This document shows positions 1 through 64,000 of a DNA stretch of 64,000 bases, one piece after another. The stretch covers positions 186,001 to 250,000 of the forward strand of contig JAJTXY010000001.1 of the NCBI GenBank assembly GCA_021463865.1, given 5' to 3'. The stretch's first letter is position 1; every line of letters begins with the position of its first letter. The DNA comes from Anaerolineae bacterium. Its GTDB lineage: Bacteria; Chloroflexota; Anaerolineae; Aggregatilineales; J027. Below the pieces are notes generated by a model. The model ran no database searches. It was not told where the DNA came from and saw only the letters and a list, made by a program, of their open reading frames with translations. The position numbers and the translations under genes were made by a program.

Positions 1-128
1 TGCCACAAAAACGTACTCGAGATGGGCATATCGGTACGCCTTAGCCGCAGCATATAGAGCAAAAAGATGGGGATGGCGAGGGCGCTTAATCCCAACAATG
101 CGGGTGTGATAAAACCTAGACCACTCAA
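1..128 (-). CDS. BatA-like N-terminal membrane segment (partial, runs off the left edge)
   Basis: Only the first 42 codons are present. The product starts with one hydrophobic helix followed by an Arg-rich stretch (LRLRR) and the sequence PISSTFLW. This is the usual layout of the BatA/aerotolerance N-terminal domain, which precedes a von Willebrand factor A domain. The proposed start is TTG at 126-128: an in-frame TAA lies two codons upstream, and a TGAGG ribosome site sits 8 bases before it and overlaps the stop of the preceding gene. It is last in the minus-strand cluster with MoxR and DUF58, which fits a Bat-type protein. The rest of the protein is outside the window, so the vWA domain is inferred. 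Confidence 0.65.
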   Translation of the reverse strand, partial: MSGLGFITPALLGLSALAIPIFLLYMLRLRRTDMPISSTFLW

Positions 129-138
129 TTTTTACGCC

Positions 139-2859
139 TCATTCCCTAACAATCGTAATTTCCAATGGCAGTTGGGTGAAATTTTGACCATCTTCTAAGG
201 GCACACGCTCAAATGTCACTGGGTCATATAAACCCACGATGAAATAGGCTAACCCACTGTAATTCTCTACATACTCATCTACTCGGAAGTTCAGGCTATG
301 GTTGTCTGTGATGTACTCGCCTGTCACCCATCCAGTAGTGGGTCGTAAAAATCCGGCGGGTTCACTGTCACTTTGGGCCAATAACACCCCGTTGGGATCA
401 AGTAATTGAACAAACACCGTATAGGGTTTATCCGTTGCCTGTGTCGCTTGCCAAATTAAGCTAATCTGCGGTAGGACATCAGCGGAAAACTCGTTTTGCG
501 GCACGGTTATGCCTACCAGTGTGCCGATAGTGGGAAATTCGACTTGGACAGGGGTCGAAAAAGACGGCGGCTCAAAGGTATGCACCAGTTTGATCACCTC
601 AAAAGACCGCCAGTAGCTATCTTCAACCCACAAGTAGGCTTGCCCATTGGGCGCATCCGACGGGATTTCAAAACGATGCCACGACAGATACCCATACGGT
701 GCAAGGGTGTGCAGTTCCCATACAATAGGGCTGTACATGCCAGTCTCCATACCACGCAGATAGATGTTGACCATCCCATCCGCATTTGGGGTGATGTCCG
801 GGCCGTAGATTCGTACCGTTACATCTAGCGGAACACTGCCATCGAGAACGCCAGTAGTATTATTCGTCTCAACTAGGCTTCCCGTCGTATCCTCGTCAAA
901 AGGCTGACCGGGTAAGGGGAGCCTCTCATCAAAACGATAGGCTTTTCCAATTGGCCCCCCCTCCGCCGATAGCAAATCAATGCCCGATGGCTGACCCAGA
1001 CTATAAACCGTCATCTCCAATGGGTATTCAATGGGTGGCGCACCCTCTGGCAGATAAAGCAAATTGTAGGCCATACCCTTGTCAGAACGTCCCCATTCGG
1101 AGGTGGGGGTTTGGTCGCGGCGAGTAATCGGGGCGTCATGATAGGCAATGACCGCATCAAGGGGGTTCAAGATCGAAACTGCCGTTTTCAAATCTTCGTT
1201 GGTCGTAGTGGATAATTGCCATGCCGTTTCGACACACACGACCCCATTGGATGAAGCCATCCAACGAGCGCCTTGCATGACTACTTCCTGATAACGCGGA
1301 TTGGCCTCTAGGGGTTGGAAATCCGAAAACCTATCGAATTGATAGCCGATAGTCTCTAGCCCGAAATACGTTTGGGGTGGGGTGACAGCCGAACTAGACG
1401 CGCTCAACAAGCATGGATACATCCCGCGCACATCGGCAGGCAGTTGAAACCACGTCAAAAATTCAACATGGTGGTCTGTGGCTATGGGCTGTAAGCGGCG
1501 CATCACCGCATCGGCGTCCGAATACAATGGAACATTGACAAACTGCGCCCCTATCCCCAATTTTTCGGCGTAATAATCTTGTAGGGCGGGTTCGCGCTTA
1601 AAAGGAATCAGGATAACCGCATCATCCGGCAGGGTCGCATAATAACGGGCCAGTGCTTCGAAATCGTCATGTTGATAGGTGCGGTTGTCGGCGATTTTGT
1701 TTAAATTCACCGAGGTCAGGCTGATCGCTCCGGTAATGAGAACAGCGTAACCCACCAGTGTGGCCTTGTGGTCAGATTTTGCCAAAGCCGTCATGCCTGC
1801 CACCATAATCAGCAGAGCCGCCGGAACAGCCGCCACATAATAGCGCGGGTGAAAATCAATATGCGCTCGTAAAATCAAGGCGGTGCTGAATAACGGCACA
1901 AGGACGGCCTGTGAAATCAAAAGCCATGTGCGATAGGTGCGCTGCAAAATCGCCCCCGTGATGCCTAGCCCAATAGCCACTAACCCCGCGAGGTCAAGCC
2001 ACAGTTTGTCATCCGTACCGCGCAGTTGGGGCAGGGAGGGCAAAAAATAACTATGCCAGATGTCGCGTACCAGCGCAAAACCAATTTCCGGCGGCGAATT
2101 CAGCGGTGTCCCCGATGGCGCTTGGGTAAGGAGCCAAGGGGCATAGCCAATAACAAGGGCACTTTGTAATCCTGCCCAGATGAGCATATGCCGCCAATCG
2201 CGCCGCCACAGCCAGACGACTCCTGCCGCCACATTCAACCACGCCACCAGCGGTACAACGAGATTATGCGTATACAGGCCAATAATCTCGGAAAACCACA
2301 CGGTCAGCCAAATGGAAATCGGGATGGTCTGAGTGGGGCGATAGCCCAAAACGCGATCAATGACCCACAGCAGGACTAATCCGACCAACGGCACGGCGAC
2401 ATAAGCGCGGATTTCTTGGGTATATTCCCATAGCAGTGGGGAGGCCGCCACCAAAATCCCACCTGTCAATCCAGCGGAGCGTCCAAACCACTGACCTGCT
2501 ACCCGCATCGCCATTGCTGTTGTCAATAGACCGAGCAGAACCGACCCATAACGCATGGCAAAGGGCGTTTCACCAATGCCGAGCCGCCAGAGGACATGTA
2601 AATAGGTGTAATACAGATAGGGGGTGTTGTCATCAGGGGTAGTGAAAGGGCCACGCATTGCCCGAATTGACCAGCCCTCATCATGCCAGATACTTTCGGC
2701 ATCCAATCGCCATAAATTGAGGCTGAACCCACCCAGCAAAATCGCCAGCACCCAACTTGCCCAAAGCAAACGTGTCGCATGAAAAGCTGAGGTGGTTTGT
2801 GTGCCGCCCCTGCTGTGAAATGCTCCAATGGACAAACTGTGCAGCCGGGGTTCACTCAC
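139..2859 (-). CDS. GT-C fold membrane glycosyltransferase (GT39/PMT_2-like), 906 aa
   Basis: The N-terminal half (about residues 30-385) is a multi-pass membrane domain. Its first outer loop carries WHDEGWS, the acidic DE pair expected of GT-C enzymes that use lipid-linked sugars. The C-terminal half (about 390-906) is soluble, and its last 150 residues look like a beta-rich domain. The likely role is transfer of sugar from a polyprenyl-phosphate donor to a surface acceptor; donor and acceptor cannot be read from the sequence. It starts with GTG and overlaps the DUF58 stop by 4 bases (GTGA), so the two are translationally coupled. Its place in a MoxR/DUF58 cluster is unusual for a glycosyltransferase. 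The GT-C call is fairly firm; the substrate is unknown. Confidence 0.75.
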   Translation of the reverse strand: MSEPRLHSLSIGAFHSRGGTQTTSAFHATRLLWASWVLAILLGGFSLNLWRLDAESIWHDEGWSIRAMRGPFTTPDDNTPYLYYTYLHVLWRLGIGETPFAMRYGSVLLGLLTTAMAMRVAGQWFGRSAGLTGGILVAASPLLWEYTQEIRAYVAVPLVGLVLLWVIDRVLGYRPTQTIPISIWLTVWFSEIIGLYTHNLVVPLVAWLNVAAGVVWLWRRDWRHMLIWAGLQSALVIGYAPWLLTQAPSGTPLNSPPEIGFALVRDIWHSYFLPSLPQLRGTDDKLWLDLAGLVAIGLGITGAILQRTYRTWLLISQAVLVPLFSTALILRAHIDFHPRYYVAAVPAALLIMVAGMTALAKSDHKATLVGYAVLITGAISLTSVNLNKIADNRTYQHDDFEALARYYATLPDDAVILIPFKREPALQDYYAEKLGIGAQFVNVPLYSDADAVMRRLQPIATDHHVEFLTWFQLPADVRGMYPCLLSASSSAVTPPQTYFGLETIGYQFDRFSDFQPLEANPRYQEVVMQGARWMASSNGVVCVETAWQLSTTTNEDLKTAVSILNPLDAVIAYHDAPITRRDQTPTSEWGRSDKGMAYNLLYLPEGAPPIEYPLEMTVYSLGQPSGIDLLSAEGGPIGKAYRFDERLPLPGQPFDEDTTGSLVETNNTTGVLDGSVPLDVTVRIYGPDITPNADGMVNIYLRGMETGMYSPIVWELHTLAPYGYLSWHRFEIPSDAPNGQAYLWVEDSYWRSFEVIKLVHTFEPPSFSTPVQVEFPTIGTLVGITVPQNEFSADVLPQISLIWQATQATDKPYTVFVQLLDPNGVLLAQSDSEPAGFLRPTTGWVTGEYITDNHSLNFRVDEYVENYSGLAYFIVGLYDPVTFERVPLEDGQNFTQLPLEITIVRE

Positions 2860-3770
2860 TTCACCACTCCAAGCCGTCGGAGGTTATACAAAATCAGTTC
2901 TTCCCACGGGGTACTAGTTTCGATGGGAACATAATGTACCCCACGACGCAGGCAAAATTCACCAATTTCCTGCCGCCATGCCAACAACCGTTCTTGATAA
3001 AGCTGGATCATGCCCCCATCAATCGTTACTTCCTGCGGTACCCCCGTCTCCACATCCATCAATCGCAAGTCGCCAGTCAGCGGCGGATTGACCTCATCGG
3101 GGGAAAGGACATGAATCAACGCCACCTCAAAACCCCGACCCTGCAAGGCACTCAAGCCATCACGGTAGACAGGGGTCATCATGTCGCTGAAAATAATACA
3201 CAGACCCGCGCGGGTAGTGCGCACGGCGTAATCTTTTAGGAGGGCATCAAACGGGGTATCGCCGCGTGTATAGAATTTTTCGAGGGCGGACAGCATCGGC
3301 AGGGCAAAGGCTCTACCACGATGCGGCCCCCATTTTTGCACCTTTTCTTGGCGCAGAGCCGTGATCTGTACATGGTCACCCGTCGCCAATGACAGATAGG
3401 CCAGACCCGCCAACCCACGCAGCGCCCAAACGTATTTGTGGTGGTCACGATTTGACCCCCCACTGCGCGGCCAATCCATGCTGCCGGAGGAATCTATCAA
3501 GAAGTGAACCGAGAGGTCTTCTTCTTCCTCCAGCAATTTGATAAAAGGCCGTTCCAGACGGGCGAAAATATTCCAGTCCACCCGGCGCAGGTCGTCGCCT
3601 TTGACGTAATCTCGATAGTCGGCAAATTCAATACTCGTCCCGCGTTTGCTAGAGCGGCGTTCCCCTTTCATCACCCCGGCCCGCACCTGACTGGCGACCA
3701 GCGACAACTGCTCAAATTTGCGGAGGGTAGCGGGGTCGAAAATTTTCTGATAGGTGGGTCGTGCGCCCAT
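2856..3770 (-). CDS. DUF58 family protein with vWA-like MIDAS motif
   Basis: A protein of 304 residues with the DUF58 layout: a basic N-terminal segment containing SIEFADYRDY and DDLRRVDWN, then a vWA-like fold with the metal-site motif DSSGS at residues 93-97. DUF58 proteins are nearly always encoded beside MoxR AAA+ ATPases and are thought to act with them as chaperone-like metal-ion or protein-assembly modules. MoxR lies three genes upstream here (5663-6664). No membrane segment is evident. The stop overlaps the start of the glycosyltransferase gene. The family call is strong; the cellular target is unknown. Confidence 0.88.
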   Translation of the reverse strand: MGARPTYQKIFDPATLRKFEQLSLVASQVRAGVMKGERRSSKRGTSIEFADYRDYVKGDDLRRVDWNIFARLERPFIKLLEEEEDLSVHFLIDSSGSMDWPRSGGSNRDHHKYVWALRGLAGLAYLSLATGDHVQITALRQEKVQKWGPHRGRAFALPMLSALEKFYTRGDTPFDALLKDYAVRTTRAGLCIIFSDMMTPVYRDGLSALQGRGFEVALIHVLSPDEVNPPLTGDLRLMDVETGVPQEVTIDGGMIQLYQERLLAWRQEIGEFCLRRGVHYVPIETSTPWEELILYNLRRLGVVK

Positions 3771-3793
3771 AGTTCAAATTCCTTGTGAAACTA

Positions 3794-4660
3794 CTATTGA
3801 ATGTCTTGCCGCTGGAATGCGAATGTCGAAAGTCCGACCATCAGAATGATCCAGAACCCTAACACAGCAACGGATTCCCATAAAGACAGCGTGCCGCGAC
3901 CATCCACAATGGGTGGGGAAGGCGTGTTTTCATTGACCCACTGCAAAATATTCGAAGAATTGTAGGTGGGGGTGAGCAAATAGATGTCCGTGACCGATTC
4001 AATTCGGGTGATGGCGGCAATCAAGATGAGACCAAAGATCAACCCCAAGCTCTCAAGCAAAGTTAAGAAGACGCTTGCCATGACCCCAAACAAAATCGAA
4101 CGGGTCAGGATGGAAACCAACGCGGCGATGCCAGCAAAAATGAGCGTCGAAGCGAAGGTAATCGAGGCATTGAGCAGCAGGTCTTTTAAAAATTCACTCA
4201 CAGTATCGCTGGTGAGGGATGGTGGATAGTCCGCCCCAAAAATGAGACAGATTAACCCGAAGCCAATAATCAAAATCACAATCGTGGCAATAAACGTCAT
4301 CACAATAAAAGCCGTCATCGTCACAAATTTGGTGACAATCAGTCCTAATCGCTGATTACCCGGCAGCACGGATTTTAAGGTCTGATATTGATATTCTCCG
4401 GCAAAAAGGGTCGCAGCAAAGCTGATCAGGAATAGGCGGCTAATCGGGAAATTGGCGATTCCCCAGACTCCAACTCCAATATCATCCCAGCGCGGTGGGT
4501 CGGCAATAAAATCCTGCTTTGCTTCCCCACTAGCAAGCAGAATGATGGAAAATAAGGATAACGCCCCGCAGCCCAAGATGGGGAATATCCATACAGTGCA
4601 GCCGACTAACAGCCGATTGCCCGTCGTCTTTTTCCACTCAGCACGGAACAAATTAAGCAT
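3794..4660 (-). CDS. ABC-2 type exporter permease (exporter 2)
   Basis: A 288-residue membrane protein with about six hydrophobic helices. The first is near residues 15-45, and a large extracellular loop sits between the last two, where TNSSNILQWVNENT-like polar sequence lies. The N-terminal motif LFRAEWKKTTGNR is typical of ABC-2 permeases of the NatB/YhaP/CcmB type. It overlaps the ATPase gene upstream by 8 bases, so the pair is certainly co-translated. Nothing in the sequence identifies the exported substrate. Confidence 0.85.
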   Translation of the reverse strand: MLNLFRAEWKKTTGNRLLVGCTVWIFPILGCGALSLFSIILLASGEAKQDFIADPPRWDDIGVGVWGIANFPISRLFLISFAATLFAGEYQYQTLKSVLPGNQRLGLIVTKFVTMTAFIVMTFIATIVILIIGFGLICLIFGADYPPSLTSDTVSEFLKDLLLNASITFASTLIFAGIAALVSILTRSILFGVMASVFLTLLESLGLIFGLILIAAITRIESVTDIYLLTPTYNSSNILQWVNENTPSPPIVDGRGTLSLWESVAVLGFWIILMVGLSTFAFQRQDIQ

Positions 4661-5627
4661 GGGGTGTTCCTCCTATGGACAGCGGTGATGAATTAGGCTG
4701 AACAAAATCGTCCCCAATGACTTCTAGGAAGTAATCTTCTAACGATTGGCGGACGGGTGCGATGCTAAACACATCTACATTCTGCTCCACCAAGCGTCGC
4801 ACAATGCTAGGGGTGTCATTGCGGCTGGCTTTAATCCGCAGCTTGTTATGTTCATTCGGCACGGTTGAGGCGGCAACCTGCCAGCGTTCTTGTAGGGCGG
4901 TCTTGGCTTTTTCGATTGAACCGACTTCCGCCTCCAACTGCTCCTCTTGATTCAGCAATTCCTCAATCAGCCCCTCAACCACGATTTTGCCTTTGTTGAT
5001 AATGGCGACGCGGTCACTGGTCTGCTGCACTTCGCTCAAAAGGTGGCTGGTCAAAAAGACGGTTTTGCCATATTTATAGGCAAGGTCACGGATAAACTGG
5101 CGCATCTCGCGGATGCCTGCCGGGTCCATACCATTCGTCGGTTCGTCCAAGATGACCAAATCGGGATTATTAAGCAGGGCGGCGGCTATGCCTAAGCGCT
5201 GTTTCATACCTGTTGAATAGGCTTTGACGCGCACCCGTTCACTGCCGACCAACCCCACAAATTGCAGCAGTTGTTTGGCCCGTGTTGCATCAAACCCACC
5301 ACGACTGTTGCCAACGACTTTCAAATTATCCCAGCCGCGCAGATAGGGATAAAAGGTCGCGCCTTCTACCAGCGACCCTACCCGAAACAAGATTTCAGGT
5401 TTTTGGCGGGGGTCTTCGCCAAAAATGAGGGCTTTGCCGTCGCTGGCGTGCATTAGATTCAGCATCATGCGAATGGTGGTGCTTTTGCCCGCGCCGTTCG
5501 GCCCCAAAAAACCATAGACCTGCCCCGGCTCGACGCGAAAATGGATATGGTCAACCGCCAATTTAGGATTACGCAGGCGGCCAAAAATCTTGGTAAGCCC
5601 TTCAGTTTCGATAACGGGAGTCGCCAA
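4653..5627 (-). CDS. ABC transporter ATP-binding protein (exporter 2)
   Basis: A 324-residue nucleotide-binding subunit. Walker A is GPNGAGKST (about residues 42-50), the signature is STGMKQ (about 138-143) and Walker B is VILDEP (about 158-163), followed by NGMDP and the H-loop TSHLL. The final 100 residues after the ATPase core form the DUF4162-like tail common in NatA/CcmA-type export ATPases. It partners the permease encoded immediately downstream and overlapping it. The gene lies between MoxR and the permease/DUF58 pair. Confidence 0.92.
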   Translation of the reverse strand: MATPVIETEGLTKIFGRLRNPKLAVDHIHFRVEPGQVYGFLGPNGAGKSTTIRMMLNLMHASDGKALIFGEDPRQKPEILFRVGSLVEGATFYPYLRGWDNLKVVGNSRGGFDATRAKQLLQFVGLVGSERVRVKAYSTGMKQRLGIAAALLNNPDLVILDEPTNGMDPAGIREMRQFIRDLAYKYGKTVFLTSHLLSEVQQTSDRVAIINKGKIVVEGLIEELLNQEEQLEAEVGSIEKAKTALQERWQVAASTVPNEHNKLRIKASRNDTPSIVRRLVEQNVDVFSIAPVRQSLEDYFLEVIGDDFVQPNSSPLSIGGTPHA

Positions 5628-5662
5628 TACGCCCTCCTTGAATGATTGCGATGGGTTAGGGT

Positions 5663-6664
5663 TTAGCTTCCGGTGGATACTTGATCCAACAATTCGTCAA
5701 TGACCTGATCGGTGGTGATGCCTTCCGCTTGGCCCTCAAAATTGAGCAGCAGGCGATGGCGCAGGGATGGCGTAGCGATGGCCCGGATGTCTTCAAACGA
5801 GACGTTATAGCGGCCTTCTAGCAAGGCATTGGTCTTAGCGCCCAAAATAATTGCCTGACCCCCACGCGGACTGGAGCCATAGCGCACATAACGGCGCACT
5901 TTATCGGGCGCAGTCTGGCTCTCAGGATGGGTTGCCACAATCAGCCGCGCGACATATTCATTAACGTGTGAGGCAATCGGCACTTGCAAGGCCAGATTCC
6001 CCATTGCAATGATTTGTTCACCAGAGACGACGGCCTGTAATTCAGCATTTTCATGGCTGGTGGTGCGGCGGAAAATCTCGGTCAATTCGTCGGCAGAGGG
6101 GAAGGGGACATTGATCTTAAACATGAAGCGATCTAGTTGGGCTTCGGGCAGGGGATACGTGCCCTCCATTTCCAACGGATTTTGGGTTGCCAACACAAAA
6201 AACGGCGGTTGCAGGCGATACGTATGGTCAGCCACCGTCACCATTTTTTCCTGCATGGCCTCCAACAACGCCGACTGGGTTTTGGGCGTAGCGCGGTTGA
6301 TTTCGTCCGCCAGCAGCAGATTGGTAAAGACCGGGCCGGGCTGGAAACGAAATTCGCGGTGTCCCCCGTCGGTGGTTTCCATCACGTTCGTACCCACGAT
6401 GTCGGCAGGCATGAGGTCGGGCGTAAATTGGATGCGCGAAAACTTGAGGCTCATGGTGTCGGCAAGGGTGCGAATAAGCATCGTTTTGCCCAACCCCGGC
6501 ACACCTTCGAGTAGCGCATGGCGTCCCGTGATGACGCAAATTAACACACTGCGAATCAGTTCACCTTGTCCGACGATGACCTTGCGAACCTCGTCATAAA
6601 TGGCCCGTGCATTGATGGAAAATTCTTCGGCAGTAATTTCGCCAATCATTGGTGCGTCTGACAT
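5663..6664 (-). CDS. MoxR family AAA+ ATPase
   Basis: A 333-residue AAA+ protein. Walker A is GVPGLGKT (54-61), Walker B ends in LLADEIN with the catalytic Asp-Glu near 120-121, and the following RATPKTQSALLEAMQE block is characteristic of MoxR. Sensor 1 lies in FVLATQNP, and the C-terminal lid carries RYVRYGSSPRGGQA. MoxR proteins work with DUF58 and vWA proteins to fold or activate other complexes; both partner types are encoded downstream in this cluster. The ATG start has an AAAGGAA ribosome site. Confidence 0.93.
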   Translation of the reverse strand: MSDAPMIGEITAEEFSINARAIYDEVRKVIVGQGELIRSVLICVITGRHALLEGVPGLGKTMLIRTLADTMSLKFSRIQFTPDLMPADIVGTNVMETTDGGHREFRFQPGPVFTNLLLADEINRATPKTQSALLEAMQEKMVTVADHTYRLQPPFFVLATQNPLEMEGTYPLPEAQLDRFMFKINVPFPSADELTEIFRRTTSHENAELQAVVSGEQIIAMGNLALQVPIASHVNEYVARLIVATHPESQTAPDKVRRYVRYGSSPRGGQAIILGAKTNALLEGRYNVSFEDIRAIATPSLRHRLLLNFEGQAEGITTDQVIDELLDQVSTGS

Positions 6665-6754
6665 CCCAAAATTCCTTTACCTACTTTGGACAAATCGCCT
6701 TGTCCATCCAATTATGTACCAAATGTACTGATTCACCCTAACTTTGGTTCTACG

Positions 6755-7480
6755 CTATCCTTGCGGGCTGACCGGAATTGCAATACGCCCCAATTCAATA
6801 TCGGCAGCATCCCGAATACTGACCTCCGAGGGGAAATTCAGCGAGGTCTCTAGGAAAAGAAAACTGCCACTGGTGAGCGGAGTGGCCCGTTGTGTTCCAT
6901 CTGGATACAAGAGCACCACACTTTGTGCATTGGGGGAGAAGGCTTGACCCGCAAAAATAATCAACGGTGTGCCCCGGCTGTCGGTTACAAGCCATTGACC
7001 CGCGACACCGAGGTCAGTGGTGGTACTGACGCAGTGGTAGCCCCCATTAAAAACATTGATCAGATTAGGCAACCCCGTTGAATTTTGCCCGCCGTCGTGG
7101 TTGCCAATGCCGACCCCAATGCAGTTAAGGCCGCTTTGGTTTTGAAAGGCGATCCCAACGACTAAATCTTGTAGATAGATCGTTTCGACCCAAATGCGCG
7201 TACTGCCGGGAATGGGCTGTGCGCCATACGACTGCACAAAGGCTTCCATACGAATCAGATTAATACTTAGATCGGTGCCAATCACACCGGGGGTCGTTTG
7301 GGTGACAATTGGCGGTGTCACCATGATAGGGCCACCCGGCGTGGCGGTTGGAGGCGTATCGTTGGGTCGGATACAGCTAGACATCAGCAGCATCAGGCCA
7401 ATGAAAATTCCCGGCGCAGTGATTCGGGCAATAGAAACACCCCTGCGACGATCAGGTTGTATAACGCTAATACGGCGCAC
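6755..7480 (-). CDS. Putative lipoprotein of unknown function, 241 aa
   Basis: I do not recognise the family. The product has an Arg-rich N terminus, a hydrophobic stretch and the lipobox LMSSC, which makes Cys36 the likely lipidation site. A Thr/Pro-rich linker follows (37-65), then a globular, probably beta-rich domain. The start is GTG at 7478-7480, chosen because GAGGAG lies 8 bases upstream. It lies between MoxR and the coiled-coil membrane protein in the same operon, so it may be a surface partner of that system, but this rests on position alone. Confidence 0.6.
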   Translation of the reverse strand: MRRISVIQPDRRRGVSIARITAPGIFIGLMLLMSSCIRPNDTPPTATPGGPIMVTPPIVTQTTPGVIGTDLSINLIRMEAFVQSYGAQPIPGSTRIWVETIYLQDLVVGIAFQNQSGLNCIGVGIGNHDGGQNSTGLPNLINVFNGGYHCVSTTTDLGVAGQWLVTDSRGTPLIIFAGQAFSPNAQSVVLLYPDGTQRATPLTSGSFLFLETSLNFPSEVSIRDAADIELGRIAIPVSPQG

Positions 7481-7607
7481 CCGGTTTTCTCCTCGGCACG
7501 TTGGATGGGTAACATACCCCTCTTATTTTACCCGAAACCATTTTTTTAGCCGAATTAAAGGATGGAAGGGGTGGCGGTTGGAATCGCACACCCCTTTGAA
7601 ATCGAGT

Positions 7608-9620
7608 TTAGGGTTCTAGCGAGGAGAAATAGGCGTGAATGATGTCACGCAGCGAAATCGGAATATAGCCACTTTCAAGGGCTTGCTGCATGGCCTCTTC
7701 ATATTGACGGAACACTTCCTGATACGGCACGGTAGATTCTGCATCAAAATTCTCATTGAAATCACCGGGTTCGAGGGGTTCACCATTATCATCGGTGGGC
7801 TGCCCGTTTACCCCGACCTGTTCACCCTGCCCATTTTCGCCAATGCGGGTGGGTGAGTAGACCGATTCATAATCGCGCATGTCGTCATTACCGGGGCCGT
7901 TGTCAATATCACCGGGTTGATCGCCCGTCTGTCCACTCTGGGTATCCACACCCTCACCACCAGAGCCTTCACCGGCGCCAGAGCCACCAGATGGGCCGGA
8001 TTGTCCGCCTGTGCCCTGCTGTGACGACTGCCCGTCGGATTGACCACCGCTGCCGGGTTGACCTTCTTGCCCGCTCTGTGAACCTTCTTGACCCCCTTGT
8101 CCGGGTTGTTCTCCGTCTTGCTGCCCTTCCCCAGTTTGACCTTGTTGCCCGTCTTGACCCTGCTGACTAGTTTGACCGGGTTGTTGATTACCCTGTTGCC
8201 CATCTTGTCCCTCAGAACCTTCTTGCCCCTCTTGTCCGTCCTGAGATTGTTGTCCGTCTTGACCTTGAGAACTCTGTTGCCCGTCTTGGTTCTGCTGTCC
8301 TTGCTGCCCTTCTTGGCCTTGTTGCCCCTCTTGTCCGTCTTGAGATTGTTGTCCGTCTTGACCTTGCTGACTTTGTGAACCCTCTTGCCCTTCTTGGCCT
8401 TGTTGGGTCACTTCTTGACGGCTTTCTTCAACCTGATTGGCGGCTTCCTCGGCGGCTTGGGCTTGGGCATTATTTTGGTTCGCCTGATCTTGCTCGCGTA
8501 GCGTATCGGCGGCTTGATTGAGGGCTTCTTGGGCCTGCGGCACGTCGCCATTACGCAGAGCATCGGCGGCCTGCTGCAATTGTTGGGAAACAGCGGGATT
8601 CGTATTTTCTAGGGCGTCCGCAGCTTGTTCAAGTTGATCGGCGACCTCCTGTTGTTCTTCGGGGGTCATATTTTCCAAATCATCCGCCAATTGGTCTAGC
8701 TCATCGGCGGTAGCTTCCAAATTATTGTCTGCCAGTTGTTCACCCACTTGGTCGGTCAACGAGCTATCGCTGAGTTGCTCGCCTGCCTGCTGATTGGCCT
8801 GTTGTTCCTCTTGGCTCATACCGCTGCCCAGTTCCTGTAATTCTTTTTCGGCTTCGGCCAAAGCAGCAACCGCTTCTTCCTGCGAAATGCCATCTTGATT
8901 CAGCGTTTCAATGGCCTCATCCAGCGGCTCGGTCAGGATGTCTTTTTCTTCTTCGGTCAGGTTGGGATTGCTCTCAATCTCATTCTTGGCTTGTTCGAGG
9001 GCCTCAATTTGTTGGGCAATAGTGGCGTCAAGCGCTTCACGTTCGCGGACTTCATCATAAAGCGGATTCTTAAGTGCAATCGCCAAAATTAAGCCGATGA
9101 CCGCCAAGAGGAGCATAGCGATTTCAGGCCAATTGATTTCCACAGGCAAATAGCGTTTGGCCTGCACACCGTTGGCGATGCGGCGGGTATCCTCCATTTG
9201 ATAGTCCATCATCATCTGGGGGGCATCAATTTGCCCATTGCTGAGTTCCACTGCTGTACTAAGTCGTTCCTGCAAGCCGAAATGTTGATCAAAATGACGA
9301 GCGGATTTGGCAAGTGGGCGCGGCCAAAACCAGACCGCGATGATGCTCAAAACGGCACTGGCGGCCCCAATCATAAGCGAAAGACGTATCAGTTCATCTT
9401 TCACCAGCCACGGATAGAGGCGCGAGGCGGTGGCGATGGCAAGGCTGATAATGACACCGACCAATAACCCACGCGGCACCCACACAAACAGACGGGTCAA
9501 GCGCAGGCGATTATTCCAGCGGCGCAGATGCCACTGCAAAAAATCCTGCATATTCATCAACGCGGCAGGACTGGCCTGCTGCTGTTCACTGGCTTGGGGG
9601 AGCGAAGAAACGTTCTGCAT
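7608..9620 (-). CDS. Large membrane-anchored coiled-coil protein with Gln/Gly-rich repeat region (DUF4175-like layout)
   Basis: 670 residues. Two hydrophobic helices near residues 49-66 and 79-98 and a third near 165-183 anchor the N terminus. Residues about 185-400 are rich in Glu, Gln, Ala and Leu with heptad-like spacing, predicting coiled coil. Residues about 400-575 are an almost pure Gln/Gly/Asp/Glu/Ser tract built from short GQxGQ and GQQSQDGQ units. A short ordinary C-terminal domain ends the protein (YQEVFRQYEEAMQQALESGY). This N-terminal layout recalls DUF4175 proteins of MoxR/Bat loci, but I cannot confirm homology. It may be a surface or scaffold protein. Confidence 0.7.
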   Translation of the reverse strand: MQNVSSLPQASEQQQASPAALMNMQDFLQWHLRRWNNRLRLTRLFVWVPRGLLVGVIISLAIATASRLYPWLVKDELIRLSLMIGAASAVLSIIAVWFWPRPLAKSARHFDQHFGLQERLSTAVELSNGQIDAPQMMMDYQMEDTRRIANGVQAKRYLPVEINWPEIAMLLLAVIGLILAIALKNPLYDEVREREALDATIAQQIEALEQAKNEIESNPNLTEEEKDILTEPLDEAIETLNQDGISQEEAVAALAEAEKELQELGSGMSQEEQQANQQAGEQLSDSSLTDQVGEQLADNNLEATADELDQLADDLENMTPEEQQEVADQLEQAADALENTNPAVSQQLQQAADALRNGDVPQAQEALNQAADTLREQDQANQNNAQAQAAEEAANQVEESRQEVTQQGQEGQEGSQSQQGQDGQQSQDGQEGQQGQEGQQGQQNQDGQQSSQGQDGQQSQDGQEGQEGSEGQDGQQGNQQPGQTSQQGQDGQQGQTGEGQQDGEQPGQGGQEGSQSGQEGQPGSGGQSDGQSSQQGTGGQSGPSGGSGAGEGSGGEGVDTQSGQTGDQPGDIDNGPGNDDMRDYESVYSPTRIGENGQGEQVGVNGQPTDDNGEPLEPGDFNENFDAESTVPYQEVFRQYEEAMQQALESGYIPISLRDIIHAYFSSLEP

Positions 9621-9702
9621 TACAATACCCTATTCACTCTATATCAAGGGCGGCCCATTCTAATAATACTACGCCTTGCCCTGCCGAAATGTTCCCAAAT
9701 CT

Positions 9703-10635
9703 TTACCCCTCAATGCGTTTTAGATGACGGGTGGTCGCAAAAAATACTGCCACCGAGAGCAGCAAATAAAAGATGGTAAAGGCGATCCACGGCGAGGGCA
9801 GGGTGGTGGTTGTCCCATCGGTAAAGGTGTATTTAAACGTGAAAAGCGTTTGCTGATTCACCAAATATTGCTGGGTAGACAGTAACGTGGTTAATGGGTT
9901 CAGGCAGACAAAAATCCCACGTGCCACCAGCAATACCCATTCCGAGCCACTGGAACTAGTCGAAGGATCAAGCCCTTCTACAATGGCGAGAGCGATCACT
10001 GCCCCCGCTGTCGTTACCAGAATAACGGCGAGAATGGTGACGTAGGTCATGATGTTGGCCCGCAGTGTGCGGTGGGTCATGGCAGAATAATACACCCCAA
10101 TATTGCCCAAAAAGATAGCGGTTGCCAACAGCACCAGCAGCGAGATCACGATTTCTTCCACATCAACCCCACCAAACAAAAACGCGATACTTTGCAGGGG
10201 GATGGCGGCCAGCAACAGCAAAAACACATAGGCCAATGCCGAAAACAGCTTGCCAAAGACTAACTGGCGCTCAGGCAACAGGGTGGTGCGTAATAAATCA
10301 TAGGTCTGGCTTTCATGTTCGCCACTTATTGAGCCAGCCGTGAACGCCGGGGTAATGAACGTCACCAAAAATAGCTCGATAGCGACCACGCTACCAAATA
10401 ACACGCGCCCCAATGTTCCGCCGTCTACCTCGCCAGTGGTGTTGTAGGTGGCGGCTGTCCCGGCAATATACAATAGGGTGGTAAAACCGCCGACCACGAT
10501 GAGATAGCAGGTCAAGACCACAAAGGCACGTGGGCCGCGCATTCGTCCCCGCAGTTCTTTGAGGGCCACGGGATTTCGCAGCAGGGGCCGCAGCGGATTG
10601 AGGGAGATACGAGAGCGATTCGCCGGGGTTTCCAT
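9703..10635 (-). CDS. ABC-2 type exporter permease (exporter 1)
   Basis: A 310-residue membrane protein with six hydrophobic segments. Its N-terminal motif NPVALKELRGRMRGPRAF is typical of ABC-2 permeases encoded beside DUF4350/DUF58-type loci, and the cytoplasmic loop contains EHESQTYDLLRTT, the usual coupling-helix region. It lies 11 bases downstream of its ATPase gene and upstream of the coiled-coil membrane protein. This is the second exporter in the cluster and is distinct in sequence from the one at 3794-5627. Confidence 0.86.
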   Translation of the reverse strand: METPANRSRISLNPLRPLLRNPVALKELRGRMRGPRAFVVLTCYLIVVGGFTTLLYIAGTAATYNTTGEVDGGTLGRVLFGSVVAIELFLVTFITPAFTAGSISGEHESQTYDLLRTTLLPERQLVFGKLFSALAYVFLLLLAAIPLQSIAFLFGGVDVEEIVISLLVLLATAIFLGNIGVYYSAMTHRTLRANIMTYVTILAVILVTTAGAVIALAIVEGLDPSTSSSGSEWVLLVARGIFVCLNPLTTLLSTQQYLVNQQTLFTFKYTFTDGTTTTLPSPWIAFTIFYLLLSVAVFFATTRHLKRIEG

Positions 10636-10646
10636 CGGGCCATCCT

Positions 10647-11705
10647 TTACGATACAATGCCTTTGGTGGCTTTCATGAACACGGCTTCGAGGTCAGACGA
10701 TTCCTCAGCAAAATTGACCACTGGAATCCCTTTGCTGGTCAAGGCTTGCAGCATTTCGCTCATCCGCAAATCCTCCCCTGTAAATTCGACCTTAATGCGA
10801 ATCTTGCCGTCTTCGGGGGGCAAATCCACAATTCCCAATATTCCTTCAACATGCAGCAGGGCTTCTTTGGCTTCATCCAGCCGTCCCAACAAGGTAATGA
10901 CCAAAACGCGATGCGGCATCAATTGTTGGCGCATGGTCTTAATCGGGCCTTGTGCCACCATCTGCCCCGCTTCGATAATGCCGATATGCGTGCAGATTTC
11001 ATTCACGTCCGCCAAGATATGGGACGAGAAGAAGATCGTCTTGCCCATTTTGGCGAGTTCAATCAGTAGTTCTCGGATTTCGATACGGGCACGCGGATCA
11101 AGCCCCGAGGCGGGTTCGTCCAAAATCAGCACTTGTGGGTCATGCGCCAACGTGCGGGCCAGACAGAGGCGCTGCTTCATACCCCGACTCAGTTTGTCTA
11201 CCATATCATCACGTCGGTGAGCAAGGTCTACCAGTTCGAGTAGGTCGTTGATGAGACCGGGGCGCTGGGCTTCTGGGATTTCATAACAGGCCGCGAAAAA
11301 GTCGAGATATTCCCAAACTTTCATGTCTTCATAGACCCCAAAGAAGTCGGGCATGTAGCCAATCGAGCGCCGAACTTCACGTGGGGCTGTCACCACCGAA
11401 TATCCACTGATATAGGCCTCCCCGCCAGAGGGTTTCATTAGGGTTGTCAAAATCCGCATGGTGCTGGTTTTGCCTGCGCCATTTGGCCCAACAAAGCCAT
11501 AAATTGCGCCGCGAGGGACTTGTAAATTGAGATTGCTGATGGCCTGCAAACGACCATAACGCTTGCTCAAATTGCGCGTCTCAATAATCAAGTCCTGCTC
11601 ATCCATGACGGTGGGCAGTTCTGGCAGTACCTCCGTCAAGCTTGGGGCTTCGGCAACAGCCTCACCAGTGGGGGTTTCCATGATTTCAGGATTATCAATA
11701 GACAT
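10647..11705 (-). CDS. ABC transporter ATP-binding protein (exporter 1)
   Basis: 352 residues. An acidic N-terminal extension of about 38 residues precedes the ATPase. Walker A is GPNGAGKT (73-80), the signature is LSRGMKQR, Walker B is VLILDEP followed by ASGLDP, and the H-loop is SSHIL. A DUF4162-like C-terminal tail follows. It pairs with the permease 11 bases downstream. The N-terminal extension is longer than usual, and its role is not evident. Confidence 0.92.
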   Translation of the reverse strand: MSIDNPEIMETPTGEAVAEAPSLTEVLPELPTVMDEQDLIIETRNLSKRYGRLQAISNLNLQVPRGAIYGFVGPNGAGKTSTMRILTTLMKPSGGEAYISGYSVVTAPREVRRSIGYMPDFFGVYEDMKVWEYLDFFAACYEIPEAQRPGLINDLLELVDLAHRRDDMVDKLSRGMKQRLCLARTLAHDPQVLILDEPASGLDPRARIEIRELLIELAKMGKTIFFSSHILADVNEICTHIGIIEAGQMVAQGPIKTMRQQLMPHRVLVITLLGRLDEAKEALLHVEGILGIVDLPPEDGKIRIKVEFTGEDLRMSEMLQALTSKGIPVVNFAEESSDLEAVFMKATKGIVS

Positions 11706-11728
11706 GGGTAGTGTCCTTTTCCAAAATT

Positions 11729-14278
11729 CTAATTCGCAAATTGTCCCTGCATTGTGATTTCAACTCTCTCAATAGTGCCGCCATAGGTTTGGGTAGCAAT
11801 ACTATTGGGCGTTCGCACTCGTACCTGAACCGCAAAATCTGGGCCGACAAACCGCTGCACAGCCTGACCCGCCAAACTCAGACCGTAGCTGTTTCCACCC
11901 GTAATAGTACCGGGAAAAGTCTCCAGATTCTCTATCACCCACCATTCTTGTGCCTCCCAGTCCCATAATGCAAATTCGACATCCGTGTCAGATACTTGGA
12001 GACTCGTATAAAAATCTACCTGATCAATCGTCGTGAGTGGGATGTCGTTTAAGGGAGTAAATCTAAAAACCGCTTGTTCATCAGGATTGAAAAGGTCAAT
12101 TTGATAGGGTGAACTGTCCAAACGGGTGGTCGGGTCGCTTTGATCGGCAATGGTCCATGTTTGTAATCCCGGCGGGATGATTACCGCAGTGTTGTCAATG
12201 GCGGCGTAACTGGAATTGAGTTTGAAGATATAGAGTGTTTCATACTTGTTGGTTTGCTCAGTCCCCTCAACGGCGATTTCAAAGGCTGGTTGTTCGGCCC
12301 AACCCACCGCATAGACCGAGCCACCACGTCCACCGCTGAGGTCAATCTCATTATTAATGGCCGAGGTCAACAATGCCCGCCGTCGCATCCGACGTTCGTT
12401 ATCATCAGCACTGGTGCCAAAACAGTCATATTGCTTGTCGGTCATAATTTGTGCAGCAGTCGCATTCAAGGGGCGGTTGGTGCAGCCATAGGTATTGAAA
12501 CTGGAAAAACTGCTTCCATAGGCGTAATAGAGAAAAGGCGCGTTGTAGTCGGTTCGATTGCCCAATGGCAGCCATGTGGGGGTCGAAAAATTAATCGCAA
12601 AATCAAAGGTGGCGGTGGCCCCTGCGATCACATCACCCAACGGGTAATACCCATCTTTGGCGAGGATCACCATGTCTTCAAAATCGAATTCAAGTGGATT
12701 TGTTACGCTGCCAGTCAAACGCGCATCTTGACCACCACCCATTTGCCAGACGGCCTCACCCTCGATATGCTGGGCCGGGATGTAGCCACTCGCGGCAAAA
12801 CTCGTGATGATGCCTGCGTCCACTGGCAAATCCTCCACCCGATAGGCGCTGGTTTCAACCAGTTTAATCTGTTCAATGCCTAAATTGGAATCATGAAAGC
12901 CGGGCAAAGTGCGCAGCGTAATTCCCGAAGGGGCTTCAAGGTTATAGCTGGTGCGGCGTGGCGAAAACACCCCCACCAGTCCATCTACCCTAGCGGTGTC
13001 GCTGTCGGGGAACACTTGTACAATCGCAAGATGACTGACCGTTGCGGAATTGCCACGTAAGCTGAACCCCGTGAAATACGACAGTAGGGTAAATATCAAA
13101 ATCAACACCGGAATGGTAAACCATGCCAGTTCGCGCCGTCCAATCCAGCGCAGCACATAATAATTCAGCGGCCCAATCAGGGCGATGTAGAGAATCAAAA
13201 ATCCGATCAGTTGCAGCACTGAGGGCAAATCAAACCCGGTGATAATGCGTGAAGCATCATTGGCGATGTCCCAATCTGCAAAGCCATATGACCAACTGGG
13301 TCGTACCTGCCCGCTCACCAAGAGGGTGTACCAGATTGCATCCGTGTCGGCATACGAGCGCAGGGGTTCGGTTTGGGGGTCAAGCGCCACAAAATCCACT
13401 GTTCCCAAGCCCAGTGTCTGCCGCACGATAATAGGAGTATCTTCGATATTCAACAGAACTTTGGCATTTTCATTGGGGGTGTTGTTGGTCACAATAGTCG
13501 TTTGCTCAAGCACATCCGACGGATAACCCAAAAAATCACCTAAGGGCGTCAGCGTATCAAAATCCACTGTCCCAGTGGGCACAGTCGGCATCACGTCTGT
13601 CAGACCTGCTGTGGTGCGCTGCCAATTCGGGCCGCCGTGAATAATCAGATGCCCGCCACCAACCACCCAATTTTTAATAGCGGTGCGCTGTTCGGCGGAT
13701 AATTCCCCTGTGTCTACGTCAAAAAACAGCAGTACATCCAACGCACGGAGGGCATCAGCTTCAAACGGAATATCCCGCAAACTCAGATTGGCTTGAAAAG
13801 AATTGCCACGTCCAACCGGGCGATTGGTCATATCTACTGCGCCAATGAGGGATGTAGTGACAACTCCGTATAGGACTTCCCGTGAGGAGAGTTGGACAAT
13901 GCGCTCCGATTGAACTTTGAGGATACGACCACTATTATCCACGACCTCCACTTCAATTTCAGACGCGCGGTCACTGAGCGAGACATAGAAAAAAATGGAT
14001 TTTGCAGAATCGCGGGCAACGGTGACGGGGGTCCGATAGAGCGTCTCGGTGGCCTGACCTGCGTTTTGGGCATGGACTTGAATATATCCTCGTAAATCGC
14101 GTCCATTATTTTTAATTGTGACATCAAGGGGAATCCACTGACCATCTCGATAATAGGTGTTGAAACCAGCCTTAATATCAAGTTGTAAATCCGAATTTTG
14201 ACGTGGGGGGCCAAACGCAACACTGGTGAGGCACAGCACAAAAGCTAGGGCAAAAAGGAGTCGCCGCTTCTGTTCCAA
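11729..14278 (-). CDS. Large exported membrane protein with GATase1-like domain, 849 aa
   Basis: The protein has a cleavable signal or anchor (about residues 5-22), a beta-rich domain about 35-135 (DGQWIPLDVTIKNNG), then an alpha/beta region about 145-300 with WVVGGGHLIIHGG. This resembles the glutamine-amidotransferase-like fold seen in membrane proteins of MoxR/DUF58 loci. Two close transmembrane helices lie near 365-420, and a long extracellular beta-rich C-terminal half follows. The TTG start is chosen because GGGAG lies 7 bases before it. It sits directly upstream of ABC exporter 1. The function is unknown; a receptor or partner of the exporter is a reasonable inference. Confidence 0.65.
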   Translation of the reverse strand: MEQKRRLLFALAFVLCLTSVAFGPPRQNSDLQLDIKAGFNTYYRDGQWIPLDVTIKNNGRDLRGYIQVHAQNAGQATETLYRTPVTVARDSAKSIFFYVSLSDRASEIEVEVVDNSGRILKVQSERIVQLSSREVLYGVVTTSLIGAVDMTNRPVGRGNSFQANLSLRDIPFEADALRALDVLLFFDVDTGELSAEQRTAIKNWVVGGGHLIIHGGPNWQRTTAGLTDVMPTVPTGTVDFDTLTPLGDFLGYPSDVLEQTTIVTNNTPNENAKVLLNIEDTPIIVRQTLGLGTVDFVALDPQTEPLRSYADTDAIWYTLLVSGQVRPSWSYGFADWDIANDASRIITGFDLPSVLQLIGFLILYIALIGPLNYYVLRWIGRRELAWFTIPVLILIFTLLSYFTGFSLRGNSATVSHLAIVQVFPDSDTARVDGLVGVFSPRRTSYNLEAPSGITLRTLPGFHDSNLGIEQIKLVETSAYRVEDLPVDAGIITSFAASGYIPAQHIEGEAVWQMGGGQDARLTGSVTNPLEFDFEDMVILAKDGYYPLGDVIAGATATFDFAINFSTPTWLPLGNRTDYNAPFLYYAYGSSFSSFNTYGCTNRPLNATAAQIMTDKQYDCFGTSADDNERRMRRRALLTSAINNEIDLSGGRGGSVYAVGWAEQPAFEIAVEGTEQTNKYETLYIFKLNSSYAAIDNTAVIIPPGLQTWTIADQSDPTTRLDSSPYQIDLFNPDEQAVFRFTPLNDIPLTTIDQVDFYTSLQVSDTDVEFALWDWEAQEWWVIENLETFPGTITGGNSYGLSLAGQAVQRFVGPDFAVQVRVRTPNSIATQTYGGTIERVEITMQGQFAN

Positions 14279-14359
14279 CTTTTTTCTCCCAATAAGTCAA
14301 ACGAATGAACTTGATTCTATTCCATTACTACTATACACACACAACGCGACCAATACGTT

Positions 14360-16414
14360 TTATCCGTTTGCACCTTGCGCCTCACCCGAAGGAGTCATAG
14401 GGCTAACCGACGGGGTGGTATTGGCGCGTGGCGTGGCAACGGGCGTGGTAGGGGCGGCGGGTGGCGCGTAATCGGTTGTCACCAACAACGCCTCCATCGG
14501 AAAATCACAGGATGTTCCCTGCGTTTGAATCCAACCAAAGGGCTGCTGTACAAAATTCTGCCCATCCAGTCGAATCCGCAGCCAATCGCCGCCGCTGTTA
14601 CGGGCATCTACTTCGACCACCACATTGGGGGACAGTGAAAGCAGGAGTGGATAGCCTTGTTTGGCAGGGCCAGCAAAGACGTCGGTAGCAGGCAATTGCA
14701 GTGTGCAGGACGGATAAACGACGGTGATACGTTCTTCATTTTGGGCCTGAATGTTGTCCGGGCCAATGCTTTGCAGCGTAATCACAATCGCGTCGGCGCT
14801 TTCGGGGCGCACTGTAATGGTTTGGTTCGTCCCAACGGCGGCAACATTCGTATTGTCATAACCCAATGGAGGACTATTGAGGATGACTTGGGGTGGCGGG
14901 CTGTTGGGGTCGGAAGGGTTATAAGACCACTCTACCGACCAATTGAGGGTAATTTGTTGTTCAACATTGCGGTATAGCTCGGTTTGACCAGACGGGTAAA
15001 CGATAGCCAGCGTCAACGAGGGCCGTACTACAACCGAACTTGGCTGTCGCACAGATTGGTCGTCATTTTCCGCGATTAACGTCAGGTTATAACGTCCGGC
15101 ATCCTCCAAAACAATGCTCGTTTCACCCGATGGGTCTAGTTGTGGATATTCGGCCACCACCACCCCGCCGCGTTCAATCGTCAGCGTAATGTTGGATGCT
15201 GCTTCCGTTTCCCATGCGACCCGGAATGGTTCGTTCCAGATGACTTCTGGGCTGGCAACACTAAAGGATCGGACTACGGGTTGGCTGGCGGTGTCTTGGC
15301 TACCATTATTGTCGTCATCCCCATCGCTACTTAAGATCACGAGAGCGATACCAATGACCACCGCCGCTGTCAAAAAGAATGCAGCCAGCGCCATCAAAGG
15401 TGCCCATGTTGGCATACTGGGTTTTTCAAGGTATGTACCTTCTAGCGGGACTTGAAAACCTGCTGCATCGAGCGAACGGCTGACGATGACATATTTATGC
15501 TGGCGGGGTTTACCAAACCAGTGCGGACGTTTGGGTCGGATTTGCCCGGTAATGGTTTGGCGTTCGCCTGCTTTTAGGGTGATGTGGGGGGGCGTAATGT
15601 CAATATGCAGGGTCGGGTTATGGCCGTAGAAATTGAGCGACAGCGGGCCGTTGCCTTGATTATGCACATAAAGTTGGAAGTTTTTAATCCCATCAGCCAA
15701 TGAGTTGCCAAGCGCTGCACCAAATCCGTTATATTGCAGAATATGCAGCTTGGTGGTGACTTCGGTAAATCGGTCAGGATATGATTGGGATCGAACTTTA
15801 AACACCACCTTATATTCGCCGGGGGCGGTGTCGCTGCGGCGCAATGGCCGGAAGCTGGCCCCAATTTGAATATCCTCGCCTGCGGGCAAATCCAGTTCCG
15901 TGCGGTCAAGGCGTACCCATTCTTTCGGAATGCCCTCCACTTGGATAGAAAAATGTTCAGGTCGGGAACTGGTATTGACGATTCGGAGGGTGGCTGGCCC
16001 ATGTGCGCCGGGGGCGACTGCAATGTACGGGCCTTCAAGTTCTAACCGAAAACCTTCCGCTTCAATCTGTTGGGTAGCAATGGCAAGGTTGGCAATCGTC
16101 GTATCAAAGTCAGTCGAGGGATGGAAAACCAGCCGCAGATCGCCGATCTGAATTTCTTCGCCCCCACGCAGAATACGTGGTTCATGGGGGTTAACACGCA
16201 ACCCGTCAATATACGTTCCATTGACGGACTCAAGGTCTTCAATAGTGGTTTGCTGGTCTTTACTGACTATCGCCACGTGATAGCGCGAAACGCCATTGCG
16301 ATCTAGGACAAGATCATTGCCAATAGAACGCCCAATCGCGGTGGTTTCTTTTTCTAGGATGAAATTTTCAACCGGGCCATCGGTGCTGAAAATTTCGAGT
16401 CTTCCGAGCGCCAT
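14360..16414 (-). CDS. FHA domain membrane protein, 684 aa
   Basis: The N terminus is a clear forkhead-associated domain that would bind phosphothreonine: GRS at 28-30, SRYH at 43-46 and NGTYIDG at 65-71 give the conserved phosphopeptide-contacting Arg, Ser, His and Asn. Residues about 110-335 resemble repeated Ig-like beta domains (GEYKVVFKV; KAGERQTITGQI). One transmembrane helix lies near 340-366, followed by an extracytoplasmic region with an Ig-like domain and an SH3-like end containing two cysteines. It is the first gene of the minus-strand cluster and suggests control by a Ser/Thr kinase, none of which is in the window. Confidence 0.85.
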   Translation of the reverse strand: MALGRLEIFSTDGPVENFILEKETTAIGRSIGNDLVLDRNGVSRYHVAIVSKDQQTTIEDLESVNGTYIDGLRVNPHEPRILRGGEEIQIGDLRLVFHPSTDFDTTIANLAIATQQIEAEGFRLELEGPYIAVAPGAHGPATLRIVNTSSRPEHFSIQVEGIPKEWVRLDRTELDLPAGEDIQIGASFRPLRRSDTAPGEYKVVFKVRSQSYPDRFTEVTTKLHILQYNGFGAALGNSLADGIKNFQLYVHNQGNGPLSLNFYGHNPTLHIDITPPHITLKAGERQTITGQIRPKRPHWFGKPRQHKYVIVSRSLDAAGFQVPLEGTYLEKPSMPTWAPLMALAAFFLTAAVVIGIALVILSSDGDDDNNGSQDTASQPVVRSFSVASPEVIWNEPFRVAWETEAASNITLTIERGGVVVAEYPQLDPSGETSIVLEDAGRYNLTLIAENDDQSVRQPSSVVVRPSLTLAIVYPSGQTELYRNVEQQITLNWSVEWSYNPSDPNSPPPQVILNSPPLGYDNTNVAAVGTNQTITVRPESADAIVITLQSIGPDNIQAQNEERITVVYPSCTLQLPATDVFAGPAKQGYPLLLSLSPNVVVEVDARNSGGDWLRIRLDGQNFVQQPFGWIQTQGTSCDFPMEALLVTTDYAPPAAPTTPVATPRANTTPSVSPMTPSGEAQGANG

Positions 16415-16494
16415 TCCTTATCCCTTAAGCCAGCAAATAAATAACTCAAATTATACCCACTTTGTTTGCTCTCTCCACTATAGGCGATTTTTCC

Positions 16495-16537
16495 CCTCAA
16501 AAGCAAATACAGCCGAACATTTACTGTCCGGCTGTAT
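16495..16537 (-). terminator. Hairpin terminator after oppB
   Basis: A 9-base perfect stem (ATACAGCCG at 16507-16515 with CGGCTGTAT at 16529-16537) and a 13-base loop lie just past the oppB stop. On the minus strand the stem is followed by a T-rich stretch. It would end the opp transcript before the FHA gene. Confidence 0.65.
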
Positions 16538-16563
16538 CCAGCATCAAAATCTAAACGATTGGC

Positions 16564-18138
16564 TTAATCGAAGCGGATGCGTGGATCAAGCCATGTATAG
16601 ATGATGTCCACCATGATGTTCCCGAAAATCAAGAACACCGAGTAGAGGGTGGTGAGTGCCATAATCGTAGTGTAGTCGCGGGCCGACACGCTGTCTACAA
16701 AGGATTCACCCAACCCCGGAATGACAAAGATACGCTCAATGACGAACGTCCCCGTCAATACACCCGCCAGTAGTGGCCCCAAAATGGTTGCTACCGGAAT
16801 GAGCGAGTTCTTGAGGGCGTGGATGTAGATAACAGCCCGTTCACGCAGACCTTTGGCGCGAGCCGTGCGGATGTAATCTTCACCCAAGACCTGTAACAAG
16901 CTGGCACGGGTCAAACGGGCGATACCAGCACTCATCCCTGTTCCCAGCGCCACCATTGGCAGAATTACACCCTTGATGTAATCCGCGCTCATAAACTGAG
17001 TGCGCCAAACTAGGGGCGACGGCGTGGGCAACCATTTTAGCTCGACGGCAAAAATGATAATCATGATGGGGGCCAATACAATGGAAGGCACCGATTGGAG
17101 CAAAATGGCCGAGAAACTGGCAGAATAATCTATCGCGGAGTTGTGATAGATCGCCGCAAGTACCCCTAACGGAATCCCCATCGTGAAGCCAAAAATAACC
17201 GAGTACAGACCAATTTGCATCGAAACGGGCAGGCGATTTCGGATTTCATCAATCACCTGTGTGTTTTCCTGCAACTGAGCAATATTCAGCGAGGGGCCAA
17301 AATCGAGGTTTAGCACACCCCAAATGTAGTTCCAAAATTGTGAGTCCAACGGGTCGCTTGTCCATGACACTTGCTCTTCGTTGAAAATGGCATTGACTGT
17401 ACCACCCGTCGTGATGCAATTGTGGCGCTTGGCAAGCAGTGACCAACCAGGCATCTGGAAATAACGCCGGCAGTTTTCTTCGTATCCATTCAGATATTCC
17501 GACTGATAGTGGATGGTGGTGTAATCACTGGTGTAGTTGGTGAAAGCGCCCCCAGCGGTTGGTACCCCTGACAAGGAAGACAGTAGAGCGGTCACGCTGT
17601 TCGCGGTTTGCACGGCCTGACCAGTGTTGGCTGACCAGTCACGGTAGGGATATTGAACATATTCGACGTATTCTTGTTTCGCTTCATCCCAACGATGCAG
17701 AGTGTATTCGCGTCTGAACGCAAATCCGGTATCTTCTAATGCCTCATAGCTGCCCTCGTCGGTTGTCCCAAAACCGCCTTTGACGTAGGTGGTTTCACCC
17801 CAAGCGGTATCCGCCCCCTTACCATCAGTGGGCGTATCGAAAAACAACGCTTTGTGCAGGCCGTAACGCTGATTGAGTTGTTCGCGCACATGCTGGGGCA
17901 TGGGACGTTGATTGACCGCATCGAATGGGCCACCCGGTAGCGAATGGGACATGCCAAAGGTGAACACCATAATCGCAAATAGCACCGGAATGGCTGCCAA
18001 TAGACGACGGAACAAGAATTTCAGCATACTGGCCCCACCGAGTGCATAGCCGATGGAGGCAAGTGGTGCTAAAAAATATCTTAATATTTTTGAAACGCCG
18101 CTCTTGGGGCGCTGAGTAGAGTTACCTGTTGATTTCAT
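16564..18138 (-). CDS. oppB: Oligopeptide/dipeptide ABC transporter permease with enlarged outer loop (OppB/DppB family)
   Basis: The C-terminal 230 residues are a standard OppB core: SMQIGLYSVIFGFTMGIPLG, the EAA coupling loop with GEDYIRTARAKGLRE, and a final helix pair ending in WLDPRIRFD. The first helix starts at about residue 44. Between the first and second helix lies a polar insert of roughly 190 residues with two cysteines (ENCRRYF and RHNCITT), making the protein 524 residues against about 310-330 for the family. The start is uncertain: ATG at 18138 or ATG at 18027, which begins MLKFLFRRLLAAIP and looks more like the family start. It lies downstream of the SH3-repeat lipoprotein. 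Confidence 0.88.
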   Translation of the reverse strand: MKSTGNSTQRPKSGVSKILRYFLAPLASIGYALGGASMLKFLFRRLLAAIPVLFAIMVFTFGMSHSLPGGPFDAVNQRPMPQHVREQLNQRYGLHKALFFDTPTDGKGADTAWGETTYVKGGFGTTDEGSYEALEDTGFAFRREYTLHRWDEAKQEYVEYVQYPYRDWSANTGQAVQTANSVTALLSSLSGVPTAGGAFTNYTSDYTTIHYQSEYLNGYEENCRRYFQMPGWSLLAKRHNCITTGGTVNAIFNEEQVSWTSDPLDSQFWNYIWGVLNLDFGPSLNIAQLQENTQVIDEIRNRLPVSMQIGLYSVIFGFTMGIPLGVLAAIYHNSAIDYSASFSAILLQSVPSIVLAPIMIIIFAVELKWLPTPSPLVWRTQFMSADYIKGVILPMVALGTGMSAGIARLTRASLLQVLGEDYIRTARAKGLRERAVIYIHALKNSLIPVATILGPLLAGVLTGTFVIERIFVIPGLGESFVDSVSARDYTTIMALTTLYSVFLIFGNIMVDIIYTWLDPRIRFD

Positions 18139-18186
18139 TACCTGTTTGCCCTCTCTAACTAAGACTTGAATATATGGGCATAGAAG

Positions 18187-19734
18187 TTAGCCCCCGATCA
18201 GACCGTTGGTGGCAGGTTCTGATTGGAGTTCCTCGGCTGTAAATAGACGATCTTGTTGTGCCCAACCAGTCAGTTCGGGCGTTTCACTTGTCTCATCGGC
18301 ATTGGCGCAAGTGATTTGATAGTAAATCGTGACCCCTGTACCTGTCGCATCGGGGTCAATACCAACGGCGCCAACTTGGGCGGTGGTATTGGGTTTGCAG
18401 GCCCCAAGACTGCCGCGATCACTACCGAGATAGCTCGGTTCATCTTTAATATAGAACCCTGCGCTTGGGCCATTTCCAATGAAGCCACGTTCGGAGATGA
18501 CGACCTCTGTACCCACGAAGAATTTCACTCCCGTGAGCACGTAATCCTCAAAGACCCAACCCGTTTTTTCTGCGCATTCAATTTGATAGAAGAATTCCTC
18601 CGACACAAGCGCGGTTTGTTTGAGCCGCACAATTGTATCGGTGGGGCATTCGCCGATCACATTATCTTCGGTGGCAAATTCAGGATTCTCGGTCATCGGC
18701 GCGGTCAGTATAACAACCTCCGGGGTTGCATCCTCGCCTGTGTCATCGGTTGTAGTAGCGCCATCTTCAGGAGTTTCGCCTTCAGCATCCGTCGTATCAG
18801 TAGCTTCTGGCTCTGGAAGCACAGGTACTTCAATCAGCACCAGCGAGTCGGGGCGATACAGAATTTCTACGAGATACTGATCTTCGACCCAGCCCTGTAG
18901 ATCGCCACAGTTGATGTTATAGAAAGCCGTGTTGCCAACCCGTTCAATGTTGTTGGTGGTAATTACACTTGAGGGCGCACATTCACCAATCTGGTTATCG
19001 GCGGTAGGCGCGGCGGCGGCGTTGGTCAAGGTCACGGTCTCGACATCGGGGCGAATCATACCCAATCCACCAGTGCCGGGAAGTGGCAATGGCCCAAATA
19101 GGCGCTCTTGCTCAACCCAACCAGCACCACCAGAGCAGCGAATCAAACTCCAAACCTGCCCAGACAGTGGATCACCTGCCGATTCCAACACTTCGACCAC
19201 TTCATTGACCTTGCAACTGACCTGCGGGCCGGGGGTCGGCGGTTTTTGGCTGGCAATCGGGAAGGCATCGCCCTCTGCGCCGAGGCTGGTGGTCAATGCG
19301 CTTTCGCCGCGTGGGAAGACAACGGGTCCCATGAGACGGCTTTCATTGATCCATCCCACCGTACCACCACACGCAATGAGGTAGTACACCGTGTCTGTGT
19401 TTAGGCGGCCAATATAGAGGACTTCCAGTTCGGTATCATATTCACAAGAGCCACGTGCATTAGTAACCCCCGGCGCAAGCTCTTCGGGGTTATCGGTCAC
19501 GAAACATTGACTTGCACCACCCCCTGCTGGACGTGGGCAGAGGAGCAAATCTGATAGGACAAATTTTGCTGGGTTGTTGGCATCAGGTGGCGGCAAGGGG
19601 GTGCTTGTTGGAGGCGCGGGCGTGAATTCAAAAATACCCAATGGATCGGGATCATCTGAATAACAAGCCAATGCAGCCATCAACAAGGCGATAATCACCA
19701 GCAATGGTCTAGATAACTGCGACTTTCTCAACAC
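18187..19734 (-). CDS. Lipoprotein with five Cys-paired SH3b-like repeats
   Basis: 515 residues with a lipoprotein signal; Cys24 in AALAC is the probable lipidation site. A Pro/Thr-rich linker follows. The body holds five repeats of about 70-95 residues. Each has a cysteine, a beta segment ending in Tyr/Trp-x-x-x-Cys, and a Gly-Trp pair near its end (TVGWINESRL, GAGWVEQERL, LQGWVEDQYL, KTGWVFEDYV, LTGWAQQDRL). This matches bacterial SH3 domains that bind cell-wall or surface ligands. A Glu/Thr-rich linker separates repeats three and four. It lies between oppC and oppB in the transporter operon, so it may hold the transporter at the envelope, though that is inference. Confidence 0.75.
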   Translation of the reverse strand: MLRKSQLSRPLLVIIALLMAALACYSDDPDPLGIFEFTPAPPTSTPLPPPDANNPAKFVLSDLLLCPRPAGGGASQCFVTDNPEELAPGVTNARGSCEYDTELEVLYIGRLNTDTVYYLIACGGTVGWINESRLMGPVVFPRGESALTTSLGAEGDAFPIASQKPPTPGPQVSCKVNEVVEVLESAGDPLSGQVWSLIRCSGGAGWVEQERLFGPLPLPGTGGLGMIRPDVETVTLTNAAAAPTADNQIGECAPSSVITTNNIERVGNTAFYNINCGDLQGWVEDQYLVEILYRPDSLVLIEVPVLPEPEATDTTDAEGETPEDGATTTDDTGEDATPEVVILTAPMTENPEFATEDNVIGECPTDTIVRLKQTALVSEEFFYQIECAEKTGWVFEDYVLTGVKFFVGTEVVISERGFIGNGPSAGFYIKDEPSYLGSDRGSLGACKPNTTAQVGAVGIDPDATGTGVTIYYQITCANADETSETPELTGWAQQDRLFTAEELQSEPATNGLIGG

Positions 19735-19809
19735 CTGTAATCTCCTAGGTGAACTTCAAAAGATTTGTTCCAAAATCCCACAGTTCAAATTTTTATGGTG
19801 CAACAGGGA

Positions 19810-19840
19810 GTAGGGGCAGCAATAAATAGCCTACCCCTAC
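19810..19840 (-). terminator. Inverted repeat downstream of oppC
   Basis: GTAGGGG (19810-19816) pairs with CCCCTAC (19834-19840) across a 17-base loop, 22 bases past the oppC stop. There is no clear T run on the minus strand, so it may be an attenuator or mRNA-processing stem between oppC and the lipoprotein gene rather than a strong terminator. Confidence 0.4.
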
Positions 19841-19861
19841 CGGAACTGTGGTGAGACGAAT

Positions 19862-21004
19862 TTATCTACCGCGCAGCCGGGGGTCGAGGGCGTCACGCAG
19901 ACCGTCACCAAAGAAGTTGAACGCGAGCGTGAGCATAACCAAAGCGGCTGAGGGCACATAGATCATATGGCGATTGGAATAGAAACCGCCTTCTTGACCC
20001 GCGCGGCTAATCATTTCGCCCCAACTAGGGGTACCGGGCTGCACACCCAAGCCGATATAGCTTAGGAAGGCTTCGGCGAAGATATAGCCGGGGATTGCCA
20101 ATGTTTCGGCAACCAACAGCGGGCCAATGATGTTGGGCAGCAGGTGGACGAAGATGATACGACGATCACGCGCCCCCACTGCACGGGCGGCTTCCACGAA
20201 TTCTTTTTCACGATAGGACAAGACCTGTCCACGTGCCAGACGTGCCGTACCAATCCAGCTTAACAGACCCAGCGCGATAAACAGGAATAGTAGGCCGCCG
20301 AGGTCTTTGTTGATCTCGATGATAAACCCGACTAACCCACTCGAGTCTTCATATTTGCTGGAGATTTCGCGGAAATAGACCTGCATGATGATGATGATAA
20401 CCAAACCGGGAATCCCATAGAGGAAGTCCACAAAACGCATCATCACATTGTCAATACGACCCCCATAGAAGCCGGAAATCATCCCGTAGACAAGGCCGAG
20501 CAGGAGGCTGACCGACGAACCCACAAAGGCCACTGCAAGGGACACCTGAGCGCCATAAACGGTTTGGGTCATCCAGTCTTTGCCACCGCCATCGCTCCCC
20601 AAGATGTAGCACCACTGGCGCTGATTGGGGTCGGGAATTTCTACACGGCAGGAGTTGGGGAAGCGGGCACGCTGTTCTTCAGTCAATAGGGCACACCATG
20701 CTTTCCCTTGATCGAGGCCGTCGCGGGCACAGTGTCCCGGTTCAGCATAGGGGTCAACACGGTCAAGGCCGGCGGGGTTGATGGTATGGCGAGCCTTGAA
20801 CCCTTTGGGGGCATCAAGAAAGCCAATGTTTGACCACAGGCTGGCAGTGATCGCCATAAAAATGAAGAACGTGATGACAAAGAAAGCCACAACCGCCATT
20901 TTATTGCGACGGAATTGGCGCAGCGCGTCTCCCATTGGAGTAGAGCGTTTTTTCTCTTCCAGTCCTTCATCTTTCAATGAAATTGGTTTAGATGCTGCTG
21001 TCAT
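19862..21004 (-). CDS. oppC: Oligopeptide/dipeptide ABC transporter permease with Cys-rich outer loop (OppC/DppC family)
   Basis: A 380-residue protein with the OppC layout: a cytoplasmic N terminus with LRQFRRNKMAVVAF, the first helix near 35-58, the MetI-type core with GGRIDNVMMRFVDFLYGIPG, the EAA loop with REKEFVEAARAVGARDRR, and the C-terminal GDGLRDALDPRL. Between helices one and two there is an insert of about 80 residues with four cysteines (GHCARD, WCALLTEE, NSCRVE and WCYILG). The family is usually about 300 residues. It matches the enlarged loop of oppB and suggests a common extracytoplasmic platform. It is third in the operon after oppD and oppF. Confidence 0.9.
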   Translation of the reverse strand: MTAASKPISLKDEGLEEKKRSTPMGDALRQFRRNKMAVVAFFVITFFIFMAITASLWSNIGFLDAPKGFKARHTINPAGLDRVDPYAEPGHCARDGLDQGKAWCALLTEEQRARFPNSCRVEIPDPNQRQWCYILGSDGGGKDWMTQTVYGAQVSLAVAFVGSSVSLLLGLVYGMISGFYGGRIDNVMMRFVDFLYGIPGLVIIIIMQVYFREISSKYEDSSGLVGFIIEINKDLGGLLFLFIALGLLSWIGTARLARGQVLSYREKEFVEAARAVGARDRRIIFVHLLPNIIGPLLVAETLAIPGYIFAEAFLSYIGLGVQPGTPSWGEMISRAGQEGGFYSNRHMIYVPSAALVMLTLAFNFFGDGLRDALDPRLRGR

Positions 21005-21073
21005 TCAAAATACTCCTCAAAAAACGATGAATGGAAACGGACTTTGGCATAGTCGCGGTTTCAACATTCAGCA

Positions 21074-22108
21074 CTAAGTAACACGGTGGCAGGCTACCCA
21101 GTGACCCGGTAAAACTTCGATTAGTTCAGGATCCCAATCAAAGCACACATCAATCGCCACTGGACAGCGCGTATTGAAGTTGCAGCCGACGGGTGGATTG
21201 GCAGGGCTTGGTAAGTCCCCCTTCAAGATGATACGCTGGCGATTTTCTTCCACATCAGGGTCGGGTACGGGAACAGCCGACAAAAGGGCCTGTGTGTAAG
21301 GATGCAGCGGATTGGTATATAGTTCTTCGCTCTCGGCCATTTCGACAATCTTGCCGAGATACATCACGGCCACGCGATCACAAATATGGCGTACCATGCT
21401 CAGGTCGTGGGCAATGAACAGATAGGTCAGACCCATATCGCGCTGCAAATCTTGAAGCAGATTGACTACCTGTGCTTGAATAGATACATCTAACGCGGAA
21501 ATAGGTTCATCACAGACGATGAATGATGGCTCAAGAGCCAATGCACGGGCCACGCCGATACGCTGACGCTGTCCACCCGAAAACTCATGTGGATAGCGGT
21601 TGGCGAAGAAGGGATTTAGCCCCACACGCTCCAACAATTCTTCCACACGTTTTTGGCGGTCTCTTTCACTGCCAATCCCATGCACCACCAGCGGTTCGCT
21701 GATGATACGGCTGATGCTCATACGCGGGTTCAGCGAAGCATAGGGGTCTTGGAAAATGATCTGCATCTTACGACGCATTTCACGCAGGCTGTTGCCTTTG
21801 AGGGTCGTCAGTTCCGTGCCTTCAAAATTCACTGTCCCAGATGTCGCGCGATGGAGTTGGAGGATGGTACGGCCCGTTGTGGATTTGCCACAGCCACTTT
21901 CCCCCACCAAACCCAGCGTCTCGCCTCGGAAAATATCAAAATCGAGGCCGTCTACCGCTTTCACGGCGGCGGTTTCGCGCTGAAAAATCAAACCGCTCTT
22001 AATTGGAAAATGCTTTTTTAGACCACGCACTGAGACGATGGGGTCGCCATAATCTTTCTTTTTTGCTGGAGCGGTCATCACTTTTTCACTTTTTGCTACG
22101 TTCGTCAT
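21074..22108 (-). CDS. oppF: Oligopeptide/dipeptide ABC transporter ATPase (OppF/DppF family)
   Basis: 344 residues. Walker A is GESGCGKST, the signature is FSGGQRQR, Walker B runs from FIVCDEP to SALDVS, and the H-loop is IAHDLSMV. The C terminus carries the oligopeptide-transporter tail with [10 protein letters not shown] and a late Cys. The motif KKHFPIKSG near residue 30 is characteristic of OppF. It starts 5 bases after oppD ends and would form the ATPase heterodimer with it. Confidence 0.93.
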
Positions 22109-22113
22109 ATACC

Positions 22114-23127
22114 CTAACCTTGCATTACCATCTCAGGCCGAGTTTGTTCAGCCGTTCGCACATCAACCCAGCACGCTGCCAAATGTTCAGGATTTCCACC
22201 ATCTACTGAGATCAGAGGTGGCATTTCATCCCAACACTTGCTGATCACATAGGGGCAGCGCGGCGAAAAGGGGCAACCTGTCGGTGCACTCCGCATATCG
22301 GGCGGTGACCCTGTAATTGAAACGAGGTGTTGATTCTTTTGGTCGAGGCGGGGCAATGAACTAATCAGGCCGAGTGTGTAGGGGTGACGAGTATCTTTAT
22401 AGAGATCCTTCACCGGGCCACGTTCGACAATCAAGCCTGCATACATCACCTGCAAAGTATCTGCCAAACCAGCAACCACGCCGAGGTCGTGGGTAATCCA
22501 AATCATCGCCATGCCGATTTTATCACGCAGACGGCGCACCAAGTCCAGAATTTGGGCTTGGATGGTTACGTCGAGGGCGGTGGTGGGTTCGTCTGCAATC
22601 AGTAGTTGAGGGTTGCAAGACAGAGCCATCGCAATCATGGCACGTTGACGCATCCCCCCCGAAAATTGGTGCGGATAATCACCGAGGCGACGATCTGCCA
22701 TTGGGATACCAACCATTTGCAGCAGTTCAGCAGCACGACGGCGGGCTTGTTCATTGTCCATCCCGAGATGCAATTTGAGGGCTTCCGTGATCTGGCGACC
22801 AATCGTCAACACGGGGTTGAGTGAGGTCATGGGGTCTTGGAAGACCATTGCGATTTCGGCCCCACGCACCAACCGCATCTGCTCACGCGACAAGGAAAGC
22901 AATTCGCGTCCGCGAAAATTGACATTGCCTTCGATGGTGGCGGGTGGGGAGGGAACGAGTCCCATGATGGAGAGGGCATGAACACTTTTACCGCTGCCGC
23001 TTTCGCCCACAACGCCGAGCGTTTCCCCTTCATGCAGGGTATATGAGACGCCATTGACGGCGTAAACTAAACCTTCTTGGGTACTAAAGCGGGTTTTGAG
23101 GTCTTTAACCTCCATTAACAGGGCCAA
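22114..23127 (-). CDS. oppD: Oligopeptide/dipeptide ABC transporter ATPase (OppD/DppD family)
   Basis: 337 residues. Walker A is GESGSGKS, the signature is FSGGMRQR, Walker B runs from LLIADEP to TALDVT, and the H-loop is ITHDLGVV. The C-terminal tail has [10 protein letters not shown]. The predicted start is TTG at 23125-23127 with AAGGAG 7 bases upstream; an ATG four codons inside (MEVKDL) is an alternative. It is the first gene of the opp operon, transcribed away from the tsaE spacer. Confidence 0.93.
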
Positions 23128-23246
23128 AAGTTAACTCCTTCTCGTTTAAATCATATTTCACGCAAGAACGAGAATGTTTCTATTAAAATTGAACGGCGAT
23201 TTTACGCGATGTCGCAGTTGCTTGCAACAATTCCCTAGCTACTGCA

Positions 23247-23267
23247 AATTTAGATTGCATCTAAATT
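23247..23267. promoter_or_regulatory. Perfect 9-base dyad, candidate operator
   Basis: AATTTAGAT and its exact reverse complement ATCTAAATT flank a 3-base TGC centre. A half-site spacing of about one helical turn is typical of a dimeric repressor operator. It lies about 120 bases upstream of oppD and 185 upstream of tsaE, so the opp operon is the more likely target. The binding protein is unknown. Confidence 0.5.
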
Positions 23268-23292
23268 CACAAGAATTACTCGCTCACTTCTA

Positions 23293-23330
23293 GCAAAGTT
23301 CACCCGATGGTGATTCTGGGTGAAACTTGC
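23293..23330. repeat. Imperfect inverted repeat (hairpin) in the divergent spacer
   Basis: Arms of 13 bases (23293-23305 and 23318-23330) pair at 11 positions, including an uninterrupted TTCACCC/GGGTGAA core, around a 12-base loop. It lies just upstream of the tsaE -10 box. It could be a second operator or a structure in an opp leader transcript read from upstream; there is no T run, so a terminator is unlikely. Confidence 0.4.
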
Positions 23331-23335
23331 AAATC

Positions 23336-23364
23336 CTGTGAGGTAAGGGGGTTATCGCTATAAT
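23336..23364 (+). promoter_or_regulatory. Candidate promoter for tsaE operon
   Basis: A perfect TATAAT lies at 23359-23364, about 70 bases before the tsaE start. The region 17 bases upstream is a poor match to TTGACA, so the call rests mostly on the -10 box. Confidence 0.4.
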
Positions 23365-23432
23365 CTATTCCTAAGGGTGCAATTGTAATTAAACTCGTAC
23401 AAACTATCCAGACGAAAGAAAAAAATCATCGA

Positions 23433-23927
23433 ATGACGCAGCCAGCACTTCAGATTTTTAGCCCAAATGCCCATTCCACCCGCCAACTTGGTCAGCAGTT
23501 GGGTCAATTGTTGCAACCGCGTGACGTGGTGTGTTTGGTTGGTGGTTTAGGCGCAGGCAAAACAACCTTCGCAGCCGGAGTGGGTCAAGGTTGGGGCAGT
23601 ACCAGCCGCCTGACCAGCCCAACCTATACGCTGGTACATGAGCATCATCGGTCAGCCGATTTCCAGACCCTCTATCATATGGACGCCTATCGCTTGGAGA
23701 CTCCCGATGCCCTTGAATCGGTGGGCTTTGGTGACATTTGGGAGGGCAATGGCCCAATTTTGATTGAATGGCCGGAACGTTTGGGCGAGATGTTGCCCAA
23801 TGAGTATCTATGGATTGAAATTGAGGCGGAATCCGAATTGGACGAGAATCAGCGTACCCTACGTTTTTGGTCACAGGGGGAACGGGCTGGACAATTATTG
23901 GCAGAGTTTGAGGCGAGCAGAAAGTAG
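23433..23927 (+). CDS. tsaE: tRNA threonylcarbamoyladenosine biosynthesis ATPase TsaE
   Basis: 164 residues, the usual family length. The P-loop is GGLGAGKTT (about 37-45), followed by LTSPTYTLVHEH, which is diagnostic for TsaE, and by the acidic YHMDAYRL block. TsaE is the ATPase that, with TsaB and TsaD, installs the t6A modification at position 37 of ANN-decoding tRNAs. It is followed 6 bases later by tsaB; tsaD is not in the window. Confidence 0.93.
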   Translation: MTQPALQIFSPNAHSTRQLGQQLGQLLQPRDVVCLVGGLGAGKTTFAAGVGQGWGSTSRLTSPTYTLVHEHHRSADFQTLYHMDAYRLETPDALESVGFGDIWEGNGPILIEWPERLGEMLPNEYLWIEIEAESELDENQRTLRFWSQGERAGQLLAEFEASRK

Positions 23928-23933
23928 GCAAAG

Positions 23934-24605
23934 ATGCTGCTGGCAATAGATACGGCTTCACGCGCATTAAGCATCGCCCTCACGGATGGGCAGCAACTAT
24001 TGGCCGAACAAACATGGCACACGGCAAATCAGCACAGCGTTGAACTGCCGCCTGCCGTCCATCATTTGCTGAATCGGGCTGGGGTAGAGCCGCTTCAACT
24101 GAGTGCGGTAGGAGTGGCACAGGGGCCGGGGTCATTTACTGGATTACGCATTGGCATTGGGGTGGCAAAAGGCTTGGCGATAGCCCTCGATATTCCCCTT
24201 GTCCCCATCATGACACTGGATATTATCGCGGCAGGCACATCCTATTTTGCTGGCCCACTGGTCAGTATCGTGCAGGCCGGACGGGGGCGCATCAATTACG
24301 GGTACTATCATTGGCAGGCGGGTGAATGGTGCTTGATGGGTGATCTGCATAACGCGACATGGGAGGAGATGATCGCTCACATCGGCACTGATGCTACCTT
24401 AATCAATGGGGAAATAGACCCGGCTGGCGAGGCGATACTCAAGGCGAGTGGTAAGCCGATTGAACTGCTGCCGCCGTCCTATCGTTTGCGGCGGGCGGGA
24501 TTTTTGGCCCAAATTGCGTGGGCACGGCTTCAGACTGGACATTTAATTCCTGCCGCCGAAATCAGACCGATTTATTTGCAGACCGCCGGAGGTGCAGCCA
24601 CATGA
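23934..24605 (+). CDS. tsaB: tRNA threonylcarbamoyladenosine biosynthesis protein TsaB
   Basis: 223 residues with the actin-like fold start LLAIDTASRALSIAL and the family block GVAQGPGSFTGLRIGIG. TsaB is the non-catalytic partner of TsaD in t6A synthesis. Its stop overlaps the rimI start (ATGA), and the tsaE-tsaB-rimI order is widespread in bacteria. Confidence 0.93.
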   Translation: MLLAIDTASRALSIALTDGQQLLAEQTWHTANQHSVELPPAVHHLLNRAGVEPLQLSAVGVAQGPGSFTGLRIGIGVAKGLAIALDIPLVPIMTLDIIAAGTSYFAGPLVSIVQAGRGRINYGYYHWQAGEWCLMGDLHNATWEEMIAHIGTDATLINGEIDPAGEAILKASGKPIELLPPSYRLRRAGFLAQIAWARLQTGHLIPAAEIRPIYLQTAGGAAT

Positions 24606-25231
24606 CGCTGATACGAGCGATGACACCTGCTGATTTAGATCAGGTCTTGGAGATTGACCAGCAGTCGTTCCCGGTATCTTGGTCAAGAGTGACCTTTCTG
24701 CATGAGCTTAATGAGAACCCCAACGCCGATCTGGGAGTCGTGCTAAAATCTCAGCCAGTGGAGGAGGATAATACTAACTTTGGCATTATTCGCCGCCTGC
24801 TGCATCCCAAAATAGATGATAGGGTCGCAGCCTATGCGGGGATGTGGATTCATGGACGGGAAGCGCATATCAGCACGATTGCCTCGCACCCCAATTTTCG
24901 TCGGCAGGGGCTTGGTGAATTGATGCTCATTGGCATGATCGGGCGGGGCATTGCACGGGGAGCGGATCATGTGGTGCTGGAAGTGCGGATTAGCAACATA
25001 CCCGCCCAAACGCTCTATCGAAAATACGAATTTGCCGCAATTGGTTTCTATCCACGTTATTATCATGACAACCAAGAGGATGCCCTGTATATGGTCGCCC
25101 GCCCATTGGATGAAAACTATCTCATCCGATTGCGTGCGCGGGCAGCATTGTTGGCGGCACGACTCCCATTTACCGATGAATTTAGTGGTCTGCACTTTGA
25201 GCAGGTGATAAGCGATGGTTCAAAGGAGTAA
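24602..25231 (+). CDS. rimI: RimI-like GNAT N-acetyltransferase
   Basis: 209 residues from the ATG that overlaps the tsaB stop; the frame is open further upstream, but that part lies inside tsaB. The acetyl-CoA site is RRQGLGELM, and the region VLEVRISNIPAQTLYRKYEF is typical of RimI, which acetylates the N terminus of ribosomal protein S18. It is longer than classic RimI (about 150 residues), with an extra loop near residues 50-75 (EEDNTNFGIIRRLLHP) and about 45 added residues at the C terminus. The substrate could therefore differ. Confidence 0.85.
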   Translation: MTLIRAMTPADLDQVLEIDQQSFPVSWSRVTFLHELNENPNADLGVVLKSQPVEEDNTNFGIIRRLLHPKIDDRVAAYAGMWIHGREAHISTIASHPNFRRQGLGELMLIGMIGRGIARGADHVVLEVRISNIPAQTLYRKYEFAAIGFYPRYYHDNQEDALYMVARPLDENYLIRLRARAALLAARLPFTDEFSGLHFEQVISDGSKE

Positions 25232-25234
25232 CAC

Positions 25235-25894
25235 ATGGCTGAGGGATTGAGTTTAAAAGAGCGCCAGACGGCAATGGAAAAAATTGCCAGTGAGGTGCGG
25301 GTTTGCCCTAAGTGTCCGCTTTCCAAAAGCCGCACCAAAGCCGTCCCCGGCGATGGGCCAGTCAACGCGGAGATTATGTTTGTGGGGGAGGCTCCCGGCT
25401 TCCATGAAGATCAACAGGGGCTGCCGTTTGTGGGGGCATCTGGCAAATATTTGGAGCAGTTGTTGGAATTGATCGGCCTGACCCGTAAGGATGTGTTTAT
25501 CACCAATATTGTGCGTTGCCGTCCGCCGCAAAATCGTGACCCTGAGCGACTAGAAATTGAGACATGTGAGCCGTATCTGGATCAACAGATTGCCCTTATT
25601 CAGCCAAGAATTATTGCCACATTGGGGCGCTACAGCATGGCGAAATTTTTCCCCGATGGCAAAATTTCCAAGATTCATGGCGTAGCGAAAAAAGAGGATG
25701 GGCGGATTTATTACCCGCTGTTTCATCCGGCGGCAGTGCTGCGAAATCCGGCCTTGCGCGAACCCATGGAAGAAGATTTTAAGCGGATGAAGAAGCTGCT
25801 AGAGGAATTGCGGGCAGCCGAGCCAGCCAAAGATGATGATGCCCCACCACCGCCACCCCCACCGGAAAAACCCCAGCAGTTATCGCTGTTCTGA
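25235..25894 (+). CDS. Uracil-DNA glycosylase, family 4 (iron-sulfur type)
   Basis: 219 residues. The motif GEAPGFHEDQQGLPFVG carries the family 4 catalytic-site pattern, NIVRCRPPQNRDPE follows it, and HPAAVLR forms the second active-site motif. Cysteines at 24, 27, 95 and 111 match the four ligands of the 4Fe-4S cluster. The enzyme removes uracil from DNA to start base-excision repair. The last 25 residues are an acidic, Pro-rich tail ending in QQLSLF, which resembles a sliding-clamp binding peptide (QxxLxLF), so interaction with DnaN is plausible. It starts 4 bases after rimI with an AAAGGAG ribosome site. Confidence 0.92.
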   Translation: MAEGLSLKERQTAMEKIASEVRVCPKCPLSKSRTKAVPGDGPVNAEIMFVGEAPGFHEDQQGLPFVGASGKYLEQLLELIGLTRKDVFITNIVRCRPPQNRDPERLEIETCEPYLDQQIALIQPRIIATLGRYSMAKFFPDGKISKIHGVAKKEDGRIYYPLFHPAAVLRNPALREPMEEDFKRMKKLLEELRAAEPAKDDDAPPPPPPPEKPQQLSLF

Positions 25895-25901
25895 AATTTC
25901 G

Positions 25902-25988
25902 ACCCGGCAAAAGTGATTCTTATATAGAATATAAGTTCTATTAATGGGAGTTATATAAGCCGGGTTTGAATTCGTAACCGTGGTTACG
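25902..25988 (+). other. Structured intergenic segment after the uracil-DNA glycosylase gene
   Basis: ACCCGGC (25902-25908) pairs with GCCGGGT (25959-25965), and TTATATA/TATATAA segments inside extend the pairing across an asymmetric bulge. A second small hairpin, CGTAAC (25973-25978) with GTTACG (25983-25988), follows. Together they may form the transcript end of the tsaE operon; there is no strong U run. The remaining bases to 26117 show nothing I can support. Confidence 0.35.
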
Positions 25989-26117
25989 GATTTATGGATA
26001 TGGGTTATATAAAACAGGGTGAGGATGGCCGTTAGATGTGGAGAGATATGGTAGAGGAATCCTTTATTTGGATTTTGATCGCTCGAAGAGTTCAGCCGCT
26101 TTATACATTGTCCAAGC

Positions 26118-26303
26118 CTAGATGGGGCCAAGAATACTGGAGCCAATTATAAAAAGTCTCCGATTGGTATATTTGGCCCGGTGTTTGCCCCATTCGCCTA
26201 GCCATCCCCTGTTTGCGATGCTATAGAGTGTAATTGATCCCAGACTTGCAACAAGAAAAGCACTTATCATTGCTTGTATGGCTTCTTGCCGTCGTTCATC
26301 CAT
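26118..26303 (-). CDS. Possible small membrane protein, 61 aa
   Basis: A short open frame with a good ribosome site (AAGGTGG, 5 bases before ATG). The product has a charged N terminus (MDERRQEA), a hydrophobic helix about residues 11-30, a basic middle (KHRAKYTNRR) and a second short hydrophobic end. I recognise no family. The ribosome site and amphipathic layout favour a real gene, but nothing else supports it. Confidence 0.35.
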   Translation of the reverse strand: MDERRQEAIQAMISAFLVASLGSITLYSIANRGWLGEWGKHRAKYTNRRLFIIGSSILGPI

Positions 26304-26410
26304 TGTTCCACCTTATTGGTACACGGGGCTAAAGCCGCCGTGCTGAATCTAGCTTAAAATGGTCAGCCCAAAGACGATTTGCTTGAAGTTATAGGGCGGC
26401 AAAACAAGGT

Positions 26411-26782
26411 CTATTTTTTCTCAGCCCAGCTTGCACAGGTGCGCTCAAATTCGGCGTGCCAATAGGATTCGTAATCTTCCTCAGCGACGCTGACCACGCC
26501 CTTAAAATAACCCGGTCCCGGACGACCATCGGATTTTCGCACGACCAGCGTAGCCAGATAGCCCCGTCCGGCTTTTTCATCATCAATGCTGATGTCACGT
26601 AATAGACCCGACATGGCATAGCTGTAGGGGTTGACTTCGGCGGTTTGGATGAGGCCGGCCAATTCGCCATAGGTGATGGTTTTGCGCTGACGGGCATGAT
26701 CCACGAGGATTTCAAACGCCTCTTGTTTGATCTTCTCCCATGTTTCGAGCAGATACCCAAATTTGCGTGGTGGTCTTGGCAT
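26411..26782 (-). CDS. Conserved-looking hypothetical protein, 123 aa
   Basis: From ATG at 26780-26782, with AGGGGA 6 bases upstream. The reading frame is open further upstream, but that part covers a GC-rich inverted repeat and has no coding look. The product begins MPRPPRKFGYLLETWEK, contains ITYGELAGLI, recalling the winged-helix start of alkyltransferase-like proteins, and then YLATLVVRKSDGRPGPGYF and a Trp-rich acidic end. I do not recognise it with certainty. It is a soluble protein of unknown function. Confidence 0.6.
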   Translation of the reverse strand: MPRPPRKFGYLLETWEKIKQEAFEILVDHARQRKTITYGELAGLIQTAEVNPYSYAMSGLLRDISIDDEKAGRGYLATLVVRKSDGRPGPGYFKGVVSVAEEDYESYWHAEFERTCASWAEKK

Positions 26783-26825
26783 GTCGAATCCCCTTTTTGA
26801 ACTGATGATACCAGATTCGGGTAAA

Positions 26826-26915
26826 GACACCCCATCCCCAACCCTTCCCCTAACAAAGGGAAGGGCTTGAATACAGGGTGTTCTCCCCTCCCTATATTTG
26901 GGGTGGGGTTGAACA
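26826..26915. repeat. GC-rich inverted repeat (dispersed-repeat type)
   Basis: Nested palindromes: an 8-base inner stem CCCTTCCC/GGGAAGGG, and outer arms CCCCATCCCCAA (about 26830-26841) and TTGGGGTGGGG (about 26898-26908) that pair with one base missing. This C/A-rich then G/T-rich form is common to short non-coding repeats scattered in many bacterial genomes. A single copy is seen here, so dispersal cannot be shown from the window. Confidence 0.5.
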
Positions 26916-27008
26916 GCCATGAATGACCCGAATTCCGTATGAGCTATACAAAATACCCAATGGGCGCAGGGATGGTTGCTAAATCTATATTCATTTAAGC
27001 TGGGCAAC

Positions 27009-27467
27009 TTATTCGATGGATTTGCGGAGATAGACAATATCTTCAACCCCGGTGGAGAAGCGCAGATTGATGGTTCGGTTGGGGACAAAGCCGACCCGTT
27101 CATAGAGGGCGATGGCGCGAGTGTTATTGACCCGTGCGCCGATTTCGACGGTTTTGCTGCCTAGCTGCTGGGCGAGACAGGTCAATTCATCCAGTAGCGC
27201 TGTGCCGATACCAAGACCGCGCAGTTCGCCGCTGACGACCAGATCACTGATTTCAGCGACCTGTGACCAGATCGTGACCAAACCAAAAGCACAGGCCTGA
27301 TTATTGACTACCGCCACCCGCGCCCCGCCTCGGTTGCGATTTTGGAGGGTGAAGGCACGCCGGAACATCATTTCTACGTAGGCCCGATTTTGGTCGGCCC
27401 AACATGCCTCATGCAATCGGCGGGCATCACTACGTTGAAGTTCGCGGAAAGTGACTTCGGGGTTCAT
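27009..27467 (-). CDS. GNAT family N-acetyltransferase
   Basis: 152 residues from ATG at 27465-27467, with GGAGGT just upstream; an earlier in-frame start adds eight residues but lacks a good ribosome site. The acetyl-CoA motif is GELRGLGIGTALLDEL, followed by VNNTRAIALYERVGF, both typical of GNAT enzymes. The substrate cannot be told. It lies between unknown genes and rpmF. Confidence 0.85.
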   Translation of the reverse strand: MNPEVTFRELQRSDARRLHEACWADQNRAYVEMMFRRAFTLQNRNRGGARVAVVNNQACAFGLVTIWSQVAEISDLVVSGELRGLGIGTALLDELTCLAQQLGSKTVEIGARVNNTRAIALYERVGFVPNRTINLRFSTGVEDIVYLRKSIE

Positions 27468-27490
27468 GCAACCTCCGGGCATTATAAACA

Positions 27491-27526
27491 CAGAAAAGCC
27501 GTTCGCGCATTGAGAGGGAAACGGCT
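27491..27526 (-). terminator. Rho-independent terminator after rpmF
   Basis: On the minus strand AGCCGTT (27520-27526) pairs with AACGGCT (27497-27503) and is followed by TTTCTG. It lies 54 bases past the rpmF stop and just before the GNAT start, so it closes the housekeeping transcript. Confidence 0.65.
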
Positions 27527-27579
27527 ATGCCTGTTGGGTATTGGGTGTCGAAAACTGCATTGGCCTAACGATACGAGGA

Positions 27580-27768
27580 CTAAGATTCTTCCTCAATCAC
27601 AATAACTTCACGGCCTTTGTACGTGCCGCAGTTTGGGCAAACCCGATGGGAGACCTTGTATTCGCCACAGTTATCGCAGCGTACCAAATGCGCCAGCGTC
27701 AGGGCGTCGTGGGAACGACGGTTGCCGCGCTTGCGACGGGACAATTTACGTTTGGGTAGAGGACCCAT
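27580..27768 (-). CDS. rpmF: 50S ribosomal protein L32
   Basis: 62 residues beginning MGPLPKRKLSRRKRGNRRSHD, the standard bL32 start after the initiator. Four cysteines (31, 34, 44 and 47) form a CxxC pair on each side of a loop, so this is the zinc-binding form. The rpmF gene near coaD and recG is a conserved bacterial arrangement. Confidence 0.96.
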   Translation of the reverse strand: MGPLPKRKLSRRKRGNRRSHDALTLAHLVRCDNCGEYKVSHRVCPNCGTYKGREVIVIEEES

Positions 27769-27875
27769 GAGATATTCTGCCTCTGTTTCAATTCCAAAAA
27801 GCTAACGATTACGCTATTCAACAGCGGACGGCATGATAGCATTAACCACCGCCGAAAACAAGGGTAATCGGCGCT

Positions 27876-28472
27876 TTAATCCGAACTTCCCGCATCCACC
27901 AGTTCTTCCTTTTCCACCTTGAGTGCTTTGGGAGCAGAGGGGACAGGCGGCTGAACTGGGATAGCGGAGGGTGGCGGCGGCGCGGCTTGCACCACTTGGG
28001 CTTGGGCGGCGGCCTGAGCACGAATATCCCGATCTTGGGCAATCTTGGTGACGCCGTTCCGTACAATGGTCAGGGTACGGAGCAGGTGGCTTTCCAATTC
28101 TTTCAGCACATCCATGACATAGGAATCGGCTTCATCCCGAATGGCGGCGGCTTCTTGGCGGGCCTGATTTAGAATATTTTCGGCGCGATGTTGGGCCGTC
28201 TGGACAATGGCATCCCGGTGAACCAACTCGTCTGATTTTTGGCGGGCTAAATCCAGCATACGGGTAGCTTCTTCGTTGGCCTGTGCGATCAAACGATCCC
28301 GCTGGTTGACCACACGGGTCGCCTTTTCGATTTGTTCGGGAATCGAAATCCGCATCTGGTCAATAATTTCCAATGCCCGTTCCTCGTCAATGACGGTGAA
28401 CTTGCTCATGGGCAGATGCCGACCTTCATCAATGAGGTCTTCCAAGCGGTCAACTAAGTGTTGAATATCCAT
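27876..28472 (-). CDS. Coiled-coil protein (DivIVA / ATP synthase B-like layout)
   Basis: 198 residues. The N terminus (MDIQHLVDRLEDLIDEG) is followed by a long, highly charged helix from about 30 to 150 with a heptad pattern and repeated Ala-Arg-Gln-Glu segments, then a Pro/Ala-rich tail. It has no membrane segment. This look is shared by DivIVA-like cell-pole proteins and by stalk subunits of ATP synthase. The position between rpmF and coaD resembles the place of a DivIVA-like gene in other Chloroflexota. The exact family is uncertain. Confidence 0.65.
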   Translation of the reverse strand: MDIQHLVDRLEDLIDEGRHLPMSKFTVIDEERALEIIDQMRISIPEQIEKATRVVNQRDRLIAQANEEATRMLDLARQKSDELVHRDAIVQTAQHRAENILNQARQEAAAIRDEADSYVMDVLKELESHLLRTLTIVRNGVTKIAQDRDIRAQAAAQAQVVQAAPPPPSAIPVQPPVPSAPKALKVEKEELVDAGSSD

Positions 28473-28541
28473 TAATGCCCTCCTCGGCCAGATTCAGATG
28501 GTTGACCGGGCCATTCAGTCATCAGTTTACCAGTAATTTTA

Positions 28542-29039
28542 TTACCCTATTTCGGCATAACGCTTCCGTAGGGCTTCGGCGACACGGTGCGGCACCATTG
28601 AACTGACGTCACCACCCAACGAAGCAATTTCACGCACGGTGCTGGAGCTAATGTGGATAAACTGCTCGCCCGTGATGAAATTGACCTGTTCTAAATGTGG
28701 CGCGAGTCGCTGATTTGCCAGCGCCATGCGAAATTCAAACTCAAAATCGGAAAAGACGCGCAACCCACGAACGAGGATGTGTGCCTCTGCCGCTTTTAAA
28801 TAGTCTACAGTCAATCCGGTGTAGGATGCAACTTTTACATTGGAAAGTCCTTCCATGGCCTCCTTCAAAAAGCCCAAACGCTCCTCCACCGTAAACAACA
28901 TTGGCTTGTTGGGTGGATTTTCGTAAACCGCCACAATCACTTCGTCGAAAACATGGGCGGCGCGACGGGCAATATCAATATGCCCATAATGCACGGGATT
29001 GAACGAACCGGGAAAAACAGCACGGCGAAAACCGGCCAT
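28542..29039 (-). CDS. coaD: Phosphopantetheine adenylyltransferase
   Basis: 165 residues, the family norm. FPGSFNPVHYGHIDI carries the nucleotidyl-transferase HxGH motif (17-20), and ISSSTVREIASLGGDVS carries the second ATP motif. It transfers AMP to 4'-phosphopantetheine in the penultimate step of coenzyme A synthesis. It lies 55 bases after recG. Confidence 0.96.
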   Translation of the reverse strand: MAGFRRAVFPGSFNPVHYGHIDIARRAAHVFDEVIVAVYENPPNKPMLFTVEERLGFLKEAMEGLSNVKVASYTGLTVDYLKAAEAHILVRGLRVFSDFEFEFRMALANQRLAPHLEQVNFITGEQFIHISSSTVREIASLGGDVSSMVPHRVAEALRKRYAEIG

Positions 29040-29094
29040 AAAAACGCTCCTACGAGTTAAATTTGATACAATCCGTATCAGGCGTATGAAAACT

Positions 29095-31782
29095 CTAACT
29101 TAAATCCGTCCGGCGCTCTTGCAACAGACGGACACGACGCGCCAATAGTTGATGTTCAGGCATGGTTAACAATGGGTCTTCGGCATAGATGGCACGGCTT
29201 TCTTTCTGCGCCAACTCGACCAACTGCACATCCATTGATTGGTCAAATCGCACAGCGCCATAACCCGCCTGACGTGTGCCCAGCAAATCCCCCGGCCCGC
29301 GCAATTGCCAATCGAGTTCGGCCAGCGCAAAGCCATCACTCAGCGTTTCAAATTTGCGGAGGCGTTCGACGGCTTCGGGATTATCTGAATCGCTGATGAG
29401 CAGGCAGAACGATTGATGTTGTCCGCGACCAACCCGCCCCCGGAATTGGTGGAGTTGGGCAAGGCCAAAACGATTTGCACCCTCAATCAAAATGACGGTG
29501 GCGTTGGGCACATCAATACCGACTTCGATGACTGAGGTCGAAATTAAGACCTGAATTTCACCGTGTGCAAAGGCCGCCATGACCTCATCTTTTTCGGATG
29601 GCTTTAGACGCCCGTGCATCAAGCCACAGCGATAGTGCCGGAAAATGGTGGTGCTGAGTTCGTCAAAGGCTTCGACGGCAGAACGGCTCTCACTGTCATC
29701 AGAGGCCTCGACCAACGGATAGACGATAAAGGCTTGGTGGCCCTCTTCCAATTGATGCTTGATGAAACTGTAGGCCCGTTCGCGTTCGGGAGCAAACAGC
29801 AGCTTGGTCTCAATCGGCTGGCGACCCGGTGGCATTTCATCCAACACAGTCAAATCAAGGTCGGCATACATCGTCAGGGCCAGTGTACGCGGGATGGGAG
29901 TAGCAGTCATCACCAAAACATGCGGGTTGGTGCCTTTGCCGCGCAGTGTCCCGCGTTCGTCTACCCCGAAACGATGCTGCTCATCAATGATTGCCAATGC
30001 TAGATTGTTAAATTCGATGCCTTCTTGAATCAGGGCATGAGTGCCGATTACGATCTGTACGCTGCCATTGGCAAGCCCTTCATAAATTTCGCGGCGCTGC
30101 GGTTCGGGGGTGCTGCCTGTCAATAATTGAATATTGACATTCTCGCCACCCGATACCCCCGCGAACAATTTACGAATACCCTGATAATGTTGCTCGGCTA
30201 AAATGCTGGTGGGGGCCATCAATGCAGACTGCTTGCCATTGGCAATCGCTACACCGAGGGCCATCGCCGCGATGACGGTTTTGCCTGAGCCGACATCCCC
30301 CTGTAACAAGCGGTTCATCGGAATGGCTTGAGTTAAATCTTGGCGGATGGCATCAACAGCTTTATGCTGCGCTCCGGTTAATTGATAGGGCAGGCCACCG
30401 AGAAAGGATTGTACCCATTCATCGCTGACGGTCAGCGGGATGCCGGGGACGGATTGCCACACCTGTCGTTTTGCCAAAATCCCCAGTTGCAGCAGCATCA
30501 ATTCATCAAAGGCAAGGCGCTGTTGGGCATATTCCAAAAATTCCCATTTTTGCGGGAGATGGATTTGGCGTAAGGCCCAGCCAAGATCAACCATCTCGGT
30601 GCGTTCCAAGACGCTTTCCGGCATGTAGTCGGGCAGTTTATTGACCCATGTGTCCAAGACCTCGCGCATCAGCTTGCGCACAATTTTGGAGGAGAGGCCC
30701 TGTGTCAGTGGATAGACGGGAATAATGCCACCCTGCTGCAAACTACGTTGGTCTACCAATTCCCATTCTGGGTTGGACATGCTGAGTTCACCCCGGAATA
30801 AATCGGTTTTGCCGTACATGGCAATTTGCATCCCGATTTTTAACATGCGTTTGAGATAGGGCTGGTTGAAAAAGGTGACGTTGATTTTGCCTGCCCCGTC
30901 TTCGACTAGGACACTGATAAAGGGGCGACCCTCGCGGGATTTTAATTCGACGATGCGCTGAATTGTGCCAATGGCCGCCGTTTGTTGATAGGGCTTGAGA
31001 TGGCTGAGGGGCAGCAGGCGGGTGTAGTCGTCATAGCGGCGCGGCATAAAAAACAGCAGGTCGCCTAATGTCGCAATACCTAATCGCGCCAACTGCTCGG
31101 CCCGTTTATCGCCAACCCCCTTCAAATTTTGCACACGGTCATTGAGATGGCCCATCACCTCACGTGCAGCATCAATATCAACCGATTTGCGCGGGGTGCG
31201 GCGCGGCTTGGGAGCACGGGCTTGCGATTTGCGGTCTAATGTGGCTGGGGCGACAAATTCAATCACTTCCAATGAGGAGGTGATGACGTCTTCTTTAAAC
31301 GAACCCTCGTCCTCGTCGTCCTCATCACCATTGTCAAATTTGGATTTGGCGGGTGGGCGCGGCGCGGGTCGCGGGGCAGGTGGCTTTGGTGGCACAGGTG
31401 GTGGGCTTGCCGCAGGTTCAGTCGCCACTGATTTGGATGGAGTAGATGGTGGAGGCGCTGTTTGAGCGGCAGGCGGGGCATCGGGTGAGACCCACTCCGC
31501 TGCGTAGGCTGGATTTTGGGGTGCTCGTCCAGTGATACGTCCCATCATATATTTGATGGACTGCTGACGTTTGTCGCGGTCTTCCAAACTGCCATACTCG
31601 CTCATGACCTTGCCCAGTTCTTCGATCAGGTTATGTTGAGCAGGCGTTTTGGCTTGTTGGTGGGCATCGCGTGACCAGTTGGGAATATAGGATTGCAACC
31701 CACCAATGACTGCCGTGTTTTTATAGCCGGTGTCTTGTTCCAGCCGTAATATTTTGATTAGGGTTTCAAGTGCTGAAGCCAT
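29095..31782 (-). CDS. recG: ATP-dependent DNA helicase RecG with long N-terminal extension
   Basis: 895 residues from ATG at 31780-31782, chosen for its GGAGA site and because the upstream frame runs into the DegV gene. The wedge domain (LFFMPRRYDDYTRL), Walker A (LLQGDVGSGKT), the DEQHRFG box, and FRGRVGRGQHQSFCLL followed by GDLLGTRQAG identify RecG, which reverses stalled replication forks. An added N-terminal segment of about 190 residues precedes the wedge: a helical domain (1-100), then a Pro/Ala-rich linker and an acidic stretch. Typical RecG is near 690 residues. The gene follows the fak genes, as in many Firmicutes. Confidence 0.94.
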   Translation of the reverse strand: MASALETLIKILRLEQDTGYKNTAVIGGLQSYIPNWSRDAHQQAKTPAQHNLIEELGKVMSEYGSLEDRDKRQQSIKYMMGRITGRAPQNPAYAAEWVSPDAPPAAQTAPPPSTPSKSVATEPAASPPPVPPKPPAPRPAPRPPAKSKFDNGDEDDEDEGSFKEDVITSSLEVIEFVAPATLDRKSQARAPKPRRTPRKSVDIDAAREVMGHLNDRVQNLKGVGDKRAEQLARLGIATLGDLLFFMPRRYDDYTRLLPLSHLKPYQQTAAIGTIQRIVELKSREGRPFISVLVEDGAGKINVTFFNQPYLKRMLKIGMQIAMYGKTDLFRGELSMSNPEWELVDQRSLQQGGIIPVYPLTQGLSSKIVRKLMREVLDTWVNKLPDYMPESVLERTEMVDLGWALRQIHLPQKWEFLEYAQQRLAFDELMLLQLGILAKRQVWQSVPGIPLTVSDEWVQSFLGGLPYQLTGAQHKAVDAIRQDLTQAIPMNRLLQGDVGSGKTVIAAMALGVAIANGKQSALMAPTSILAEQHYQGIRKLFAGVSGGENVNIQLLTGSTPEPQRREIYEGLANGSVQIVIGTHALIQEGIEFNNLALAIIDEQHRFGVDERGTLRGKGTNPHVLVMTATPIPRTLALTMYADLDLTVLDEMPPGRQPIETKLLFAPERERAYSFIKHQLEEGHQAFIVYPLVEASDDSESRSAVEAFDELSTTIFRHYRCGLMHGRLKPSEKDEVMAAFAHGEIQVLISTSVIEVGIDVPNATVILIEGANRFGLAQLHQFRGRVGRGQHQSFCLLISDSDNPEAVERLRKFETLSDGFALAELDWQLRGPGDLLGTRQAGYGAVRFDQSMDVQLVELAQKESRAIYAEDPLLTMPEHQLLARRVRLLQERRTDLS

Positions 31783-31795
31783 CTTATCTCCGAAG

Positions 31796-32641
31796 TTATG
31801 CTTTGGCTTTGATAAGGGCCAGCCCAATTCCGTTGGGGCCGACATGTGTGCCAATAACGGGGGTCACGTCTACCATATTGAGATAGGCTTGCGGGGCGAT
31901 GTCTTGCACCAAATCCATGAGCTTTTGTCCACGCTCCGGATTAAAAGAATGCAAGACGGTTAGCCGTTCCAATGGGGCTTCGCGGTGGGCAATATCGGCC
32001 ACTTCGCGGATGGCCTTCTCAAACGTGCGTACCCGTCCAGCGGTGTTGACATCGCCTTCGCGCACGTCAATAATCGGTTTGATTTGGAGAAGTGTCCCGA
32101 CGTTTGCTTGTGCCCATCCTACACGACCACTGCGCCGCAAATATTCGAGGGTATCTAATACGGCATATAAACGTGCCCGTGAACGCATTTCGCTGATGAG
32201 AGCCTTAATATCCTCGACGGGTGCCCCTTTTTCGGCGGATTCAGCGGCAGCAATCGCCATCCAACCCTGCGCCATCGTCAAGGTACCGCTATCAATCACG
32301 GTGATTTTCTCCGGTGAAACTTCGTTGGCGGCGACCACCATCCCGTTATAGATGCCGCTGAGTTTGCTGGCAACCGAAAACGCGATTACATGGTCGGCAT
32401 CAGCAAGGGCCTCTTGGAAAATTTTAGCTCCCATGCCGGGGGGGGGAGCGGCTGTCGTCGGTAATTCAGTGGCTTGGGCAAGGCGCTTGTAAAAGTCTTG
32501 GCGCGACAGGGAGACGCCATCGTCGGGAAAACTTTGGTCGCCGAAATTCACATAGTCTGGGACAATGCGAATGTCATGTTTTTTCGCTAGGTCGGACGGG
32601 ATGTCTGCCGCGCTGTCCACCACGATTTTGATTTTGCTCAC
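31796..32641 (-). CDS. DegV family fatty-acid-binding protein (FakB type), copy 1
   Basis: 281 residues. The start IKIVVDSAADIPSDLAKKHDI and the block TTAAPPPGMGAKIF (the usual TSQPS-like loop) identify the DegV fold, which binds one acyl chain and presents it to FakA for phosphorylation. The C-terminal GTHVGPNGIGLALI motif is typical. It overlaps the second DegV gene by 4 bases and is 13 bases from recG. Confidence 0.9.
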   Translation of the reverse strand: MSKIKIVVDSAADIPSDLAKKHDIRIVPDYVNFGDQSFPDDGVSLSRQDFYKRLAQATELPTTAAPPPGMGAKIFQEALADADHVIAFSVASKLSGIYNGMVVAANEVSPEKITVIDSGTLTMAQGWMAIAAAESAEKGAPVEDIKALISEMRSRARLYAVLDTLEYLRRSGRVGWAQANVGTLLQIKPIIDVREGDVNTAGRVRTFEKAIREVADIAHREAPLERLTVLHSFNPERGQKLMDLVQDIAPQAYLNMVDVTPVIGTHVGPNGIGLALIKAKA

Positions 32642-33507
32642 GCGATTATATCCTCTTCTTCGCCTTCCAAAATGACCAGCCCCGTTGCATCACCGCCCAG
32701 CAAACTGCCAATGGAAGGATCATATAACATGGTGGGGAAATCTTGCCCCTGCAATTCCAGTGCGAGACGGTCTTGCAGCATCCGAACGGGTTCGGTTAAT
32801 GTGGTCGTGTGTGTCAACAGGGCCATCTGGTCAATACTGGCGAATTCCATCGCAAATTCGGCTAATTTTTCAACTGCTTGGGCATGGGTGCGGGCTTTTT
32901 CCATAATCATCAACTGCCCTTCCTCAATGGTGAGAAACGGCATGATGCCCAACATCGTCCCCAGAATCGTTTGGGCTGCGCCGATAAAGCCCTGTTCACG
33001 GATCATGTTCATTTTTTCGACATAAAAGACGGCATAGATACGTGGGATGGTGCGTCGAACCAAGCGCACGATGTCTTCTAAGTCATCGGCTTCACTGGCG
33101 ATTTGACCGGTTTTATCTACCAGCATCCCCAACCCGGCGGAGATGGTTTGCGAGTCTACTACTTCAATATCACAACGCCCCAACAGCATTTGGCTGGCGG
33201 TCTTGGCGTTATGGCAGACATGCCCCAATCGAGCCGAAAGATGCAAGGAGATGATTTGATTGACATCCCGATTGAGCCACTTGTAGACCTCTAAAAATTC
33301 TTCTGGTGTCGGTGGGATCAACTTCGGGATGACATTCTCACGTTGGATGCGCCGTAAAAATTCCTCCGCCCCAATGTCGAAGCCAAGCCGATAGGTGGTT
33401 TCACCTATTTGCAGGCGCAGCGGAACCACCGTAACCTCATAACGTTTGACGATGGTGGGGTCAATAAAAAGGGCTGAACTATCGGTGACGATACGTACCT
33501 TATTCAA
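32638..33507 (-). CDS. DegV family fatty-acid-binding protein (FakB type), copy 2
   Basis: 289 residues, begins VRIVTDSSALFIDPTIVKRYEV and has the LIPPTPEEFLEVY loop in place of the usual TSQPS motif. The C-terminal acyl-binding signature GTHxGPG seen in copy 1 is replaced by MLYDPSIGSLLGGDATGLVI, so it may prefer a different lipid or has diverged. It is translationally coupled to copy 1 and lies 24 bases after fakA, which it probably serves. Confidence 0.85.
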   Translation of the reverse strand: MNKVRIVTDSSALFIDPTIVKRYEVTVVPLRLQIGETTYRLGFDIGAEEFLRRIQRENVIPKLIPPTPEEFLEVYKWLNRDVNQIISLHLSARLGHVCHNAKTASQMLLGRCDIEVVDSQTISAGLGMLVDKTGQIASEADDLEDIVRLVRRTIPRIYAVFYVEKMNMIREQGFIGAAQTILGTMLGIMPFLTIEEGQLMIMEKARTHAQAVEKLAEFAMEFASIDQMALLTHTTTLTEPVRMLQDRLALELQGQDFPTMLYDPSIGSLLGGDATGLVILEGEEEDIIA

Positions 33508-33531
33508 GGTTGCTTTTTCCTGAGAGTGCCG

Positions 33532-35223
33532 CTATTCCACACTGAATATTACCTGATAATGCGGCTGTCCCCCATACACAGTTTCAAATTCCAAATGGGG
33601 GTAGGCGTCGGCGAGGGTATCGGATAAATTTCGCACTTCACTTTCGTGTAGCGAGTCACCATAATAGAGAGTAATCAGTTCCATAGTGTCTAGATCATCA
33701 ATGGCAGCTAGTAAGCCACGCATGGCATCCCCGACTGAATCTCCTGAGAATCGGAGTTTACCATTCAACAGGCCGATAATTTGGCCCTCTTTGACCTTGA
33801 CCCCATCCAATTCAACAGAACGGGTAGCCGTTGTGACTTCACCTGTGAACACCTTGTCTTTGGCTTTGGTCATGGCTGCTGCTACATCCGCCAAATTTCC
33901 ATTGGGTTGATAGGGCAGCATGGCGCTAACCCCTTCGGTAAAGGAACGAGTTGGCACTACCACACACTGCTTGTCGGAGATCAGTTTGGCAGCTTGTTCG
34001 GCGGCCAGAATGATATTTTTGTTATTGGGCAGGATGATTATTTTGTCGGTGTTGATTTTGCCAATCGCCTTGAGGATTTCTTCGGTGCTGGGGTTGTTGG
34101 TTTGCCCACCGTTAACTAGGCCCGCGACGCCTAGTTGTTGAAATACACCTGCTAATCCATCGCCAGCGACGACGGCTACCACCCCAATCTGGCCGGGTTC
34201 GACGGCGGTCAGTTCTAGATCATCTACACTAAAGGATTTTTCTTGCTCGGTGCGCTTTTTGAGATATTCCTCATACTGCACCTGCATATTTTCGACCACA
34301 ACATCTAGGAGAACACCGAGATTCGCGCCGTAGTGGAGGGGGTGGCCGGGATTATGGACATGCACATGGACTTTGACGGCGGTGTCATTCCCCACGACGA
34401 CCACCGAATCACCCATACTCTCCATCGCGGCTTTGATCACATCAGGATTTAGACCCTCGCCTTTGATGACAAACTGCACATCATAGCCATAACCTAATTC
34501 GCCGGGATCAAGCACTTCGGCCAAATTATGTTCTTCGTGATCTAATTCAGCGTCGGTGGGGATGGCTTGGCCTTCAATCTGAACGCTCTGACCCTTTAAG
34601 TGGCGCAGCATCCCTTCAAGGATATAGACCAATCCCACCCCCCCTGAATCTACGACACCAGCCTCTTTCAAGCGGGGTAGAAGATTTGGCGTGTTCTCGA
34701 CTGATACCCACCCGCGAGCCACCATTTTTTCAAGTAGTTCCTGTAAATTGGGTGTCGTGGCAACCTGCGCCTCGGCTTCTTCGGTCATCTCTCTGGCGAC
34801 GGTCAAAATTGTGCCTTCTACCGGACGCTGGACACCACGATAGGCCATATCGGTTGCCATGCGCAGGGCTGCTACCATTTGGGGAGCATCAAAAGTTTCG
34901 GTGTCACCGAGGGACTGGGCAAACCCTTTCCATAACTGTGACATGATGGTTCCAGAATTACCGCGTGATCCCATCATTGCTCCATAGGCGATTTTCTGGG
35001 CAACTTTGCCTACATGGGTGGAATTTTCATGGGTGACTTCATTACAGGCATTCCGCATGGTCAACAGCATATTTGTTCCTGTATCCCCATCTGGAACCGG
35101 GAATACATTGAGTTCATTGACTTGGCGGTAATGGCTTTCTAACCAATGGAGGCCAGCATTTGCCAAAGACTTAAGTTGATGCCCATCACACGTCAGATTA
35201 AATTGCGCTGTTTGTTCAGTCAT
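33532..35223 (-). CDS. fakA: Fatty acid kinase subunit A (DhaL-YloV family)
   Basis: 563 residues. Residues about 5-205 are the DhaL-type kinase domain; VFPVPDGDTGTNMLLTM holds the Asp residues that bind Mg-ATP. The rest is the YloV middle and DegV-like C-terminal domains. FakA phosphorylates fatty acids bound to FakB, feeding exogenous acyl groups into phospholipid synthesis through PlsX/PlsY. Two FakB-type genes follow directly. The asp23-fakA-recG order is as in Firmicutes. Confidence 0.93.
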   Translation of the reverse strand: MTEQTAQFNLTCDGHQLKSLANAGLHWLESHYRQVNELNVFPVPDGDTGTNMLLTMRNACNEVTHENSTHVGKVAQKIAYGAMMGSRGNSGTIMSQLWKGFAQSLGDTETFDAPQMVAALRMATDMAYRGVQRPVEGTILTVAREMTEEAEAQVATTPNLQELLEKMVARGWVSVENTPNLLPRLKEAGVVDSGGVGLVYILEGMLRHLKGQSVQIEGQAIPTDAELDHEEHNLAEVLDPGELGYGYDVQFVIKGEGLNPDVIKAAMESMGDSVVVVGNDTAVKVHVHVHNPGHPLHYGANLGVLLDVVVENMQVQYEEYLKKRTEQEKSFSVDDLELTAVEPGQIGVVAVVAGDGLAGVFQQLGVAGLVNGGQTNNPSTEEILKAIGKINTDKIIILPNNKNIILAAEQAAKLISDKQCVVVPTRSFTEGVSAMLPYQPNGNLADVAAAMTKAKDKVFTGEVTTATRSVELDGVKVKEGQIIGLLNGKLRFSGDSVGDAMRGLLAAIDDLDTMELITLYYGDSLHESEVRNLSDTLADAYPHLEFETVYGGQPHYQVIFSVE

Positions 35224-35240
35224 AACACTTCCGAAAAATC

Positions 35241-35615
35241 CTACGATGATTTACTGGCCTTTGGTTGTTGGCTGATGCGAAGGCCCTGCACATGGACATT
35301 GACACTCTTTACAGGCATGGTGGTATTTTGTTCGATGACATAACGCACGCTGTTGATAATGCTGGATGAAACGCTGGCAATGCGAATGCCATGTTCCAAG
35401 ATCACATAAATATCAATAGCGATCTCGTTATCCTCGATTTGGATTGCCACCCCTCGGTGCGGATCACGGGTCAACGTAGCAGCAACACCCGACGTCCGGT
35501 TGGCGGTTGCCATGCTGACAACCCCATATGTCTGGGTAACGGTATGGCTGACCAAACTGGCAATCGCGGTTGGCGAAATTTCAATTATTCCATGAACGTT
35601 CTCTTTTGTCGTCAT
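35241..35615 (-). CDS. Asp23/Gls24 family envelope protein
   Basis: 124 residues. The start GIIEISPTAIASLVSHTVTQTYGVV and later VRYVIEQNTTMPVKSVNVHVQGL are the family hallmarks. These proteins associate with the membrane envelope. The gene begins the minus-strand fak operon, 17 bases from fakA, divergent from rpmB. Confidence 0.92.
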   Translation of the reverse strand: MTTKENVHGIIEISPTAIASLVSHTVTQTYGVVSMATANRTSGVAATLTRDPHRGVAIQIEDNEIAIDIYVILEHGIRIASVSSSIINSVRYVIEQNTTMPVKSVNVHVQGLRISQQPKASKSS

Positions 35616-35639
35616 GCAGTTTTCTTTCTTGGGCTACCC

Positions 35640-35668
35640 TTGCAGTTAGGCGGGCATTGTGGTATGGT
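35640..35668 (+). promoter_or_regulatory. Candidate rpmB promoter
   Basis: TTGCAG (35640-35645) and TATGGT (35663-35668) are separated by 17 bases, with a start expected about 45 bases before rpmB. Both boxes match the consensus only partly. Confidence 0.35.
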
Positions 35669-35721
35669 ATTGCCCCAATTTCCGGCGATAGATCAACAAG
35701 TTTAGCAGACGGGACACTCTC

Positions 35722-35934
35722 ATGGCGAAATGTGAATACTGCGGAAAACACACGCAGTTTGGTCAGAACAATCCTTTTTCGCAAAAGAAAACAAAACGCA
35801 CCTTTAAACCCAACCTGCAAAAAGTTCAGGTATCGGAAGAAGGCCGCGTCGTTTCGCGCGTACTCTGCACCAAATGCGTCAAGAACATCGGTAAACACCG
35901 TAATCGGCCTGTGGCGAAAAAAGCAACCGCTTAA
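35722..35934 (+). CDS. rpmB: 50S ribosomal protein L28
   Basis: 70 residues. MAKCEYCGKHTQFG and NKRTFKPNLQKV-like sequence identify bL28. Cys4/Cys7 and Cys49/Cys52 form the zinc-binding version. It is a single-gene transcript with its own promoter and terminator. Confidence 0.96.
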   Translation: MAKCEYCGKHTQFGQNNPFSQKKTKRTFKPNLQKVQVSEEGRVVSRVLCTKCVKNIGKHRNRPVAKKATA

Positions 35935-35965
35935 CACAGGTTGTTCACTCTTGATACTCCGGAAG

Positions 35966-35988
35966 GCCAGCTTGTGCTGGCTTTTTGG
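35966..35988 (+). terminator. Rho-independent terminator after rpmB
   Basis: GCCAGC (35966-35971), a 4-base loop TTGT, GCTGGC (35976-35981), then TTTTTGG. It lies 32 bases past the rpmB stop and just before the convergent rpe stop. Confidence 0.85.
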
Positions 35989-36000
35989 TTGCCGTCATGC

Positions 36001-36666
36001 TTAATCTTTTGTGATAGCCTGTTGAATCGCTTTAATGCCGCTGGCAATGCCTCCATTGGCGGCAAAAATGCTGTTGCCCGCAATCAACACATTCGCACCA
36101 GCTTCTAGCACTTGTGGTGTTGTATCGGCATCAATCCCGCCATCCACTCCAATATCCACTGACCGTTCCCCAACCATCTGCCGAATTTGCCGAATTTTAG
36201 GCAGTGTCTCTGGTAAAAACGTCTGCCCACCAAAACCCGGATTGACCGTCATTACCAAAACAATATCCACAAGATGTATAATCTCACTCAACAAAATAGC
36301 CGGGGTATGGGGATTAATGGCAACCCCCGCCCGCACGCCTAACAACTTTATATTTTGCAGTGTGCGGTGTAAATGGGAACAGACCTCAAGGTGAACCGTT
36401 AGGGCCGACGCGCCAGCATCTACAAATGCTTGGAGATGGCGGTCTGGCTCAATAATCATCAAATGCACATCTAATGGGAGGTTAGTGACTGTGCGAATGG
36501 CCTTGACGACCAACGATCCCATCGTGATATTGGGGACAAATACGCCATCCATGACGTCAATGTGGATTTGAGATGCACCATGTTCAGCGGCGACTTGAAT
36601 TTGTTCACCCAGCCGGGTGAAATCTGCCGAAAGCACAGAAGGAGCAATTTTGATGGGTTGGGCCAC
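36001..36666 (-). CDS. rpe: Ribulose-phosphate 3-epimerase
   Basis: 221 residues from a GTG start at 36664-36666 with AAGGA about 10 bases upstream, giving VAQPIKIAPSVLSADF, the usual start. The open frame extends to 36858, but the extra 64 residues have no family resemblance. Key motifs are IHIDVMDGVFVPNI (metal ligands), DVHLMIIEPD and VMTVNPGFGGQ. The enzyme interconverts ribulose-5-phosphate and xylulose-5-phosphate. It is convergent with rpmB and divergent from the kinase operon. Confidence 0.93.
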   Translation of the reverse strand: MAQPIKIAPSVLSADFTRLGEQIQVAAEHGASQIHIDVMDGVFVPNITMGSLVVKAIRTVTNLPLDVHLMIIEPDRHLQAFVDAGASALTVHLEVCSHLHRTLQNIKLLGVRAGVAINPHTPAILLSEIIHLVDIVLVMTVNPGFGGQTFLPETLPKIRQIRQMVGERSVDIGVDGGIDADTTPQVLEAGANVLIAGNSIFAANGGIASGIKAIQQAITKD

Positions 36667-36909
36667 GAAATCAGAGTCCTTGATAGTAGAATCTGTCGTC
36701 AATCGGAAGATTTTAACGTTGTAGGTGCATAAAAACAATCGTGTGTCAGAATTTAGACAGTGTGAAATTGATAAATATAACACAAATTTAGTGATTGATT
36801 TTGATACGCATCTTGATTTAAACTTAATTATGTAAATTGCCTTAGCCTCTGGATTCAAAATTTAGCAAATACATTTGAAGGACTGATCACTTGAGAATCT
36901 AGGAGTCCA

Positions 36910-39063
36910 TTGGTTAAGCACATGACAACATTTTCTGGCTTGGAACTCCCAAACCCCAACACAACTTCTGGCTCCTCTTCATCAGGAAATCCATTCGATA
37001 TTGCCACCACGCAATTATCCCAGATTATGTCTCGTTTGCCGGGGATTATGTGGACGACGGATAGGAATTTGGTTATTACCCGTATAAGCGGCGCGGGCCT
37101 GAAACTGCTGAATCGCAGCCCGCAAGAATATATTGGGCGCAATTTGGCCGAGATTGTTGACTCGCAGCAACTTTCGTCTATTGCAGTCTCAGAGCACCAA
37201 AAAGCTCTGGCTGGCAAAGTGGGGCATTACGAAATCGCCGTAGATCAACGTCAACTTGAAGTGACCGTGCAATCGTTGTTGGATGAACAAGGCCAAACCA
37301 TTGGCTGTGTGGCGCTGGCCGTTGATATTACCAATCAAAAAGAAGCCGAACGTGCGCTGGCCTATATTTCTGACCGCATGATCTTGCTTAATCGGGTGAT
37401 TTCGTTGGCAGGTTCGACTCTCAATGTCAATAAGGTGCTGGAAGTGGCGTGTCAGGAATTGGCCCAAACATTTGGTGTGCCCCAAGTTGCGGCTGCCCTT
37501 TTTGATGAGAACCAGATCGAGGGCCGTATTGTTGCGGAATATCTTGCCCCCGGTTGTATTTCGGCGATGGGGATGACATTTCCTTTACGGGATAATCCCC
37601 TCAATGAAGACCTCATTCAGTTCAAAAATCCGATTGCGATTACGGATGTCATGACCGACCCGCTAACCGTGCAGGTGCGATCCATCATGCAAGAGCGGAA
37701 AACGGCCTCGATTCTGATAGTGCCTCTAACCGTAAGGGGAGAGGTGATTGGATCCATTGGGATTGATTCGCCTGTCGCGCGGGAATTTACCCAAGATGAA
37801 ATTGAACTGGCCGCCGCCGTCGCTTTATCGGTGTCGCAGGCTTTGGACAACGGAATGCTGCATCAGCAGTTGGAATCGCACAATGAGCGACTGGCTCAGT
37901 TGGTCGAAAAACGCACTGCCGAATTGCAGCGGGTTAATGAGCGCATGACCGCCATTTTAAACGGCAGTAGTGACGCGATTATCTTTACCCACAATGATGG
38001 CACGATTCGTAATACCAATGAGGCTTTTGACCGATTATTCGGTTATGCACCGGACGAAGCCTTTAGTTCTCCTATTGAAATTTTGGCCGAACCTCCCTTT
38101 GACCAACCACTGATCGAGGCGCTTAGAACGGCGGTTCAGACGGGTGAGCCACAGCGCCTTACCATTATTGCTCGCCGCCGCGATAACTCCACCTTTGACG
38201 CTGACGTTGCGCTTTCTTCTGTGCCGGAAACAGATCAGGTAGCCGGGGGTACGGTATGCAGCCTGCGTGATATCACCCAATTGAAAGAGGTGGAGCGCCT
38301 CAAGGATCGTTTTGTTTCGACAGTTAGCCACGAGTTACGCACACCTATCACAGGTATTCTGTTGGGAGCTAACAGTCTGCATCAACATTATCCCCGTTTA
38401 AGTGATACGCAACGCCTCGAAATTATCCGCCGCCTTCTCGATCAATCTGCTTCATTGGCCGAACTGATTGAGGGGATTCTTTCGTTGTCGCGGTTTGATT
38501 TGCAGAAGCATCGCACAGAAGCCGTTCGGGTAGATATGGTGGAATCTGTTGTATCTATTGTGGAGGAGTTTCGACTTACCATCCAAAACAAACGGCTGAC
38601 CCTCGAGCTTACCAAACCGACCATGCCTGCCTATGTACGTGGATCACGCCTCGATTTTTCGCGGATATGGCGCAATTTAATTGATAACGCGATCAAATAT
38701 ACCCCTGAGGGAAAAGTTTTAGTGGTGTTGAAGACTGTTGATACTACGTCCGGGCCCGTGCCGGATGATCTTAAACCACAGGATCTACCCGCTGGACGTT
38801 ACGTTGTGGGCCAAGTGTCCGATAGCGGGCGGGGTATTCCGGCGAACGATATGACACATTTGTTTACGCGGTTTTATCGTGGCAATGCGTCGCAAAGTAA
38901 TATTCCCGGCAGTGGGCTGGGATTATCCTTAGTCAAAGAAATCGTGACCTTTTATAAAGGATCAATTACCGTAAGAAGTGAAGCGGGCGTTGGAAGCACC
39001 TTTACCTTTTGGCTGCCTGCGGACACAGCGGATGTTACTGACACGGAGGAACCACCGGTATGA
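36910..39063 (+). CDS. Soluble sensor histidine kinase (PAS-GAF-PAS-HisKA-HATPase)
   Basis: 717 residues without a membrane segment. In order: a PAS domain (about 35-155), a GAF domain (about 170-320) and a coiled-coil linker (LVEKRTAELQRVNERM), then a second PAS (about 350-465), the phospho-acceptor region (STVSHELRTPITG) and the ATPase (NLIDNAIKY, DSGRGIP, GSGLGLSLVKE). It must sense a cytoplasmic cue. The start may be TTG at 36910 (AGGAG 4 bases before) or ATG at 36922. Its stop overlaps the next gene (ATGA), so the receiver-kinase downstream is a likely partner. Confidence 0.93.
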   Translation: MVKHMTTFSGLELPNPNTTSGSSSSGNPFDIATTQLSQIMSRLPGIMWTTDRNLVITRISGAGLKLLNRSPQEYIGRNLAEIVDSQQLSSIAVSEHQKALAGKVGHYEIAVDQRQLEVTVQSLLDEQGQTIGCVALAVDITNQKEAERALAYISDRMILLNRVISLAGSTLNVNKVLEVACQELAQTFGVPQVAAALFDENQIEGRIVAEYLAPGCISAMGMTFPLRDNPLNEDLIQFKNPIAITDVMTDPLTVQVRSIMQERKTASILIVPLTVRGEVIGSIGIDSPVAREFTQDEIELAAAVALSVSQALDNGMLHQQLESHNERLAQLVEKRTAELQRVNERMTAILNGSSDAIIFTHNDGTIRNTNEAFDRLFGYAPDEAFSSPIEILAEPPFDQPLIEALRTAVQTGEPQRLTIIARRRDNSTFDADVALSSVPETDQVAGGTVCSLRDITQLKEVERLKDRFVSTVSHELRTPITGILLGANSLHQHYPRLSDTQRLEIIRRLLDQSASLAELIEGILSLSRFDLQKHRTEAVRVDMVESVVSIVEEFRLTIQNKRLTLELTKPTMPAYVRGSRLDFSRIWRNLIDNAIKYTPEGKVLVVLKTVDTTSGPVPDDLKPQDLPAGRYVVGQVSDSGRGIPANDMTHLFTRFYRGNASQSNIPGSGLGLSLVKEIVTFYKGSITVRSEAGVGSTFTFWLPADTADVTDTEEPPV

Positions 39064-40169
39064 CCAAAGTGATGATTGTTGAAGATACCCGGCCCTTGTT
39101 GGAGGGTATCGCGTTTGAACTCGAAATGCGGGGCTATGAAGTATTGACCGCCCCCGATGGACTGGCGGCCCTCAAGGTCTTGGATGATTTAGAGAATAAC
39201 GGACTGCCGGATGTGATTGTCAGTGATATTGCGATGCCCAATTTGGACGGCTATCAATTATTCGAGCGTGTCCAAGCCAATGAGGACTGGCAGGCGATCC
39301 CTTTCATTTTTTTGACGGCACTGGCCTCCGAAAAAGATATTCAATATGGCAAGCGTCTTGGGGCCGATGATTATCTAATTAAGCCCTTTAAGCCTGAAGA
39401 ATTAGTGATTGCCATTGAAAATAAGAAGCGTCGTTTTGAGCAGCTAAAAGCAAGCAGCGAACGCAAATTGGATGTGGTACGGCAGCAGTTAATGGCAATG
39501 ATTTCGCACGAACTGCGGACACCGCTCACCGCGATCTATGGTGGGGCCGAGCTTTTGGCAGATGATTTTGCGCTGGATGAAGATGATATTTCCAAACAGG
39601 CCCTTGAACTCATCCAATCGGGGGCGCGACGCCTCAACCGCCTTGTTAATGAAGTGTTATGGCTAGTCCAATTTAACAGTGGGCATCTTCAGCAGACGTT
39701 TGACACGATGGCGCGGTCTTACGACCTACAGGAGATTTTGCAGACGGCGCGTGAAGTTTTGAACTTTGAAGTGGCAACGGATCGGATAGTATTTTATCAG
39801 AATCAAGATGATGCGGCGCTGTGGGTAAATGGACTACGGGATGTACTGGTAATGATTTTTATGGAAGCCTTCCACAATGCGCTGCGTTTTTCTCAAGATA
39901 ATACACCGGTTGACCTTACTCTTCAGGTCGAGGGCAATCAGGTGACAATTGAACTGACCGATTATGGTAGTGGGATTGCTGCTGGGGACATTGATAAGGT
40001 CTGGGAACCCTTTGTGCAGTCGGATCGCCGTACTCATGAACAGCAAGGCATGGGTCTAGGATTAACCCTTATCCGCGAAGGCGTTCGGCTGCACGGCGGT
40101 GATTGCAAGTTATACAGTGAACTCAATAAAGGGACGATGTTGGTCGTCCAACTCCCGCTCGCTAAATAG
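39060..40169 (+). CDS. Response regulator receiver-histidine kinase fusion, copy 1
   Basis: 369 residues. An N-terminal receiver has the phospho-acceptor Asp56 (SDIAMP) and the conserved Lys108. A helical linker leads to the HisKA box with His150 (SHELRTPLTA) and an ATPase domain (GSGIAAGD, GMGLGLTLIREG). Receiver-first kinases usually take phosphate or an allosteric signal from another kinase and pass it on. It is co-transcribed with the PAS/GAF kinase before it. The histidine-kinase ATPase lacks a clear N-box Asn-Asn pattern, having FHNALRF instead. Confidence 0.92.
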   Translation: MTKVMIVEDTRPLLEGIAFELEMRGYEVLTAPDGLAALKVLDDLENNGLPDVIVSDIAMPNLDGYQLFERVQANEDWQAIPFIFLTALASEKDIQYGKRLGADDYLIKPFKPEELVIAIENKKRRFEQLKASSERKLDVVRQQLMAMISHELRTPLTAIYGGAELLADDFALDEDDISKQALELIQSGARRLNRLVNEVLWLVQFNSGHLQQTFDTMARSYDLQEILQTAREVLNFEVATDRIVFYQNQDDAALWVNGLRDVLVMIFMEAFHNALRFSQDNTPVDLTLQVEGNQVTIELTDYGSGIAAGDIDKVWEPFVQSDRRTHEQQGMGLGLTLIREGVRLHGGDCKLYSELNKGTMLVVQLPLAK

Positions 40170-40192
40170 TTGATAAGGCATACGACAATTTT

Positions 40193-41311
40193 ATGGCACG
40201 TATCCTCATTGCCGAAGACAACCAGAACTTGGTCTATCAGCTTCAAATTGAACTCACTATGCAAGGCTATGAAGTCAGTTGTGCGCTCGATGGGGTAGAG
40301 GCATTGGATCGGTTAAAAAACGAAGCTTTGCCTGACCTCATTATCAGCGATGTTAGTATGCCCAACATGGACGGCTTTGAGTTTTATGCAGCAGTACGCA
40401 GCAACTCGGCGTGGGTGGATATTCCCTTTATCTTTTTGACCGCACGTGACAGCGATGCTGATAAAGATATGGGCTATGGATTGGGAGCGGATGATTATAT
40501 TGTCAAGCCTTTCCAAACTGACCATCTGCTGCGGGTCATTACGGGTAAGCTGAAGCGCCGTCAGATGTTGCAAGCTTCATTCGATGAACAGCGCACGGCA
40601 CTTGAACGAGTGAAGAAGGAACTTACCCAAATGGTTGCCCACGAACTCCGCACGCCATTGGTATCTATTAATTTGGTGCTACAAATTATCTCGCGGCAAA
40701 TGGGTCAGCTTTCTGAGTCCCAACTTCAAGAGTTATTGGATACGATGAGTGCAGGCAGTAACCGCCTGAATCGGCTAACCGACCAGATGGTTTTCCTCAC
40801 CCAACTGGAAGCAGGGGCATTAAACAAACAGGATATTTTGGAATCCGGCTTTCCGATTCATATTAGCGACATTATGACCCTAGCGATCAACCGCGCCCGC
40901 TTATTTGCCTATCGCCAACCCAATATTTCGGTAAACCTTGACGAGCGCGACCACCAGATCAAGGTGATGTGTGATAAGCGTGCCCTAGAACATGCGCTGG
41001 CCGAAGTGATTTCTAACGCCATGATATTTTCGCCACCGGATGGAGCCATCGAAGTCAGTCAGTGGAAGGCAAATGGGCGCGGGTGGATTAGTATAACCGA
41101 TCATGGCAGTGGGATGACCCCTGAGCAAGTCACTCAGGCCATGCAGAGATTCCAACAGGTCAACCGCGAATCCCAAGAACAACAGGGAGTCGGTTTGGGC
41201 CTGCCATTGGCAATCAACATCATCGAAGCACACGGCGGCAACCTCGACATCAAATCCGTGCTTGGCAAGGGAACACAAGTCATCATTGATCTACCCCTCA
41301 TCACATCATAG
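40193..41311 (+). CDS. Response regulator receiver-histidine kinase fusion, copy 2
   Basis: 372 residues, a close architectural paralogue of the preceding gene. The receiver Asp is 53 (SDVSMP) with Lys105; the HisKA His is again residue 150 (AHELRTPLVS); the ATPase has VISNAMIFSPP and GVGLGLPLAIN. It is 23 bases after copy 1. No DNA-binding regulator lies nearby, so the output is either a distant regulator or another kinase. Confidence 0.92.
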   Translation: MARILIAEDNQNLVYQLQIELTMQGYEVSCALDGVEALDRLKNEALPDLIISDVSMPNMDGFEFYAAVRSNSAWVDIPFIFLTARDSDADKDMGYGLGADDYIVKPFQTDHLLRVITGKLKRRQMLQASFDEQRTALERVKKELTQMVAHELRTPLVSINLVLQIISRQMGQLSESQLQELLDTMSAGSNRLNRLTDQMVFLTQLEAGALNKQDILESGFPIHISDIMTLAINRARLFAYRQPNISVNLDERDHQIKVMCDKRALEHALAEVISNAMIFSPPDGAIEVSQWKANGRGWISITDHGSGMTPEQVTQAMQRFQQVNRESQEQQGVGLGLPLAINIIEAHGGNLDIKSVLGKGTQVIIDLPLITS

Positions 41312-41341
41312 TCCACTTGATTAGTTGTCTAGTGACTTTTT
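41310..41341 (+). terminator. Weak terminator after the kinase operon
   Basis: AGTCCACT (41310-41317) pairs with AGTGACT (41331-41337) with one bulged base, followed by a T run. It overlaps the kinase stop codon. Confidence 0.4.
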
Positions 41342-41424
41342 GTACTGTTAGGTGAAATCCAGCTTGGGTAAACATTAGATGGGGGATAGAAAACAATTGT
41401 AGATCAGCACTCAAAGGAATCCTA

Positions 41425-42978
41425 ATGCCTCGTAATGATCCGCGTATTCTTGAACTTCGTGCATTACGCGAAAAATCCAGACAAGGTGGCGGTGTCCAGC
41501 GTATCGAGAAGCAGCATCAGAAAGGCAAAATGACCGCCCGTGAACGGTTGAGTTTGCTGCTTGACCCCGGCACATTTAATGAACTTGAACCCTTCATTAC
41601 CCATCAGGGCCAACCAGCGCAGTCACCGGAAGAAAAATATCTTGGCGAGGGTGTGGTCACGGGTTACGGTCAAATTGAGGGGCGCACGGTGTATGTGTAT
41701 GCCCAAGATTTTACGATTTTTGGCGGTACGCTCAGTGAAATGCAGAGCCACAAAATCTGTCGTGTGATGGATTTGGCGCTACGCAACGGGGTACCTATCA
41801 TCGGGCTGATTGATTCCGGTGGCGCTCGTATCCAAGATGGGGTCAGTAGCCTTGCTGGATATGCCGAAATTTTCCGCCGCAACGCCCAATATTCAGGTGT
41901 CATCCCCCAAATTAGCCTAATGCTTGGGCCGTGCGCGGGTGGAGCGGCCTATTCCCCGGCGCTGACAGACATTCTGATTATGGTCGAAAACACCTCGTTC
42001 ATGTTTCTAACTGGGCCTGAAGTAATTAAAACCGTGACGGGCGAGGTGATAGATGCAGAGCAGTTGGGGGGTGCCTATACCCATACGGCGGTGAGCGGGG
42101 TGGCGCATCTGGCAACTCCATCTGAAAATGCGGCCCTTGCAATGTGCCGCCGGGTCTTGAGCTATCTGCCTTCCAATAATGTCGAAAATCCGCCCTATTA
42201 CCCGCCCCAAGATGACCCGCTGCGGATGGAATCCCGGTTGAATGAAATTGTCCCGCTCGATTCTACGACGCCCTATCATATGCACGAGGTTATTGACCTG
42301 ATTGTGGACGAACGGTCATTCCTAGAACTGCAACCGCATTGGGGACAAAATGCCATTACCGGATTTGCCCGGATTGGTGGACACAGTGTTGGGATTGTGG
42401 CGCAAGAACCAACCAGCATGGCCGGGGTGATTGATATTGATGCGTCCGACAAAATGACCCGCTTTGTGCGGATGTGTGACTGCTTCAATGTCCCAATCGT
42501 GACTTTTGTGGATTCGCCCGGATTTTTGCCGGGGGTGGATCAAGAACATCGCGGCATTATCCGGCATGGCGCGAAACTGCTCTATGGCTATTCCGAAGCG
42601 ACAGTCCCCAAGATTTGCGTGATTACCCGTAAAGCCTATGGCGGGGCCTATGTGGTGATGAGCAGCAAATATTTGGGCACGGACATCACCTATGCGTGGC
42701 CGAGTGCCGAAGTTGCGGTGATGGGGCCAGAAGGGGCGGTTGGGATTATCTATAAAAGCCAGATCGAAAAGGCTGCCGACCCTGCCGCCGAACGTCAGCG
42801 CCTATTGGATGAGTATCGCCGCAAATGGAATAACCCGTATCAAGCAGCCGGGGCTGGTTATGTGGATGATGTCATCGAGCCGTCCGAAACGCGCCCCAAA
42901 ATCATTGCCGCCCTTGCCGCTCTGCGGGATAAATACGCTCCTAATCCGCCGCGCAAACATGGCAATATGCCCGTTTAG
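41425..42978 (+). CDS. mmdA: Methylmalonyl-CoA decarboxylase alpha (carboxyltransferase) subunit
   Basis: 517 residues of the acyl-CoA carboxylase beta/carboxyltransferase family: the start RNDPRILELRALREKSRQGGG, MTARERLSLLLDPGTF, GLIDSGGARIQDGV, GPCAGGAAYSPALTD, and in the second half VDSPGFLPGVDQEHRGIIRHGAKLL-type sequence followed by YGGAYVVM. It could be the beta subunit of propionyl-CoA carboxylase, but the genes directly after it encode the gamma, biotin and beta subunits of a sodium-pumping decarboxylase, so a methylmalonyl-CoA decarboxylase alpha subunit is the better reading. Confidence 0.88.
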   Translation: MPRNDPRILELRALREKSRQGGGVQRIEKQHQKGKMTARERLSLLLDPGTFNELEPFITHQGQPAQSPEEKYLGEGVVTGYGQIEGRTVYVYAQDFTIFGGTLSEMQSHKICRVMDLALRNGVPIIGLIDSGGARIQDGVSSLAGYAEIFRRNAQYSGVIPQISLMLGPCAGGAAYSPALTDILIMVENTSFMFLTGPEVIKTVTGEVIDAEQLGGAYTHTAVSGVAHLATPSENAALAMCRRVLSYLPSNNVENPPYYPPQDDPLRMESRLNEIVPLDSTTPYHMHEVIDLIVDERSFLELQPHWGQNAITGFARIGGHSVGIVAQEPTSMAGVIDIDASDKMTRFVRMCDCFNVPIVTFVDSPGFLPGVDQEHRGIIRHGAKLLYGYSEATVPKICVITRKAYGGAYVVMSSKYLGTDITYAWPSAEVAVMGPEGAVGIIYKSQIEKAADPAAERQRLLDEYRRKWNNPYQAAGAGYVDDVIEPSETRPKIIAALAALRDKYAPNPPRKHGNMPV

Positions 42979-42996
42979 TCGAGGGGATGATACATA

Positions 42997-43326
42997 ATGG
43001 CTGAAAATCTTTCGACAGCCCTACAAATCACGGTGATTGGTATGGGGTTGGTCTTTGGGGGAATTCTGATTTTGTGGGGACTGATGTCTGTATTGCTCAG
43101 GCTAACCACGCCTAAAGATGTGACAACCGAAGTTCCCTCTACGGGTGACGCTGACGAGGCCTATGTACAAAAACGTCGGGTGGCTGCACTGGCGGTTGCC
43201 ATCGCGTTGGCCCACGAGCGTGATCAGCAAAAGCCTCAACCATTCCCAATGCCGCCAACTGCAATTGTTAGCGCATGGCAGGCAGTCATGCGCACCAATC
43301 AATTAAGACGCCGAGGGACGCGATGA
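42997..43326 (+). CDS. mmdD: Decarboxylase gamma/delta chain (OadG family)
   Basis: 109 residues with one N-terminal membrane helix (VIGMGLVFGGILILWGLM) followed by a charged tail; this is the OadG layout. It anchors the carboxyltransferase to the membrane beta subunit. It lies 18 bases after the alpha subunit, and its stop overlaps the biotin-protein start (ATGA). Confidence 0.85.
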   Translation: MAENLSTALQITVIGMGLVFGGILILWGLMSVLLRLTTPKDVTTEVPSTGDADEAYVQKRRVAALAVAIALAHERDQQKPQPFPMPPTAIVSAWQAVMRTNQLRRRGTR

Positions 43327-43760
43327 AGTATCGAATGACGGTCAATGACCAAACCTATGAAGTTGAAATTATAGATTTACACGCCTCTCCTGTATTGGTT
43401 ACGGTAGATGGCGAGCGTTTTGAGGTACTGCCGGAAATGGTCGAGTTGGAAATTGCCCGACCTGCCCCTAAGCCCGTTAATCCTCAACCGCGTGCCACTC
43501 CTACCAACGGGGGGAGTTCAACCCCACGTAATCCGAATGCGATTGCCGCACCGATTCCCGGTGTGATTGTCTCGATTGCGGTGAAGGTGGGGGAGGTTAT
43601 CAGTGTGGGCCAAGAGGTGTGTATCTTGGAAGCCATGAAGATGAAAAATGTCATTCGGGCCAACCGCGCCGGACGTATTGAGGACATCAAGGTGAGTGTC
43701 GGCCAACAGGTCAGACACAGCGATGTCTTGATGACGGTTGGGACGGAGGTGGCTCTGTGA
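43323..43760 (+). CDS. mmdC: Biotin carboxyl carrier subunit of the decarboxylase
   Basis: 145 residues from ATG at 43323 overlapping the gamma-chain stop. The N-terminal half (MKYRMTVNDQTYEVEI) is typical of decarboxylase biotin subunits. A Pro-rich linker precedes a lipoyl/biotinyl domain with EAMKMKN, whose central Lys is biotinylated. It carries carboxyl from the alpha to the beta subunit. Its stop overlaps the next start (GTGA). Confidence 0.93.
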   Translation: MKYRMTVNDQTYEVEIIDLHASPVLVTVDGERFEVLPEMVELEIARPAPKPVNPQPRATPTNGGSSTPRNPNAIAAPIPGVIVSIAVKVGEVISVGQEVCILEAMKMKNVIRANRAGRIEDIKVSVGQQVRHSDVLMTVGTEVAL

Positions 43761-44884
43761 ATTATGCCGAGTTATGGGACGAACTAAGCAAGGGGATTAC
43801 CCATTTCACGGCGGGCAATGTCGTGATGATGGCGGTTGGCGGCATTTTGATTGCGCTGGCCGTCCTCAAAGAATACGAACCAGTGCTGCTGCTGCCGATT
43901 GGTTTTGGTTGTGTCTTGGCAAATATGCCCCTGACTGGCATGAACGAGGCCGATGGATTGTTCGGGGTGTTATACGACGCGGGGATCAAAACCGAGTTAT
44001 TTCCCCTACTGATTTTTATTGGCGTAGGGGCGATGATTGATTTCAGTCCACTGCTGGCAATGCCGCGCATGGTTTTATTGGGGGCGGCGGGTCAATTTGG
44101 GATTTTTGGCACGCTCATTTTGGCGACCCTCTTGGGTTTTTCGATTAACGAAGCGGCTTCAATTGGCGTCATTGGCGCGATTGACGGCCCAACCTCGATT
44201 TTTGTAGCAACCAAACTTGCGCCGAATTTACTGGCCCCGATTGCAGTCGCCGCCTATTCATATATGAGCCTGATTCCAATCATCCAACCACCGCTGATCC
44301 GTTTACTGACTACTTCTGAAGAGCGTCGGATTCGGATGACATATACACCGCGCCCGGTTTCGCCGCGCACGCTGGTGTTGTTTCCGGTTGCCGTGACGGT
44401 AGTCGTCGGTTTGCTGGTGCCGGATGCCACCCCCTTGATCAGCATGTTGATGTTGGGCAATCTGCTGCGCGAAAGCCATGTGGTGGATCGGCTGAACAAG
44501 GCTGCCCAAAATGAACTGATTAACATTGCCACGCTGTTTTTGGGGATCACGATTGGTTCGACGATGGTGGCCTCCAAATTCCTTGAAGTGGATACGCTGC
44601 TGATTTTAGTGTTGGGTCTACTGGCCTTTGTGCTGGATACAGTGGCAGGGCTACTGTTTGGTAAAGCCCTTTCGCGGGTGACGGGGGGTAAGATTAACCC
44701 CATCATCGGCGCGGCGGGGATTAGTGCTTTCCCGATGGCGGGACGGTTGGCGGCCCAGATTGCACAGGAAGAAGATTACGAAAACTTCATTCTGATGCAC
44801 GCGATGGGTGCAAACACGGCTGGTCAATTGGGCAGCGTGATGGCTGGCGGTATCTTGTTAGCGCTGGTCACAGGTGTTTTGTAG
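43757..44884 (+). CDS. mmdB: Sodium-pumping decarboxylase beta subunit (OadB/MmdB family)
   Basis: 375 residues with about ten membrane segments, starting GTG. Family blocks are FIGVGAMIDFSPLL, VIGAIDGPTSIF (retaining the key Asp of the DGPT motif) and the C-terminal NPIIGAAGISAFPMAGR and HAMGANTAGQLGSV. This subunit decarboxylates carboxybiotin and moves sodium outward. The gene order alpha, gamma, biotin, beta matches the Veillonella methylmalonyl-CoA decarboxylase operon apart from the small epsilon subunit, which I do not see. Confidence 0.93.
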   Translation: MNYAELWDELSKGITHFTAGNVVMMAVGGILIALAVLKEYEPVLLLPIGFGCVLANMPLTGMNEADGLFGVLYDAGIKTELFPLLIFIGVGAMIDFSPLLAMPRMVLLGAAGQFGIFGTLILATLLGFSINEAASIGVIGAIDGPTSIFVATKLAPNLLAPIAVAAYSYMSLIPIIQPPLIRLLTTSEERRIRMTYTPRPVSPRTLVLFPVAVTVVVGLLVPDATPLISMLMLGNLLRESHVVDRLNKAAQNELINIATLFLGITIGSTMVASKFLEVDTLLILVLGLLAFVLDTVAGLLFGKALSRVTGGKINPIIGAAGISAFPMAGRLAAQIAQEEDYENFILMHAMGANTAGQLGSVMAGGILLALVTGVL

Positions 44885-44889
44885 AAACA

Positions 44890-44912
44890 GGGCGGCGCTG
44901 AACCGCCCTTTT
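44890..44912 (+). terminator. Terminator between mmdB and ppk1
   Basis: GGGCGG (44890-44895) pairs with CCGCCC (44903-44908) across 7 bases, then TTTT. It sits between two convergent genes and may act on both. Confidence 0.75.
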
Positions 44913-44915
44913 GGG

Positions 44916-47054
44916 TTAACCCTCACCCCACGCGGCGCGTAGGCGACTGCGTTCCATTGCCCACTGCTGGCTGTCGAGTGCGGACTCCCCCTCAGCGGGA
45001 TGCAGGCGTACCCATGTGCCGTCAGATTGCAACACCCGCGCCCGCGTATTGTCGGCTAACTGTATCTGCAAGATTTCATCCCAAATCACGCCTTTTAGCT
45101 CTTTATCTTCGACAGGGAATACGGTCTCGACCCGGCGGCTAAGGTTGCGATTCATCATATCCGCGCTGCCAACATAAACTTCGGTTTGGCCGCCATTGGT
45201 AAACCAGTAAATGCGGCTGTGTTCCAAAAAGCGACCCACAATGCTGCGTACATGAATGTTTTCGCTGACCTGTGGCAGATTTGGACGCAGACAACAGATG
45301 CCGCGTGCGATAATATCAATTTTCACCCCGGCAAAGGAGGCTTCGTACAGTTTACGAATGATGCTGGGATCAGTCAGGCTGTTGACCTTAAACACAATGT
45401 GGGCGGGGCGTCCAGCTATGGCGTGAGCGATTTCGCGTTCAATCATAGCGATCATACGTGGGCGTAGATGCTCCGGAGCAACCAATAGCTTGTGATAAGT
45501 TGCTTTGGGAGCATATCCGGTTAGGCGATTGAACAACTCGGTCACGTCGTCGGCGATATCTTCGCGGCTCGTCAGCCAACCCAAATCAGTGTAAATCCGG
45601 GCGGTGCTGGCGTTATAGTTGCCTGTGCTCATATGCACATAGCGGCGCAGGCGGTTTTGTTCGCGGCGGATTATCAGGGCGACTTTGGCGTGGGTCTTCA
45701 GCCCAACCAAGCCATAGACCACATGCACTCCTTCTGCTTCCAATCGTCTGGCCCAGACAATATTGTTTTCTTCATCAAAGCGGGCTTTAAGCTCGACTAG
45801 GACGGCCACTTGTTTGCCTGCCTCGCGTGCCTCTAGTAGGGCTTGCACGATCGGGGAATTGCTGCCGACACGATAGAGGGTAAGCTTGATCGCCATCACA
45901 TCGGGATCATGGGCGGCCTGTTTAATTAAATCCACAAAGGGCGTAAAAGAATCATAGGGGTGGTGCAGCAAAATATCTCGGCGGCGGATTTCCTCAAAGA
46001 CACCCAGTTCACTTTCAAAGGCCGGATGATAGGCAGGTACAAAGTTGGGATATTTGAGATCGGGCATGTCAATATCGGTCAGTTGGAAAAAGTCTGCCAT
46101 GCCCAATGGCCCTTCAACCTCATACACATCGGCTGGGCCTAGATCCAAATGCTCCATCAACACCCGCCGCATACTTTGGGGCATAGTGGGGGTGACCATG
46201 AGCAAAATCACTTCACCAAAACGCCGCTGTCGAATGCCGCGCTCAATGGTTTCCAGCAAATCCGAAGCTTCATCTTCAGCGATTTCCACATCGGCATCCC
46301 GGATGACACGGAAGGGATGCACTTGCTCAATGGTCATGCCGGGGAAGAGCAAATCGAGATTGGCTTGGACAATATCATCTAAAAATAGATAGGTGTATTG
46401 ATTTGGATAGGGCTGGTTATCGTAGTGTGTCGTGACTTCGGTAACGGAAATAAAGCGCCGTAGATTGCTGCTGATGGGAATTTTGAGGCGGGCAAAGCGC
46501 GAATTCCCTTGGTCATCCCGCAAGACCACAGCTAAATTCAGACTGAGATTGGAAATATGCGGGAAAGGCCGTCCGGGGTCAACTGCTAAGGGGGTCAACA
46601 CCGGAAAAATCTCTTGGCGGAAATAATCACGTACCGCAGCGCGTTGGTCGCGGGTAAGATCATCTGGGGTGATAATTTGTATATTATACTGGGCCAATGC
46701 GGGCATAATCTCATTTTTCCAGCATTGCCGCTCGATAGTCTGAGTCTCGACCACGATATTGCGGATAGCAATCATCTGCTCTAAAGGAGTCATGCCGTCA
46801 GCGGGGGTCTCGCTGATGCCTGCCAAAACCTGTTGGCGCAGTCCGGCCACGCGGATCATATAAAACTCATCGAGGTTATTGGAAAAAATCGCCAGAAACT
46901 TGACCCGCTCCAAGAGTGGCAGGGTTGGATCCATGGCTTCTTCCAACACACGGCGGTTAAATTCGAGCCAACTGAGTTCACGATTGATGTATAAAGAAGG
47001 ATGATTGAAGTCAGGCTGAACTTCAATAGCGCTAAGATTTTCCATAAAAATCAT
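44916..47054 (-). CDS. ppk1: Polyphosphate kinase 1
   Basis: 712 residues, the family length. The N-terminal domain begins SLYINRELSWLEFNRRVLEEA, and RFGEVILLMV follows later. The catalytic core holds HHPYDSFTPFVDL, MAIKLTLYRVGSNSPIV, HVHMSTGNYN-like sequence with the autophosphorylated His, and VEARGICCLRP-like sequence. The enzyme polymerises the gamma phosphate of ATP into polyphosphate. The start could also be the ATG three codons inside. It is transcribed divergently from the metallo-hydrolase gene. Confidence 0.95.
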   Translation of the reverse strand: MIFMENLSAIEVQPDFNHPSLYINRELSWLEFNRRVLEEAMDPTLPLLERVKFLAIFSNNLDEFYMIRVAGLRQQVLAGISETPADGMTPLEQMIAIRNIVVETQTIERQCWKNEIMPALAQYNIQIITPDDLTRDQRAAVRDYFRQEIFPVLTPLAVDPGRPFPHISNLSLNLAVVLRDDQGNSRFARLKIPISSNLRRFISVTEVTTHYDNQPYPNQYTYLFLDDIVQANLDLLFPGMTIEQVHPFRVIRDADVEIAEDEASDLLETIERGIRQRRFGEVILLMVTPTMPQSMRRVLMEHLDLGPADVYEVEGPLGMADFFQLTDIDMPDLKYPNFVPAYHPAFESELGVFEEIRRRDILLHHPYDSFTPFVDLIKQAAHDPDVMAIKLTLYRVGSNSPIVQALLEAREAGKQVAVLVELKARFDEENNIVWARRLEAEGVHVVYGLVGLKTHAKVALIIRREQNRLRRYVHMSTGNYNASTARIYTDLGWLTSREDIADDVTELFNRLTGYAPKATYHKLLVAPEHLRPRMIAMIEREIAHAIAGRPAHIVFKVNSLTDPSIIRKLYEASFAGVKIDIIARGICCLRPNLPQVSENIHVRSIVGRFLEHSRIYWFTNGGQTEVYVGSADMMNRNLSRRVETVFPVEDKELKGVIWDEILQIQLADNTRARVLQSDGTWVRLHPAEGESALDSQQWAMERSRLRAAWGEG

Positions 47055-47169
47055 ACCAATAATCTATTTATCTGGTGATTTCAGCATTATAACATGGCTT
47101 TCGTGCATCGCGCCCCTGTCTTCAACAGGTTATAATTGCCCCAATTTTGCACAACATGGATAGTGAACG

Positions 47170-48033
47170 ATGAAGATTGAAATTTTAGGCTCTGGCGGCG
47201 CGACCACCACACCGCGCCCTTTTTGTAGGTGCAGGGTGTGTCAGAATGCAAGAATGAAAGGTCTACCCTATAGCCGTTCTGGGCCATCTTATTTTATTCA
47301 TGGGCCGAATTTGCTTATTGATACCCCGGAAGAGATTGGGGTACTGCTGAATCGCTCCAACATTATGCGAGTCGAAGCCACGACCTATAGCCATTGGCAC
47401 CCCGACCACACATCAGGGTTGCGGGTTTTTGAGGCACAACAGGTGTTATGGGACTGGCCGCGCCAAAATCCCATCACAGACGTCTATCTACCCGCGCAGG
47501 TGGCCCAAGATTTTGAGCAGTGGTACGCTCTTAAAGGTCGCGCCGATTATTTGGAACACCAATTGCAGGTGATTCGGCAAATCCGATTGACAGAAGGCGA
47601 AAAATTCACGGTCAATAGCCTCAGCGTGACGCCGATTAAGATGGCGGTTGGGTATGTCTATGCGTTTTTACTGACGGAAGGCGCGACGAATGTCCTGCTG
47701 ATTGCCGATGAGTTATTTGGCTGGACACCCCCGCCCAATTTACCCCCGATTGATGTGCTGATTTTGCCCGCCAGCCTGTTTGAATTTAACCCCTTCACTG
47801 GGGAACGCATCATTCCCCCAAATCATCCGGTGTTAGAGGTCGAATCCACCTTTGAAGATACATTGGAATTTATCCGGCAGTTGAAGCCGAAACACAGTAT
47901 TTTGTCGCACATTGAAGAACCTTTTGATTTTGATTATGACGATTATGTGCGTCTTAGCCAAAAATTGGCCGCCGAGCAGCCTGAACTTGGCCCGGTGTCG
48001 TTTGCCTATGATATGCAACTGGTAGAGGAATAA
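47170..48033 (+). CDS. MBL-fold metallo-hydrolase (PhnP-like)
   Basis: 287 residues. The motif SHWHPDHTSG carries the HxHxDH zinc ligands, and an N-terminal CRCRVC cluster (about residues 19-24) resembles the extra zinc site of PhnP-type phosphodiesterases. A late SHIEEPFDFDYDDY supplies the distal ligands. It may hydrolyse a cyclic phosphodiester; the substrate is unknown. It starts 115 bases from the divergent ppk1 and overlaps the CapA-like gene by one base (TAATG). Confidence 0.85.
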   Translation: MKIEILGSGGATTTPRPFCRCRVCQNARMKGLPYSRSGPSYFIHGPNLLIDTPEEIGVLLNRSNIMRVEATTYSHWHPDHTSGLRVFEAQQVLWDWPRQNPITDVYLPAQVAQDFEQWYALKGRADYLEHQLQVIRQIRLTEGEKFTVNSLSVTPIKMAVGYVYAFLLTEGATNVLLIADELFGWTPPPNLPPIDVLILPASLFEFNPFTGERIIPPNHPVLEVESTFEDTLEFIRQLKPKHSILSHIEEPFDFDYDDYVRLSQKLAAEQPELGPVSFAYDMQLVEE

Positions 48034-49706
48034 TGAAACGGATACTGAAAATTGCGGTGGTGATGGGGTTTATTGGGATCATAGTGGCCGTACTTTGGAA
48101 TGCGAACCCGTCGCCCAAAACGATGGCGCAATCCGATCCGACGAGTGGCCCGATTGAAATCTGGATTGATCCGGCTGTACCTATTGAATTTCCCATTATG
48201 CTGTCCCCACTGTTTAGTTCTGGCAAATATCTGTGGGCCAATAATCCCGACAACGCCCGTTTGGAAGTGGCAATCAATGTTGAAGGCGGCGCAATTTCCA
48301 GTGATTGGATGTATGTTCCAGTGGTCTCGTTTGCCAGCACCGCCGAGACGATTGCCTTTGCCGATATTGAGCATTTTTGGACAACAGGGGATGCCGCGCC
48401 ACTGGCCTATCTTTCGTCTGATCGTGTGACCGCTCCCCATTTGGTATTGACCGGGGCGGTGTATGATGCCTTGCGGACGACATGGGGTGAACCCAACCCA
48501 GCGGCCACTATTGAACTGGTGGTAGGTGATACCCCTGAAATTTCGGCCAAATTGTGGGAGCAGCGGCCCAATGTGTGGTCACTTGTGCCTTTCCATCTAC
48601 TCGCGCCCGATTTGAAGGTGCTGAAACTGGATGGGGTCAACATTTTTGCCGATGACTTCCAGATGGTGAACTACCCTCTCAAAGTTATGGTGGGCCTGAC
48701 TGGACATGAAGCGGCGGTGGGGCAGGCGATTGATGACCTGATGGCGGCACAGACATGGCAACCGACCAATCGTGATGCGACCAAGATGACCCGTATTGTG
48801 TTGACCGGGGTCACGGCGATGTCACGTGCTACGGCCTATAAAATGGAGACGCTTGGTATCACCAAACCGGGGGAATTGATTCTACCATTTGTGCAGGATG
48901 CTCATGTTTTACATACCAGCAATGAAGTGGCCTTCTCCGAAAACTGCCCGACCCCCGACCCTTTTATTGACAGCACGGTTTTTTGTGCCGCTGATAAATA
49001 CATGGAGCTGCTAACCTATATCGGCTTGGATGTGGTGGAATTGACGGGCAACCACGTCAATGATTATGGGGTGGGGGCGCTGCGCCACAGCCTCGATTTG
49101 TATGATGCCGCCGGGATTGCCCATTTTGGCGGGGGGCGCAATTTTGATGATGCCCGCAAAGCATGGACAACGGAAAACAATGGCAATACGATTGCGTTTA
49201 TTGGCTGTAACGTGCCGGGGCCGTTTAAGGCATGGGCGACCACTGAAGACCCCGGTGCGGCCCAATGCGATGAAGCCTATCTCGCCGAAGAACTGCCGAG
49301 ATTAGCGGCTGAAAATGATGTGGTGATTATGACCGTTCAGCAGTGGGAATTTTATCGCTATCAGGCAGGTTTGGAGCAAATCGGGCAGTTCACTACATAT
49401 GCCGAGATGGGCGCGGATGTTGTGATTGGTTCGCAGGCGCATCAACCACAGGGCTTTACCTTTGTGCCGCGTGCTGGTCAGCAGTCCGCCTTTTTGCATC
49501 ACGGCTTGGGCAACCTGTTTTTTGACCAGATGCAGGCCATCGGCACGCGCCAGATGTTTATGGACAAAATAATTGTTTATGATGGGCGGGTGATTAGCGT
49601 CGAATTATTTACGGGCCTGCTGGAAGATTATTGCTGTGCCCGCCCCATGACCACCGATGAGCGCATCGAATTTCTGAATACGATTTTCGCAGCGAGTGGG
49701 TGGTAA
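48033..49706 (+). CDS. CapA-like metallophosphatase-fold protein with fused N-terminal domain
   Basis: 557 residues with an N-terminal membrane anchor (about 6-24). The first 250 residues form an unfamiliar exported domain rich in Trp and Pro. From about 260 the CapA/PgsA-like core begins (TRIVLTGVTAMSRATAY), with VELTGNHVNDYGVGAL, DVVIGSQAHQPQG and HHGLGNLFFDQM. Several positions usually occupied by metal ligands are changed: the GDxM Asp and the SIHWG His are absent (MTVQQWEF). It may thus be a non-catalytic relative or use a different metal site. It is coupled to the metallo-hydrolase gene. Confidence 0.75.
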   Translation: MKRILKIAVVMGFIGIIVAVLWNANPSPKTMAQSDPTSGPIEIWIDPAVPIEFPIMLSPLFSSGKYLWANNPDNARLEVAINVEGGAISSDWMYVPVVSFASTAETIAFADIEHFWTTGDAAPLAYLSSDRVTAPHLVLTGAVYDALRTTWGEPNPAATIELVVGDTPEISAKLWEQRPNVWSLVPFHLLAPDLKVLKLDGVNIFADDFQMVNYPLKVMVGLTGHEAAVGQAIDDLMAAQTWQPTNRDATKMTRIVLTGVTAMSRATAYKMETLGITKPGELILPFVQDAHVLHTSNEVAFSENCPTPDPFIDSTVFCAADKYMELLTYIGLDVVELTGNHVNDYGVGALRHSLDLYDAAGIAHFGGGRNFDDARKAWTTENNGNTIAFIGCNVPGPFKAWATTEDPGAAQCDEAYLAEELPRLAAENDVVIMTVQQWEFYRYQAGLEQIGQFTTYAEMGADVVIGSQAHQPQGFTFVPRAGQQSAFLHHGLGNLFFDQMQAIGTRQMFMDKIIVYDGRVISVELFTGLLEDYCCARPMTTDERIEFLNTIFAASGW

Positions 49707-49779
49707 ATCGGTTTGGGGCCGGGGCGTAAGTCAGGAATTAATGATTTAGCGCCCCCCCCATTTATTGAAAATGTTTTTA

Positions 49780-49809
49780 TTGACTTACTGCTAATATATG
49801 CACTATAGT
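49780..49809 (+). promoter_or_regulatory. Promoter of the DsbA/Cys-rich protein operon
   Basis: TTGACT (49780-49785) and TATAGT (49804-49809) are separated by 18 bases. They lie 40 bases upstream of the DsbA-like start, in the 141-base spacer after the CapA-like gene. A GC-rich hairpin (GGGGCG with CGCCCC, about 49722-49756) may end the upstream transcript. Confidence 0.6.
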
Positions 49810-49847
49810 ATGGAAAGGAGTCAGAAATATATATTTGAGGGAAATAA

Positions 49848-50564
49848 TTGGGTATGGAGCCAAAAGTTCGCTTTGCGTCCATTGGTCAAAATACAATTTC
49901 TGTTTGGTTGCTTGTTTTACTGTTTATTCAGGTCATCCTTTCGGCGATGGTCATTAAACGCCTCAATGATGTAGATCAAAATATTGCGAACCTCACCATC
50001 ACCAGTCAAGTCAGTGCTGTTTCAAATCAACCCGAACCCCCGCCTTACGTCGAAAATGTCTCAATTGATGATGACCCCTATTTAGGCACGATTGGCGCAC
50101 CTATTACGATAGTCGAGTTTTCAGATTATCAATGCCCATTTTGTGCCGAAGGCACTCCGGTTGTAAAGGAGATTTTGGAAAAGTATGAAGGCCAAGTGCT
50201 TTTTGTCTACCGAGATTTTCCCATCGAGTCTATTCATCCAGATGCCTTTAAATCTGCTGAAGCAGCGAATTGCGCTGGGGAGCAAGGGAAATACTGGGAA
50301 ATGCACGATCTCCTGTTCACTAATCAATCCCAGTTAGCTGTGGGCAACTTGAAAGCATACGCCGCCTCACTTGAGTTGAATATAGAGGCATTTAATGTGT
50401 GTTTAGATGAAGGCAAGTATGCAGAGGAGGTACGTCATGATATAGCTCAGGCGGAAGAATACCGGGTCACTGGTACCCCTACTTTCTTTGTTAATGGACA
50501 ACGAATTGTTGGGGCATCGTTGGAGTCTCTTCGGGCAGCAATAGAGGCCCTCATAGAAGAGTAG
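49848..50564 (+). CDS. Membrane-anchored DsbA-like thiol:disulfide oxidoreductase
   Basis: 238 residues. A single membrane helix (about 18-36) and a linker precede a DsbA/thioredoxin_4 domain with the active site CPFC (Cys96, Cys99) in VEFSDYQCPFCAEG and the cis-proline loop VTGTPTFFVNG. This class oxidises cysteines in exported proteins. The start is TTG at 49848 (GAGGG 6 bases before) or ATG at 49854. It begins an AT-richer operon and is followed 38 bases later by a secreted protein with eight cysteines, an obvious candidate substrate. No BdbC or VKOR-type partner is seen here. Confidence 0.9.
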   Translation: MGMEPKVRFASIGQNTISVWLLVLLFIQVILSAMVIKRLNDVDQNIANLTITSQVSAVSNQPEPPPYVENVSIDDDPYLGTIGAPITIVEFSDYQCPFCAEGTPVVKEILEKYEGQVLFVYRDFPIESIHPDAFKSAEAANCAGEQGKYWEMHDLLFTNQSQLAVGNLKAYAASLELNIEAFNVCLDEGKYAEEVRHDIAQAEEYRVTGTPTFFVNGQRIVGASLESLRAAIEALIEE

Positions 50565-50602
50565 CTAAAGCGGAGAATATTCAAAATTAAGGAAGAGAAA
50601 GT

Positions 50603-50953
50603 ATGTTCGCAATGCGTAAATTCCAGTATTTCATATTGGCTTTTGCTCTAGTCGTTTCCTTAGCATCTATATTCGAGGCTTCTGGTTTATCACACGTTCA
50701 AGCTGACACAGGCCATACAGCTAGGAAACTCTCTCCAATTTGTGAAGGAACCCCCACGTATTCGTTTTGTAGATATTCAAACTGCCAACGAATTGTTGTT
50801 CCTTGGTGTCAAGATGCTTGGTATCTCCAATTAGGCAGAATAGCCCATTATAGTAATGGAGACTCATACACAGATTGGGGATGGAATGCAGTATGCGGTT
50901 ATAGTATATGTACAGAGCCTTGGTGTGGAACATCTACCTGTATCGCACCGTAA
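50603..50953 (+). CDS. Small secreted protein with eight cysteines, 116 aa
   Basis: I recognise no family. A classical signal peptide (basic start, hydrophobic core 7-24) has a likely cleavage after Val-Gln-Ala at residue 34, leaving 82 residues. The mature part has cysteines at 47, 56, 61, 69, 98, 103, 108 and 113, with gaps of 8, 4, 7, 28, 4, 4 and 4 residues, and many Trp and Tyr. The last four cysteines are evenly spaced. An even number and an exported location suggest four disulfides, presumably made by the adjacent DsbA-like enzyme. AAGGA precedes the ATG. The gene has its own strong terminator. It could be a secreted effector, toxin or surface protein. Confidence 0.7.
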   Translation: MFAMRKFQYFILAFALVVSLASIFEASGLSHVQADTGHTARKLSPICEGTPTYSFCRYSNCQRIVVPWCQDAWYLQLGRIAHYSNGDSYTDWGWNAVCGYSICTEPWCGTSTCIAP

Positions 50954-50976
50954 AGTTTTAAGAGTAAAAACTTTAA

Positions 50977-51007
50977 AGCGGGATATTAGCGGTATCCCGC
51001 TACTTTT
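50977..51007 (+). terminator. Hairpin terminator after the Cys-rich gene
   Basis: AGCGGGATA (50977-50985) pairs perfectly with TATCCCGCT (50993-51001) around a 7-base loop, followed by ACTTTT. It ends the two-gene transcript or attenuates it before the lipoprotein gene 21 bases later. Confidence 0.75.
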
Positions 51008-51027
51008 CATAATAAAAGGAATCCAAA

Positions 51028-52401
51028 ATGTCAAAAAAGCTCAAATTATTAGCTTTGATGATAATATGTGCTTTCATTGTGGGTGCTTGCCAAAATGACA
51101 ATTCGAATGAACCGACTTCTAATGGAAATAAGTTAGGCGCGGCAACATCAGAAGTAGTAGCTGAGGATGGAATTTCAAAACTATTTGCGCCTGAAATCGG
51201 CGGGTTAAATTTGCCCCACCTAGAGGAATTAAACGGAAGATTGGTATTCAGTTATCAAAATGCACTTTATATAGGTGGCTTCAATGATGATACCAAGTTG
51301 ATAGCATCGAATGTTTTAGCGGAGAACGTTTATCTAGCACCAAATTCTGAATCCTTAGTTTATATTGCTAAAGAAGAAAACAACTTCAAGTTAATTTTGG
51401 TGAATTTAAAAACGCTTGAGGCTCATAACCTCTATGATTTTCCGGCTGGCAATCAATGGTTTTCTGTTGACTGGTCTCTTGACAGTAATTGGATAGCTTT
51501 TACACATGCAAAGACACCTCCTCCATATGATTTGATAGCTTCTCACCTTGCAGAATCTCTTCCCCCTTATTCCGATCCTAATTTCCTAGTGTTGATAGAT
51601 GTCAACATGGCAAGCGCAAAGAATACAGAAATTTCCATCTATTCAACTGCTTGGTTGAGTGACGGAACTCTTTTAGTAACGACCTTACCTTATACAGGTG
51701 GTAACCTAGAAGAAAAGGTATTTCAAATCGACCCTGAAACCTCAGAAGCTAGAGACATTGGGTATCAAGGTTTTGTCTGGGAGATATTTGAAGGGATCAC
51801 TGATCTGGCAACATGGCAAAGTGCCCAAGCATCCCTGCAAGCGTTGGGACTAAATCTAGCTCCGCCGAAGACCCCTGCTCTAAATAGCAAATTCGCAGTT
51901 TCACCCAGTCAAGATAGGTATGTTTCCACAACTGAAATCGGTAACACTCCAAGCGGCGGAAGTTGCAAGCAATTAGGTTTGGTTATTAAAGGCATTACAA
52001 TAAGTATGGTGCCTGAGATTGTCTATCAAACGGAACAACCAAATGGCTTAAACGTTAATTCTCTAAAATGGCTAGAGGATAATTCAATATTTTTTGCCTT
52101 GCAAACATCTCAAACTTGTGAAAGCATACCAGATGGAGCTATTTTGATGCGGGTCGTCCCTGATGGTGAAACAGAAACCATTACTGAGAACCTCGCCTAT
52201 TCTCAAGGACAACCTTACACCATATCGCCAGATGGTCGTTATGTGGCTTGGGTCGGGATTGATCGTGAGGCAGGTTTGTCTTTTTTGGGGATAACCGATT
52301 TACAGAATGGCACAGGCGGAATGTTGCTATCTGCTAATCTTGATAGTGCGAGCGACGAGTCAACAAATCCTCCGTTTAGTGCCGTATATTGGATTCCTTA
52401 A
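51028..52401 (+). CDS. Propeller-like lipoprotein, 457 aa
   Basis: The lipobox VGAC places the lipidated Cys at residue 21. The mature protein has repeated beta segments of TolB/WD40-like type: SVDWSLDSNWIAFTHAK, then SLKWLEDNSIFFALQ, then ISPDGRYVAWVGIDRE. A six- or seven-bladed propeller on the outer membrane face is likely. It lies 74 bases after the Cys-rich gene with a good AAAGGAA ribosome site and shares that gene's AT-rich composition. It could bind the secreted protein or a surface ligand; this is inference. Confidence 0.7.
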   Translation: MSKKLKLLALMIICAFIVGACQNDNSNEPTSNGNKLGAATSEVVAEDGISKLFAPEIGGLNLPHLEELNGRLVFSYQNALYIGGFNDDTKLIASNVLAENVYLAPNSESLVYIAKEENNFKLILVNLKTLEAHNLYDFPAGNQWFSVDWSLDSNWIAFTHAKTPPPYDLIASHLAESLPPYSDPNFLVLIDVNMASAKNTEISIYSTAWLSDGTLLVTTLPYTGGNLEEKVFQIDPETSEARDIGYQGFVWEIFEGITDLATWQSAQASLQALGLNLAPPKTPALNSKFAVSPSQDRYVSTTEIGNTPSGGSCKQLGLVIKGITISMVPEIVYQTEQPNGLNVNSLKWLEDNSIFFALQTSQTCESIPDGAILMRVVPDGETETITENLAYSQGQPYTISPDGRYVAWVGIDREAGLSFLGITDLQNGTGGMLLSANLDSASDESTNPPFSAVYWIP

Positions 52402-52418
52402 ATTCAGGTATCATGAAG

Positions 52419-52450
52419 AAGCCCCTCTCGTGTGTGAGAAGGGCTTTGTT
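52419..52450 (+). terminator. Terminator after the propeller lipoprotein
   Basis: AAGCCC (52419-52424) pairs with GGGCTT (52441-52446); the inner TCTC/GAGA pairs continue the stem past one mismatch, and TTGTTG follows. It lies between convergent genes. Confidence 0.7.
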
Positions 52451-52460
52451 GTTTATTGGA

Positions 52461-53684
52461 TTAATCACCAGCGGGGGTGGGTTCGGAGGCCGGCGGCTCC
52501 ATTTCGATGATGCCGACCTTGTTGGGTTGTTCTCCACCCTTCCAGCGGATACGGGGCACAATCGCGTCGGGGATGATGCGATCTTTGAACTGTACCACAC
52601 GCTGAATCACGCTTTCCACCAACGATTCTTGCAGATAGCGTGGTTTCAGGCCGAGATCGAGCAAATTGGTGTGGGTGGGGTTGTAATAATGCTCTTCCAT
52701 TTCAACACGCGGATTTTCATAGTGAGCAATTTCGACCTCAATGCCGATTTTGGCTGCCGCATCCCGCACGATATAAGCCAAGTCGCGCACCGAGAAGGAT
52801 TCGGTGAATTGGTTAAACACACGCATCCGATTGTCTTTGGGTGGGTTCAACATCGCCAACTCGACACATTGGATGGTGTCGCGGATGTTGAGATACCCGC
52901 GTGTCTGATCGCCCTTGCCAAAAAGGGTCAAGGGGATACCTGCAACGGCTTGTACACAAAAGCGATTCAGGGCCGTGCCAAATGACTCGTCATAATCGAA
53001 GCGGGTCAGCAGGCGGTCATCCATGTTGACTTCATCGGTTTCGATGCCATAGACCACGCCTTGATTGAGGTCAGTCGCTTTAAGACCCCACACACGGCAG
53101 GCAAACATGATGTTATGGCTATCATGCACTTTGGTTAGGTGATAGAACGACCCCGGCTGTTTGGGGAAGGGCAGCAAATCTTTACGCCCATTGTGTTCAA
53201 TCTCGATCCAGCCCTCTTCAATATCAATATTCGGCGTGCCATATTCCCCCATCGTACCGAGCTTAATGAGATGGGCATTTGGCACATGGTCACGCATGGC
53301 AAACAAAACATGCAGCGTGCCGATCACATTATTTTGATGGGTTTGTACGGCATGTTGCACGCTAATCATTGAATAGGGGGCACTGGGGATTTCGCCATAG
53401 TGGACAATGGCATCCGGGCGGAATTCGGCAAAAACCTGATTAGTAAATTCCCATTGGCTCAGATCGCCAATATAGGAAGTAATCGTCTTGTCGGTGATTT
53501 CTTTCCACGCCTGAATACGTTGATGCAGCGAAGCGATGGGCGTCAAACTATCGGTGCCGCGTTCCATATGCATCTGACGGCGCAGAAAGTTATCCACAAC
53601 CGCGACCTCGTGGCCTCTATTCGAAAAATACATTGCGGTAGGCCAGCCGAGATAGCCGTCACCGCCAAGAATCAATACGCGCAT
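52461..53684 (-). CDS. sqdB: UDP-sulfoquinovose synthase (SQD1/SqdB family)
   Basis: 407 residues, extended SDR fold. The NAD motif is GGDGYLGW. Blocks typical of SQD1 follow: GEIPSAPYSM, KLGTMGEYGTPNIDIEEG, LPFPKQPGSFYHLTKVHDSHN with the catalytic Tyr-x-x-x-Lys, and TDLNQGVVYG. The enzyme makes UDP-sulfoquinovose from UDP-glucose and sulfite, the head-group donor for sulfolipid. No sulfoquinovosyltransferase (SqdX) sits next to it; the GT4 gene at 58913 is not obviously one. Confidence 0.93.
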   Translation of the reverse strand: MRVLILGGDGYLGWPTAMYFSNRGHEVAVVDNFLRRQMHMERGTDSLTPIASLHQRIQAWKEITDKTITSYIGDLSQWEFTNQVFAEFRPDAIVHYGEIPSAPYSMISVQHAVQTHQNNVIGTLHVLFAMRDHVPNAHLIKLGTMGEYGTPNIDIEEGWIEIEHNGRKDLLPFPKQPGSFYHLTKVHDSHNIMFACRVWGLKATDLNQGVVYGIETDEVNMDDRLLTRFDYDESFGTALNRFCVQAVAGIPLTLFGKGDQTRGYLNIRDTIQCVELAMLNPPKDNRMRVFNQFTESFSVRDLAYIVRDAAAKIGIEVEIAHYENPRVEMEEHYYNPTHTNLLDLGLKPRYLQESLVESVIQRVVQFKDRIIPDAIVPRIRWKGGEQPNKVGIIEMEPPASEPTPAGD

Positions 53685-53804
53685 AGTTAACTAAATCTCC
53701 TTACGGACAATTTCTTACGTAGGAATGGATTATTTATATATCCCATTTAGGTAAAAACACAGGGGAAAAATCTGAGTTACGGCAAGGTGAAATATTTTTT
53801 AACC

Positions 53805-55433
53805 TTACTCCATTAAATCGCTCCATGTCGAAGCCGATTTTTTGGGTTGGTGGGTTTCTTCTGTTTGCACACCTAAGCGTGCGGCAAAACGTGTCTCACT
53901 GGGCAGGGGGGCAAGGCGGCGAATGGTAGCGCGGGCGGTATCCTGCTGCTGGGCCGACATCGGACGGGTCTCTTCATCCACTGGAATCAAAACACTGATT
54001 TTAGTACCCTTGCCTTTGGTACTTTCAATATGCAGGGCAGCATCAATCAGTTCGGCCCGTTCGCGCATATTGACCATGCCGAGGCTGCCACGCTGATAAT
54101 AATTGGCATTGACTACGGCTTCGACATCAAACCCGGCACCGTCGTCCTCAATTTCAGCAATGATATAGTCGTTGCTTTGCTGAAAGAGGCGAATCCAAAT
54201 GTTTCTAGCCTTCGCATGTTTTAGGGCGTTATTGGCCGCTTCTTCGACTACGTAAAACAACACCCCTTGTACATTGGTTTCCAACCAGACTTCCAACTGT
54301 TCGTCGGCTTCAACGGTAAATTGGGTGGGATGCTGATCCTCCAACTTTTTCGCCAACTCTTTGAGGGCCGCTACCAAACCTTGTGTTTCCAGCACCAGTG
54401 GGCGCAGGGTAAAGAGCATATGGCGGATTTCTTTGGTGGTCTTGGTCGCCATCTCGCCCACTTTTTGCAATTCTTCAAATACGGCTGGGAACTGCTTATT
54501 TTTCAGCATTTTTTGGATAAGGTCAACCCGAGTAGCGATCATGGCAACGGTCTGAGTCGGGCCGTCATGTAAATCGCGGGCCAGTTTTTTGCGGGCATCT
54601 TCTTCAATTGAGACAATACGCTCTTTTTCATCCAGCAGGTTTTGATACAGCACCGCATTTTGCAGAGCGATGGTGGCTTGGGTGGCGATAGCGGTCAGTA
54701 AGGCGATTGAACCGGGGGAGAAAGCGTTGGGTTGTTCGCTACCAAAGACCATCACACCAAAATTTTCAAATCCGGCCCGGAGTGGCACTGCCATGACGGA
54801 ATTTGTCCCCTGAAACGCGACAAAAAAGCGCAATTCGGGGTCTTGGGTCGCATTTTTGCCCATAACAGGTTCGGCTTTTTTGAGGGCTTCCCCCAGAATG
54901 CCATCCCGTCCTTGCAAACGAACTTTTTCGTCCACACGGGTCAAGCGACGTGCCGCCGCGACGTGCATCATATTGTCATCTTTGCGGAATAGTAGAATGG
55001 CGCTAATCAAGCGGGCTGTTTCCGAAGCGCCGAGTTCACGCAGTCCAAGAGCGCCAATTTCAAGCGATGCTTCTAAAACACGGTGGTAATCAAGCGTGGA
55101 ACTGAGAGTCGAGGAAAGTTCATAAATCGCTTTGGCACGCTGTTGGGCATTGCGGAGCCGCTGCGTCTCGATTTCCATCTGTTGGGCGGCCTGCGCCGAT
55201 AATTTTGACCGTGTGACTCCCCAGATCAAGCCGCCGATGCTGAGGATTAGGCCAATCAGCGCAACCACAACGGCCAATCCACTCCCAAGTATCAATAACA
55301 CGCCAAAACCAACGGCGGCTATCATCCACAAGGGGCGGTTGGGGTCATTTTTGGCAAGTGAAGCCAAATGAGACGGAGGGGTGTTTTTTTCTGTCATGCT
55401 ACTTAAGGTGCTTTTGGCCTTTATAGACTCCAC
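53805..55433 (-). CDS. Membrane sensor histidine kinase, NarX/DegS type, with GAF domain
   Basis: 542 residues. Two membrane helices near the N terminus (about 35-70) are followed by a helical linker, a GAF domain (about 115-275), the HisKA_3 box KLARDLHDGPTQTV with the phospho-acceptor His, and an ATPase with EEAANNALKHA and GMVNMRERAE. Such kinases act with LuxR/NarL-type regulators; none is adjacent. The start may be GTG at 55433 or ATG at 55397. Confidence 0.9.
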   Translation of the reverse strand: MESIKAKSTLSSMTEKNTPPSHLASLAKNDPNRPLWMIAAVGFGVLLILGSGLAVVVALIGLILSIGGLIWGVTRSKLSAQAAQQMEIETQRLRNAQQRAKAIYELSSTLSSTLDYHRVLEASLEIGALGLRELGASETARLISAILLFRKDDNMMHVAAARRLTRVDEKVRLQGRDGILGEALKKAEPVMGKNATQDPELRFFVAFQGTNSVMAVPLRAGFENFGVMVFGSEQPNAFSPGSIALLTAIATQATIALQNAVLYQNLLDEKERIVSIEEDARKKLARDLHDGPTQTVAMIATRVDLIQKMLKNKQFPAVFEELQKVGEMATKTTKEIRHMLFTLRPLVLETQGLVAALKELAKKLEDQHPTQFTVEADEQLEVWLETNVQGVLFYVVEEAANNALKHAKARNIWIRLFQQSNDYIIAEIEDDGAGFDVEAVVNANYYQRGSLGMVNMRERAELIDAALHIESTKGKGTKISVLIPVDEETRPMSAQQQDTARATIRRLAPLPSETRFAARLGVQTEETHQPKKSASTWSDLME

Positions 55434-55515
55434 GCGATCACCCTACTAAGCATAACCCGATACAGTGGCAGACCACAAGTGCCGCTATAGTCCCAGTGCT
55501 AAATTTCACGAATTT

Positions 55516-56508
55516 TTAGTATCGCGTTGAGCCAAATTCAACGGCTGTGCCAATCCCCTGCTGCACGGCTTGATGATAGATATAGTGGGCAGAGGCAAGG
55601 TCTTCGACGGCTAACCCCAGCGATTTAAATAGGGTAATTTCGGTGCGACTCTGCCGACCCGGAATTTGCCCTAACAAAATTTCGCCAAGTTCTCCCCGAA
55701 TATGGCTGTCATCAACCGCGCCCTCTTGTTTAGGAATCAAGAAATCGCCTGCCTCATTCAACACCGACTCACGCCGATCCGCAAATAGGCTCGCTTTAAC
55801 CATCGCGGCGGTATCCACCTCGCGGGCTTGACGGGTCGAAGCACCGACCACATTCAGATGTGCTCCATCCGACAGCCATTCACCTTGCAGAACAGGTTGA
55901 TTTGATGAGGTCGTGGTACAAATGATGTCCGCACCGAGTACCGCATCTTGGGCTGTTTCGGTCAATTCAACAGGGATGCCGAAACGTGTTTGGGCCTGTG
56001 CCGCAAATTTCTCCCGATTTTCACGATGCCGACTCCATACCCGCACTCGTTTAATTGGTCGAGCCACCAACATCGCTTCTAGGTGGCTGATAGCCTGTAC
56101 GCCTGTTCCCAAAATGGCTAGATCGGTGGCATCTTCACGAGCCAACAGACGGGTGGCGACTCCACTGACGGCGGCGGTACGAATGGTGGTGATTTCGCTG
56201 GCGTCCATTAGGGCGAGAGGGCGTCCATAGGCTGTATCAAAAATCATAACCGCGCCCATATGAGATTCGTATTCGGTGGTGGTATTCCCCGGCATCACGC
56301 TGATGACCTTGATGCCCATTACCTGTGGGGCGATAGCGGGCATAGCCACTAACAAGCCACGTTTATCGGGCAGCCATGTAAACGTTCGCAATGGATTTTG
56401 CATTTCCCCACGTTCTAACGCTTGCAATGCTTCTGCCATCACGTCCATACAGGCGGCCATTGGCAAAAGCTGACGTACCTGTGCCGCATTGAGGATCAAT
56501 AGCTCCAT
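55516..56508 (-). CDS. Ornithine cyclodeaminase / mu-crystallin family protein
   Basis: 330 residues with the family start LLILNAAQVRQLLPM, the block RTFTWLPDKRG, the Rossmann-type LAILGTGVQAISHLEAM, and ADIICTTTSSNQPVL. Members include ornithine cyclodeaminase, alanine dehydrogenase and imine reductases; the exact reaction cannot be told from sequence. NAD(P) is the expected cofactor. It is monocistronic, beside a tRNA gene. Confidence 0.88.
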   Translation of the reverse strand: MELLILNAAQVRQLLPMAACMDVMAEALQALERGEMQNPLRTFTWLPDKRGLLVAMPAIAPQVMGIKVISVMPGNTTTEYESHMGAVMIFDTAYGRPLALMDASEITTIRTAAVSGVATRLLAREDATDLAILGTGVQAISHLEAMLVARPIKRVRVWSRHRENREKFAAQAQTRFGIPVELTETAQDAVLGADIICTTTSSNQPVLQGEWLSDGAHLNVVGASTRQAREVDTAAMVKASLFADRRESVLNEAGDFLIPKQEGAVDDSHIRGELGEILLGQIPGRQSRTEITLFKSLGLAVEDLASAHYIYHQAVQQGIGTAVEFGSTRY

Positions 56509-56581
56509 GAGTTTCTATTCCTTTGAAAAAGGTATCTTTGTCGAAAAACAAAAAAGCCAACCGATGGAGGTTGACTTGGTG

Positions 56582-56655
<74 letters not shown>

Positions 56656-56921
56656 ATACATGATAATTTATGGTAAACAGTATTTTATCATTGAGTCCGC
56701 CTGATAGCAAGAGATAACCCGTCCTTGAAAAAATGAGAATTTTGGTAAGACGCCAACCTACCTGCCACCTCTAATGTAACATGGGTGGAGTCAAATGCTT
56801 TCAAAATATACAACCCAAAAAACGGATAGACGCCCCTCAATTACTCATTTAGAATAGAACATTATAGCTACTTTCCCATCCACCTATCTTTGAACACCGT
56901 CACAACTGAAAGGCATTCATC

Positions 56922-57845
56922 ATGAGGCAGTGGGCGCAGTTTTGGGCTTTGGCATTAATTTGGGGGTCATCTTTCCTGCTTATCAAAGTTGCTGTTGATG
57001 AAGTTGGGGCGTTTCCGCTGGTGTCGGTGCGCTTGGGGGTAGCCGCCATCATTTTTATGGCCTATATGATTGCAACCGGGCGCAAGTTTCCAGCGGAACG
57101 GAAAGATCAGTTGGCCCTGCTGTTTGTCGGCATTTTTAACACCGCCGTCCCGTTTTTCCTCATTTCATGGGGCGAAACCGAAATTGACAGCGGTTTGGCA
57201 ACGGTGCTGAATTCAACCGTGCCCCTCTCCACGCTGATTATTGCCCATTTTGTCCTTGCCGATGAAAAACTCAATCGGGCCAAAGTTACGGGGTTGGTGG
57301 TTGGCTTCTTGGGGGTGTTTGTGCTGGTCTCGCGCAGTATCGGGGAGAGCAGCGGGTCACTATTTGGGCAGGGCGCGGTTTTGCTGGGTAGTGCTTCCTA
57401 TGCCGTCGCTGTCAATGTCCTCCGTCTACGATTGCGCCATATGGATCAGTATGCGGTGGCAGGGTGGAGTGTGGTTATTGGTGCGGTGGCGATTATCGCG
57501 GCAACCCTGTTGACCGTTCACCCATTACCCAATCCAGCCGAAGTTGATGCGGTAGCGATTTTGGCGATGCTAACGCTTGGGGTTGTGAACACCGTGCTGG
57601 CCTACTTCCTCTTCTATAAACTGATTAAGGAATGGGGTGTGCGTGCTTCGCTGGTAACCTATGCCATGCCTCCTATCGGGGTGACATTGGGCTTTTTGCT
57701 GCTGGATGAAAAGATTGATTGGCGCTTGATTGTCGGTGCGGCCCTCATTCTGTTTGGTATCGTGGTGGCAAAAGCACAAAAACCGATGACCCTACTCATT
57801 CCCGTGCGAACCCGTTTGGCGGGGTTATTGGGAGTGGGGCGTTAA
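56922..57845 (+). CDS. EamA/DMT-family transporter
   Basis: 307 residues with ten predicted helices and the EamA pattern: ALIWGSSFLLIKVAV at the start, LLFVGIFNTAVPFFLISWGE, and the mirrored second half with VGFLGVFVLVS and AYFLFYKLIKEWGVRASLVTY. Members export amino acids, metabolites or drugs; the substrate is unknown. It is followed 68 bases later by the sugar kinase. Confidence 0.93.
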   Translation: MRQWAQFWALALIWGSSFLLIKVAVDEVGAFPLVSVRLGVAAIIFMAYMIATGRKFPAERKDQLALLFVGIFNTAVPFFLISWGETEIDSGLATVLNSTVPLSTLIIAHFVLADEKLNRAKVTGLVVGFLGVFVLVSRSIGESSGSLFGQGAVLLGSASYAVAVNVLRLRLRHMDQYAVAGWSVVIGAVAIIAATLLTVHPLPNPAEVDAVAILAMLTLGVVNTVLAYFLFYKLIKEWGVRASLVTYAMPPIGVTLGFLLLDEKIDWRLIVGAALILFGIVVAKAQKPMTLLIPVRTRLAGLLGVGR

Positions 57846-57913
57846 TAGTGCGGAGAATTGTGTGAGGCGGTACAATCATTGCCCATAAATCTATTCATTC
57901 TAGGAAAAGTGTT

Positions 57914-58903
57914 ATGGGTTATATGATTGGGGTTGACGGCGGCGGTACCGGAACCGTCGGCGTCTTAACCGAAGAAGATGGCACGATTATTCATTCTGTC
58001 ACCGGGCCAGCCTCAAATTATCACGCCGTAGGCCGCGATAGTGCCCAAGCCGCCCTTCATCAAGTGGTCAAAGACCTGCTAAAAGGGGCGGGCAAATCCT
58101 TAAGTGACTGCAAAGTAGCGGTTTTTGGTATCGCCGGGTTGAACAACGCCGATGATACAGTGATGTACCAAGAGATGATGCGCCCACTCGGTTTGGGTGG
58201 CGAGGTCATCATGGAAAACGACATTGTAATCGCATGGGCCGCCGCGACTGCCTGTCAACCGGGGGCGGTAGTGATTGCCGGAACGGGCGCATCCGCTTTT
58301 GGGGTGAATGCCAAAGGGGAGCGCCATAAAACACTCGGGTGGGACTATATCCTTGCCGATCAGGGCAGTGGTTATTCCATCGGCCTTGCGGGGTTAAAAG
58401 CCGCCATTAAGGTTTGGGATGGGCGCATTGAAAAATCGCTTATTTTGCAGGCCATGTTAGACCACTATCAACTGAAATCTGCTGAAGAAATGCTGATCTT
58501 GGCCTACAGCCCCCAATTTGGCAAACCGGAAATCGCCAGCTTTGGGCGTGAGATTGCCGCCTGTGCTGAGGCCGGGGACGAAGTGGCCCAAGATATTTTG
58601 CGGTGGGCAGGCGAAGAATTGGCTCAATCAGTGGTGGCGGTCATTAAGCGGCTGGGGATGCAAAACGAAACCTTTGTATGTGGTATGGTGGGAGGGACGT
58701 TTCGCGCTGGCCCTCATTTGTTAGACCCATTTACCAGTGGGGTTCATGGGGTCGCCCCCAAAGCGACTATCGAACCCGTCCGTTTCCCGCCTGTTGTTGG
58801 GGCAATTTTGATGGCCCATTATACACACGGTTCGTTGACACCTGCGGTATTGGAGGAGCTTCAGCGCAACGATAACCAAATTGCCCGCTGGAAATCATCG
58901 TAG
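57914..58903 (+). CDS. BadF/BadG-family ATPase (N-acetylglucosamine kinase-like)
   Basis: 329 residues. The ASKHA phosphate motif is IGVDGGGTGTVG at the N terminus, the family block is VIAGTGASAFGVNA, and GWDYILADQGSGYSIG follows. These enzymes usually phosphorylate N-acetyl sugars of recycled cell wall or glycans. The stop is 9 bases before the GT4 gene, so the two may be co-transcribed. Confidence 0.88.
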   Translation: MGYMIGVDGGGTGTVGVLTEEDGTIIHSVTGPASNYHAVGRDSAQAALHQVVKDLLKGAGKSLSDCKVAVFGIAGLNNADDTVMYQEMMRPLGLGGEVIMENDIVIAWAAATACQPGAVVIAGTGASAFGVNAKGERHKTLGWDYILADQGSGYSIGLAGLKAAIKVWDGRIEKSLILQAMLDHYQLKSAEEMLILAYSPQFGKPEIASFGREIAACAEAGDEVAQDILRWAGEELAQSVVAVIKRLGMQNETFVCGMVGGTFRAGPHLLDPFTSGVHGVAPKATIEPVRFPPVVGAILMAHYTHGSLTPAVLEELQRNDNQIARWKSS

Positions 58904-58912
58904 AATCATCCC

Positions 58913-60031
58913 ATGCAAATTGGCATTCTCATCCCCGGCTTTTCGGCGGATGAAAGCGACTGGTGTATTCCGGTCTATCTGAATCTGGTGCGCGAATTGG
59001 CCCGTCACCATCAAGTACGGGTCTTTCCCGTCCGTTATCCCTATACCCAAGTCCCGTATACGGTTTATAACGCCCTCGTTCTGCCAACTGGTGGGGGATC
59101 GTATACACGCGGCTTGGCCCGTTGGCGCGTTTTGCGGCGCACGCTCGCTTTGATTGAAGCCCAACATGCGCTGCGACCCTTTGATGTACTCCATGCGGTT
59201 TGGGCCGATGAAACAGGCGTGGTGGCGAATTGGGCAGGGGAAAAATTGGGCATCCCGACGGTGGTCAGCATCGCAGGGGGGGAGTTGGTCGGCTTTCCCG
59301 ATATTGATTATGGGCTGCAAAATGGGCGAGTCACCCGCCGTTTGGTGGAACGGGCAATGATGGGCGCAACCCGCATTGTTGCCCCATGTGATTATTCCGT
59401 GTTGATGGCGTTGGATAAATTGCCACCGGAGCGAGGGGAGATTCTGCGGAAAGTGCCGTTGGGGGTGGACGCGGAGTTGTTTAAACCGCCTGCCCAAGAA
59501 TTGGATTGGCGGCCCCGCGAGTTTTTACATGTCGGGTCGCTTGTGCCGATTAAAGATCAAGTAACGCTGCTTCACCTGATTGCCAAGCTGCCCAATGCGA
59601 CGCTGGATATTGTGGGGGATGGCCCACTGTATCCACAATTAGAAGCCTTGACGCATGAACTCGGCATTGCGGATCGAGTGGTGTTTCATGGTGCAGTATC
59701 ACATGAAAAATTACCCGCTTACTATCAAGAAGCCCGCTTTTTGTTGATGACTTCTCGCCACGAAGCCTTTTGTATGGCGGCGCTTGAGGCATTGGCGTGT
59801 GGGGCGGGGGTGATTGGCACAGCCGTTGGGGTATTGCCCGAAATCGGGATGACCGCACCTGTTGGCGATGTGACGGCCTTGCAGGAAATCGTGATTGGGC
59901 GGACGCGCAAACATGCCCAATTGCAGCGGGCACGTTATCGCATGTTGGTCGAGACGACTTATACAATCAAGCATATGTCGGATGGCTTGCTAGAGGTGTA
60001 TGAGGAGGCGTGTGCCGATTTTGAAAAATGA
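58913..60031 (+). CDS. GT4 family glycosyltransferase
   Basis: 372 residues of the GT-B fold. The second Rossmann half holds EFLHVGSLVPIKDQVTLLH, VGDGPLYPQLEALTHELGI and the nucleotide-sugar block SRHEAFCMAALEALACGAGVI with the conserved Glu. The acceptor is not evident. It could in principle transfer sulfoquinovose, since sqdB lies 5 kb away, but there is no specific sign of this. Confidence 0.9.
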   Translation: MQIGILIPGFSADESDWCIPVYLNLVRELARHHQVRVFPVRYPYTQVPYTVYNALVLPTGGGSYTRGLARWRVLRRTLALIEAQHALRPFDVLHAVWADETGVVANWAGEKLGIPTVVSIAGGELVGFPDIDYGLQNGRVTRRLVERAMMGATRIVAPCDYSVLMALDKLPPERGEILRKVPLGVDAELFKPPAQELDWRPREFLHVGSLVPIKDQVTLLHLIAKLPNATLDIVGDGPLYPQLEALTHELGIADRVVFHGAVSHEKLPAYYQEARFLLMTSRHEAFCMAALEALACGAGVIGTAVGVLPEIGMTAPVGDVTALQEIVIGRTRKHAQLQRARYRMLVETTYTIKHMSDGLLEVYEEACADFEK

Positions 60032-60053
60032 CCAACCTCCCACCAAAAAACCG

Positions 60054-60284
60054 CTATTGAATCCAGCGGGCGACCTTTGAGTCCGTCCCCAGCACCTCTG
60101 GCACTTCGACGATTTTGTCAATCACCGCATCCATCGAAGCAATATCCTCGCCCTCGACAATTGCCATAACATCCGGTGTCCCAAAAAGCGCGTCGGCTTT
60201 AACCACACCCGGAATTGTGCGAATGGCTTGTACAACTTTGCGGGGCTGCTGTGTGGTAATGAAAATATAGGCCCAAACTTTCAT
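60054..60284 (-). CDS. Lone Lrp/AsnC ligand-binding (RAM) domain protein
   Basis: 76 residues from ATG at 60282-60284, chosen because GGAGG lies 7 bases upstream. The product MKVWAYIFITTQQPRKVVQ through GVVKADALFGTPDVMAIVEGE is the RAM domain of Lrp/AsnC regulators without the DNA-binding half. Such stand-alone domains bind amino acids or interact with other regulators. Confidence 0.85.
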   Translation of the reverse strand: MKVWAYIFITTQQPRKVVQAIRTIPGVVKADALFGTPDVMAIVEGEDIASMDAVIDKIVEVPEVLGTDSKVARWIQ

Positions 60285-60365
60285 AAACACCCCTCCTTAG
60301 GCAGGAAATGAGTGAGAATAGAAGGTTTATTGTAGTACGGATGTTCGTGTGTTTGAAGGGCGTAT

Positions 60366-61043
60366 TTAGGCCGAATACAACTCCTGAAGATAATTTTTGA
60401 CCACCGACAGCCGATAATATCCATAATGGTCGCAGTCCGGCACGATGAATAATTTCCCCTGCGGCAGCGCCCGATAAAGTTCCAGAAAATCCTCTGCTGA
60501 TACCACCGGGTCACGATCCCCACCGATGAGATGCACCGGAAAATTGAGATACTGAAAATCGGCCAGTTGAAAATCCCAACCAACGGAACTGCCTTTTTCG
60601 GGGTCGAAGACTGCTTTGACAATGCCCGTGCGTGTTTCGGGTGGGCCTGCCAGAATTGCCATTTGTTCGGCGGTTGGACGGCGATGATTGGCCCCAATCA
60701 TGACCAGTGATTTAAAGCGTTCTGGTGCTTCGACGGCTAACCCCAACAGCACCGCCGCCCCCAAGCTGTAGCCAATGGCATGAAATGACTCTAGCTTTAG
60801 GACGTCAATAAATTTCCGCATATCGGCAATCAGACGGGGCATATGATAATCCCCCGCCGGGTTGGGGGTGTTGCCATGTCCACGCTGATCAGGGGCAAGG
60901 ACACGATAGCCGCCATTTTTGGGAAATGTCCAACTCATGAGCTTGCCGCGTGCAGTGGTGGCGTGCAGTGCCAGCAGGGTTTCTGGCCCGCCGGGTTGTT
61001 CTTCGTAGTAGAGAGGCAAATCATCTAATTGGATGGTTGGCAT
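60366..61043 (-). CDS. Alpha/beta hydrolase
   Basis: 225 residues from ATG at 61041-61043 (MPTIQLDDLPLYYEE). The nucleophile elbow is GYSLGAA, the oxyanion region is LALHATTARGKLMSW, LAPDQRGHGNTPNPAGDY matches the family, and the acid/His part is LIGGDRDPV and PDCDHYGYYR. It resembles esterases and haloalkane-dehalogenase-like enzymes; the substrate is unknown. It is divergent from mutM. Confidence 0.88.
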   Translation of the reverse strand: MPTIQLDDLPLYYEEQPGGPETLLALHATTARGKLMSWTFPKNGGYRVLAPDQRGHGNTPNPAGDYHMPRLIADMRKFIDVLKLESFHAIGYSLGAAVLLGLAVEAPERFKSLVMIGANHRRPTAEQMAILAGPPETRTGIVKAVFDPEKGSSVGWDFQLADFQYLNFPVHLIGGDRDPVVSAEDFLELYRALPQGKLFIVPDCDHYGYYRLSVVKNYLQELYSA

Positions 61044-61134
61044 AGGGTTTGATACTCTTGCTGAGTTGTTAAAAGGCCTGTACATTTATGTAAAATGTAG
61101 GCTAAATTCAGATACAATAAATCATAGTGGTCAA

Positions 61135-61953
61135 ATGCCAGAATTACCAGAAGTAGAAACCGTAGTACGGGGTGTCCGTCCAAATTTGGTGGGGCGCACC
61201 ATCACCGATGTATGGCTAGATTGGCCGCGTGGTTTGGTCGGGCCAGCCCCGGAGGTTTTTATTGAACGCCTCAAGGGTCAGCGCGTGCAGAGCATTGCCC
61301 GACGCGCCAAATATATCGTCATTCGGCTGGATGCAGATTATCTGGTGATCCACCTCAAGATGACAGGGCGCTTATATGTCGTGCCCGATGAATTTGAAGA
61401 GCACGCCGACCAGTGGGTACATTTCAAATTTCAGTTAGACAATGCCCATCAACTCCGCTTCTCGGATTCGCGCAAATTTGGGCGGGTCTATCTAATTGAA
61501 AATGTAGAAGAGGTAACGGGGGCGCTTGGCCCAGAACCGTTATCGGATGAATTTACGGCAGACGTTTTTAGGGAACGGCTGTCCAAACATAAGGGGACAA
61601 TCAAACCCCTACTGTTAAATCAGGCGTTTGTCGCCGGGGTGGGGAATATCTATGCCGATGAGTCACTCCATATCGCCCATATTCTCCCCACACGTAGGGC
61701 CGAATCATTGACCCCATCCGAGGTAGATGCCCTGTGGCGGGCCATCCGTCAGGCGCTGGCGAGTGGGCTTGAACGTGAAGGGGCGAGTGTCAACTGGTAT
61801 CGTAAACCAGATGGCAGTAAAGGTAGCGCTCAAGAGAGTTTGTTTGTCTATGGGCAAACAGGTCAAGTTTGTAGAACCTGCCAACAGGCAGTAATTGAAA
61901 AAATCGTCGTAGGACAGCGTGGGACCCATTTTTGCCCCAACTGTCAGAAATAG
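61135..61953 (+). CDS. mutM: Formamidopyrimidine-DNA glycosylase
   Basis: 272 residues from ATG at 61135, giving Met-Pro-Glu-Leu-Pro-Glu; the N-terminal Pro is the catalytic amine and Glu3 is also catalytic. An upstream open frame exists but does not resemble the family. The C-terminal zinc finger has CRTC and CPNC, and VAGVGNIYADE precedes it. The enzyme excises 8-oxoguanine and ring-opened purines. Confidence 0.95.
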   Translation: MPELPEVETVVRGVRPNLVGRTITDVWLDWPRGLVGPAPEVFIERLKGQRVQSIARRAKYIVIRLDADYLVIHLKMTGRLYVVPDEFEEHADQWVHFKFQLDNAHQLRFSDSRKFGRVYLIENVEEVTGALGPEPLSDEFTADVFRERLSKHKGTIKPLLLNQAFVAGVGNIYADESLHIAHILPTRRAESLTPSEVDALWRAIRQALASGLEREGASVNWYRKPDGSKGSAQESLFVYGQTGQVCRTCQQAVIEKIVVGQRGTHFCPNCQK

Positions 61954-61969
61954 GCGGCTTTGAAACAGT

Positions 61970-63082
61970 ATGCAAGGTGATTCTTCGTTCAATGATTTCT
62001 TAACTCAGGGGCCAATTATCAGGCTGGCAATTACCACCTGCTTTTTTGGTTTGTTGTGGTTAAGTGCTGTATTTATGGTTAATCGGCGTAGTGCGGAACG
62101 ACGGCGTCGTAAGCAAGAGGGCTTGCCCCCATTGCCGAACGCATTTGCCCAACTAACAACTGCCCTCCGGCGGGTGAGTCAAAATTCGGTTACTCCGATG
62201 CAACCGCAAACGGCCAGTGCCTCGGCAGGCTATGCTTCTAAAGTGCCACTGCCCGACCTCAATATGTTGACGAGCGACCTGCCCGAACCGGACTTTGATA
62301 ATTTTGTGGCGATGGTAGATCAAATCCAGCAAGCGCCACCTGTTGCTGCACCCAAACCCACCAGTTCATTCGCTGCATTGGATACTCACGAAGGTGAATT
62401 TGAGGAAATAAAGATGACCAATCAATCTTCTGGCAATGAATTCGTCGGCAATGATCCCCGTCGCAGCACCAGCACGATTTATATTGCTGGTAGTAACGAA
62501 ATCCCAACCGACGCGGTTGAGGTCATGCGGGTTTGGCGAGATGTCAGCGATGGCTCCCTCATTATCCAGATGAACAACAAAGTCTTTCAGACGGTGGGTG
62601 AGATGCAGGATCGCGGCCTTGCCAAGCGGTTCATCAGTCTTGTTCGTGATTTAGCGCAGATGGCGCGGGTCGGCGCTCAGGCGGTTGGGTTACCCGTTCC
62701 CAATTTTGATTCAACGGCCTCAGTTGTTTCGGAACAGGGGGCATGGGCCGCACCCAAAACACCTATCAATCTACCCGCGCCTACTGGCCCGCGTCCCAGC
62801 CAAGATTATTCCACTATGGAACCTCCATTGATTGTAACGGGCCTAGATCAGACTACGCCTGCCAATAATACGATTGCCGGACAAATTGAGGAACTACTGC
62901 AATATCGTTTGATGCAGAATTCGATGTTCCAACACCGCAGCATTCATGTTCGCGCCAACCCTGATAACACCATTCGGATCGAGGCTGATGGACGTACCTA
63001 TCAACATGTGGATGAGGTGGTGGATGTGGATGTGCGTGAATTCATCCAGTCGGTGATTCGTGAATGGGAAGCCCGCCAATAA
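61970..63082 (+). CDS. Membrane-anchored protein of unknown function, possible duplicated domain
   Basis: 370 residues; I recognise no family. One membrane helix (about 18-37) is followed by a basic stretch (NRRSAERRRRKQ), so the remainder is probably cytoplasmic. Two globular segments look related: about 180-230 (SLIIQMNNKVFQTVGEMQD) and about 320-370 (TIRIEADGRTYQHVDEVVD), each followed by a helix with a FISLVRDL- or FIQSVIREW-type end. A low-complexity linker rich in Pro and Thr separates them. It lies 220 bases before secA, with a terminator between. Confidence 0.65.
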   Translation: MQGDSSFNDFLTQGPIIRLAITTCFFGLLWLSAVFMVNRRSAERRRRKQEGLPPLPNAFAQLTTALRRVSQNSVTPMQPQTASASAGYASKVPLPDLNMLTSDLPEPDFDNFVAMVDQIQQAPPVAAPKPTSSFAALDTHEGEFEEIKMTNQSSGNEFVGNDPRRSTSTIYIAGSNEIPTDAVEVMRVWRDVSDGSLIIQMNNKVFQTVGEMQDRGLAKRFISLVRDLAQMARVGAQAVGLPVPNFDSTASVVSEQGAWAAPKTPINLPAPTGPRPSQDYSTMEPPLIVTGLDQTTPANNTIAGQIEELLQYRLMQNSMFQHRSIHVRANPDNTIRIEADGRTYQHVDEVVDVDVREFIQSVIREWEARQ

Positions 63083-63121
63083 CCTAGTGGAAGTTTTTCA
63101 ACCCTAGTTGATATTCGACAG

Positions 63122-63154
63122 CACCGCTGACATACACCTGCGGTGTTTTTTTAT
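63122..63154 (+). terminator. Rho-independent terminator before secA
   Basis: GCGGTG with CACCGC (63122-63127 and 63140-63145), or the tighter ACACC/GGTGT stem inside it, is followed by a long T run. It ends the mutM transcript. Confidence 0.8.
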
Positions 63155-63215
63155 TTTCGATGACGGGCCGGGAAATTTCTAATACGATTCAAGTCTTATG
63201 ACTGGAAGGGCTATG

Positions 63216-63223
63216 TTATAATT
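63216..63223 (+). promoter_or_regulatory. Extended -10 promoter of secA
   Basis: TATAAT at 63218-63223 preceded by TG at the extended -10 position, 80 bases before the secA start. No good -35 box is seen. Confidence 0.5.
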
Positions 63224-63302
63224 TTTCGGTGCGCTTTTTGCCGAACATCGTTGTATTTATCAAGAGCGCCATCCCTTAAAATATAGTGAGTGCGGGAATT
63301 CT

Positions 63303-64000
63303 ATGGTGAAGAAACTTATCAAATCAATCTTCGGGGATCCAAACGAAGGAAAACTGAAGCGTTACCGCCAAAAGGTTGAAGAAATCAACGCACTGGAACC
63401 CCAGTTGCAGAAAGAATCTGACGAGCAGTTACGCCAACGATCACTTAAACTGCGTGAAAAACATCAAGCGGGCACACCATTGGATGATTTGCTGGTAGAG
63501 GCTTTTGCGTTGGTACGCGAAGCCAGTCGCCGCACGATTGGCCTGCGCCATTTTGATGTGCAGTTGATCGGGGGTATGGTGCTGCATGAAGGCAACATTG
63601 CGGAAATGCGCACCGGCGAAGGGAAAACACTGGTTGCCACCCTGCCGCTCTATCTCAATTCACTGACCGGACGTGGCTCACATCTGGTCACCCCCAACGA
63701 CTACCTCTCTAAAGTCGGCTTGCAGCAAATGGGGCCGATTTATCATTTCCTCGGTGTTTCGTCGGGAGTGATTCAAAGCAGTGCCCAACAGCGGGGGTCG
63801 TTTCTCTATGACCCGGATTTCCATAGCAATGATGAGCGCTATGAAAATTTGCGCCCTGTGACCCGTAAGGACGCCTATAATGCCGATATAACCTATGGCA
63901 CGAATAACGAATTTGGCTTCGACTATTTACGCGATCATATGGTGCGTGACCTGCGGGAAAAAGTGCAGCGCGGGCATTACTTTGGCATCGTGGACGAAGT
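63303..64000 (+). CDS. secA: Preprotein translocase ATPase SecA (partial, runs off right edge)
   Basis: The first 232 codons are present. The start [21 protein letters not shown] is the usual SecA N terminus. The DEAD motor begins with [17 protein letters not shown] (Walker A), [11 protein letters not shown], and [17 protein letters not shown]; the window ends within the DEVD-like motif. A segment after residue 155 ([17 protein letters not shown]) is longer than in short SecA forms. The enzyme drives Sec-dependent export, on which the secreted proteins of this window depend. Confidence 0.96.

Follow-up and report, generated by a model that had tools for sequence, protein, structure and literature searches.

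Relays through Rec-controlled histidine kinases (Rec-HKs) are known from LvrB, in the Lvr system of Leptospira (LvrA, LvrB, LvrC), and from NmpS, in the Nmp system of Myxococcus xanthus (NmpU, NmpT, NmpS, NmpR). In Leptospira, LvrA is reported to phosphorylate LvrB and to raise its autokinase activity, and the published model is a branched one, both receivers being accessible to the top kinase (PMC5863495); structures of LvrB have also been reported (PMC13269768). In M. xanthus, NmpU is described as phosphorylating the receiver of NmpS and NmpS as leaving its own receiver unphosphorylated, and NmpT, a receiver-only protein encoded between nmpU and nmpS, is considered a likely sink (PMC6211767, PMC11841059). 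The window analyzed here, a 64-kb stretch of DNA from an Anaerolineae bacterium, contains a locus of three kinase genes (P0001, P0002 and P0003) that looks like a real, conserved example of such a relay, with two relay kinases and with no neighboring output gene among those scanned.

Domain organization and conservation of the operon

According to Pfam matches and frame coordinates, the three forward-strand genes are arranged in the order sensor histidine kinase (P0001, 36910-39063), first Rec-HK (P0002, 39060-40169) and second Rec-HK (P0003, 40193-41311). The first two genes overlap by 4 nt at an ATGA (39060-39063, forward strand) and the last two are separated by 23 nt, a spacing suggestive of a single transcription unit. 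The three-gene operon of a PAS-GAF-PAS kinase and two receiver-HisKA-ATPase proteins described in a previous sequence-only reading was recovered from the frames at the same positions, from the Pfam domains and from its retention in four same-genus genomes.

P0001 (717 aa) starts at a TTG (36910), with an alternative ATG four codons later (36922), and has the organization PAS-GAF-PAS-HisKA-HATPase. Its sensory part (37048-38286) comprises PAS (residues 47-141), GAF (174-312) and a further PAS (350-459), followed by a kinase core (HisKA, 465-530; HATPase, 581-705), every domain scoring over its curated Pfam cut-off, with intact G-boxes and the phospho-acceptor His474 in an SHELRTP motif (38329-38331). 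Its counterparts in the four related genomes (G001-G004) are 79-96% identical.

P0002 (369 aa; AlphaFold mean pLDDT 89.5) and P0003 (372 aa; 91.3) have the organization REC-HisKA-HATPase, each domain above its curated Pfam cut-off: Response_reg at 4-119, HisKA at 141-205 and HATPase at 261-368 in P0002, and 4-116, 141-208 and 261-369, respectively, in P0003. In both, DHp and CA follow directly after the N-terminal receiver, with no sensory domain between them, and the catalytic residues of receiver and kinase are intact, as expected for Rec-HKs. The receiver residues are E8/D9, D56, T86 and K108 in P0002 and E8/D9, D53, T83 and K105 in P0003, the phospho-acceptors Asp56 (39225-39227) and Asp53 (40349-40351) being invariant in alignments of 34 (A3) and 17 rows (A1), respectively. 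Inactive receivers had been named as an observation that would contradict the sequence-only reading, and at the sequence level both receivers possess the acidic pair, Asp, Thr and Lys. Both kinase parts carry HELRTP with His150 (39507-39509 in P0002, 40640-40642 in P0003) and intact G-boxes, the conserved Asn and two glycine-rich boxes being retained in their ATPase domains. That the HisKA histidine is residue 150 in both proteins is correct, the equal number being partly a coincidence because the receiver of P0002 is three residues longer and the Lys-to-His spacing is 42 in one and 45 in the other. Classification of P0002 and P0003 as classical hybrid kinases, which have a C-terminal receiver, was rejected given the N-terminal position of both receivers (4-119 and 4-116). 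Likewise, the E-Q-Q-G motif preceding the G2 box, seen in alignment A1, was discarded as a single compact signature: it is not general, the pattern occurring in 102 of the 286 Rec-HKs.

In the AlphaFold monomers, receiver alpha-5 and the DHp helix are predicted to form one helix (residues 112-168 in P0002, 109-169 in P0003), so that alpha-5 would be continuous with the signaling helix entering the DHp, a feature expected of Rec-HKs. The part of this helix preceding the histidine covers residues 112-149 in P0002 (39393-39506; Lys108-His150 spacing, 42) and 109-149 in P0003 (40517-40639; Lys105-His150 spacing, 45). A KP-to-His spacing that is a multiple of seven is described as a preference, not a strict rule, in Rec-HKs (PMC13269768); the value in P0002 conforms to it and that in P0003 does not. 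Among the Rec-HKs in which it could be measured (232), the spacing was 42 in 144 cases and 45 in 14; five rows scored as 39 in this count are P0002 and its four same-genus copies, in which a second KP follows and the true value is 42. In a Foldseek search with the P0002 model, LvrB ranked first by E-value (8vc9; E 9.9e-22 over 396 columns), but with TM-scores of only 0.38/0.37 and an rmsd of 21.8, so that the match does not show the domains of the monomer model to be arranged as a whole like those of LvrB.

The tandem is more than chance: the relatives search gave four other genomes of the genus, and each of them has the three genes in this order. A recent tandem duplication as the origin of P0002 and P0003 was rejected, given that they are 33% identical and each is nearer to proteins from outside the genus (best matches, 43% for P0002 and 48% for P0003). 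In a 51-row tree they are separated by a branch supported at 98/93. The two proteins come from distinct lineages and differ in their DHp specificity residues (TAGGL in P0002, VSLVI in P0003, compared with TGLGS in P0001).

The absence of a nearby DNA-binding regulator, another claim of the sequence-only reading, was confirmed for the 20 flanking proteins scanned between 27876 and 56508 (E 1e-4): no receiver domain, DNA-binding domain or output partner was identified among them, families being assigned to 17 and none to three, and the scan passing over a frame (29095-31854) that reads like RecG. Within the 64-kb window, only P0002 and P0003 matched Response_reg. The description of the operon as a signaling hub goes beyond the evidence, because the lack of a linked regulator is not special in this genome, where 43 of the 104 above-cut-off receivers lie more than 2.5 kb from any HATPase. 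Five OmpR-type regulators (C24:14179, C56:127510, C59:40828, C34:138414 and C23:21499) are among those with no kinase at this distance. A PHROGs scan added nothing further, and promoter-like (11 versus 12.0) and terminator-like (13 versus 10.7) matches were about as numerous as in shuffled sequences and were not used.

Gene neighbors and covariation of compact Rec-HKs

A sample of 286 distinct compact Rec-HKs, including those of the window, was gathered by similarity to P0002 or P0003 or to alignments containing them, so that the counts below describe this sample and not all Rec-HKs; it draws on the best 80 of 579 hits from one search and on 400 genomes from the phylum, the hits to fetch being picked by hand. 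Neighbors were counted from domain-based frames. Of the 274 testable Rec-HKs, 99 have a histidine kinase gene no more than 100 nt upstream (51/156 among order relatives, 25/64 in named species and 23/54 in the phylum sample), and the remaining 175 have none within this distance, indicating that Rec-HKs also work, or find partners, without a linked sensor. As a further point against the relay reading, a number of P0003 relatives that share its 45-residue spacing are encoded by genes standing alone. Both neighbors could be judged for 89 Rec-HKs, whose flanks each extend for 2.5 kb or more; distances were taken to the start of the following gene and to the end of the preceding one. In 24 of these the gene directly upstream encodes a kinase that lacks an N-terminal receiver, and in two the gene directly downstream does; when the four other same-genus loci are left out, the figures are 20 and two of 81. 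Receiver-first kinases adjoin Rec-HKs about equally on either side (upstream 12/89, downstream 11/89). Three fused HisKA-HATPase-REC-HisKA-HATPase frames were also found, as well as a longer chain (L090) with a histidine kinase, a receiver-first sensor kinase and two Rec-HKs consecutively. In this sample, therefore, Rec-HK genes tend to come just after the gene of a plain sensor kinase and rarely come just before one, which offers a simple rule to predict the kinase that phosphorylates a given Rec-HK.

Covariation between the DHp of the upstream kinase and the receiver interface, using an interface set of our own choice, gave z 2.6 for 58 pairs and z 2.95 for a larger set of 90, with one of 500 shuffles as high. 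Relative to random position sets neither run was significant (fractions 0.06 and 0.07, and 0.13 relative to slid sets for the larger run), and when the larger set was restricted to those upstream kinases that are plain HisKA-HATPase proteins (69), the score fell to z 1.61 (28/500 shuffles). With the published HK853/RR468 rewiring positions, taken as the residues named in PDB titles of structural matches and mapped onto P0002 through the RR468/HK853 numbering, the upstream kinase gave z 1.18 (128/1000 shuffles as high), z 1.16 without the genus of the window and z 2.06 for the 74 upstream kinases lacking an N-terminal receiver (23/1000); with within-cluster shuffling the figure was 28/1000. Covariation between the receiver and its own DHp was not detected, either with the interface set (z -0.29 in 83 of the same proteins, -1.13 in all 259) or with the rewiring positions (z 0.17 and -1.80). 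Before the larger run with the interface set, 27 Rec-HKs with no recognizable His motif were dropped from the own-DHp comparisons, and ten pairs with no HisKA match in the upstream kinase were dropped as well. Taken together, the covariation is a weak hint that the upstream kinase is the donor and gives no such hint for the protein's own kinase.

Proposed routes of phosphoryl transfer

The best explanation, which we regard as probable, is a relay from a sensor kinase to Rec-HKs of the Lvr/Nmp kind, based on the domains and residues, the conserved tandem, the gene order, the fused frames, the helix models, the LvrB match, the Lvr and Nmp precedents and the covariation. P0001 would sense an intracellular cue through its PAS-GAF-PAS part, autophosphorylate on His474 and pass the phosphoryl group to Asp56 of P0002 and probably also to Asp53 of P0003. 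Phosphorylation would alter receiver dimerization, as shown for LvrB in the literature, and this change, transmitted along the predicted continuous alpha-5/DHp helix by the mechanism known from LvrB, would set the autokinase activity of each Rec-HK. P0002 and P0003 would then phosphorylate at least one regulator encoded elsewhere in the genome. The sign of control could be positive, as for LvrB, or negative, as for NmpS. Transfer from the first kinase to the receivers, as proposed in the sequence-only reading, fits the anatomy of the proteins, the gene order (24 versus two of 89), the LvrA-LvrB and NmpU-NmpS pairs and, weakly, the covariation; branched flow to both receivers is possible.

A strictly serial cascade, in which P0001 phosphorylates only the receiver of P0002, the kinase of P0002 that of P0003, and P0003 is the terminal kinase, is a less likely arrangement: it agrees with the gene order, with longer chains in relatives such as L090 and with the DHp residues of P0003, which are unlike those of P0001 and P0002. 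Against it, the top kinase of the Lvr system is described as able to reach both receivers (PMC5863495). Neither route is favored by the specificity residues in alpha-1, which are about as alike between the two receivers as their overall identity predicts (0.43, the background averaging 0.38), and the comparison of specificity residues did not separate branched from serial flow. Still less probable is that one Rec-HK acts as a phosphate sink or phosphatase modulating the other branch instead of as a signaling kinase. NmpT, the likely sink of the Nmp system, is a precedent for this, and the T at H+4 in HELRTP would permit phosphatase activity, but both ATPase domains keep their Asn and two glycine-rich boxes, unlike the receiver-only NmpT.

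It is very unlikely that His150 of each Rec-HK exchanges phosphate with its own receiver, as in hybrid kinases, with P0001 belonging to a separate pathway. Receiver and kinase do share one polypeptide with intact residues; however, receivers did not covary with their own DHp, kinase genes lie preferentially directly upstream of Rec-HKs, the receiver of P0002 precedes an uninterrupted helix starting 38 residues before His150 in the AlphaFold monomer, and NmpS is reported not to phosphorylate its own receiver. As an equally speculative elaboration of the Lvr/Nmp-type relay, one sensor might drive two Rec-HKs of opposite sign, one switched on as LvrB and the other off as NmpS, forming a push-pull splitter acting on two different regulators; opposite signs could arise because the receiver-to-His spacings of 42 and 45 are about half a heptad apart. 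The three proteins are a set suited to in vitro tests of branching versus serial flow and of linker phase versus control sign.

Comparison with the Lvr and Nmp systems

Further receiver-first kinases are AsgA and AsgD, and the Hik16-Hik41 pair may resemble this operon in the domain order of Hik41 and in a possible transfer from Hik16 to Hik41. For the Synechocystis Hik16-Hik41-Rre17 system, two kinases, one of them soluble, are listed together with a single regulator in the same pathway (PMC3264485). Archaeal REC-(PAS)n-HisK proteins share the N-terminal receiver but have PAS/GAF domains between it and the kinase; they are proposed to be cascade intermediates or intracellular sensors, none being characterized experimentally according to PMC5847659.

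The Nmp system also combines genes for a soluble sensor kinase and a Rec-HK in the same likely operon, the sensor being described as phosphorylating the receiver of the Rec-HK and the output regulator as encoded in another operon (PMC6211767, PMC11841059). It differs in its protoglobin sensor and in having one Rec-HK plus a two-receiver sink, whereas two Rec-HKs are present here; moreover, receiver phosphorylation is proposed to switch NmpS off, unlike LvrB.

An LvrC-like Rec-Bergerat anti-sigma partner was not identified in a HATPase_c_2 search of the bacterium's own genome, from which one match was read. L394 (C8:41059) was rejected as an LvrC-like output, since it looks like a REC-HisKA_3-HATPase followed by a NarL-like regulator, the DHp type being read from the letters. 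P0002 is not a member of the LvrA family in the strict sense, because it scores 126.4 bits (P0003, 99.3 bits) with family model NF047465, whose cut-off is 1200. The Lvr likeness lies in the domain string, sensor-DHp-CA / REC-DHp-CA / REC-DHp-CA (PMC5863495), and in what is described as a single operon of kinases without a DNA-binding domain; LvrB, the first-ranked structural match of the P0002 model, has 382 aa with Asp56 and His161. In Lvr the sensor and the first Rec-HK are fused in LvrA and the sensory part is PAS, whereas here they are separate genes (three versus two) and P0001 has PAS-GAF-PAS; the Lvr domain string thus also exists as three separate genes in another phylum.

Architecture and origin of the three kinase genes

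The gene for the sensor histidine kinase P0001 (36910-39063, + strand; PAS, GAF, PAS, HisKA and HATPase by Pfam) is followed by those of P0002 (39060-40169, +) and P0003 (40193-41311, +), each with Pfam Response_reg, HisKA and HATPase domains; the first two genes overlap by 4 nt and the last two are separated by a 23-nt gap. Both TTG 36910 and ATG 36922 are possible starts of P0001, the first position being occupied by ATG in one same-genus genome. P0002 and P0003 are, by architecture, receiver-controlled histidine kinases (Rec-HKs), in which all receiver and kinase residues required for activity are kept and His150 is the acceptor; the sequence-only reading had described these genes correctly.

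Despite the shared residue number, P0002 and P0003 differ in their Lys-to-His spacing (42 and 45, respectively); the value of P0003 deviates from the preference for multiples of seven given for Rec-HKs in PMC13269768. A recent tandem copy is ruled out as the origin of the pair, given their identity of 33% and the branch (98/93) that places them on opposite sides of a 51-row tree. The sister (93/92) of P0003 and its genus copies in this tree is a clade of 11 rows whose spacing is 42 residues and of which 6 follow a sensor kinase directly; two clades with 45-residue spacing, made up mostly of solo genes, are more distant. Linker phase and pairing may be linked, though P0003 itself has a spacing of 45 and is paired. 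Eight relatives of P0003 (L092, L099, L100, L101, L103, L104, L105 and L106) are solo genes with spacing 45.

Gene order and the candidate phosphate donor

The three-gene order is the same in the four same-genus genomes returned (G001-G004), with protein identities of 79-98%. Among 286 distinct compact Rec-HKs, including those of the window and drawn from order relatives, named species and a phylum sample, a same-strand kinase gene lies at most 100 nt upstream in 51/156, 25/64 and 23/54 testable cases, respectively, a conservative cut-off that scores L096 and L098, with a sensor kinase slightly farther upstream, as solo. Among named hosts, directly paired Rec-HKs occur for example in a Thermoflexales bacterium (L131), a Kapabacteria bacterium (L133), an Ignavibacteriae bacterium (L135), Segetibacter (L165) and an Opitutae bacterium (L136). 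Among the 89 Rec-HKs whose two flanks each span at least 2.5 kb, a plain kinase is directly upstream in 24 and directly downstream in 2 (22 versus 2 of 80 when 4.5 kb downstream is required; 20 versus 2 of 81 without the four other same-genus loci); adjoining receiver-first kinases are found upstream in 12/89 and downstream in 11/89. Of the eleven tandem Rec-HK pairs found, five belong to the window operon and its same-genus copies; a fused sensor and Rec-HK occurred in three frames. Locus L090 (8065-14293, - strand) carries a four-kinase chain of a histidine kinase, a receiver-first sensor kinase of ~1080 aa and two Rec-HKs.

Covariation between upstream kinase and receiver reached z 2.6 (n=58; 0.06 against random positions) and, in a larger set, z 2.95 (n=90; 0.07 and 0.13 against position controls), falling to z 1.61 for 69 plain sensors. 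At published rewiring residues it was z 1.18 (1.16 without the window genus) and z 2.06 for 74 sensors lacking an N-terminal receiver, with 28/1000 in a within-cluster shuffle. No covariation was detected between the receiver and its own His-bearing (DHp) domain (z -0.29 and -1.13), nor with the rewiring residues (z 0.17 and -1.80). These values hint that the upstream kinase may be the donor to the Rec-HK receiver.

Surroundings and output regulator

No receiver or DNA-binding domain was detected in the 20 flanking proteins scanned between 27876 and 56508 outside the RecG-like frame at 29095-31854 (Pfam families in 17, none in 3). Response_reg matches number 109 across the 59 contigs (4.9 Mb) of the genome, with two inside the window. 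Since 43/104 above-cut-off receivers are at least 2.5 kb from every above-cut-off HATPase on the same contig and 37/88 HATPase matches have no receiver within 2.5 kb, counts in which contig ends possibly hide some neighbours, unlinked output is ordinary in this genome. Thirteen of the 43 unlinked receivers sit in frames of 190-330 aa, five with a Trans_reg_C domain. The proposal of a branched signalling hub with no nearby output regulator is plausible, but describes an arrangement ordinary in kind. No paper on this Chloroflexota operon was found in the open-licence literature searched.

A GAF-HisKA_3-HATPase kinase of the window (53805-55433, -) likewise has no receiver gene nearby. At L394 (724-2538) in the same genome, a NarL-like response regulator comes after a REC-HisKA_3-like-HATPase protein; by eye, this reads as a Rec-HK of another DHp type with a linked regulator.

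The intergenic stretch 41312-41424, containing the block AGTGACTTTTTGTACTGTT, is conserved across the five same-genus genomes compared and directly precedes a carboxyltransferase/OAD gamma/biotin/OAD beta cluster (41425-44884). It may act as the promoter of this sodium-pump-like decarboxylase cluster; the kinase operon would then end at 41311. On the other side, two adjoining DegV genes beside a FakA-like (Dak2) gene and an Asp23 gene (31796-35615, -) resemble a fatty-acid-kinase module whose two DegV proteins differ.

Comparison with the Lvr and Nmp systems

In the AlphaFold models a single helix runs from receiver alpha-5 through His150 (residues 112-168 in P0002 and 109-169 in P0003). The best Foldseek match of the P0002 model is Leptospira LvrB (8vc9, 396 columns), and because the TM-scores are only 0.38/0.37, the relative placing of the domains is different or unsettled. 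According to PMC13269768, phosphorylation of the LvrB receiver turns the signalling helices into a coiled coil, and the catalytic domains are released; the donor is LvrA, as described in PMC5863495. For Myxococcus xanthus, PMC6211767 and PMC11841059 report that NmpU, rather than NmpS itself, phosphorylates the NmpS receiver, and propose that this switches NmpS off. By analogy, the window operon could be wired in an Lvr- or Nmp-like manner. By sequence it does not belong to the LvrA family (126.4 bits against a cut-off of 1200); in domain order it corresponds to the LvrA-LvrB string, here spread over three genes.
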